DNA of 38,924 bases from assembly GCA_001767495.1 (NCBI GenBank), contig MELA01000132.1:1-38924 (forward strand), written 5' to 3'. The position numbers and the translations under genes are program-made. The number at the start of each line of letters is the position of its first letter. The first letter of the stretch is position 1. The DNA is from Acidobacteria bacterium RIFCSPLOWO2_12_FULL_65_11. Lineage in GTDB: Bacteria > Acidobacteriota > Vicinamibacteria > Vicinamibacterales > CAVVIG01. This document shows positions 1 through 38,924 of the stretch, one piece after another. The notes under the pieces are model-generated. The model saw only the letters and a program-made list of their open reading frames with translations, did no database searches and was not told the origin of the DNA.

Positions 1-102
1 ACCAAAGCTCGTGTGGCAACGGCTTTGTACCATGCGGAGGCTTTTGTGTTGCTACCGAAATCGGCCCCTTCGTGAATTATTCAGGTTAGAAGGCGAGCGA
101 CG

Positions 103-582
103 ATGATCCCCTACCTCACGGTGGGCGCGGGCGTCAAGTCGAGCGGCGGCGACTGTCAAGGCGACACGCCGAAGACAACCATCGTCGGCGCGTACCGGTT
201 CGTGTTCAACGGCACGACGCCCGTCAACGAAACCGACTCGGTGACGATACGACACGCCGCCGGAAACTCACTGGTCGGCATTCTGGGCGGGGGCGTCAAG
301 TACTATCTTTCGCCTCGCTGGGGCGTGCGCTTTGATGCGCGCTGGTATCTCAGCCGGAACGCGATCGACAACCTGGTAGACGCAAACGCTATTGTCACGC
401 CAGGGTCGCCCGCGGGCTCGGTCGCTTCCGCCACCAGCCCGGCCATTCAGTTCGGCAACAGTCCGTCGACCGGCATCCGATCGAGCCTAAGTGGCCCAGC
501 CCTCACAGGCTTTCGAACCTTCGAGGGCGGGGGTCTGCAGAATCAGCTCAGTCTGACTGCGGGGCTTCTGTGGCGATTCTAG
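103..582 (+). pseudogene. Orphan C-terminal beta-barrel fragment, decayed paralogue of the C-terminus of the 570..7247 protein
   Basis: Translation MIPYLTVGAGV...VGAYRFVFNGTTPVNETDSVTIRHAAGNSLVGILGG...LSLTAGLLWRF matches the end of the 2225-aa ORF nearly residue for residue; upstream in the same frame there is a TGA at 73-75, and homology upstream of the ATG continues only with indels. Confidence 0.7.
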
Positions 583-3500
583 GCCGAGGCATCCCGTTCT
601 TCGACTTTCACCGCCCGAGGCGACGCTTATTGGCCGTCGCGACGCTCATGGCGGTGGTCGCGATCGGCCTGACGGCTCGGCCAGCGGCCCGGCCAGTCGG
701 TGCCGTGCAGGGAGCAATGAGCTCGGTCCCGCAGGTGGGCTTGGCGGTTGGCTTCGCGGTGTCGTCGCCGGTGAGCGATCTCCCCGAGCAGGCATCCTTC
801 GCCGCGCCTGTCGCCCGCCTTGCATCCGTGCCGCCCTTCATTCCGGTCCCGACGCTCAGCTTCGACGGGCTGAAGGGCACCGATGATTTCTTTGCTCCTT
901 CCGCGCCCAATCCCAACGGTGACGTCGGACCCAACCATTACGTGCAGGCTGCCGGCACCCTTGTGGTTGTTTACGACAAGACTGGCGCACCTCTAACGGC
1001 GCCGTTTCGGGTCATTAGCCTCTTCGCGTCCCTTGGCGGACTATGTTCTTTCCACATTACCGGGGGTCGCGTCAATGTGTTGTACGATCCTCTGGCGGAT
1101 CGCTGGCTCCTCAGCCAGATCGCCTTCAATCCCGATCCTCCGTATCACCAATGCATCGCGATCTCGAAGACCGCCGACCCGACGGGTTCGTATTTTCTCT
1201 ACGATTTCGTGGTTCCCGGCAGTAATTTCAACGACCTTCCGAGGTTCGGCGTGTGGGCCGATGCGTACTACATGGCCGACGATCAGTTCGTCAAAGGGAC
1301 GACCTTCAATGGGGCGGGTGTGTTTGCCTTCGATCGCGCAAAAATGCTTGCGGGTGATGCGACAGCGAGCTTCATCTACTTCAACGAGGGGCCAGGCCCT
1401 GGCAGCATGCTGCCGGCCGACGTCGACGGAGTCACACCGCCTCCTGTCGGCGCGCCCGGTTATTTCGCGATGCTCGCGGCGGACGAATTCGGTGACCCGG
1501 CCGATGCCGTTCGCCTGTTTGCATTCCGTGCCGATTTTGCCAATCCGGGCGCGTCGACATTCAGCGAGCTGCCCGAAAGCCCCATTCCGGTAGCCGCCTT
1601 CGATCCGTTGGGCCCTAACGGGTCCCGCCAGATCGAGCAGCCGAGTCCAGCCACATCGAGCCACTATCTGGATGCGATCCAGGATCGTCTGATGTACCGT
1701 CTGGCCTACCGGAATTTTGGCGGCTCCCGCGAGTCGCTCGTCGTCACGCATTCGATCAATGTGGGGTTCGACTCCTCCACGACGGCGGGTCATCAGGCTG
1801 CGATCCGCTACTATGAGCTGCGTCGCAGCCTTCCGGCCGGTACCTTCGGCGTTGCCGAGCAGGCCACCTTCGCGCCCGATTCCGACAACCGCTGGTTGGG
1901 AAGCGCGGCGATGGATGGTCAAGGGAACCTCGCTGTCGGCTACAGCGTTTCGAGCCTGACGACCTTCCCGTCAATCCGGTACGCCGGCCGGCTATTTTCC
2001 GATCCACAGGACGGTCTCTTTCAAGGCGAAGCGGTTCTCGCCGCCGGCAGTGGCGTGCAACTGACGACTGGAGGAGGTTGGGGACACTACAGCGCCCTGT
2101 CAGTCGATCCGGCCGACGACTGTACATTCTGGTACACGAACGAGTACTTCACGGCGGCAAGTCAGCTGAATACGTCTCTTGGATGGCTGACACGGATCGG
2201 CACGTTCAAGTTTCCAAACTGCGGACCGCAGAGTCCACGGGGCACGGTCACGGGGAGGGTCACAGACGCCGTAACCGGCGCGCCCATCGCAGGTGTCATG
2301 CTGAGCTTCAGCCCGGGCACCTCGGCGGTCGTCACCGACGCGAACGGCACCTACGGCGCGACGATTCCGACGGGCACCTACTCGGTCACCGCCTTTCTGA
2401 GGAATCACCCCTACCAGTCCGTCTTCGGCGTGGGGGTCACCAGCGGTAGCACGACGACGGTAGATTTCGCGATCACCCTTCCGCCCGCCGCCGGCATCCT
2501 CACCGGCCGCGTCCGCAATGCCACGTCGAACGCTCCCATCGCGTACGCCGTGGTCAGCGCGGGCGGCGTGTTGAGCACGACCGACGCCTCCGGCCTCTAC
2601 GCGCTCAGCCTTCCGGTCGGCACGTATTCGTTGACGGTGGCGGCCGCCTACTACGTCGGTGCAACAGTGTCCGGGGTCGTGGTCTCAAATCAAGGCGTGA
2701 CGACGCGCGACGTTGCGCTCTCCGTGCCGGCAAACATGGGTTTCTTGACCGGTCACGTCCGTAACGGGGCAACGAACGGTCCGGTCGCGAATGCGATTGT
2801 GAGCGTCGGTGCCGCGTCGACCACGACCAATGCAGCCGGATTTTATTCGTTCAATCTGCCGGCCGCCACGTATACGGTGACCGCGTCCGCGACCGACTAT
2901 CTGTACCTATCCGCCGCGGGCGTCGTCGTGTCGGACCAAGGAGTGACGACGCGCGACCTCGCGCTGCAGTCGGTCAGCTTCACGCCAGCCGCCTACGGTC
3001 CGACGCTCAAAGCGCCGGAGTGCGCCGCTCCCGGAGCCGGATGCGATTCGGGCACCTTGCTCACGGGTCGCGCCTCGATCCCGGGTGGACCTGAGCCGAA
3101 TCAGCCCAACACGATCCTCAACACGTGTGCCGATGGTGCCCTCGGCACGTTCCACGTGCAGCCGTCGCTCGATCGCATCAAGTTGTACGCACTCGACGGT
3201 GGCGTCTTCACTCCTGGGAAGACTGTGAGGATCCAGACAACGGTGTGGGCGTCCTCGTCCCTCGATCGACTCGACCTGTACTATGCCACCGACGCGTCGA
3301 ATCCTGCCTGGACGTTTCTGACGACGTTGACCCCTCCGGGTCTTGGCGTGCAGCTGCTCTCGGCGACGTATGTCCTTCCGGCGGGTCCGCTGCAGGCAGT
3401 GCGAGGGAACTTCCGCAACTCGGGGAGCGCCGGTTCGTGTACGACAGGATCTCTTGATGATCGCGACGATTTGATATTTGCAACAAGCACGGTCACGGGA

Positions 3501-6500
3501 CAAGTCGTCGACGCTCTTACTGGGGTGCCGATTGCGGGCACATCGGTGAACATCAGTTCTGGCGGCCCCACGGTCCTGGCCGATGCGCGCGGGATTTACG
3601 GTGCGTCGGTTCCGGCCGGCACGTACACACTGATCGCCTCCTCGCCGACGCACCTGCCCCAGTCCGCTTCCGGCGTGATCGTCTCGAGCGGAAGCACGAC
3701 AACTGTGAACTTCTCGCTCTCGTTAGCGTCGACAACGGGTGTGCTGAGTGGCCACGTCCGAGACGCCTCGACGGGTGCGCCTCTTGCCAATGTCGTTGTG
3801 AGCGTCAACGGGGCGAACACTTCGAGCACGACTGACGGGAGCGGCGCGTATGCGCTATTTCTGCCGTCCGGCACGTACGGCGTTACAGCCGTTGCGACTG
3901 ACTACGTGCGTGCCTCATTTTCCGGAATTGTGGTCTCCAGCCAGGCAGCGACCACGTTCGACATCGCGCTTGACTCCGTGTTCGCAACCTACGACGGCGC
4001 ACTCAAGGCGCCTCGATGCGGCCAGGACTTCGGGGTCTGCGACTCCGGTGGCTTGCTTGTGGGGCGTGGTTCGGTTTCAGGAGGCCCCGAGCCGAATCAA
4101 CCCAATACGATTCTCAATTCCTGTCAAGACAACGACGGTGGAGTGTTCCACCTCGACGAGTCACTCGACCGGTTCAGGATCCTTACGCTCGATGGCGGTC
4201 CGTTCGCTCCCGGCAAGACGGTCAGGATCGAAGCAACCGTATGGGTGGCGAATTCGACCTTCGACAGGCTCGAGCTCTACGGTGCCGCCAACGCCCTCAG
4301 CCCGAACTGGACGCTCATTGCCTCTTTGGCTCCGACGGTGTTCTCCGGTGTGAACACGCTCTCGGCGACGTACGTTCTACCGGCGGGCAATCTGCAGGCC
4401 ATACGCGCGAGATTCCATAACACGGCCTATCTGGCGGGAGAGACTGCGTGCCCGACGTTCAAGGTGCCCTACGACGACGTCGATGATCTGATCTTTGGTA
4501 CGGACACGACTTCTACAGCGCCCGTCTTCTTGATACAGCCGGACAGTCAGACCGTCACGACAGGAAAGATCGCGACCTTCGTAGTGGCCGTGAGCGGTTC
4601 TCTAGCGCCGAGCTACCAGTGGCAGGTGTCGACCAATGGTGGCGCATCATGGGCGAATCTCACCGATACCGCGACGTACAACGGTGTGACAACTCCGAGG
4701 CTGACCGTGAACGCGATGCTCAGCCTGGATGGCTACCAGTTCCGCGTGGTCGCCACGAATGCCCTAGGGAGCACGACGTCGAACGCGGCCCAATTGAGCG
4801 TCATCAACCTTCTCGAGGTGACCACGATTGCCGGTCTGGCGGGCGGCATCGGCAATGCCGACGGTGCGGGATCCGCCGCCAGGTTTTTCCTGCCGTACGG
4901 GCTGGCCGTCGATGCAGCCGGTACAGTTTACGTAGCGGACACCAACAATCACACGATTCGCAAGATCACGTCGGCTGGTGTTGTGAGCACCCTTGCCGGG
5001 TCTCCGGGCATTGCCGGCAGCGCCGACGGAACGGGCAGTACGGCGCGGTTCAGACAGCCGACCGGCGTAACGGTTGACAGCGCGGGCACCGTCTATGTCG
5101 CTGACACGGGCAACTACACGATTCGCACGATTACGCCTGCTGGAGTTGTTGGGACACTGGCAGGGCTCGCGGGCGCTGGGGGCAGCGCAGACGGCCCCGG
5201 CAGTACGGCTCGGTTTGGCTCTCCAGGGGGCGTGGCCGTCGACGGGGCGAACACAGTCTACGTAGCTGACACAGGCAACCAGACGATCCGCAAGATCAGC
5301 GCCGCTGGTGTTGTAACGACGCTCGCCGGATCAGCAGGGTCCATCGGGGCGGCGGATGGCACCGGCAGCGCCGCCCGATTCCGCCTGCCGAGGGGCGTAG
5401 CTGTGGATTCCGCAGGGGTTGTCTATGTCGCCGACACGTCGAACCTCACGATTCGCAGGATCACATCGAGCGGTTTGGTCTCCACCATTGCCGGATTGCC
5501 AACGCTGAGCGGGAACGTGGACGGCCTAGGCAGCGCAGCGCGCTTTGCGTATCCCTCCGGCGTAACTGTAGATGTCGCTGGGACCCTGTACGTAGCCGAT
5601 GGCAACAACGACGCGATTCGCAGGATTACCCCGGGAGGTTCCGTAGTCACCGTCGCGGGGGCCGGGACCGTCGGCAGCACTGATGGCATCGGACCGGCGG
5701 CCCGGTTCCATACTCCATACGGCGTGGCAATCGACGGCGCGGGCACGGTTTATGTGGCGGATACCTACAACAGCACGATTCGTAGAGCGACGCAGTCGGT
5801 AAGCGGCAGTTCTGTCTTGAGTACCAGCAACTTCGCCTTGACGCCTGGCCTCGTCAAGCTCGAGACTCCGGCGGCCCACCTCGCTGGTATCGGAGTTGTC
5901 GCAGCTCAAGCCGACGCCGGCAAGGCGCCGAGTGGAACCGATGATGGTCGCTCTCCGATGAGCGTGCCGTCCAGCGCGGAGACTGCGACAACGCCGAGCT
6001 CGATGGGAGACGCGACCAGGCCGTTTGCCGCGGCGGGTGTCTTGACGGCGAGCATCGCCGCTGCGGCGCGCAACCTCGTGACTGAGGCCGTGGCCGCCCC
6101 GCCACCTTCGGATGAGCCAGTCGAGGTAGTGGACACGCAATCGACATCGGTCACCGTTCATGACATCCAGCAGCTTATTGCTCGGCCCGCAACCGTCCGT
6201 CCGGAGCCACTCGCCGGGCGCGCCCAGGTGTTTTCCACCGTCGCTGTTGCCGATCGTCGGTGGGAGATCGAGTTCTTCGGCGGCGGGCTGCTCGCCGATC
6301 GTCCCGCTGGCGGCACCTTCGCGCTGCCGTCCGGCGAGGCGTTCATGACGGCTCAAGGGAACCCGAGCCGTCGTGTGTCCTCGTGGTACCTAGGCGATGG
6401 TGCGTTACTGCTCAATCAGGTCAATGCCGCGATGGGGATCTCCCAACAGATCACGCCGCTCGACGGGTTCGTCAATTCGACGGTGGCGCACCGCCAGAAC

Positions 6501-7247
6501 GGCCGCAGTCTCGGCGTGCGCGTGAGCCGCGTCATCAGTCCCCGCCTGACCGTTGAGGTGACCGTTGAGTTCGGCCCGGGGACGACTCTCTCGCGCGGCA
6601 ATCTGGATCGACTCGAGTCGACTCGGGCCACGTTCCTGTCGGCCTGGAATGGTTTGTTCTCAACAGGCTCCTTCCAGAGCGCAAGCCTCTCATCGACCGT
6701 GACGCCAACGGTCACCGAGGCCGGCCGCCAGGTCTTTACCACCGGTGCGGTGAACGTTGCTCTGAGAACGCGAGGACTACTGATGCCCTATGTGACCGTG
6801 GGCACGGGCCTGGCCTCGAGCTTCGGTGGGACGCCCACGACTACGGTTGTCGGCGCGTACCGGTTCGTGTTCAACGGCACGACGCCCATCAACGAGACCG
6901 ACTCGGTGACGATACGACACGCCGCCGGAAACTCATTGGTCGGCATTCTCGGCGGGGGACTCAAGTACTATCTCTCGCCGCGCTGGGGCGTGCGGCTCGA
7001 TGCGCGCTGGTATCTCAGTCCCAACGCGATCGACAACCTGGTGGACGCGAGCCCTGCCGTCGCGTCCGGGTCGCCTGCGGGCTCGGTCGCATCGGCCACC
7101 AACCCGGCCATTCAGTTCAGCAACAGCCCCTCGACCGGCATCCAGTCGAGCCTGAGCGGGCCTGCCGTGACCGACTACCGAATTTTCGAAGGCGGAGGCA
7201 TTCAGAGCCACCTGAGCCTCACGGCCGGCATCATCCGCCGGTTCTAG
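570..7247 (+). CDS. Very large secreted modular protein: N-terminal signal-like segment, propeller-like region, 5 CarboxypepD_reg-like modules, duplicated accessory domain, Ig-like, 6 NHL repeats, C-terminal outer-membrane beta-barrel
   Basis: Single 2225-aa ORF; repeated 'GxVxDAxTGxPIAGxxVS...TDxxGxYxxxxPxGTYxVTA' modules; six 'AARF..P.GVAVD..GTVYVADT.N.TIR.IT..G.V' NHL units; terminal ...LTAGIIRRF. Start uncertain (GTG 570, or the internal ATG of the signal-like segment at ~648). Confidence 0.85.
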   Translation: MAILGRGIPFFDFHRPRRRLLAVATLMAVVAIGLTARPAARPVGAVQGAMSSVPQVGLAVGFAVSSPVSDLPEQASFAAPVARLASVPPFIPVPTLSFDGLKGTDDFFAPSAPNPNGDVGPNHYVQAAGTLVVVYDKTGAPLTAPFRVISLFASLGGLCSFHITGGRVNVLYDPLADRWLLSQIAFNPDPPYHQCIAISKTADPTGSYFLYDFVVPGSNFNDLPRFGVWADAYYMADDQFVKGTTFNGAGVFAFDRAKMLAGDATASFIYFNEGPGPGSMLPADVDGVTPPPVGAPGYFAMLAADEFGDPADAVRLFAFRADFANPGASTFSELPESPIPVAAFDPLGPNGSRQIEQPSPATSSHYLDAIQDRLMYRLAYRNFGGSRESLVVTHSINVGFDSSTTAGHQAAIRYYELRRSLPAGTFGVAEQATFAPDSDNRWLGSAAMDGQGNLAVGYSVSSLTTFPSIRYAGRLFSDPQDGLFQGEAVLAAGSGVQLTTGGGWGHYSALSVDPADDCTFWYTNEYFTAASQLNTSLGWLTRIGTFKFPNCGPQSPRGTVTGRVTDAVTGAPIAGVMLSFSPGTSAVVTDANGTYGATIPTGTYSVTAFLRNHPYQSVFGVGVTSGSTTTVDFAITLPPAAGILTGRVRNATSNAPIAYAVVSAGGVLSTTDASGLYALSLPVGTYSLTVAAAYYVGATVSGVVVSNQGVTTRDVALSVPANMGFLTGHVRNGATNGPVANAIVSVGAASTTTNAAGFYSFNLPAATYTVTASATDYLYLSAAGVVVSDQGVTTRDLALQSVSFTPAAYGPTLKAPECAAPGAGCDSGTLLTGRASIPGGPEPNQPNTILNTCADGALGTFHVQPSLDRIKLYALDGGVFTPGKTVRIQTTVWASSSLDRLDLYYATDASNPAWTFLTTLTPPGLGVQLLSATYVLPAGPLQAVRGNFRNSGSAGSCTTGSLDDRDDLIFATSTVTGQVVDALTGVPIAGTSVNISSGGPTVLADARGIYGASVPAGTYTLIASSPTHLPQSASGVIVSSGSTTTVNFSLSLASTTGVLSGHVRDASTGAPLANVVVSVNGANTSSTTDGSGAYALFLPSGTYGVTAVATDYVRASFSGIVVSSQAATTFDIALDSVFATYDGALKAPRCGQDFGVCDSGGLLVGRGSVSGGPEPNQPNTILNSCQDNDGGVFHLDESLDRFRILTLDGGPFAPGKTVRIEATVWVANSTFDRLELYGAANALSPNWTLIASLAPTVFSGVNTLSATYVLPAGNLQAIRARFHNTAYLAGETACPTFKVPYDDVDDLIFGTDTTSTAPVFLIQPDSQTVTTGKIATFVVAVSGSLAPSYQWQVSTNGGASWANLTDTATYNGVTTPRLTVNAMLSLDGYQFRVVATNALGSTTSNAAQLSVINLLEVTTIAGLAGGIGNADGAGSAARFFLPYGLAVDAAGTVYVADTNNHTIRKITSAGVVSTLAGSPGIAGSADGTGSTARFRQPTGVTVDSAGTVYVADTGNYTIRTITPAGVVGTLAGLAGAGGSADGPGSTARFGSPGGVAVDGANTVYVADTGNQTIRKISAAGVVTTLAGSAGSIGAADGTGSAARFRLPRGVAVDSAGVVYVADTSNLTIRRITSSGLVSTIAGLPTLSGNVDGLGSAARFAYPSGVTVDVAGTLYVADGNNDAIRRITPGGSVVTVAGAGTVGSTDGIGPAARFHTPYGVAIDGAGTVYVADTYNSTIRRATQSVSGSSVLSTSNFALTPGLVKLETPAAHLAGIGVVAAQADAGKAPSGTDDGRSPMSVPSSAETATTPSSMGDATRPFAAAGVLTASIAAAARNLVTEAVAAPPPSDEPVEVVDTQSTSVTVHDIQQLIARPATVRPEPLAGRAQVFSTVAVADRRWEIEFFGGGLLADRPAGGTFALPSGEAFMTAQGNPSRRVSSWYLGDGALLLNQVNAAMGISQQITPLDGFVNSTVAHRQNGRSLGVRVSRVISPRLTVEVTVEFGPGTTLSRGNLDRLESTRATFLSAWNGLFSTGSFQSASLSSTVTPTVTEAGRQVFTTGAVNVALRTRGLLMPYVTVGTGLASSFGGTPTTTVVGAYRFVFNGTTPINETDSVTIRHAAGNSLVGILGGGLKYYLSPRWGVRLDARWYLSPNAIDNLVDASPAVASGSPAGSVASATNPAIQFSNSPSTGIQSSLSGPAVTDYRIFEGGGIQSHLSLTAGIIRRF
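4816..5793 (+). repeat. Six tandem ~54-aa NHL repeats within the modular protein
   Basis: Six aligned copies of 'xTxAGxxGxxGxADGxGSAARFxxPxGVAVDxAGTVYVADTxNxTIRxITxxGVV'. Confidence 0.9.
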
Positions 7248-7267
7248 TTGGTGCCCACCATCGCTCG

Positions 7268-7357
7268 CTCAGCCATCGAGCCGTGGCGGCGGCTGGGTGG
7301 CTTTGCCCTGGTGATCGGTGCGACCGTGCTCCAATATTGTGGTCCGACGTTCCTCTG
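7268..7357 (+). pseudogene. Internally deleted MFS transporter remnant (left of TA module)
   Basis: 7268-7302 (ctcagccatcgagccgtggcggcggctgggtggct) is identical to 8102-8136 of the right MFS fragment; then jumps to 'GATVLQYCGPTFL*', matching the 'GGTVLQHFGPTVLW' tail of the right copy. Confidence 0.65.
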
Positions 7358-7374
7358 AGACTGCCTCAGGCTGG

Positions 7375-7403
7375 ATGTACATGAATTCTGCTATGATGTG
7401 CAT
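7375..7403. promoter_or_regulatory. Candidate operator/promoter of the vapBC-like pair
   Basis: ATGTACAT (7375-7382) and ATGTGCAT (7396-7403), centre-to-centre 21 bp, overlapping a TATGAT -10-like hexamer (7392-7397). Confidence 0.35.
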
Positions 7404-7420
7404 ACTCCTCGGAGGGGACG

Positions 7421-7621
7421 ATGGCTGCGACTGCGACCGTTCGGCACAAACACATCCGCATCGATCAGACCAAGCTCGACAAGGCGCGACGGGTTCTGGC
7501 GGCGGCGACCGAGACCGAGGCGCTCGATCGAGCTCTCGCGCTTGTCGTGTCGGAAGCCGATATCGATGCTGCGCTCAGGCAGGTGGCGGGTCGTGGAAGG
7601 TTGAAGAAGATCTTCCGGTGA
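7421..7621 (+). CDS. vapB: VapB-like type II antitoxin
   Basis: 66-aa small protein (RIDQTKLDKARRVLAAATETEALDRALALVVSEADIDAALRQVAGRGRLKKIFR), good RBS (cggagggg), immediately upstream of a PIN-domain gene. Confidence 0.75.
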   Translation: MAATATVRHKHIRIDQTKLDKARRVLAAATETEALDRALALVVSEADIDAALRQVAGRGRLKKIFR

Positions 7622-7622
7622 C

Positions 7623-8045
7623 ATGCGCCGCGTCGTCATCGATACCAACATCTACATCGATTGGTTCAACGCCGGTCGGCACGAAGACATCCTGTTCCAG
7701 CGCGAGTCGGTCAAGCATCTGAGCGCGGTCGTCCTGCTGGAGCTTCATGCCGGCGCCTTTTCGTCAGCGGATCGACGTCTCGTGCGGCGTCTCGAGTCAG
7801 TCTTTGAAAGGGCCGGACGGATCCTCACTCCGTCGCGGGCCGTGTTTGCCGAGGCGGGAGATGTCGTGCGACGCCTTCATGAGCGAGGGCTTCGCGTCGA
7901 AACGAGCCACTCAATTGTCAACGATTGCTTGATCGCCATCTCGGCCCGTTCGATCGGCGCCACCGTGGTGACGCAGAACGAGCGCGATTTTCGAGTGATT
8001 CAGACCGTCAGGCCGTTTCAGCTCGTCATCGTCGCTGGAGCGTAA
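7623..8045 (+). CDS. vapC: PIN-domain VapC-like toxin ribonuclease
   Basis: MRRVVIDTNIYIDWF..., LLELHAG, SIVNDCLIAISARSIGATVVTQNERDF: PIN-domain acidic signature; 1 nt after the antitoxin stop. Confidence 0.85.
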   Translation: MRRVVIDTNIYIDWFNAGRHEDILFQRESVKHLSAVVLLELHAGAFSSADRRLVRRLESVFERAGRILTPSRAVFAEAGDVVRRLHERGLRVETSHSIVNDCLIAISARSIGATVVTQNERDFRVIQTVRPFQLVIVAGA

Positions 8046-8084
8046 CACTGCGATTGTCGTGCGCGTGGACGCTCTACCTCTCTG

Positions 8085-8520
8085 ATGCGCAACATTGCTG
8101 CCTCAGCCATCGAGCCGTGGCGGCGGCTGGGTGGCTTGCCCCGGCCCGTGTGGGTGACGTGTGTCACCACGTTCATCAGCCGCATCGGGACGATGGCGCT
8201 GCCGTTTCTCGCGCTGTATCTCACCGAAGAGCAGCACTACTCGGAGTCGCGCGCCGGGATTGCCGTGGCTTGTTACGGCTTTGTGGGGTTTCTCACGGCG
8301 CCGTACGCCGGGCGGCTGACCGACCGGCTCGGGCCCGTGCGCCTGATGCGCTGGTCGCTCGCGCTGGCTGGCCTGGCCATGTTCATCGTGCCCTTCATGT
8401 CGGCATTGGCGGGACCGTGCTCCAACATTTTGGTCCGACGGTTCTCTGGACCGGTGCCTGGGCGGTCGGCGCGCTCTCCACCGTGATGCTCGCAATGGTG
8501 CCGCACCCACATAACCTGTA
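8085..8520 (+). pseudogene. MFS transporter with internal deletion and frameshift (right of TA module)
   Basis: N-terminal ~110 aa of an MFS protein (VTCVTTFISRIGTMALPFLALYLTEEQHYSESRAGIAVACYGFVGFLTAPYAGRLTDRLGPVRLMRWSLALAG) then a frame change into 'GGTVLQHFGPTVLWTGAWAVGALSTVMLAMVPHP', an MFS C-terminal segment. Confidence 0.75.
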
Positions 8521-8542
8521 GTGTCCGCCTTCAGGCGGACCT
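8512..8542 (+). repeat. Short palindromic repeat (REP-like) copy 1, GSC=GCC stem
   Basis: taacctgtagtgtccgccttcaggcggacct. Confidence 0.9.
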
Positions 8543-8604
8543 GAGGAGAACTTGCCCTCCTGATCGGCGGGCTCGCCGCTCAGGTATAACTGAGTGCACC
8601 ACAC

Positions 8605-9069
8605 ATGTTCGGCACACAGAATCTGTGGCTGTTCGTGGCGAGCGGGATTCTACTCAATCTGACGCCCGGGCAAGACACCCTCTACATCGTCGGCCGGAGC
8701 GTCGCGCAAGGGCGGCGCGCGGGTGTGCTATCGGTGCTCGGCATCGTTTCAGGGAGCGTGGTCCACACGCTCGCCGCGGCGTTCGGCTTGTCCGCCATTC
8801 TGGCCACGTCGGCCCAGGCGTTTCTCATCGTGAAAATAGCGGGCGCAGCCTACCTCACGTACCTGGGCCTGCGAATGGTCATCGAGCGATCGTGCACGAG
8901 GGAGCAGCCTGCCGAATTCAGACCTGATAGCAGCTGGGCGATCTACCGGGCGGGAGTTTTCACCAATCTCCTCAACCCCAAGGTGGCATTATTCTTCATG
9001 GCCTTTCTGCCACAGTTCGTCGCACCGACTGCGGATTCCACCATCGTGGTCTTCGGCTGGTGGCGGTGA
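8605..9069 (+). pseudogene. LysE-family translocator, 3'-truncated
   Basis: MFGTQNLWLFVASGILLNLTPGQDTLYIVGRSVAQGRRAG...NPKVALFFMAFLPQFV is LysE/RhtB-like but stops at 154 aa (full family members ~200 aa); the end overlaps the start of the next ORF. Confidence 0.7.
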
Positions 9070-10250
9070 GGCGTGACGGCGCGAGCGTCCACATGGAGCT
9101 AGCGACGGGGGCGGCCGCCGCGGTGTTCGATGGCCGGATCGACGGCAATTCGCTTGCCGGCACGTTCACGCAGGGGAACGCTTCAGGAACCTTCCTGCTG
9201 ACCCGAGGCGTCGAGCTGACTGCTGCGCCGACGCCACCGCCGCCGTATCGAGAGGAGGAAGTCCGCGTCTCGAACGGCGACATCACGCTCGCAGGAACGC
9301 TCACGATTCCAGCCGGCGGCGGGCCGTTTCCTGCCGTCGTGCTCATCACGGGCAGCGGGCCGCAGGATCGAGACGAAGACATATTCGGGTTCAAGGTGTT
9401 TCGCACGATTGCCGATCACCTGACCCGGCAGGGCGTCTCCGTCTACCGCTATGACGATCGGGGCGTGGGTTCATCGACTGGGAGTCTCAACGTTGCCACG
9501 ACGGCAGACTTTGCGGGCGACGCGCTGGCGGCCGTCGGGATGCTGCGGTCGCGTCCGGACATCGACGCGCGTCGCGTCGGCCTGCTCGGTCATTCGGAGG
9601 GCGCGACGGTCGCCGCAATCGCGGCCTTCCGATCGGCCGATGTCGCGTTCGTCGTGACGCTCGCCTCGCCGGGTGTGCGCGGAGACGAGGTGCTGAGGCA
9701 GCAAGCGGCAGACGGCGCGCGGGCCCTCGGTGCCGGCGAAGAAGTTGTCGCGAGAATTGTCGCCGCGCATCGACAGGCCACCGACGCCGTTCGCATGGGC
9801 CAGTCTGCCGAGAGCCTGGCGTCGGTGGTCATGGAGCTCGTCGGCGCCCAGTACGACAGCTTCCCGGCTGCACAGCGCGCGGCCGCTGGCGATCGCGACG
9901 CGTTTGTCGCGCGGACGTACCGCGCGGGCGTCGCGCAGCTTGGCACGCCGTGGATGAGATTCATGCTGGACTTCGATCCAGCCGTCGCGCTCCGGCTGGT
10001 CCGCTGTCCCGTGCTCGCGCTCTTTGGCAGCCTGGACACGCAGGTCGTGCCCTCGCCGAACCAGGCCAACGTTCGAGCGGCTCTTGCCGGAAACGCCGAT
10101 GCCACGGTCAAGTCGTATGACGGCGCGAACCATCTGTTCCAGCAGGCGCGAACGGGTTTGGTAACGGAGTACGCAACGCTCGAGAAGGCCTTCGTGCCAG
10201 GCCTTCTGGACGATCTGTCCGCGTGGATTCGGCTGGTCACGGGCCGCTGA
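9060..10250 (+). CDS. Alpha/beta hydrolase family protein (probably 5'-truncated; lacks signal peptide)
   Basis: ITGSGPQDRDEDIFGFKVFRTIADHLTRQGVSVYRYDDRGVGSS; GLLGHSEGATVA nucleophile elbow; ALFGSLDTQV; GANHLFQ. Confidence 0.8.
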   Translation: MAVRRDGASVHMELATGAAAAVFDGRIDGNSLAGTFTQGNASGTFLLTRGVELTAAPTPPPPYREEEVRVSNGDITLAGTLTIPAGGGPFPAVVLITGSGPQDRDEDIFGFKVFRTIADHLTRQGVSVYRYDDRGVGSSTGSLNVATTADFAGDALAAVGMLRSRPDIDARRVGLLGHSEGATVAAIAAFRSADVAFVVTLASPGVRGDEVLRQQAADGARALGAGEEVVARIVAAHRQATDAVRMGQSAESLASVVMELVGAQYDSFPAAQRAAAGDRDAFVARTYRAGVAQLGTPWMRFMLDFDPAVALRLVRCPVLALFGSLDTQVVPSPNQANVRAALAGNADATVKSYDGANHLFQQARTGLVTEYATLEKAFVPGLLDDLSAWIRLVTGR

Positions 10251-10383
10251 GAGAAGAAACCTGAGTGGTGCGCAGCCAGATATCCGAAGGCTCCCGATGC
10301 GAAGGCACGAGACTGTAGAATCTCTCGGGGCAGATCTTCCCGATCTCGCTCTGTGGACAACCTAGACACACCGGAGGCGATTC

Positions 10384-10683
10384 ATGCGCATGATGCTCAA
10401 AGTCTCAATTCCAGTTGAAACCGGCAACAAAGCGATCAAAGACGGCACGCTGCCTCGCACCATCGAGAGCACGGTCGACCGCCTCAAGCCGGAGGCTGCG
10501 TACTTCTTTGCCGAAGACGGCAAGCGAACGGCGCTCTTCTTCTTCAACATGGCGGACGCGTCGCAAATCCCCGCGATCGTGGAGCCGCTCTTCATGGGCC
10601 TCAATGCGGCGGTGACAACGGTGCCGGTCATGAATGCAGACGACCTGAAGAAGGGCCTCACGGAGGCGGCAAAGAACTTCTGA
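10384..10683 (+). CDS. Conserved-type hypothetical protein, 99 aa
   Basis: MRMMLKVSIPVETGNKAIKDGTLPRTIESTVDRLKPEAAYFFAEDGKRTALFFFNMADASQIPAIVEPLFMGLNAAVTTVPVMNADDLKKGLTEAAKNF; GGAGG just upstream. Confidence 0.7.
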   Translation: MRMMLKVSIPVETGNKAIKDGTLPRTIESTVDRLKPEAAYFFAEDGKRTALFFFNMADASQIPAIVEPLFMGLNAAVTTVPVMNADDLKKGLTEAAKNF

Positions 10684-10695
10684 GCAGTGTTCTCC

Positions 10696-11106
10696 CTACT
10701 GCGGACGCTTCAGGAGTAGAAGGGTTCCGCCGTCCGCGCTGGCGAGCTGGCTGCCTGTGACCTCCCAGCCCTGGAGACCGAGGGGCTCGAGCAGCGCTGT
10801 CGGGTTCTGTCCGAAGGGCACGCTGAGCACCTGGTATTCCCAGGCCTGACGAACAACACGAGTCGGCAGCACAATCGATCCGCCGACCGTGACGGCCGGC
10901 GAGCCGGTCACCTGGACACGAAGCGGCGTGTTCAGCGAATCATTCTCGATGCTCACCGGAACCGCCTGGCCGCTGCCACGGTTCTCGATCCACACTCTCG
11001 CCTGGGTCGGCTGCCCTGGCCGGTCCTGCCCTGGCGCTGCGAGCATGGCGTTCCCCGCCATCAGCAGGGCAATTCCACACAGCAAATACGCGAGCGTCGT
11101 TCGCAT
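10696..11106 (-). CDS. Exported hypothetical protein
   Basis: From internal Met: MRTTLAYLLCGIALLMAGNAMLAAPGQDRPGQ... signal peptide; the upstream ORF extension is repeat-derived. Confidence 0.65.
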   Translation of the reverse strand: MRTTLAYLLCGIALLMAGNAMLAAPGQDRPGQPTQARVWIENRGSGQAVPVSIENDSLNTPLRVQVTGSPAVTVGGSIVLPTRVVRQAWEYQVLSVPFGQNPTALLEPLGLQGWEVTGSQLASADGGTLLLLKRPQ

Positions 11107-11170
11107 GATCTCGATCCTCCTTATGGAAAGACGGTGCGTTCTTAACAGGCAGCTCGCGCACCGGCGCGTC

Positions 11171-11199
11171 GTCCGCCTGAAGGCGGACACTACAGGTTA
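11171..11199 (-). repeat. REP-like copy 2 (GCC stem); supplies the TerC stop codon
   Basis: gtccgcctgaaggcggacactacaggtta; reverse complement identical to copy 1 over 29 nt. Confidence 0.9.
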
Positions 11200-11949
11200 C
11201 GAAATGCGCTCGTCTGGCGCGTAGCGCTGATGCAGCTTCACCGGCGCCGCCCGGTGTCTCACCCGCAGGTTGACCATCTCCACGAACACCGAGAACCCCA
11301 TCGCGAAGTAGACATAGCCCTTCGGGATGTGCATGTCGAGGCCGTCCCCGATGAGCGACAGGCCGATGAGCAGGAGAAACGAGAGCGCGAGCACCTTCAC
11401 CGTCGGATGACGTTCGACGAAGGCGCTGATCGGTCCGGCCGAAAACATCATGATGGCCACCGCCGCCATGACGGCGACGATCATGATCGCGACGTCGGCC
11501 GCCATCCCCACCGCGGTGATCACCGAATCGAGCGAGAACACGATGTCGAGCAGCATGATCTGCGCGATGACCGCGCCAAACGTCGGGGCAACGCGCGCCG
11601 CCTCGTGTTCGGTCTCGCCTTCGAGCTTGTCGTGGATCTCGGTCGTCGCCTTGCCGAGGAGAAACAGCCCGCCGGTAATGAGGATGAGATCCCGCCCCGA
11701 GATCTCCTGACCGAGGACGCTGAAGAGCGGTGCGGTCAGCCGGATAATCCAGACGATGGACAGCAGCAGCAGGATGCGCATCGCCATCGCGGCCAGCAGG
11801 CCCACACGTCGAGCCTTGGCCTGAACCGCCGCCGGCAGCTTGCCCGACAGAATCGAGATGAAGATGACGTTGTCCACCCCGAGGACCACTTCGAGGAAGG
11901 TCAGCGTGACGAGCGCAAGCAGGCCTTCTGACGTCAGGAACGCATCCAT
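11197..11949 (-). CDS. TerC family integral membrane protein
   Basis: FLEVVLGVDNVIFISILSGKLP...ITGGLFLLGKATTEIHDKLEG...QIMLLDIVFSLDSVITAVGMA...DGLDMHIPKGYVYFAMGFSVFVEMVN. Confidence 0.93.
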   Translation of the reverse strand: MDAFLTSEGLLALVTLTFLEVVLGVDNVIFISILSGKLPAAVQAKARRVGLLAAMAMRILLLLSIVWIIRLTAPLFSVLGQEISGRDLILITGGLFLLGKATTEIHDKLEGETEHEAARVAPTFGAVIAQIMLLDIVFSLDSVITAVGMAADVAIMIVAVMAAVAIMMFSAGPISAFVERHPTVKVLALSFLLLIGLSLIGDGLDMHIPKGYVYFAMGFSVFVEMVNLRVRHRAAPVKLHQRYAPDERIS

Positions 11950-11983
11950 CGTGGAATCTCCGGCGTAGAAGTCTGGTGGAGGT

Positions 11984-13156
11984 CTAGGAGATCATCACCT
12001 TCCGCGGGAACTGCGTGTTGTCCTCGAGGAAGGTCTTCTTGCTGTCCAGCTCTTCAGAGGTCGGCTGCACTGTGCCATTGACGTCGGTCGCCCGTGAGAC
12101 GAGCGCATGCTCGCCGGGTGTGGCGCCGCTCCACATGTAGGTGAAGAGCTTCCAGGAATACTTGCTGCTCGTCGCCGGATCCATCGTTGCCCTCTGCCAC
12201 GGGCCATCGTCCACGCGGACCTCGACCGAGCGGAGCGGCGTCCCGTCGTTGAGCACCACGCCACGCACGTTGTGCCGGGTGAGGTCGCGCGTGACGCGCG
12301 CGATGAACGACTTGAGCTGCATCTGGGCGATCGCGGTTTCAACCCACTTGATCTCGCCGTCGATCGTCTCGCCCCTTAACGTGCGGTACCACCGGGCTTG
12401 GTATTTCCCGAGGTACTGATCCTCCTGTGCGTGGATCTGCGCGAGCCACTTGACGTTGGCCACGCCGTACCAGCCTGGGACGATCAAACGGAGTGGGGAG
12501 CCCTGGTGGCGGGTGAGCGGCTCGCCGTTGAGGGCGTAAGCGAGGAACGGCTCGGGCGCGAGCGCCAGATCGCGCGGCAGGCTGCGGCCGAACTGCTGCT
12601 CGACCGTGTACTTCTGCGTCCGGAACTCCACCTCCTCCTGGCCGCGGTCGGCGCCAAAGAACACGAACTCGCGCGCCTGTGGCTTGACGCGCGCGCGATC
12701 GAGTACCGCACGGAGCGGGACGCCGGTCCACCGTCCGTTGCTCGAGAGGCCTTGCAGCGGACGCCGGTTGCCCGAGCACTCGAAGCCGGCGATGAGTTCC
12801 GCGCCGCCCAACTGGCGGAGATCGTCGAGCGACAATGACGCCGCCCGATCCACAAGCCCCGAGACTCTCAGACGAAAGGTCGCCGGATCGACTTCAGGAT
12901 GACCGTAGTGCTGGGTCGTGAAGAACTGATCCTTCGGCGTGAACGGGCCGTCGATCGTGCGGATGTCGAGCACCCGCCGGTCTGGCGTCGGTGCGAGGTT
13001 GATGGTGGTGGGGAGGTCGGTGAACGGCACGAGGGTTTCGCCTTGCGCGAGTGCCGGAAGCGCCCATTCCGGTACGCCCAGCGCGGCGAGTCCGGCCACC
13101 GCGAGGCTTCCCCTCAGCATGTCTCGACGATCCAGACGGTTGATCTTGTTCGTCAT
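11984..13156 (-). CDS. Tat-exported molybdopterin-dependent sulfite-oxidase-family oxidoreductase
   Basis: Tat-like N-terminus LDRRDMLRGSLAVAGLAALG; ELIAGFECSGNRRPL, RHQGSPLRLIVPGWYGVANVKWL (Oxidored_molyb) and a C-terminal Mo-co dimerisation-like domain. Confidence 0.92.
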   Translation of the reverse strand: MTNKINRLDRRDMLRGSLAVAGLAALGVPEWALPALAQGETLVPFTDLPTTINLAPTPDRRVLDIRTIDGPFTPKDQFFTTQHYGHPEVDPATFRLRVSGLVDRAASLSLDDLRQLGGAELIAGFECSGNRRPLQGLSSNGRWTGVPLRAVLDRARVKPQAREFVFFGADRGQEEVEFRTQKYTVEQQFGRSLPRDLALAPEPFLAYALNGEPLTRHQGSPLRLIVPGWYGVANVKWLAQIHAQEDQYLGKYQARWYRTLRGETIDGEIKWVETAIAQMQLKSFIARVTRDLTRHNVRGVVLNDGTPLRSVEVRVDDGPWQRATMDPATSSKYSWKLFTYMWSGATPGEHALVSRATDVNGTVQPTSEELDSKKTFLEDNTQFPRKVMIS

Positions 13157-13210
13157 GTTCGGCCCCTTTTTCGACAGACGCGTTCTCCTGGACAGAGCGT
13201 ATTATGTTCC

Positions 13211-13280
13211 AGGTCCGGCTGAAGCCGGACACTACAGGTTAGGAACTGGAGAACTGTAGTGTCCGGCTTCAGCCGGACCT
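13211..13280. repeat. Inverted REP doublet (copies 3 and 4)
   Basis: 27-nt perfect inverted arms AGGTCCGGCTGAAGCCGGACACTACAG (13211-13237) / CTGTAGTGTCCGGCTTCAGCCGGACCT (13254-13280), 16-nt spacer. Confidence 0.95.
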
Positions 13281-13288
13281 GGCGCGTC

Positions 13289-14266
13289 ATGGTCAAAGCT
13301 ACGCTCCTGCTTCTCGTGCTTCTCATGGTTCTGGCCGCTGCCGCTGCCGGCGCGCAGGCGACCGTCCAGCCACCTCAGGACGCCAGGGCGACGAGCCCGA
13401 CGCTCGAAGACGTTCCGTATCCGTACTCGGTCTCCTTCCTGCCGCTCACCGTCTCTGGCCGCGACGTCCGGATGGCGTACATGGACGTGCCGCCGGCGGG
13501 TCCGGCCAACGGGCGGACGGTGGTGCTGCTGCACGGCATGAACTTCTACGGCGAATACTGGGCAGCCACGATCGACGCGCTCCGAAAGGAAGGGTTCCGC
13601 GTGGTCGTGCCCGATCAGATCGGGTTCGGCCGGTCCTCGAAGGTCGTCATGCCGTACACACTCTCAGGCATGGCGCTCAACACACGCAAGCTGCTCGACG
13701 CGCTCGGCGTTCAACGGGCCGCCGTCGTCGGCCACTCGATGGGCGGGATGCTGGCGACGAGATTTGCGCTCCTCTATCCGGACGTGACCGAACGGCTGGT
13801 GCTCTACAACCAGATCGGCCTCACGGATGCACGGCTCGTCTGCCAGCCGACGCCGACAGACGAGGTGTATCGGCAGGTGCTGCGGCTGGATTACGGCGCG
13901 ATCTACCAGTCCATCGCGCGATATTTTCCAAACGGCGTGACCCCGGTCGTGCAGAAGTACATCACGCGCCAGTACGGATGGACGCTCAGCGGCAACTGGC
14001 CCGAGGCTGCAATGGTCCGTGCGCTCGCACAGCAGATGGTCTATGAAGATCCTGTCGTCTACGACTGGCCGAATATCAAGGTGCGGACGCTCGAAATCGG
14101 GGGCGAGCGGGACGGCGCGACTCCCAACTTCCCGGCGCTCGCTCGGCGCGTCGCCGAGACGATCCCGAGCTGCCAGCTCGTGCTCTTCCCCAACGTGGGC
14201 CACGTCCCGCACCTGGAGGCGCCCGACGTGTTTCACCGGGAACTGCTGAAGTTCCTTCTCTCCTAG
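13289..14266 (+). CDS. Secreted alpha/beta hydrolase
   Basis: Signal peptide MVKATLLLLVLLMVLAAAAAGAQA; VVLLHGMNFYGEYW, VVPDQIGFGRSSK, AAVVGHSMGGMLATRFAL, NVGHVPHLEAP. Confidence 0.9.
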   Translation: MVKATLLLLVLLMVLAAAAAGAQATVQPPQDARATSPTLEDVPYPYSVSFLPLTVSGRDVRMAYMDVPPAGPANGRTVVLLHGMNFYGEYWAATIDALRKEGFRVVVPDQIGFGRSSKVVMPYTLSGMALNTRKLLDALGVQRAAVVGHSMGGMLATRFALLYPDVTERLVLYNQIGLTDARLVCQPTPTDEVYRQVLRLDYGAIYQSIARYFPNGVTPVVQKYITRQYGWTLSGNWPEAAMVRALAQQMVYEDPVVYDWPNIKVRTLEIGGERDGATPNFPALARRVAETIPSCQLVLFPNVGHVPHLEAPDVFHRELLKFLLS

Positions 14267-14268
14267 CC

Positions 14269-17200
14269 ATGGCCGACCCCTTTGTCGGGAGGACCGTCGT
14301 CCACTACGAGATCACCGCCAAACTCGGCGGTGGTGGGATGGGGGTCGTCTACAAGGCGCGAGACACCAAACTCGGCCGGCCGGTCGCGCTCAAGTTTCTT
14401 CCTTCTCAGTGGAGTCATGACGAGACCGCCAAGCAGCGCTTTATGCGCGAGGCGCAGGCTGCCTCGGCCACCGACCACCCCAACATCTGCACGATTCACA
14501 GCATCGAGTCCACCGACGATGGGCAGCTGTTCATCGTCATGGCGTACTACGAGGGCCAGACGCTCAAGCAGAAGCTCGAAGCCGGCGCGATCGGCACGGA
14601 CCAGGCGCTGTTGATTGCAACGCAGGTCGCCGAAGGGCTGGCCAGGGCCCACGCGCAGGGCGTGGTCCACCGCGACATCAAGCCCGGCAACCTGATGATC
14701 GCCGAGCACGGGATCAAGATTCTCGACTTCGGCCTCGCCAAGTTTGCCGACTCGCTGCAGTTGACCATCGCGGGGACGACGCTCGGGACCGCCGCCTACA
14801 TGTCGCCCGAACAGGCCAGAGGCGAGGAGGCGGACGCGCGCAGCGACATCTGGGCTCTCGGTGTCGTGCTCTACCAGATGCTGACGGGCGAGGTGCCGTT
14901 CAAAGGTCTGTACCCCGAGGCCGTTTCGTACGCGATCAGGAACGATCCGCCGCCGCCGCTTCGGGTCCCGGGGCGCGACATCTCTGAGGCGCTCGAGGGG
15001 CTCGTCCTTCGCACACTCCATAAAGATCCCGGCGAGCGGTTCCAGAGCGCGCGCGAGCTGGCGCGCGACCTGCGACTCCATCAAGGGTGGACGATCCCGC
15101 AGGACCTGCTGACGGTACCGTTGCCTCCCCTGAGGCAGACCGTGCAACCGTCCCCCGGCTTCTGGGGCCGTGTGCGACAGGGTCTGACGCCGGTTCGCGT
15201 TGCTGCACTGGTGGCGGCACTCGTCGCGGTCGCCGCCGGTACTTCCTGGTGGCTGACGCGGCCGATCGTGCGGCTGCCGGTCGCCGTGGCGCCGGTGACG
15301 AATGAAACCGGCTATGCGGAGCTCGACGCCTATCGTCTCGCGTTGACCGAGTCGCTCATCACTGACCTCGGCGATTCGCCCACCGTCCGCGTGCTTCCCT
15401 ATGCACGACTCCTGGAGATCGTGCGCGGATTTATCCTGAAGGGTACGGACCCGACCAGCCGCGAGGTGCTCCGGGCGCTCACGACCCACAGCGGGGCCCA
15501 AGTCGTGATCGTGCCCACGCTTCTGCGCGAAAACGGAAACTGGCGCGCCCGCGTGGAGTTCCGCAGTCCCGAGACCGCGACGAACCTTGCGGTCTACGAG
15601 ACCGATCCCGTCGTGTCATCGCTCGTAAAAGACACTGCGTATGGTCTGACAGCATCGCTGGCCGCGGGGATTGAGGGGCACTTCAAGGCGACCGAGCCAC
15701 TGAGGCTGCGTGTGCTCGCCACCATTCGGGATTTCTTTGGATCCGAGAGGCGGCCGGTCAGCGCACGATTGCGCACGCTTGACGCGGCGGAGGCGTTCGA
15801 ACGGGGCATCGATGCGTATCACGAGCTCGAATATGACGCGGCCCAGCGGTCGTTCGCAGGCGCCGCCGAGCAGGATGCCAGCAATCCTCTTCCGGTCGCC
15901 TGGCTGAGCCGCGTCGCGCAGCGGCTGGGCCGCGTCGACGAGGCGAGGAAGGCGGCGGATCGGGCGCTCGGACTCGTCACGTCCGAGACGCCGGCGACCG
16001 ACAAGCTGTTGGTCGCGGCCGTGTCGGCCGAATCGCGGCTCGACCCCAGCACTGCCGAAGCACGCTATCGCGATTTGGTGGCGCGGCACGCCGACGAACC
16101 CGCGTGGTTGGCCGAGCTGGCTGGATTTGAAGAACGCCAGAGGCGCTATGCCGCCGCCGCCAGCCTCTACCATCAGACACTTAAGCTCGACGCCCATCTG
16201 GTACGCCCGCACCTGGAGCTGTGCCGTCTCTACAGCCCGACGCTCTTGAACGAATCCGCCAGCGCCAGGGAGCAAGGTCAACTCGCGCTGTCGGGCTACC
16301 AAGCCATCGCTGACCGTGGTGGGGAGGGACAGGCCTTGATGTGCCTGACCGACGTGCTCCGCACGGGAGGCGACGAGGACCGACGAGAAGCGAGGCGGAA
16401 CGCTGAGGCAGCCGTCAGGATCTTCGAGGAGCTCGGTTTCCAATACAACTTGGCGCGCGCCTACAACTACGTGGCCCTGGCGGCCGCATCGCAAAGCCGC
16501 TTCACTGAAGCGGCGGCGCTCTGGGAAAGGTCCCTGACGATCGCACGAACTGCAAGCAACAGGGTGCTTGAGCCACTCGTCCTCATGAACTTGGGTGTGG
16601 CGTACCAAACGCTCGGCCGCGGATCGCGCGCTGTGGCATACCGCCAGCAGAGCCTCCAATTGTTCGAAGCCCTTGGAGACGAAAAGAGAGCGGCAGAGCA
16701 CCGGGCCAACAAAGGCGCCATGCTGATCGAGTACGGCGACCCCGAGGAAGGGCTGCGCGACGTCGAGACCGCTCTCGCGGTATTTCAGAAGCTGGGCGAC
16801 AAGAACTTCGAGGTGTACTGCCTGCAGCTCAGGGCCGCCTACTACCGGTACGGGGGGCGGCACGCTGAAGCCGGACGCCAATTGAATCAGGCGCTGAACA
16901 TTGCCAAAGGGCGGGATCTGAAAGACGAGATCGCCGCATTGAACATCGAACTCGCGCGATCGAGATTCGATCTGAACAATTACGAGGGCGCACGGGGTCT
17001 GTTGCTGAACGCTCTCGGCGACAACCCGGCTCAGGGGAGCTTGCGCGCCAGAGTCCACTTCGGACGGGTTCAGCTTCGTGTGGGAGACATCACTGGCGCG
17101 CGCACGTACCTGAGCCAGGCTCTAGTCGAGACCGAGAAGCGCGACATCCTGTGGATTCTCCCGCTGCTGTACAGCGCGCTCGGCGAACTGGCTTATGAGT

Positions 17201-17700
17201 CCGGCGATATGAAGGAGGCGCGGACATCCTTCGGGAAGGCGGCCGCCGTCTGGACCGCCGACGAACCGCCGGACGCGGCCAGCGTCGAGGCGCGCGCCTA
17301 TCTCGGGCTGCTCGATGCACTGGAGGGCCGGTCGGCTCGTGGCGAGAGGGGCGTCCGATCGAGTCTCGATCAGGCGCGCAAGATGGGCCGGTTCGCGCTC
17401 GAGAACCAGTGCCGCTTGTACCTGGCGCGCATCGCGCTCCTCGATCGCAGGGTCGAGGACACTCTCCGCGTGTTGAGTGAGATCCCAGCCGACGACGGCG
17501 AGCGCGCTCTCGGTCCCGAGATCCAGGCGCAGGTGCACTACTGGCGCAGCCAGGCGCTGGCCCTTCGTGGGGATCGAGCTGGCGCTCGGTCGGAAGCAGA
17601 CATGGCGCGAATGCTGGTCGAAAGTATCCGCACATCGCTGACCGAGGACTTTCGTCGTGGCTTTGCGTCGCGCCCGGACATTCGTTTGGTGATCGGGTAA
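14269..17700 (+). CDS. PknB-type Ser/Thr protein kinase with TM segment and long TPR region
   Basis: VGRTVVHYEITAKLGGGGMGVVYKARDTKLGRPVALKFL; VVHRDIKPGNLM; ILDFGLAKF; GTAAYMSPEQARGE; TM VRVAALVAALVAVAAGTSWWL; TPR-like C-terminus. Confidence 0.95.
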   Translation: MADPFVGRTVVHYEITAKLGGGGMGVVYKARDTKLGRPVALKFLPSQWSHDETAKQRFMREAQAASATDHPNICTIHSIESTDDGQLFIVMAYYEGQTLKQKLEAGAIGTDQALLIATQVAEGLARAHAQGVVHRDIKPGNLMIAEHGIKILDFGLAKFADSLQLTIAGTTLGTAAYMSPEQARGEEADARSDIWALGVVLYQMLTGEVPFKGLYPEAVSYAIRNDPPPPLRVPGRDISEALEGLVLRTLHKDPGERFQSARELARDLRLHQGWTIPQDLLTVPLPPLRQTVQPSPGFWGRVRQGLTPVRVAALVAALVAVAAGTSWWLTRPIVRLPVAVAPVTNETGYAELDAYRLALTESLITDLGDSPTVRVLPYARLLEIVRGFILKGTDPTSREVLRALTTHSGAQVVIVPTLLRENGNWRARVEFRSPETATNLAVYETDPVVSSLVKDTAYGLTASLAAGIEGHFKATEPLRLRVLATIRDFFGSERRPVSARLRTLDAAEAFERGIDAYHELEYDAAQRSFAGAAEQDASNPLPVAWLSRVAQRLGRVDEARKAADRALGLVTSETPATDKLLVAAVSAESRLDPSTAEARYRDLVARHADEPAWLAELAGFEERQRRYAAAASLYHQTLKLDAHLVRPHLELCRLYSPTLLNESASAREQGQLALSGYQAIADRGGEGQALMCLTDVLRTGGDEDRREARRNAEAAVRIFEELGFQYNLARAYNYVALAAASQSRFTEAAALWERSLTIARTASNRVLEPLVLMNLGVAYQTLGRGSRAVAYRQQSLQLFEALGDEKRAAEHRANKGAMLIEYGDPEEGLRDVETALAVFQKLGDKNFEVYCLQLRAAYYRYGGRHAEAGRQLNQALNIAKGRDLKDEIAALNIELARSRFDLNNYEGARGLLLNALGDNPAQGSLRARVHFGRVQLRVGDITGARTYLSQALVETEKRDILWILPLLYSALGELAYESGDMKEARTSFGKAAAVWTADEPPDAASVEARAYLGLLDALEGRSARGERGVRSSLDQARKMGRFALENQCRLYLARIALLDRRVEDTLRVLSEIPADDGERALGPEIQAQVHYWRSQALALRGDRAGARSEADMARMLVESIRTSLTEDFRRGFASRPDIRLVIG

Positions 17701-17769
17701 GACCTGGTCGCGCCTACGTCGTTTCTTCGTCAGAAGAGTTCGGACACCCTCCCCCCATCGTTATTAGCA

Positions 17770-18219
17770 ATGAGGTGCAAGGTGGACATCAACTGGCGGG
17801 ACAAAGGACAGTTGAGCATTCTGGACCTGACCGGCAGTTTCGAGGTCAGCGCCGGAGAATGGGAAGTGGTCGCCCTCCGCTCGGCGATTGCCGAGCTGGT
17901 GGCCGAGGGCCGTTTGTTCGTGGCGCTTTACCTGTCCGGTCTCGCCTCGATCGACGCGCGTGGCCTGGGCGAACTGGTCCTCGCCCATAAGACCCTGCGT
18001 GCGATTGGAGGGGCCTTGATGCTGGTCGCTCCAGGCGGCAGGGTCAGAACAATGCTGTCGGTCACTCGGCTCGATACGGTCCTTCGGCTCTGCGAGTCCG
18101 AAATCGAAGCCATCGATGGGATCCCGCGGTTGGGAATGTCACACAATCCAGAACGTCGTACTGCTACGCTGAGCGCCGTCCACTCGGCATCGAGTCCCAT
18201 TGCCTGTCGTGCCATGTAG
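17770..18219 (+). CDS. STAS-domain protein (anti-sigma-factor-antagonist-like)
   Basis: QLSILDLTGSFEVSAGEWEVVALRSAIAELVAEGRLFVALYLSGLASIDARGLGELVLAHKTLRAIGGALMLVAPGGRVRTMLSVTRLDTVLRL. Confidence 0.85.
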   Translation: MRCKVDINWRDKGQLSILDLTGSFEVSAGEWEVVALRSAIAELVAEGRLFVALYLSGLASIDARGLGELVLAHKTLRAIGGALMLVAPGGRVRTMLSVTRLDTVLRLCESEIEAIDGIPRLGMSHNPERRTATLSAVHSASSPIACRAM

Positions 18220-18298
18220 GTGGATCTATAATCGCGCGCGCCCGTGTTCCGGACCAGAGTTCCGTTCGGAATTCGACAATTCTGTGAGGAGGTAGACG

Positions 18299-18652
18299 AT
18301 GCCGAATGGTGATGATGGATACGGAGAATTTGGCGGCAATGGCAGCGTGCAATGGGTCGTCGACGTCAACGATAAGATCTGGACGTCGGACACAGGAAAA
18401 CAAGGTCCATATCCTAACGGGCATCGTCAGTCCGGTTCCGATAGGGGCGCGAATCTTCAGGATGCCCATTTTACGATCAGCCTGGAGGTTCCGGAGGGTG
18501 TCGACCCGCGCGAGTTCGCCAAGCGCGTAGCAAACGGTTGGGAGCAAGATGGAAAAAAGAACCGTCTGAAGTTCGAGGGACTCAAGATTGAGAAAGGGAA
18601 TCCAGACCAGATTCGCATCAGTTGGCCCAGATTCAAAGAGACAGCAAAATGA
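18299..18652 (+). CDS. Hypothetical protein, 117 aa, no family recognised
   Basis: Strong SD (gaggaggt) before ATG; MPNGDDGYGEFGGNGSVQWVVDVNDKIWTSDTGKQGPYPNGHRQSGSDRGANLQDAHFTISLEVPEGVDPREFAKRVANGWEQDGKKNRLKFEGLKIEKGNPDQIRISWPRFKETAK. Confidence 0.7.
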   Translation: MPNGDDGYGEFGGNGSVQWVVDVNDKIWTSDTGKQGPYPNGHRQSGSDRGANLQDAHFTISLEVPEGVDPREFAKRVANGWEQDGKKNRLKFEGLKIEKGNPDQIRISWPRFKETAK

Positions 18653-18691
18653 GAACCGCCAGTCCAGAAAACCAGGGGCGCGGATCCCCCG

Positions 18692-19576
18692 CTACTTGGA
18701 GAAGATTCGTCCGAACAGCCTCGTGAACGACGACGAGTCCACCTTCCGCGCCAAGCTCGTCAGGTTCTCACGCAGCTCGCCGGCCGATTGGTACCGCTCG
18801 TCGGCGCGCTTGCGGAGCAGCCGGTCGACGATCCGCTGCAGGTGCGCGGGCCGATTGGGCGACAGCTTCGTGAGGGGCTCGGGTTCTTTTTCGAGGACGT
18901 TGGTCACCGTCTCGGACGGGGAGGCGCCGGCAAACGGTAGCCTCCCCGTCGCCATCTCGTAAATCACCACCCCAACCGAGAACAGGTCGCTTCTCGGATC
19001 GACTGGCGTCTGCAGGATGCGTTCGGGCGCCATGTAGTTGGCCGTCCCGAGCGGCCGGCCAGGCATGGTCGATCCGTAGACCGTCGGCTCGCCGGTGTCT
19101 TCCTCCCGGAAGCGTCTCGCCAACCCGAAGTCCAGCACCTTCACCTGCCTCGTCCCGCTGACGAAGATATTGCCGGGCTTGATGTCGCGATGCACGATCC
19201 CGCTGCCGTGCGCGGCTTCGAGCGCCTGCGTAATTTGAAGCGCGATCGCCACGACCTCTGCTGTTTCGAGCGGCTTGCGCACCATATGCAACTTGAGGTT
19301 CGCCCCCTCGAGCCGCTCCATGGCGATGAACCACCGCCCGTCGTGCTCGTCGATGTCGTAGATCGTGCAGATGTTCGGATGGTTCAGGAGCGCGATCGTC
19401 TGGGCCTCGCGCTTGAAGCGTCTCGTGGCCTCAGGGTCACCGGCCAGTTCCTCGGGCAGGAACTTGAGCGCGACCCGGCGCGGCAGCCGGGTGTCCTCGG
19501 CCTCGTACACCACTCCCATCCCGCCGATGCCGATCCTTCCGATGACCCGATAGTGCCGGACGGTCGTCCCGACCAT
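18692..19576 (-). CDS. Stand-alone cytosolic PknB-type Ser/Thr protein kinase (catalytic domain only)
   Basis: MVGTTVRHYRVIGRIGIGGMGVVYEAEDTRLPRRVALKFLP...IVHRDIKPGNIFVSGTRQVKVLDFGLARRF...GTANYMAPERI; 294 aa, no TM. Confidence 0.93.
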   Translation of the reverse strand: MVGTTVRHYRVIGRIGIGGMGVVYEAEDTRLPRRVALKFLPEELAGDPEATRRFKREAQTIALLNHPNICTIYDIDEHDGRWFIAMERLEGANLKLHMVRKPLETAEVVAIALQITQALEAAHGSGIVHRDIKPGNIFVSGTRQVKVLDFGLARRFREEDTGEPTVYGSTMPGRPLGTANYMAPERILQTPVDPRSDLFSVGVVIYEMATGRLPFAGASPSETVTNVLEKEPEPLTKLSPNRPAHLQRIVDRLLRKRADERYQSAGELRENLTSLARKVDSSSFTRLFGRIFSK

Positions 19577-19651
19577 TGAGGATGAGGATACCGCAGGAGT
19601 GTTCGGAAAGGCCCCCGGCGACGTTAATACCCAAAGAAGAGGAAAGTCGCT

Positions 19652-20311
19652 ATGATTTCGATGGTTCAACCGCTGATGACCGACCCGGAGCTGGGGAAGG
19701 GCCGCGCGAGGCCCGAACGGCTCGATGAGGCAGGTTCCGCGCTCCTGAGCAACGAGCCCACCATGGAGCTCGTCGTCAAGGCCCGGCTCGGAGACCGCGC
19801 CGCCGTCGAAGCGCTCCTGCAGCGCTGTCTGCCTCCGCTCAAGCGCTGGGCGCACGGCCGGCTGCCGGCCGCCACGCGCGGCTACCTGGACACGGGCGAC
19901 CTTGTCCAGGATGCCGCCCTTCACCTGCTCAGGCGCCTCGATCTATTCGAGCCCCATCACGTGGGGGCGATGCAAGCCTACTTGCGGCAGTCGGTCATCA
20001 ACCGGATCCGAGACGAGGTGCGGCGTGTTGGCAGGAATCCGGCACCAATCGAGCTGCCGGAAGAGCTGCCCTCCGATCTCACGTCGCCCCTCGAGACGGC
20101 CATCAAGGCCGAAGAGTATCGACGCTATCACGGCGCGCTCGTCAGTCTCAGTCCGAGCGATCGCGAAGTGATCGTGGCGCGTATCGAGGTGCAATGGAGC
20201 CTCGGTGAAATTCGGGAGCGCTTCGGTTTGCGGAGCGTCGACGCCGCCAGAATGCGCGTGACACGGGCGCTGCGGCGTCTCACCGAACGCCTGACGCAAG
20301 CCGGCGCGTGA
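19652..20311 (+). CDS. ECF-type RNA polymerase sigma factor
   Basis: AATRGYLDTGDLVQDAALHLLRRLDLFEP...AYLRQSVINRIRDEVRRVGR (sigma2) and LVSLSPSDREVIVARIEVQWSLGEIRERFGLRSVDAARMRVTRALRRLTERL (sigma4). Confidence 0.9.
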   Translation: MISMVQPLMTDPELGKGRARPERLDEAGSALLSNEPTMELVVKARLGDRAAVEALLQRCLPPLKRWAHGRLPAATRGYLDTGDLVQDAALHLLRRLDLFEPHHVGAMQAYLRQSVINRIRDEVRRVGRNPAPIELPEELPSDLTSPLETAIKAEEYRRYHGALVSLSPSDREVIVARIEVQWSLGEIRERFGLRSVDAARMRVTRALRRLTERLTQAGA

Positions 20312-20331
20312 CACCGCGAAGGAGGGCTGTC

Positions 20332-20739
20332 ATGACGATCGAAGAAACGGTCCGCGGCAACGTCGTCTTCATCGAACCAAAGGGCCGGCTGACGGTGGAA
20401 ACCGAGGAGGAGTTCAGAGGGACTGTCCGTCAGCTGCTCGAGACTGGGTGGACGCGCCTCGTGCTGAACCTCGCCGATGTGCCCTACATCGACAGCTGCG
20501 GCCTCGGCGCGATTGCCCAGGAGTACATCTCCGCGCGCCGTCGCGGTGGTGACCTGAAGCTGCTCAACGTGGCCGGGCGCAACCATCACCTGCTGACGCT
20601 CACCAAGCTGGTGACGGTGTTCGAGACGTACGACTCGGAGGATGAGGCCGCGCGCAGTTTTCTTGACGCCAGTCCGCGGGAGCTGCTGAGTCTGACCGGT
20701 ACACCAACCATGTGTGGCTCTCAAGGAGTTGGAGACTGA
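20332..20739 (+). CDS. STAS-domain anti-sigma factor antagonist
   Basis: MTIEETVRGNVVFIEPKGRLTVETEEEFRGTVRQLLETGWTRLVLNLADVPYIDSCGLGAIAQEYISARRRGGDLKLLNV; conserved DSCGLG serine. Confidence 0.93.
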   Translation: MTIEETVRGNVVFIEPKGRLTVETEEEFRGTVRQLLETGWTRLVLNLADVPYIDSCGLGAIAQEYISARRRGGDLKLLNVAGRNHHLLTLTKLVTVFETYDSEDEAARSFLDASPRELLSLTGTPTMCGSQGVGD

Positions 20740-20786
20740 CGCCATGGCTCAGGCTCTAGGTGTGGTTGTAGACTGGTGCCTGCTTT

Positions 20787-20811
20787 GGTCCGCCCAAATG
20801 GCGGACACGAC
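20787..20811 (-). repeat. REP-like copy, diverged loop (stem GTCCGCC/GGCGGAC, loop CAAAT)
   Basis: ggtccgcccaaatggcggacacgac. Confidence 0.75.
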
Positions 20812-20831
20812 AGCTTCTGAAGCCGGAGAGA

Positions 20832-22094
20832 ATGTTTTCTGTGGAGGCAGGTATGTTGAGAAGAGCGCTCGCGCCGTTTGTCGTGGCCGCACTGTTCTGT
20901 TTGGTCGCGCCCGTGTCGAGTCAGCAGAGGGGACGCGGGGCGCCGCCTCCGTTGCCTGAGGGAAGCGGCAGGGAGCTGGTCCAGGCGAAATGCGTGACGT
21001 GCCATCAGACCAACCTCATCACCAACTCGGGCGGATACAACCGGGAGGGATGGGACGCCCTCCTGAAGTCGATGCTGAATCTGTCTGCCGACGAGGCGCC
21101 GGCGGTCCTGGGATACCTCGCCACCAACTTCCCTGAGAAACCGAGGCCGGCCGCTGTCGTAATTCCCGGAACCGCCACCGTGTCCATCAAGGAGTGGATG
21201 GTGCCCTCGCTCGGCTCGCGGCCGCACGATCCGCTCGCGACGCCTGACGGCGCCATCTGGTGGACGGGCATGTTTGCCAACGTGCTGGGGCGGCTCGATC
21301 CGAAGACGGGCGCGATGAAAGAGTTCCCATTGAACACGGTTCAGTCCGGCCCTCACGGCCTCACCAACGATCGGGCCGGCAATATCTGGTTTACAGCCAA
21401 CAGCAAGGCGTACGTCGGCAAGCTCGACCCGCGGACGGGCGAGGTCACGGAATTTGCGATGCCCGATCCGGCCGCTCGTGACCCGCACACGCCCATCTTC
21501 GACAAGACGGGCACCATCCTCTGGTTCACCGTGCAGGGCGGCAACATGGTGGGGAGGCTCAACCCGCAGACGGGCGAGATCAAGCTGGTGACCATGCCCA
21601 CGCAGGGCGCGCGACCCTACGGCATCCTGATGAATTCAAGAAACGTCCCGTTCTTCGTGGATTTCGGCGTCAACAAAGTGGCCAGCATCGACCCGAATAC
21701 GATGGCCGTTCGGGAGTATCCGCTGCCGAATGCGGAGAGCCGTCCTCGGCGCATCGCCATCACGAGCGACGACATGATCTGGTATTCAGACTACTCGCGA
21801 GGCTATTTGGGCAGACTCAACCCGACGACCGGTGAAGTCAAGGAATGGCCGTCGCCGGGCGGACCGCAGTCGCAGCCGTACGGGATCACCGTGTCGAAGG
21901 ACATCGTCTGGTACAGCGAATCCGCGGTGAGGCCGAATACGCTCGTGCGCTTCGACCCGAAGACCGAGAAGTTCCAGACCTGGATCATCCCGTCGGGCGG
22001 AGGCATCGTGCGTCACATGATGACCACCTCCGACGGCAACCTCGTGCTCGCCTGCAGCGGGGTCAATCGCGTCGCACTCGTCGAGATCAGGTGA
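20832..22094 (+). CDS. c-type cytochrome fused to Vgb (virginiamycin B lyase)-like beta-propeller
   Basis: Signal peptide; CVTCH haem motif; repeated 'GRLDPKTGxxxEFPLP...PHGLTNDRAGNIWFT' blades. Start may be the ATG at MLRRALAPF. Confidence 0.9.
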   Translation: MFSVEAGMLRRALAPFVVAALFCLVAPVSSQQRGRGAPPPLPEGSGRELVQAKCVTCHQTNLITNSGGYNREGWDALLKSMLNLSADEAPAVLGYLATNFPEKPRPAAVVIPGTATVSIKEWMVPSLGSRPHDPLATPDGAIWWTGMFANVLGRLDPKTGAMKEFPLNTVQSGPHGLTNDRAGNIWFTANSKAYVGKLDPRTGEVTEFAMPDPAARDPHTPIFDKTGTILWFTVQGGNMVGRLNPQTGEIKLVTMPTQGARPYGILMNSRNVPFFVDFGVNKVASIDPNTMAVREYPLPNAESRPRRIAITSDDMIWYSDYSRGYLGRLNPTTGEVKEWPSPGGPQSQPYGITVSKDIVWYSESAVRPNTLVRFDPKTEKFQTWIIPSGGGIVRHMMTTSDGNLVLACSGVNRVALVEIR

Positions 22095-24315
22095 GCGTGC
22101 CGCGTGAGGCGAAGGCCGCGAGGGCGTAGCACAGGCAGCCGATGAGCATGGCGGCCTGGAAGCCCAGGGTGAGGGCGACAAAGACGGTGGTCACCGAGCC
22201 AATCACCGACATGACCCCGTTGAACCCCCAGTAGAACGGGGGATCGGCGAGCGCGCCGCGGCCGGTCTGCCTGAGGGCACCAGGGAACGGCACGCCCATG
22301 GCGAGCCCGAGCGGCGCGATAAGCGAGATGGCGATGGCGACACGCGCCGGGAGTGAGAGCGGCAGCAGCGTCGGCACCAGCCGCGGAAGGGCGATGGCCT
22401 CGATCGCACCGAGGACGGCCACGACGAGACACGCCGCGCGTAACGGCACGCGCGGGCTGATGGCGCTCCCGATGCCGCCCGCCGCCAGCAGCGTGAAGAG
22501 CAGCACCGAAAGCGTGAAGATCGGGTGACCGAGGAGCAGCGTCATGTGCTGCAGCAGCGCCAGCTCCACCGCGATGAAGCCGAAGCCGAGGCAGGCAAAG
22601 TAGACGATCGACGCCGCATACGGCCGCGCCGGCTGGCCCCGCGGTTTGCCGAGCGCGGCGAAGAGCACCAGCAGCAGCAGGTTTGGCCCGAGCAGCCAGG
22701 TGAACAGCCCGTCGGCAATCCTCGACGGCATGCCCCAGGGACGTTCGACGGCGAAATAGAAGGGACTGTCGTCGAACACCGGACCCACGCGCCGAGGCGA
22801 TTCGGCCGCGTAGGCCGAGAGCGTCTTCCGTCCGCCGAGCAGTTCGTCGTACGGTGCCGGCGCAGGGCGGCCCGGGACGATCATTGGGACGGCCAGCGTC
22901 CAACGGTCCGCGATCTCGGTTGTTTCAGCGGCCGTGAACGGGCGCTTGCGAAGCATGAACAGCATCTGCGGAGGATCGTCGAGCTGCGCGCCTCGCTTCT
23001 CGACGAGCGCCACCACGCGCTGGGCCGCCTCTTCGGCGCCGAGCAGCGCCACGGCATTGGCCACGAGCCGCGGGACGTCCGTGCTCCAGCGCAGAATCAC
23101 CAGCACACCATCGTCGGTCAGATGCTCGTAGTACGCGCGGAAGGCCTCTGTCGTGTACAGATAATTCTCCGAGAGCGAGAGTCCGCCCGAGGCCACTGAC
23201 GCCCACGAGTCCACGAAGCCGAGGAAGACGACGTCGAACTTCCGATCGGTCCGGCTCATGAAGCTGCGCCCCTCGCTCTGGATCACCTCGACGTCGGGCC
23301 GATCGTAGAGGTCGCCTGCGCGCGCGCCGTAATGGCGGACGAACCGAATCATGAGCGGATTGAGCTCGACAGCGGTCACCTTGCGGCTGCCGGCGGCGAG
23401 CGCGGCCATCACGTCGGCGCCGCCTCCGGGGCCGATCACCAGCGTCTCGCCGCCCGGCGTCAGTCGAAACGGCAGCGCGCGGTACGACTCGGCCATCTCG
23501 CGCGCGCTTTCAATCCGGCCGTCCCACGGCAGAAGGCTCGTCCAGGCGTCCGAGTCGATGTAGAAGCGCGCGAGAAACGGCGGCGGCAGCCCCTCGACGG
23601 CGTCAATCCGCGAATAGGCGTTCCAGCCGGTCTGCGTGACGCGCGCACCGGGGCTCGCCTCCATCTGGCGGCGCATGGCCTTGATGGTGCCGGGCGTGAC
23701 ACGAAAGAGTTCCGTGCTCGCGTTCGACAACGCCGCCACGGCCAGTAGCACGGCGCCGGCACCCGCGACCAAGCGGAGCCTTCTCGACAGCAAGGCGGCG
23801 GCACACATCGGCGCGATTGCGGCAACGAGCACAGAGGCTTCGCCGCCAAGCGCCTGCAGGAGCACGGTGACGCCGAGTGCCCCGAGCGAGGCGCCCAGGA
23901 GATCGGCGAAGTAGAGCGACCCGGCGTCAGGACGGTGTAAATCGAAAATCGTCGAGAGCGCCATGCCGGCCAGAAAAAACGGCACGAGCGGGGCGATGAA
24001 GTACAAGGGGAGCCGTTCGATCTGAAACGGAAAGCGGACGAGAATCCAGAGGCAGAGGGGGATGGTTGCTGCGTACAGCAGCGTCAACAGGCCGGCTGTC
24101 TCCTCCGACTGGGTCCACCGTGCCCAGTGCAGACGGACCAGATGGACCGCCAGGCCGCCCAGCCCCCAGCCGAGCAGCGCCACCGAGATGGCGAGGAACG
24201 CGAAGTGATACCAGATCGTCGCCGAGTAAATCCGGGTCAGACAAATCTCGAAGACGATCCCGGACAGTGTGACGAGAAAGACGACGGCCCGGAGACGAGG
24301 TAGCGCCGCCGGCAT
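22087..24315 (-). CDS. Polytopic membrane protein with central spermidine-synthase-like SAM-dependent domain
   Basis: N-terminal TMs (FLVTLSGIVFEICLTRIYSATIWYHFAFLAISVALLGWG); VIGPGGGADVMAALAAGSRKVTAVELNPLM...DVVFLGFVDSW; C-terminal TMs. Convergent 8-bp overlap with the Vgb gene. Confidence 0.88.
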   Translation of the reverse strand: MPAALPRLRAVVFLVTLSGIVFEICLTRIYSATIWYHFAFLAISVALLGWGLGGLAVHLVRLHWARWTQSEETAGLLTLLYAATIPLCLWILVRFPFQIERLPLYFIAPLVPFFLAGMALSTIFDLHRPDAGSLYFADLLGASLGALGVTVLLQALGGEASVLVAAIAPMCAAALLSRRLRLVAGAGAVLLAVAALSNASTELFRVTPGTIKAMRRQMEASPGARVTQTGWNAYSRIDAVEGLPPPFLARFYIDSDAWTSLLPWDGRIESAREMAESYRALPFRLTPGGETLVIGPGGGADVMAALAAGSRKVTAVELNPLMIRFVRHYGARAGDLYDRPDVEVIQSEGRSFMSRTDRKFDVVFLGFVDSWASVASGGLSLSENYLYTTEAFRAYYEHLTDDGVLVILRWSTDVPRLVANAVALLGAEEAAQRVVALVEKRGAQLDDPPQMLFMLRKRPFTAAETTEIADRWTLAVPMIVPGRPAPAPYDELLGGRKTLSAYAAESPRRVGPVFDDSPFYFAVERPWGMPSRIADGLFTWLLGPNLLLLVLFAALGKPRGQPARPYAASIVYFACLGFGFIAVELALLQHMTLLLGHPIFTLSVLLFTLLAAGGIGSAISPRVPLRAACLVVAVLGAIEAIALPRLVPTLLPLSLPARVAIAISLIAPLGLAMGVPFPGALRQTGRGALADPPFYWGFNGVMSVIGSVTTVFVALTLGFQAAMLIGCLCYALAAFASRGTLT

Positions 24316-25664
24316 CAGGGCGCGGCGATCTTGTAGAGATACCGGTAGCCGCGCATGAACATCTCGTTGTCCACGAGCGCGGGCGACGCGTCGAACCCGT
24401 CGTTCAAGGTGTTGGTCGCCAGCACCTCGAACCTCGGGCCATGGCGGAGGACGAGCGTCGTGCCGTCCCGGCCGGTGATGTAGACGCGGCCGGCCGCGCC
24501 GACCGGCGACGAGAAGATCTCAGGGACACCGTCGAGCCGCTGCGTCTGGTAGTGCGGCGTGCCGGTCTTGGGGTCGAACGCGGACAGGACGCCGGTGTTC
24601 GTCTTCAGAAAATACAGCACGTTGTCGTAGAGCAGCGGCGACGGCACGTAGGGCGTGTCGCGCGTCATGCTCCAGGCCACGGCGTTCGATCCGTCGATGT
24701 TGCCCCGCGCCTCCGCCAGGCGAACCGCCCTCAGGTCGTTCCCCTGGAACCCGCTCATGAGGATGGCGACGCCGTCCGCGTACACCGGCGAAGGGATCGG
24801 ATTCATCGTCAGGCCGTCGCTCTCCCAGACGACGCTGCCGTTCTCGAGGTCGTAGCTGCGGATCCGGTTCATCCCTGGGATGATGGCCTGCGCGCGCCCG
24901 TTGACGTCGACCACGAGCGGCGTGGCCCAGGTGTCGATTTCCTGGCGCGGCACCCGCCACAGCTCCCGCCCGGTCCGCTTGTCGAGTGCCGCCACGAACG
25001 ACGGTCCGACGATATGGTCCCAGACGACGACGAGCGTGTTGCGATAGAGTGCGGGCGTAGAGCCTTCGCCGAACTGATTCCTCATGCGTTTGTCGCCGAG
25101 GTCAACCTGCCAGACGAGCGTGCCGTCCATGGAGTATGCGTACAGCCCGCGCGATTCGAAGTACGCAAAGACGTGCTCGCCGTCGGTGATTGCCGAGCTC
25201 GACGCCCACGTGCTGTTCTCAGGGTGACCCGCTTCGTGCGGCTCTTCCTCGCGGGCGACGCGCTCCCAGACCGTGCGTCCGGTCTGGCGGTCGATGGCCA
25301 TGACGATGAAACGATGGACGCCGCGTTGAGGGAGGCCACCTCGCGGCGCGTGCTGGGCGTCGCCGGTTGCACCCATCGGCACCGCGGTCAGGAGGAACAC
25401 GCGGTCGCCCCACACGACCGGAGACGAGGATCCGCGGCCGGGGATCTCCACCTTCCAGCGGACGTTCTTCGTCTCGCTCCACTCAAGCGGCGGATTAGCC
25501 GATCGCGAGACGCCGGTGTTGAAGGGCCCACGCCACTGCGACCAGAACCGATCGGATGGTGATGCCTGGGATGGCTGGGTACCCTGGGCCAGCAGCACCG
25601 ACCCAAACAGCGCAAGACCCGCGGCCGTTGCCAGAGCTGTCTTCGCCATCTTCGTTCGGGTCAT
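24315..25664 (-). CDS. PQQ-binding-like beta-propeller repeat protein
   Basis: SDRFWSQWRGPFNTGVSRSANPPLEWSETKNVRWKVEIPGRGSSSPVVWGDRVFLLTA...; signal peptide; stop overlaps the downstream start (TGATG). Confidence 0.9.
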   Translation of the reverse strand: MTRTKMAKTALATAAGLALFGSVLLAQGTQPSQASPSDRFWSQWRGPFNTGVSRSANPPLEWSETKNVRWKVEIPGRGSSSPVVWGDRVFLLTAVPMGATGDAQHAPRGGLPQRGVHRFIVMAIDRQTGRTVWERVAREEEPHEAGHPENSTWASSSAITDGEHVFAYFESRGLYAYSMDGTLVWQVDLGDKRMRNQFGEGSTPALYRNTLVVVWDHIVGPSFVAALDKRTGRELWRVPRQEIDTWATPLVVDVNGRAQAIIPGMNRIRSYDLENGSVVWESDGLTMNPIPSPVYADGVAILMSGFQGNDLRAVRLAEARGNIDGSNAVAWSMTRDTPYVPSPLLYDNVLYFLKTNTGVLSAFDPKTGTPHYQTQRLDGVPEIFSSPVGAAGRVYITGRDGTTLVLRHGPRFEVLATNTLNDGFDASPALVDNEMFMRGYRYLYKIAAP

Positions 25665-25678
25665 CTCTTCACCTGTCT

Positions 25679-25789
25679 GGTCCGGCTAAAGCCGGACACT
25701 ACAAAACTTCGGCTGAAGCCGGACACTACGTACCCCGCGACGTACGCCTGACACGCCGTACTGTCGTAGTGTCCGCCTTCAGGCGGACC
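25679..25789. repeat. REP cluster: 25679-25702(-), truncated 25710-25729(-), 25766-25789(+)
   Basis: ggtccggctaaagccggacactac / cggctgaagccggacactac / gtagtgtccgccttcaggcggacc. Confidence 0.9.
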
Positions 25790-25821
25790 GTAAGAGTATA
25801 TATTTGACTCGCGTCGCCTTC

Positions 25822-26961
25822 ATGCGGTCGTTCGATTTTCATATTCGCACGCGCGTCGTCTTCGGCGAGGGCGCCCTCGCGCGTCTGGGCGAGCTCGCGC
25901 ACGAACTGTCCTTCACGCGGACGCTCATTGTGGCCGATCGGGGCATCGTGGCGACCGGGCTGGCCGACCGCGCCGCGACGCTCCTCGAGGCGGCCGGCAT
26001 CGCGTCATTTCGCTTTCACGACTTCGACTCCAATCCCGACACGCGGATGGTCGAGGCCGGGCGCGCGCACGCGGCCGCCTGCGCCGTGGATTCGATCGTG
26101 GCGCTTGGCGGCGGCAGTTCGCTCGACTGTGCCAAGGCCATCAACTTCGTCCTGACCAGCGGCGGGTCGATGCGCGACTACTGGGGGTTTGGCAAGGCGT
26201 CGGAGCCGATGCTGCCCTCGATCGGTGTGCCGACAACCGCCGGGACCGGCAGCGAGGCGCAGGCGTACGCGCTCATCTCGGACGCCGAGACGCACGCCAA
26301 GATGGCGTGCGGGGATCCGAAGGCGGCCTTTCGCATCGCGATTCTCGACCCGGTGGTGACCGTCTCGCAGCCGCGCCACGTGACGGCGGTCGCCGGCTAC
26401 GACGCCATCTCGCACGCCGTCGAGTCGTACGTCACCACGCGCGGTAATCAGATCTCGGATGTCTTCGCCCGCGACGCGTGGCGGCTGCTCGAGCGCCACT
26501 ACGAACGCGTGCTCGCCCGTCCGGGCGACCTCTTCTCGCGCGGCGCCATGCTCGTCGGCGCGCACGAGGCCGGCATCGCGATCGATCAGTCGATGCTGGG
26601 AGCGACGCACGCCTGCGCCAACCCGCTGACGGCACGCTACGGCACGCCCCACGGCGTGGCGATCGCGGTGATGCTGCCGCATGTCGTGCGATGGAATCAC
26701 GCGCACGTCGGCGACCGCTACGGCGAGCTGTTGAAGGCGTCAGGCCTGGACGGCGGAGAGGCGCCTGGCGAGCGGCTGGCTCTTCGTCTCGAGAGCCTCG
26801 CGCGGGTCGGTGGACTGCCGGCCGCGCTGCGAGACCTCGGTGCGGCGCGCGCCGATCTCGCCGCACTCGCCGCCGAGGCGGCCACGCAGTGGACCGGAAC
26901 GTTCAATCCGCGGCCGTTCGACGCGACCAGCGCGCTCTTGCTGTACGAGCGCGCCTACTGA
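25822..26961 (+). CDS. Iron-containing alcohol dehydrogenase
   Basis: FHIRTRVVFGEGALARLGEL; IVALGGGSSLDCAKAINF; PSIGVPTTAGTGSEAQAYALIS; GATHACANPLTARYGTPHGVAIAVMLPHVVRWN. Confidence 0.95.
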   Translation: MRSFDFHIRTRVVFGEGALARLGELAHELSFTRTLIVADRGIVATGLADRAATLLEAAGIASFRFHDFDSNPDTRMVEAGRAHAAACAVDSIVALGGGSSLDCAKAINFVLTSGGSMRDYWGFGKASEPMLPSIGVPTTAGTGSEAQAYALISDAETHAKMACGDPKAAFRIAILDPVVTVSQPRHVTAVAGYDAISHAVESYVTTRGNQISDVFARDAWRLLERHYERVLARPGDLFSRGAMLVGAHEAGIAIDQSMLGATHACANPLTARYGTPHGVAIAVMLPHVVRWNHAHVGDRYGELLKASGLDGGEAPGERLALRLESLARVGGLPAALRDLGAARADLAALAAEAATQWTGTFNPRPFDATSALLLYERAY

Positions 26962-26971
26962 TCGGACACAC

Positions 26972-27150
26972 GGTCCGGCTGAAGCCGGACACTACATGAT
27001 GAGCACTGAAGCCGGACACGACATGATGAGCACGACATGATGAGCAAGATCTGTTGCGGACTGTCCGGTTTCAGATCGTAGACAGACGTGGTAGATAGAC
27101 GTGGTAGATAGAGGTGCTAGACAGACGTAGTGTCCGGCTTCAGCCGGACC
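26972..27150. repeat. REP cluster with tandem arrays: 26972-26995(-), truncated 27006-27022(-), GACATGATGAGCA-type repeats to ~27046, four 13-nt units at 27078-27129, REP 27127-27150(+)
   Basis: GTAGACAGACGTG / GTAGATAGACGTG / GTAGATAGAGGTG / CTAGACAGACGTA followed directly by gtgtccggcttcagccggacc. Confidence 0.88.
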
Positions 27151-28228
27151 TTCCTGACGTCGGAATCGGATGGACGACGTGCCGTCCGATCCTGCCCGTT
27201 GAATCGCGGAGGACCTGAAAGAAGCACTCGATGAGGTCGGCGCGCCGCCGTCCGCGCTGCACGTCGTCGCGGAGATGGTCGCGTGCAGTGTCGACAGAAA
27301 GCGCGGGACGGTACAGCCGGTCGGTGGTCAACGCATCGAAGACATCCACGATGCCGACGATCTGAGCCAGCAGAGGGACGGCGTCGCCCCTCAGGCCGTC
27401 CGGATAGCCGCTCCCGTCCAGACACTCGTGATGGTGGCGGATGATCGACCGGGCCTTCTTGAGCGAGAGTAGCCCGGCACACAGATCGTCGCCGACGATT
27501 GTGTGCCGCTTCATCACGTCGTATTCGGCCGCCGTGAGCGGGCCGGGCTTGAGGAGAATCGCGTCGGGCACGCCGATCTTGCCCAAATCGTGGAGGAAGC
27601 CGCCGCGACGCAGCGCGCGCAGGTCGTCGCCGGTCAGGCCCAGACGCTCGCCGACGGCGGCGCCGTACGCCGCCAGGCGCTCGCAATGGCCCTTGGTGTA
27701 CGGATCCCGGGCCTCGATGGTCACGGCGAGCGCCGTCATCACGACCTCGATCGATTCGAGGTTGTCGGTGTCCTTCTTCAGTTTGACAAGCGCGCGCACG
27801 CGTGCCAGCAACTCGTCGGCCGCGATCGGCTTGCCAAGCACATCGTCGGCGCCGACGTTGGCGGCCTGGGTGAGCAGGTCAGGATCCTTCTGGGCGGTGA
27901 CCAGCACGACCGGCGTGAATCGCGTGCCGATGTCACTCTTCAGGCGCCGGCAGACTTCGAGTCCGCTCAGGCCGGGCATCGAGACGTCAAGCAGGACGAC
28001 GTCTGGGCCTTCGCGGTTGACCGCCCGCAGGCCCGCGTGGCCGTCTGGCGCGCTCGACACGGCGTAGCCCTGCCGTGTGAGCAAACGGCTCAGGATGTCC
28101 ACGATGGCTGGCTGGTCGTCGATGACGAGCACCTTCGCCTTCGCGGGGACCAAACCGACGTTTCGCAGTCGCGCTGTTCGGTCTGTCGGGACGAGTGACA
28201 ACGGCTCTGACAGGCTGCAGGGAACCAA
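27140..28228 (-). CDS. Response regulator with HD-GYP domain (putative c-di-GMP phosphodiesterase)
   Basis: KVLVIDDQPAIVDILSRLL...VVLLDVSMPGLSGLEV receiver; GGFLHDLGKIGVPDAIL, RHHHECLDGSGYPDGLRGDAVPLLAQIVGIVDVFDALTTDRLYRPA. Start uncertain. Confidence 0.93.
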   Translation of the reverse strand: MVPCSLSEPLSLVPTDRTARLRNVGLVPAKAKVLVIDDQPAIVDILSRLLTRQGYAVSSAPDGHAGLRAVNREGPDVVLLDVSMPGLSGLEVCRRLKSDIGTRFTPVVLVTAQKDPDLLTQAANVGADDVLGKPIAADELLARVRALVKLKKDTDNLESIEVVMTALAVTIEARDPYTKGHCERLAAYGAAVGERLGLTGDDLRALRRGGFLHDLGKIGVPDAILLKPGPLTAAEYDVMKRHTIVGDDLCAGLLSLKKARSIIRHHHECLDGSGYPDGLRGDAVPLLAQIVGIVDVFDALTTDRLYRPALSVDTARDHLRDDVQRGRRRADLIECFFQVLRDSTGRIGRHVVHPIPTSGRSG

Positions 28229-28530
28229 GAGATACCTCGATAAGGCGGTTGCCTACGCGGTAATGTCTGCCTGTATGCGGACTTTCTCAAGTCCAACTGA
28301 GCTACGACATTACGAAACGCCTCACATTCAGCACGAACCGTACCCGGCACAAGACAGCGGAATCGCCAGCCTGTTCAACAGATTCCGCGACCGTCCTGGC
28401 GCAGGCAGAGTGCGCTGTGCGGTTCAAACGCGCACAGTCCGCACGCTGTGCCCGCACGCTGCACGCCGGCAGACAGGATTGGTCAGCCTGTTTCAAAACC
28501 GTCGCGATCGCCTGCATTGGCGGCTTCATC

Positions 28531-28555
28531 TGTGGGGTCCGCCTTCAGGCGGACC
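28531..28555 (+). repeat. REP-like copy (GCC stem) upstream of GGDEF gene
   Basis: tgtggggtccgccttcaggcggacc. Confidence 0.85.
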
Positions 28556-28603
28556 TTGAGACCGCGGGATCTGGCACAAGACTCGCAGGAGCTCGGCCGC
28601 ATC

Positions 28604-29905
28604 ATGCGTCTGATCTCGCGGACCGACACGCCCCTCGCAGCCGGCCTCGTCGTTGGCGCGCTCGTCCTGTTTCACCAGCCCCTGCGGTTCGTGCTCGACT
28701 GGGCGCGGAACATTGAAGGCGACTACCACCTCGATCTGGTGCCGGCGCTGGTGATCCTGACCGCCATGTTCGCGTTTCATGAGCTTCGCAAGCGCCGGCA
28801 GAGCCAGGCAGAAACGATGACGGCCGCCGCCCAAGCGCAGCAGCATCTCGCCAGGACGAAAGAGCTCGAGGCGCTCGTCGCATTCGGACGGACGCTCGCG
28901 AGCGCGCTCGATATGCAGGGCCTGCAGTACGCCGTGTCGAAGTGTCTCCCGGGGTTTACCGGCGAGCGCGGCATGTGGGTGCTCGTCACACGGCAGGGCG
29001 AGTGGAACGTGCTCGCGATCGATCCGGTCACCGAACAAGAGCTGTCGCGCGAGGATCTGGAGCGGACGGCGTCGATCGCGCTTCTGGCGCGCAAGGCCGA
29101 GGAGAACGCTCACGGCGAAGGGACGGTGGTCGAGTCCTCACTGTGCTTCCCCCTGGTCGTCGGGACCACTGTGGTCGGCGTGATGGGCGTGCGGCAGTCG
29201 CCGGCCGGCAGTCAGCAGTCGGCCGTCGGCAGTCGGCCGTCGGAGGTGGCGCTTGATGGGGCGGCGCGACGCGCGCTGGGCGTGGCCGCGTCCCTGCTGA
29301 GCATCGCCGTCCGCAACACGGCGCTGCTCGTCGAGATCCGGGACGTCAGCGTGCACGACCCGCTGACCGGCTGCCTGAACCGCAAGCCGGGCCTCGAGGT
29401 GCTCGACGCGGAGCTTCGGCGGGCCAGACGATCCGGCCAGCCGTTGTCCGTCCTGATGCTCGACGTCGACGAGTTCAAGCAGATCAACGATCGATACGGT
29501 CACCTCTGCGGCGACCTGGTGCTAGGCACCATCGGCCGGCGCCTGGTGCAAACCCTTCGGGGCAGCGACGTCAAGTGCCGCTACGGAGGCGACGAGTTCA
29601 TCCTGATTTGTCCCGACACGCCGCTTCAGGGCGCGCAGCAGGTGGCCAACGGCATCCGCAAGGAGATCATGGCTCACCCGATCGAGCACAACGGCCAGAC
29701 GCTGTCGGCGACCGTCAGCATCGGCATCGCGTCGGCCGAGGCCGGAGAGACCGATGCGAAGACGATCATCCATCGAGCCGACAAGGCGCTCTATTGCGCC
29801 AAGAAGGCCGGGCGAAACCGCTCGATCGTCGCCTCGGGGCCCAACGGTGATATCGGGCCCGCCCCGCCAATCTACCTCGCTCACGATCTAGAACTGACGG
29901 CTTAG
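28604..29905 (+). CDS. Membrane-associated GAF-like + GGDEF diguanylate cyclase
   Basis: HDPLTGCLNRKPGLEVLDAEL...LMLDVDEFKQINDRYGHLCGDLVL...CRYGGDEFILICPDT...ADKALYCAKKAGRN. Met at 28604 follows the repeat-derived ORF extension. Confidence 0.93.
   Translation: MRLISRTDTPLAAGLVVGALVLFHQPLRFVLDWARNIEGDYHLDLVPALVILTAMFAFHELRKRRQSQAETMTAAAQAQQHLARTKELEALVAFGRTLASALDMQGLQYAVSKCLPGFTGERGMWVLVTRQGEWNVLAIDPVTEQELSREDLERTASIALLARKAEENAHGEGTVVESSLCFPLVVGTTVVGVMGVRQSPAGSQQSAVGSRPSEVALDGAARRALGVAASLLSIAVRNTALLVEIRDVSVHDPLTGCLNRKPGLEVLDAELRRARRSGQPLSVLMLDVDEFKQINDRYGHLCGDLVLGTIGRRLVQTLRGSDVKCRYGGDEFILICPDTPLQGAQQVANGIRKEIMAHPIEHNGQTLSATVSIGIASAEAGETDAKTIIHRADKALYCAKKAGRNRSIVASGPNGDIGPAPPIYLAHDLELTA
29192..29243 (+). 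repeat. In-frame short tandem repeat (CAGTCGGCCGTCGG-type) inside GGDEF protein
   Basis: gcggcagtcgccggccggcagtcagcagtcggccgtcggcagtcggccgtcgg encoding RQSPAGSQQSAVGSRPS. Confidence 0.75.
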
Positions 29906-29953
29906 GAGTTCCTAACGGGCTCATGGCTCAAGGCTCATGGGTGTAGCCGTGAC

Positions 29954-30023
29954 GTCCGGCTCAAGCCGGACACTACGACAGACTCGGCAGCCCACAGATG
30001 TAGTGTCCGGCTTCAGCCGGACC
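29954..30023. repeat. Inverted REP doublet: 29954-29976(-), 30000-30023(+)
   Basis: gtccggctcaagccggacactac ... gtagtgtccggcttcagccggacc; between convergent GGDEF and SSS genes. Confidence 0.9.
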
Positions 30024-30024
30024 C

Positions 30025-31650
30025 TCAAAAGTACTTCGACAGCGTCTTGTGGCTCGGGCGCGCCGAGGCGGTCAGTCGCGACACGACCACCATCAAGAGC
30101 GCCGAGACGAGCGTCATGGGCACCACGGGCAGAAAGCCCAGCACCAGCGTCCCGACTGCCGCGCGCGTGACGATATCAACGCTTCCCACCGAGAGGATGG
30201 AAACCGCGGCGGCGCCGGCCGGCGGCGCGGGCACCACCGCCTGCAGCACCGCGACGGCCGCGACGGCGGCGGCCGTCCAGACCGTCGTCGCCAGCGCGCC
30301 CCACCTGGTGCTGCCTTTCCAGAAGAGCGCGGCGACGAGCAGCGGGACGAGCGCCGAGTAGCCGGCAAAGGCATATTGGGTCGCGAGATCGAAGATGGAC
30401 TGGGGCGCGAGGAGCGCGATGAGGTAGGCGACGCAGGTAAGCACGATGACAAAGATCCGGCCCGTGTGGACCTGTACCGCCTCGCCAAAGCGCCGCGTGC
30501 CTTCGTAGTAGACAAACACGTCCTCGGTAAACATCGTGGAGAGCGCCAGAATCTGCGAGTCGCTCGCCATGACGGCCGCCATGACGGCCGCCCCGAGAAT
30601 CGACGCCAACCACAGCGGCGCGTAGCCTTCGACAAGCTTCAAGATCACATCGTCACCGCTGGCGGCGGCCCGCAGCTGGCTGCGCCGCTCGGGCGAGAGC
30701 GTCGAACCCTCAGCGGCCAGCGTCGCACGCGCTTCGATCTTGGTCTGGATGGTCGGTACGTCGGTGGCGGCGTTGGAGACGACGCCAAGAAACACCGACG
30801 GCAGCCAGATGGCGAGCATGCAGATCGGGTACAGCACGACGGTCTTCCTGAAGTGCGCCAGCCGTTTTGCGGTCAGACAGAAGATGCCGATGTGCGGAAA
30901 GGCAATCGAAGAAAGGGGAATAAACGTGTAGCTGAAAAAATACGCTGCCGACACGCGCTCCCGAGAGAGAAGCGGCGCGGTGGACGGCGACGCGAGCAGG
31001 GTGTCCATCGCCCGGCTGAATCCGCCCATGCCGGTGGCGATCGCTGAGACCGCGATGGCCCCGAAGGAGAGAAACAGGATCGTCTGGAACGTATTGACCC
31101 ACGCCGTACCGCGCATCCCGCCAAAGAACACGTAGCTCATGACCACCATCGAGACAATGGCGCCGCCCAGCCAGAAGGGCACGAGCCCGCCGCTGACCGA
31201 GGCGAGCACCGTGCCGCCGCCGATGACGGCGATGACGACGTACGGAATGAGCAGGAGCGCCTGCACGACGAAGATGACGGTCCCGATGTGCCCGCATTCC
31301 CAGCGATCGCGGAACATCTGGACCGGCGTCATGAAGCCGTGGCGCTTGCCGAGCGCCCACATCTTGGTGCCCATGAAGAAGAGGCAGACCGGGATGACGA
31401 GCGCGGAGGAAGACGCCATCAGGCCGTAGGTGACGATGCCGTTGGCAAACGCGTGGCCCGACGCGCCGAGAATCGAGAACGCCGTCATGTTGGCGCCGAA
31501 CAGCGACAGCAGGAACACCGCGGGACCGAGCGATCGACCGGCGAGAAAGTAGTCTTCCGCGTCCGATCGTCGCGCGGCGCGGCGGCTCGCGAAGATGCCG
31601 ATGTAGAGCACGACGGCGAAGTATCCGAAGATGACGGCCGCCGGGATCAT
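30025..31650 (-). CDS. Sodium:solute symporter (SSS) family transporter
   Basis: [68 protein letters not shown]... Confidence 0.93.
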
Positions 31651-31859
31651 TGATGCGCCCGGTCCTCGAGGTGCGACGGCCAGTGCCACCGCACGAGCAG
31701 CCACAGCACGACGCTAGTGGCGAGCGTGTAGGCCGCCTGATAGAAAAGCCCGATGGGCAGGAATCCGAAGACGAGCGGGCGCACGTCGCGCCAGAACCAG
31801 AAGTCCTGATGCAGCACGTAGAGCACGAGGACCAGCACGACGCTGAGCGCGGGCGCCAT
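31647..31859 (-). CDS. DUF3311-like small membrane protein
   Basis: 70 aa, two TMs, overlaps start of the SSS gene by 4 nt: the common DUF3311-SSS arrangement. Confidence 0.8.
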
Positions 31860-31879
31860 GGGCGCTATACTACGACATC

Positions 31880-32998
31880 ATGCGTGGGTCTCCAGCGGAT
31901 CGGGCCGGCGTGGCGGCCGATGTCACAATTGAACATGCCCGCGAGACGCTCGACCGATGGGTGCGAGAAGTGGTTGACTGGCACTTCAACCCGGAGTCCG
32001 GCTGTCCCTTCTGGTTGGATGTTGTGAAGAAGGCGGGCTGGGATCCCCGCCGCGAGATCAAGAGCTTCGCGGACCTCGGACGCTTTGGTTCCTTCGAGGA
32101 CGAATGGCTGCGCGGCGGACCGGTCCAGCGCTGGATCCCGAAAGGCCTGGCCGGCAAGCCGGTCTTCGTCTTCGAGACCGGCGGCACGACCGGCACGCCG
32201 AAGACGCGCGTCGCGATGGAAGACTTCCGCATCGACTACGAGCTCTTCAGCGCGACACTCGCCGACGAGTACTTCCCGAAGGGCGCCAACTGGCTGATGC
32301 TCGGGCCCTCGGGTCCGCGACGGCTGCGCCTGGCGGTCGAGCACCTCGCGCAGTATCGCGGCGGCATCAGCTTCTGCGTCGATCTCGACCCGCGCTGGGT
32401 CATCAAGCTCATCAAGAAAGGCTGGATGGAGCACCTGCAGGCCTATAAGGACCACGTCATCGACCAGGCCGTGACGATTCTCGAGGCCGGGCACGACATC
32501 CGCTGCCTCTTTACGACGCCCAAGCTGCTCGAAGCGCTCGCGCTAAGGCTCGAATCGAAGGGAACGACGATCAGAAAAGCCGGCGTCACAGGGATTTTCT
32601 CTGGCGGCACGGAGTTTACGCCGCAGTGGAACCGCTTCGCCCACGAGGAGCTGCTCGACGGCGCCTATATGACGCCGACCTACGGCAACACGTTGATGGG
32701 TCTGGCGGCAAGCGCACCGACCGGGCCGCACAACAACTACAAAATCGCCTACTACGCACCCCAACCGCGGGCGGTCATCGAGGTGGTGGATTTTGACAAG
32801 CCGGACCAGCTCGTCGAGTACGGACAGACCGGACGCGTGAAGTTGACGACGCTCACGAAGGAATTCTTCATGCCGGGCTTCCTCGAGCGCGACGAAGGCG
32901 AGCGCGAGCCGGCCTGCGATCGCTATCGGTGGGACGGCATCAGCGGCGTCCGGCCGTACCGAGGCTTCGCCGCGACCACGACCGTTGGAGTGTATTAG
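31880..32998 (+). CDS. LuxE/PaaK-like acyl-adenylating enzyme (acyl-protein synthetase-like)
   Basis: FVFETGGTTGTPKTRVAMEDF AMP-binding signature; GVTGIFSGGTEFTP; YMTPTYGNTLMG; 372 aa. Confidence 0.75.
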   Translation: MRGSPADRAGVAADVTIEHARETLDRWVREVVDWHFNPESGCPFWLDVVKKAGWDPRREIKSFADLGRFGSFEDEWLRGGPVQRWIPKGLAGKPVFVFETGGTTGTPKTRVAMEDFRIDYELFSATLADEYFPKGANWLMLGPSGPRRLRLAVEHLAQYRGGISFCVDLDPRWVIKLIKKGWMEHLQAYKDHVIDQAVTILEAGHDIRCLFTTPKLLEALALRLESKGTTIRKAGVTGIFSGGTEFTPQWNRFAHEELLDGAYMTPTYGNTLMGLAASAPTGPHNNYKIAYYAPQPRAVIEVVDFDKPDQLVEYGQTGRVKLTTLTKEFFMPGFLERDEGEREPACDRYRWDGISGVRPYRGFAATTTVGVY

Positions 32999-34422
32999 TG
33001 CTTCATATTCCTATTCTTCGCTGGGGCCAGCCGTATACGAGCATCGACGTCGATGAGGTCAAGCACTTCGCGACCGGCGAGCCGATTGCCACAGTCAGCC
33101 GTGCCAATGGCGGCCTGATTCAGCGCGACATGCGCAAGGCGTCGCGCGCGCGCGAGGCCCTACGCGAGATCCCGATCGACGACCTGATCGCGCGCGTGGG
33201 CGCGGCCGGCGAGCTCTACATGAACGGCGAGCTGCCGATGGGTGATGGCACGCAGACGCCTGAGGAATTCGTGCGCGCGCAGTCGGCCACCACAGGCCTG
33301 CCCGAGACGATGTGCCGTGCGAACATGAAGAAGAACGCGTTCGTGCTGGGCAAGATGCGCGACATCCTCACGTCGCTGACCCGAGGGCTCGCCTTCGACG
33401 TGTTGTCGCGCGGCCACGGCGAGGAGCGCGGCGTGCCGATCAGCTATCAGGCGCAGAGTCCCGTCGTCGGGCTCGTGCTCCCGTCGAACTCGCCCGGCGT
33501 CCACACCTTGTGGCTGCCGATCGTCCCGTTACAGGTCGGTCTGGTGCTCAAGCCGGGCCCGCAGGAACCATGGACGCCGTACCGGATGACGGAGGCGTTT
33601 TTCAAAGCCGGCATCCCGCGCGAGGCGATCTCGGTGTATCCGGGCGAGGGTGACGTCGGCGCGGCCGTGCTCGACAGTTGCGGTAGGAACCTGATTTTCG
33701 GCGGCACGCCGACCGTCGATCGCTATCGCGGGAATCCCAGGGTTCAGGCCCACGGTCCTGGCTTCTCGAAGATTCTCCTCGGCGACGACCAGGTCGACCG
33801 CTGGGAGCAGTTTCTCGATGTGATGGTCGACAGCGTGTTCCTCAACAGCGGGCGCAGCTGCATCAATTGCTCGGGCATCTGGGCGAGCCGCCACACCCGC
33901 GAGATCGCCGAGGCGCTGGCGCGCCGGCTGGGCAGCGTCCGGCCGCTCCCGCACGATCATCCCGACGCGAGCCTGGCGGCATTCACGGTGCCGGGCGTGG
34001 CCGACGCGGTCTCGCAGTCGATCGACGCCGATCTGCAGGCGCCCGGCGTGGCCGACGTCACCGCCAAGTACCGCGAAGGCTCGCGCGTGGTCAAAGAGGG
34101 GAGAGCCGACTATCTGCTGCCGACCGTCGTGCACTGCGAGTCGGTGGCGGCCGCCATTGCGAAGAAGGAATACATGTTCCCCTTTGTGACCGTCGTCGAG
34201 TGTCCCGAGGCCAAGATGGTCGACGCCATCGGGCCAACACTTGTGTGCAGCGCGATTACCTGCAAGAGGGAACTCAAGCGACGCCTGCTCGACGCCGTCC
34301 ACATCGACCGGCTCAACCTCGGTCCGGTTCCGACCGTCCAGCTCAACTGGCTGCAGCCGCACGAAGGCAACCTCATCGAGTTCCTCTTCCGTCCGCGCGC
34401 CTTTCAGTCCGCGGATCTGTAG
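32998..34422 (+). CDS. Aldehyde dehydrogenase superfamily / LuxC-like acyl-CoA reductase
   Basis: PVVGLVLPSNSPGVHTLWLPIVPLQVGLVLKPGPQEPWTPYRMTEAFFKAG; SVFLNSGRSCINCSGIWASRH (catalytic Cys region). GTG start overlaps upstream TAG (TAGTG). Confidence 0.8.
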   Translation: MLHIPILRWGQPYTSIDVDEVKHFATGEPIATVSRANGGLIQRDMRKASRAREALREIPIDDLIARVGAAGELYMNGELPMGDGTQTPEEFVRAQSATTGLPETMCRANMKKNAFVLGKMRDILTSLTRGLAFDVLSRGHGEERGVPISYQAQSPVVGLVLPSNSPGVHTLWLPIVPLQVGLVLKPGPQEPWTPYRMTEAFFKAGIPREAISVYPGEGDVGAAVLDSCGRNLIFGGTPTVDRYRGNPRVQAHGPGFSKILLGDDQVDRWEQFLDVMVDSVFLNSGRSCINCSGIWASRHTREIAEALARRLGSVRPLPHDHPDASLAAFTVPGVADAVSQSIDADLQAPGVADVTAKYREGSRVVKEGRADYLLPTVVHCESVAAAIAKKEYMFPFVTVVECPEAKMVDAIGPTLVCSAITCKRELKRRLLDAVHIDRLNLGPVPTVQLNWLQPHEGNLIEFLFRPRAFQSADL

Positions 34423-34459
34423 GTGCTTTGGTGCGTAGGTTCTTCGGTGCTTGGGTGCC

Positions 34460-35818
34460 ATGAAAATCCTCTCGATTACAGCTGGGGCGGCTGGCATGTA
34501 CTGCGGCAGCTGCGGGCGCGACAACGCACTTGCCGTTGAGTTGATGGCGCGCGGCCACGACGTGACGCTGCTGCCGCTCTACACGCCGACGACGACCGAC
34601 GAAGAGAACGTCAGCAGAAACCAGGTGCTCTTCGGCGGGATCAGCATCTATCTCGAGCAGTATCTGGCTCTGTTCCGGCACACGCCGCGGTTCCTCGATC
34701 GGCTCTGGGACTCGCCGCGCGTGATCGGGGCGCTCGCGAGTCGATCGCTCTCGACCGATCCGAAGCTTCTCGGCGACATGACGATCTCGATGCTCGAGGG
34801 CGATCGCGGCGTGCTGCGCAAGGAATTCGTCAAGCTGAGCGAGTGGCTCGCCGACGAGCCCGTGCCCGACCTCGTCAACCTGCCGAACTCGCTGCTGATC
34901 GGGCTCGCCAGGCCGCTGCGAGAGATCCTGAAGCGCCCGATCTGCTGCACGCTGCAGGGCGAGGATCTGTTTCTCGAGGGCCTCATCGAGCCGTACCGCA
35001 CGCGAGCGATCGAGCTGATTCGCCGTCAGGTTCGGGACGCGGACTGTTTTCTCTCGGTCAGCGACTACTATGTGCCGGTGATGTCGCGACTGCTAGGCAT
35101 CCCGCCCGGCCGTATGGCGGTTGTTCCCCTCGGTATCAACCTGTCCGGCTACGAGCCGAGAACCGCGCGCCGATCGGAGGCCCAAACACCCGGGCGCGCT
35201 GAAGACGACGAATTTCGCGTCGGGTACTTCGCGCGTATCGCGCCCGAAAAAGGCCTGCACGTGCTGGCCGCTGCCTACGAGCGGTTCCGTGGCCGCACGG
35301 GCGGCGCGCGCGTGAGGCTCGAAGTGGCGGGATACATGTCGCACGCGCATGCGGCGTATCTTGAAAGTGTGCGGACTGCGCTCGACAAGGCCGGACTGGC
35401 CGGCGAGTTCGCGTATCGAGGCGCCGTCGATCGGCGCGGCAAGCTGGCGTTCCTTCGGTCGCTCGACGTGCTGTCGGTGCCGGCGACCTACGACGAGCCC
35501 AAGGGCGTGTTTCTCCTCGAGGCGATGGCGAGCGGCGTCCCCGTCGTGCAGCCGCGCCGCGGCGCGTTCACCGAGATCGTCGAGCGGACCGGCGGCGGCA
35601 TGCTCGTCGCGCCCGACGACCCGGTGGCGCTCTCCGACGGCCTGTACTCCCTCTGGCAGGATCGCGCGCGGGCCGCGCGGCTCGGACAGGCTGGCGTTGA
35701 GGGCGTCCGCGCGCATTACACGATCGCCCGCGCCGCCGATCGTCTGCTCGAGGTTTACGAGAAGGTTCGAGGTTCAGCTGTAGTGTCCGGCTTCAGCCGG
35801 ACGTCGAAGTCCGCCTAA
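34460..35818 (+). CDS. GT4-family glycosyltransferase
   Basis: MKILSITAGAAGMYCGSCGRDNALAVELMARGHDVTLLPLYTP...FRVGYFARIAPEKGLHVLAAAYERF...VPATYDEPKGVFLLEAMASGVPVVQPRRGAFTEIVERTGGG. Confidence 0.92.
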   Translation: MKILSITAGAAGMYCGSCGRDNALAVELMARGHDVTLLPLYTPTTTDEENVSRNQVLFGGISIYLEQYLALFRHTPRFLDRLWDSPRVIGALASRSLSTDPKLLGDMTISMLEGDRGVLRKEFVKLSEWLADEPVPDLVNLPNSLLIGLARPLREILKRPICCTLQGEDLFLEGLIEPYRTRAIELIRRQVRDADCFLSVSDYYVPVMSRLLGIPPGRMAVVPLGINLSGYEPRTARRSEAQTPGRAEDDEFRVGYFARIAPEKGLHVLAAAYERFRGRTGGARVRLEVAGYMSHAHAAYLESVRTALDKAGLAGEFAYRGAVDRRGKLAFLRSLDVLSVPATYDEPKGVFLLEAMASGVPVVQPRRGAFTEIVERTGGGMLVAPDDPVALSDGLYSLWQDRARAARLGQAGVEGVRAHYTIARAADRLLEVYEKVRGSAVVSGFSRTSKSA

Positions 35819-35838
35819 AGGCGGACGCTACAGGTTAT
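35778..35838. repeat. REP doublet of mixed type: 35778-35802(+, GGC stem), 35809-35838(-, GCC stem)
   Basis: ctgtagtgtccggcttcagccggac gtcgaa gtccgcctaaaggcggacgctacaggttat. Confidence 0.92.
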
Positions 35839-35852
35839 CTAGACTGCCTGTC

Positions 35853-36539
35853 GTGTTGTTAGTCACCGATCTCAGCAAAGAATATCCGACGCCGCGCGGG
35901 CCGCTGTCGATCCTCGCGGGCGTCTCCTTCTCGCTCGCGCCGGGCGAGGCGGCCGCGATCATGGGGCCGTCTGGCAGCGGCAAGAGCTCGCTGCTGTACG
36001 TTCTGGGTGCGCTCGAGCCGCCGACTTCAGGCACCGTCACGCTCGACGGCCGCAATCCCTTCGATCTCGCGCCCGACGAGCTGGCGGCCTTTCGCAACAA
36101 GGCGATCGGCTTCGTCTTTCAGGATCACTGCCTGCTGCCGCAGTGCACGGTCCTCGAGAACGTGCTGATTCCCACGCTCGTGGCGCCGGCGACAGAAATC
36201 ACCGGGGCCGGCGGCGACGGCGTCACCGGGCACGCCCGGGGGCTCATCGAGCGGGTCGGACTCGGCGACCGAATCGACCATCGGCCGGGCGAGCTTTCGG
36301 GCGGGGAGCGGCAGCGCGTGGCGATTGCCCGGGCGCTCGTCCGCGAGCCGAGACTCGTCCTGTGCGACGAACCGACCGGCAATCTGGATCGGGCCTCGGC
36401 CGACAATGTGACTTCGCTGCTCCTCGACTTGCATCGCCAGCAGGGGACCTTGCTGATAGTTGTGACACACAGCCCGGCCCTGGCAGAACGGTTCCCCCTC
36501 CGGTTCGAGCTGGTCGATCGGCAACTTGTGAAAACGTGA
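35853..36539 (+). CDS. ABC transporter ATP-binding protein (LolD/MacB-like)
   Basis: IMGPSGSGKSSLLYVLGALEPPTSG (Walker A); LSGGERQRVAIARALVREPRLVLCDEPTGNLD. Confidence 0.95.
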   Translation: MLLVTDLSKEYPTPRGPLSILAGVSFSLAPGEAAAIMGPSGSGKSSLLYVLGALEPPTSGTVTLDGRNPFDLAPDELAAFRNKAIGFVFQDHCLLPQCTVLENVLIPTLVAPATEITGAGGDGVTGHARGLIERVGLGDRIDHRPGELSGGERQRVAIARALVREPRLVLCDEPTGNLDRASADNVTSLLLDLHRQQGTLLIVVTHSPALAERFPLRFELVDRQLVKT

Positions 36540-36635
36540 GGCCAGGGACGCCCTGCGGCCGACCTCCGACGGCCGACGTGTTATCCTCGCAGAGTCGACG
36601 ACCTCGGCAACACGTGCGACAAAGGAGTCAGAGCA

Positions 36636-37538
36636 ATGGTAGAGACCAAGACGTCCAAGGTTCCAGCAGGTGCGGTCGAGCTCTACAACATCTTCATTCA
36701 CGGCGGGATGAACCGCCGCGACTTCCTCGACGGCCTCAAGAAATTCGCCGTTGCGGGCATGACCGTTCCCTCGCTCGTCGAGGCGCTGATGCCCAACTAC
36801 GCGGCCGCCCAGCAAGTGGCCCCGACCGACGCCCGGATCAAGGCCGAATATCTGACCGTGCCCTCACCGCAGGGTAACGGCAGCATCAAGGGCTTGTTCG
36901 TTCGGCCGGCCAGCGCCACCGCCACGACCAGGCTGCCTGGCATTCTGGTCATCCACGAGAACCGGGGCCTCAATCCTCACATCGAGGACGTCGCGCGCCG
37001 TTTCGCGCTCGCCAACTTCATGGCGTTCGCGCCAGACGCGCTGACCTCGGTCGGCGGCTATCCGGGTGACGAGGCCCGGGCCGGACAGCTGTTCGGGACG
37101 GTCGATCGCGCCAAGATGACTGAGGACTTCGTGGCCGCGGCGATGTGGCTGAAGAACCGGCCGGACAGCACCGGCAGGATCGGAGCCACCGGTTTCTGCT
37201 TCGGCGGGGGCATCGCCAACACACTGGCCGTTCGGCTCGGCGCCGATATCGCGGCGGTCGCGCCGTATTACGGTGCAGCGCCGGCGGCTGCCGACGTCCC
37301 GAAGATCAAGGCGGCCGTCCTGGTCCATCATGGGGAAACGGACACGCGGCTCGTGATGGCGTGGCCGGCGTACGAGGCGGCGCTCAAGGCCGGGGGCGTC
37401 ACGTACGAAGGGCACATCTATCCAGGCGCGGCGCACGGCTTCAACAACGACGCGACGCCCGAGCGCTACAACAAAGCCGCGGCCGACGCGGCCTGGGCGA
37501 GCACGATCGCGTGGTTCAACAAATACGTACGAGGGTGA
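36636..37538 (+). CDS. Dienelactone hydrolase family protein with Tat-like N-terminus
   Basis: MNRRDFLDGLKKFAVAGM; ILVIHENRGLNPHIEDVARRFAL; IGATGFCFGGGIAN; YPGAAHGFNND. Confidence 0.93.
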   Translation: MVETKTSKVPAGAVELYNIFIHGGMNRRDFLDGLKKFAVAGMTVPSLVEALMPNYAAAQQVAPTDARIKAEYLTVPSPQGNGSIKGLFVRPASATATTRLPGILVIHENRGLNPHIEDVARRFALANFMAFAPDALTSVGGYPGDEARAGQLFGTVDRAKMTEDFVAAAMWLKNRPDSTGRIGATGFCFGGGIANTLAVRLGADIAAVAPYYGAAPAAADVPKIKAAVLVHHGETDTRLVMAWPAYEAALKAGGVTYEGHIYPGAAHGFNNDATPERYNKAAADAAWASTIAWFNKYVRG

Positions 37539-37548
37539 AGCCTCGCGT

Positions 37549-37629
37549 TAGAAGGCTCAGGGCTCAAGGCTCAAGGCTTAAGCCGACTTTAAGCCGTAGG
37601 CCTTGAGCCATAAGCCATAAGCCCTGAGC
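37549..37629. repeat. Imperfect inverted array of GGCTCAA/TTGAGCC and GGCTTAA/TTAAGCC units
   Basis: aggctcagggctcaaggctcaaggcttaagccgactttaagccgtaggccttgagccataagccataagccctgagcc, ending directly at the ATG of the permease. Confidence 0.8.
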
Positions 37630-37630
37630 C

Positions 37631-38924
37631 ATGCAGCCGCGTCACCTCGTTCTCCGCGGCCTCCTCTACTACTGGCGAACCAATGTCGCCGTCATGGCGG
37701 GCGTTGGCACTGCCGTCGCCGTGCTGGCGGGCGCGCTGCTCGTCGGCGACTCGGTCCGTGGCAGTCTGCGCGATCTCGTCCTTGAGCGGCTCGGCCGCAC
37801 CGACCACGCCATCGTCTCGTCGGGATTCTTTCGCGAGGCATTCGCCGACGACCTGCGCGTTGACGAGGCGTTCGGGGCGTCATTCGCGTCGGTCGCGCCG
37901 CTCATCGCCGTGCAAGGTGTCGTCAGCGAACAGGCGAGCGGCCGGCGCGCCTCGCGTGTGCTGGTGTATGGAGTGGACGACAGGTTCTGGCGCTTTCACG
38001 GCCTGACCGGCCCGCCGGCGCCCCTGACACCGGAGGGACGCGACGCGCTCGTCAGCCGAGCGCTCGCCGCAGAGATCGGCGCCCTCGTCGATGGCTCCGT
38101 GCTGGTGCGCCTGGAGCGGCCGTCGGCTGTCCCGGTCGAATCGCTGCACGGTCGCAAAGACGATCTGGGCCGCACGCTGCGCCTGACCGTTCGGGGCGTG
38201 CTCGGTCCTGAATATCTGGGTGAGTTCTCGCTGCAGCCCCAGCAGAGTGAGGTGCGGGCCGTGTTCGTGCCGCTCGCGCGACTTCAGCGGGAACTCGATC
38301 TCGCTGGTCGAGTGAACACGCTTCTCGTGTCGGACCGGGTCGAAACGCCGGGTCCAGCAGGACCCGGCCTACGTACGGAGACGGTACGGAGGGCGGGTCC
38401 TGTGGACCCGCCTGGAATATTGGAGGGGATTATCAGACGCCGGGCCACGCTCGCGGACATCGAGTTGACGCTGCGGCCGATCGAATCGCGCCACGAGCTG
38501 GCACTCGAGAGCGCGGCCGGCGTGATCGACCCGCCGCGCGAAGCCGCCGCCGCCGAGGCCGCGGCGGCCGCGGGCATGAAGGCGCAGCCGGTGTTCACCT
38601 ACCTGGCAAACAGCCTGCAGAGCGCCGACCGTCAGGTGCCGTACTCGCTGGTGACGGCCATGGACCTTGGCTCGATCGCGAACCTGCCGGCCGGTGCCGC
38701 CGGGTCGTCCGCACCTCCGCCCATCGTGCTGAACGAGTGGACGGCTCGCGATCTTCGGGTGACGCCGGGCGATCCGCTGACGCTCGAGTACTACGTCTGG
38801 GAAGAACCGGGCCGCCTGGTCGAACGCACGGCCGAGTTTCGAATCGCGGCGGTGGTGCCCATCACGGGCGCCGCGGCCGACCGGGATCTCGCTCCCGTCT
38901 ATCCGGGCCTCACCGACGCCGATA
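37631..38924 (+). CDS. ABC transporter permease (FtsX/MacB-like), partial, runs off window
   Basis: MQPRHLVLRGLLYYWRTNVAVMAGVGTAVAVLAGALLVGDSVRGSLRDLVLERLGRTDHAIVSSGFFREAF...; open to the window end (hence absent from the ORF track). Confidence 0.85.
   Translation, partial: MQPRHLVLRGLLYYWRTNVAVMAGVGTAVAVLAGALLVGDSVRGSLRDLVLERLGRTDHAIVSSGFFREAFADDLRVDEAFGASFASVAPLIAVQGVVSEQASGRRASRVLVYGVDDRFWRFHGLTGPPAPLTPEGRDALVSRALAAEIGALVDGSVLVRLERPSAVPVESLHGRKDDLGRTLRLTVRGVLGPEYLGEFSLQPQQSEVRAVFVPLARLQRELDLAGRVNTLLVSDRVETPGPAGPGLRTETVRRAGPVDPPGILEGIIRRRATLADIELTLRPIESRHELALESAAGVIDPPREAAAAEAAAAAGMKAQPVFTYLANSLQSADRQVPYSLVTAMDLGSIANLPAGAAGSSAPPPIVLNEWTARDLRVTPGDPLTLEYYVWEEPGRLVERTAEFRIAAVVPITGAAADRDLAPVYPGLTDAD
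38348..38412. repeat. Second palindromic repeat doublet located in-frame within the permease CDS
   Basis: ccgggtcc-agca-ggacccgg ... ggcgggtcc-tgt-ggacccgcc. Confidence 0.85.

Follow-up and report, generated by a model that had tools for sequence, protein, structure and literature searches.

How did a pair of perfect hairpins come to lie, in frame, within an ABC transporter permease gene? The sequence analyzed here (the window) is the whole of the 38,924-nt contig MELA01000132.1 from assembly GCA_001767495.1, Acidobacteria bacterium RIFCSPLOWO2_12_FULL_65_11. An earlier note on this DNA had described the hairpins as a second palindromic repeat family inserted into the permease ORF, and had proposed that such insertion is an unusual route to protein innovation. 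We examined the doublet itself, its relatives elsewhere in this and other genomes, and the loop of the protein in which it is found.

The hairpin doublet and the permease gene

The sequence is as the earlier note described it: two 9-bp hairpins, placed head to head, are joined within an open permease ORF, and all 9 base pairs form in both stems. The extent given there, 38335-38425, does contain the doublet, but the repeat proper is shorter (38347-38412), and the tags of its two units point inward, facing one another. The features of this region are as follows.

35853-36539, + strand: ABC ATPase gene upstream of the permease, its probable partner
37631-38923, + strand: ABC permease gene of FtsX/MacB_PCD type with a LolE-like periplasmic domain; the insert corresponds to about residues 240-261
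38347-38412, no strand assigned: F2 REP doublet (BIME/REPIN-like), an in-frame insert of exactly 66 nt, or 22 codons
38347-38368, - strand: hairpin of REP unit 1, GCCGGGTCC-AGCA-GGACCCGGC, 3' of the GTAG tag on that strand
38369-38372, - strand: GTAG tag of unit 1 (CTAC on the + strand)
38373-38387, no strand assigned: spacer separating the two tags
38388-38391, + strand: tag of unit 2, GTAG mutated to GGAG
38392-38412, + strand: hairpin of REP unit 2, GGCGGGTCC-TGT-GGACCCGCC

The permease frame is open throughout the doublet and reads VETPGPAGPGLRTETVRRAGPVDPPGIL; the tryptic peptides predicted from the insert region are VETPGPAGPGLR and AGPVDPPGILEGIIR. The doublet also forms one long hairpin, with a calculated stability of -50.4 kcal/mol as RNA (z -5.8) and -31.9 kcal/mol as DNA (z -7.6). 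None of 200 shuffled sequences was as stable, for RNA or for DNA.

The 3' end of the permease gene is cut by the end of the contig, 512 nt downstream of the insert. The truncated protein gave no match to Pfam; a full-length homologue contains MacB_PCD and FtsX domains. An AlphaFold model (431 residues) resembles the periplasmic domains of LolE, LolC and MacB, and in it residues 241-260, with a mean pLDDT of 56-57, join the strand at 227-234 to the helix at 263-271. The domain matches and the model agree with the periplasmic location suggested previously, and the insert is predicted to lie in a disordered, length-variable loop of a MacB/LolE-like periplasmic domain.

Among 29 homologues, this loop ranges from 20 residues in genome G014 to 43-53 in G023 and G013; it is 41 residues long in the window and mostly 20-35 in the remainder. 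The doublet is absent from most of them. The alignment of VSDR-SATA-GALEAL with VSDR-VET-22 aa-GILEGI is consistent with a clean gain of 22 codons, with junctions that are inexact at the level of the base, the nearest permeases being about 70% identical and the loop varying by itself. Among these permeases there is no strain-level empty site for the doublet.

Immediately upstream of the permease start, at 37552-37632, are arrays of heptamers (AAGGCTC / TAAGCCA) with inverted halves. Comparable arrays lie close to further genes in this genome (L009, L059).

A dispersed family of GTAG-type REPs

The doublet is a member of a dispersed family, here termed F2, with the consensus GTAG-GSCGGGTCC-loop-GGACCCGSC. 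The published definition of GTAG REPs (PMC6006769) calls for a GTAG or GTGG tag 0-2 nt 5' of a short palindrome whose stem, of at least 7 nt, is fully paired around a loop of 2-5 nt. By this definition unit 1 is a regular element, with GTAG, a 9-bp stem and a loop of 4; unit 2 carries the one-base tag variant GGAG and a loop of 3. A BLASTN search of the window's own genome with a 161-bp segment gave 18 further matches, some of which represent a single place matched on its two strands. The pattern GGACCCGSCCTACGTA was matched 22 times in that genome with at most 1 mismatch, against a single match for the reversed control, and 42 times against 11 with at most 2 mismatches. This excess over the control, together with the BLASTN matches, argues that the hairpins are not a product of chance, and bears out the claim of a second repeat family.

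In a set of 120 genomes of relatives F2 is patchy. Genome G016, of the same family as the window's genome, has 226 matches and G024 has 59; G011, G023, G027 and G095 have roughly 10-20 each, and the other relatives few or none. F2 thus has the high dispersed copy number of the GTAG REP superfamily, and its host group is probably the Vicinamibacterales, within the Acidobacteriota.

The two stems of the doublet had been noted to differ by paired changes, and this difference extends through the family. The outer stem pair (the second pair) is G-C in 54 units of G016 and C-G in 49, with 3 unpaired (103/106 paired); in the window's genome the corresponding numbers are 7, 9 and 2 (16/18 paired). Since both types are about equally common and nearly always paired, the C-G versus G-C difference is simply the normal two-type make-up of F2. 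The tags are more worn in the window's genome, where 13 of 18 units retain an intact GTAG, than in G016, where 101 of 106 do. Most F2 clusters in G016 (38/55) are intergenic, compared with 6.4% of random 40-mers, and on these figures the family is mostly extragenic, as is the GTAG superfamily. In the window's genome, where the note had suggested looking for the repeat between genes, 5 of 15 clusters are intergenic against 10% at random, a small sample.

RAYT genes and the F1 family

RAYTs are REP-associated transposases of the HUH type that act on single strands. A single Y1_Tnp gene (C123) was detected in the window's genome, and its neighbours on the two flanks are copies of F1, the first palindromic family of the earlier note (GTAGTGTCCGGCTTCAGCCGGAC); no RAYT cognate to F2 was found in this metagenome-assembled genome, which is 98% complete in 153 contigs. 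However, genomes G016 (L080) and G024 (L079) each encode a RAYT with F2 arrays on both sides. This gene is also of Y1_Tnp type, bears the motifs MPDHVH and YI(L/V)ANP, and is about 46% identical to the RAYT of the window's genome. Because F2 arrays flank it, F2 is very probably the repeat of the G016/G024 RAYT. F2 therefore looks orphaned in the window's genome, its likely transposase surviving in relatives. By analogy with the REP literature we infer that F2 was moved by a RAYT. A REPtron, in which a RAYT gene sits between copies of its cognate repeat (PMC3733652), is found for F2 in G016 and G024 and was not found in the window's genome.

Copies of F1 within the window are located at 8512-8543, 11171-11199, 13209-13282, 25679-25790, 26972-27151, 28530-28554, 29954-30023 and 35778-35831. 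They are mostly intergenic; the copy at 35778 overlaps the 3' end of a gene. Two RAYT genes of other relatives (L084 and L088) are flanked by different REP families, in long and regular arrays with periods of 37 nt and 56 nt.

The permease loop in related genomes

Remnants of F2 were identified in the same permease loop of G013 and G023, both from the same family as the window's genome. In a codon-shuffle test for F2 in the loop, only the window reached the floor of p 0.005; G013 and G023 gave p 0.01-0.02 and the other homologues were weaker, all values being uncorrected for multiple tests. By the downstream GxL junction, the three sequences share the position and the frame of an F2 unit, the readings being RRAGPVDPPGIL, SRAGPLDAPGTL and RGAGSSDPGTL.

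Two further observations concern this loop. In G013 (L011) the inner arms of the first hairpin stand in swapped order relative to F2, GGACCC-ACA-GGGTCC, an arrangement that does not arise by simple inversion. Long in-frame insertions occur at two places in the G010 permease (L100/L116), this loop and the following one, and they share repeated DNA, with CGCCTGAAAGGCTCGCCCTCCG-like and GCGAGGCTTTCCGCCTTCGCTGAAGCTACGGCGGA stretches in both; in G010 a different repeat family used the same permease loops.

In-frame REPs in other genes

The window's genome has further in-frame REPs, in ComEC, a penicillin amidase, an MBL-fold protein, a TPR protein and two protein-kinase genes. Over 427 kb of its sequence, the clusters scored as intragenic number 5 of 15 for F2 and about 15 of 73 for F1, compared with 68% of random positions, and in 400 kb of G016 the count for F2 is 8/55. 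These fractions are rough, having been obtained with a home-made codon-usage gene caller (88% coding density) on contigs partly chosen for their F2 matches; a few intragenic calls are doubtful, such as degenerate F1 matches and L157:4221, which was called on the other strand. REPs thus avoid genes, and a sizeable minority lie in frame within them.

The penicillin amidase of the window's genome contains one F2 doublet and two F1 units in frame. The doublet falls between the segment matching the alpha chain of solved acylases and the one matching their beta chain; in this protein family that region is a spacer removed on maturation. F1 occupies the amidase loop preceding LTPDDF in the window's genome and likewise in G026, and F2 does so in G005 and G024; in most relatives this loop is short and REP-free. 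As G024 and G026 belong to one genus, F2 in the former and F1 in the latter are separate events. The ComEC loop has an F2 doublet in the window's genome; its counterpart in G016 has three F2 units in tandem. The same loops of ComEC and the amidase are hit in other genera, in some cases by the second of the two REP families. In G010 and G023 (L212, L216) the same ComEC loop has in-frame short tandem repeats, which read QVGRVGQIGQ... and NPANPAN.... Some caution is warranted in annotating such proteins, since stretches like VGRVLxDPP, VRLKPDTT and SVRLQPD are translations of REPs and not conserved motifs.

Origin of the insert

The explanation that best accounts for the locus, and in which we have high confidence, is that an F2 REP doublet was inserted in frame and tolerated in a disordered loop. 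A non-autonomous doublet of two inverted, GTAG-tagged REP hairpins would have entered the permease gene, moved by a RAYT whose cognate gene was not detected in the window's genome. With a length of 66 nt, a multiple of three, and no stop in the permease frame, it would have been accepted by a loop of the periplasmic domain that is disordered and varies in length. Survival would reflect purifying selection, with out-of-frame or core insertions being lost, and the peptide would be a neutral or near-neutral linker. REPs would then recur in the same loops through the tolerance of those loops. Counting against this explanation are the lack of a strain-level empty site among the permeases compared, the failure to find an F2-cognate RAYT in the window's genome, and the missing 3' part of the gene, only a truncated permease having been read. 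As to protein innovation, nothing in our analysis shows the peptide doing anything.

The shared place and frame of the F2 unit at the GxL junction might instead reflect a single insertion in a common ancestor of G013, G023 and the window's genome, maintained since by selection that acts on either the peptide or the hairpin. We regard this as possible but unlikely. Outside the loop, identity at 4-fold sites to G013 and G023 is 0.50-0.55, near saturation, yet both stems in the window are perfect; repeated insertion into, or refreshment of, one tolerant loop therefore fits better than a single neutral ancestral insertion. When the loop is left out, the tree does not bring the three genomes together (AU p 0.043 against one clade), a weak result on an unresolved backbone, and the amidase loop offers clearly separate F1 and F2 cases within one genus. 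The perfection of the stems despite saturation elsewhere, and the great stability of the fold, would also suit a functional hairpin, in which mRNA or DNA structure acts by slowing translation or as a protein-binding site, roles already suggested for intergenic REPs, the peptide being incidental. This seems improbable: a recent insertion, or repair by template switching, accounts for stems without mismatches, homologues without the hairpin are common, and an Rfam search gave no family above threshold.

Two further readings are both very improbable. The loop is length-variable and rich in Pro, Gly and Ala in many homologues, and the doublet could be ordinary ancestral coding sequence, palindromic by accident; but the genome-wide matches already refute such an origin, the repeat occurring in many unrelated places and around RAYT genes in relatives. 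Most homologues lack the peptide, in keeping with the note's view that it is not ancestral, and with F2 remnants in G013 and G023 the site is not unique. A misjoin of permease and REP near a metagenome contig end might be suspected in an assembly of 153 contigs, but homologous sequence adjoins the site to its left and right in one unbroken frame, and the independent assemblies G013 and G023 hold F2 in the same loop.

In-frame insertion of an F2 doublet into a tolerant loop thus remains the preferred account. It is doubtful that REPs and their RAYTs repeatedly supply linker peptides to the same permease, ComEC and amidase loops of different genera because insertion is directed to single-stranded or hairpin-forming sites or because longer loops are favoured. 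Recurrence in the same loops across genera, involving two REP families, might allow tolerance to be told apart from targeting or benefit, something a single case does not permit.

Comparison with known systems

The locus adds a case of a mobile non-coding repeat turned into protein sequence, with a candidate transposase and many relatives. The route itself, called unusual in the earlier note, is not new. Intragenic GTAG REPs are on record for a number of species, where more than half occur as dimers or in groups and encode 20-30 amino acids, and in one instance two Xanthomonas species carry different REPs at roughly one point in recB (Di Nocera et al. 2013, PMC3733652). F2 resembles these elements in being a short GTAG-tagged palindrome, often dimeric and found in ORFs, but differs in sequence, host group (Acidobacteriota), target genes and the lack of a detected cognate RAYT in the window's genome. 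Rickettsia palindromic elements (RPEs), an older precedent cited in PMC3733652 and PMC10969869, are likewise palindromes in frame in many unrelated functional genes. The likeness drawn here is one of kind only: RPE-1-type elements are longer (about 150 bp) and are assigned no RAYT in the accounts considered here, whereas F2 is GTAG-tagged and related genomes encode a RAYT for it. The doublet is also like the REPINs and BIMEs of Pseudomonas and E. coli, which consist of two inverted REPs and are RAYT-associated; unlike the intragenic F2 doublet, these are described mainly as extragenic (PMC3116915, PMC2817692). In-frame REPs are thus already known as a kind, to which F2 adds a member in an Acidobacteriota group; its most notable trait is recurrence in the same loops, of which Di Nocera et al. 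had noted one case, at recB.
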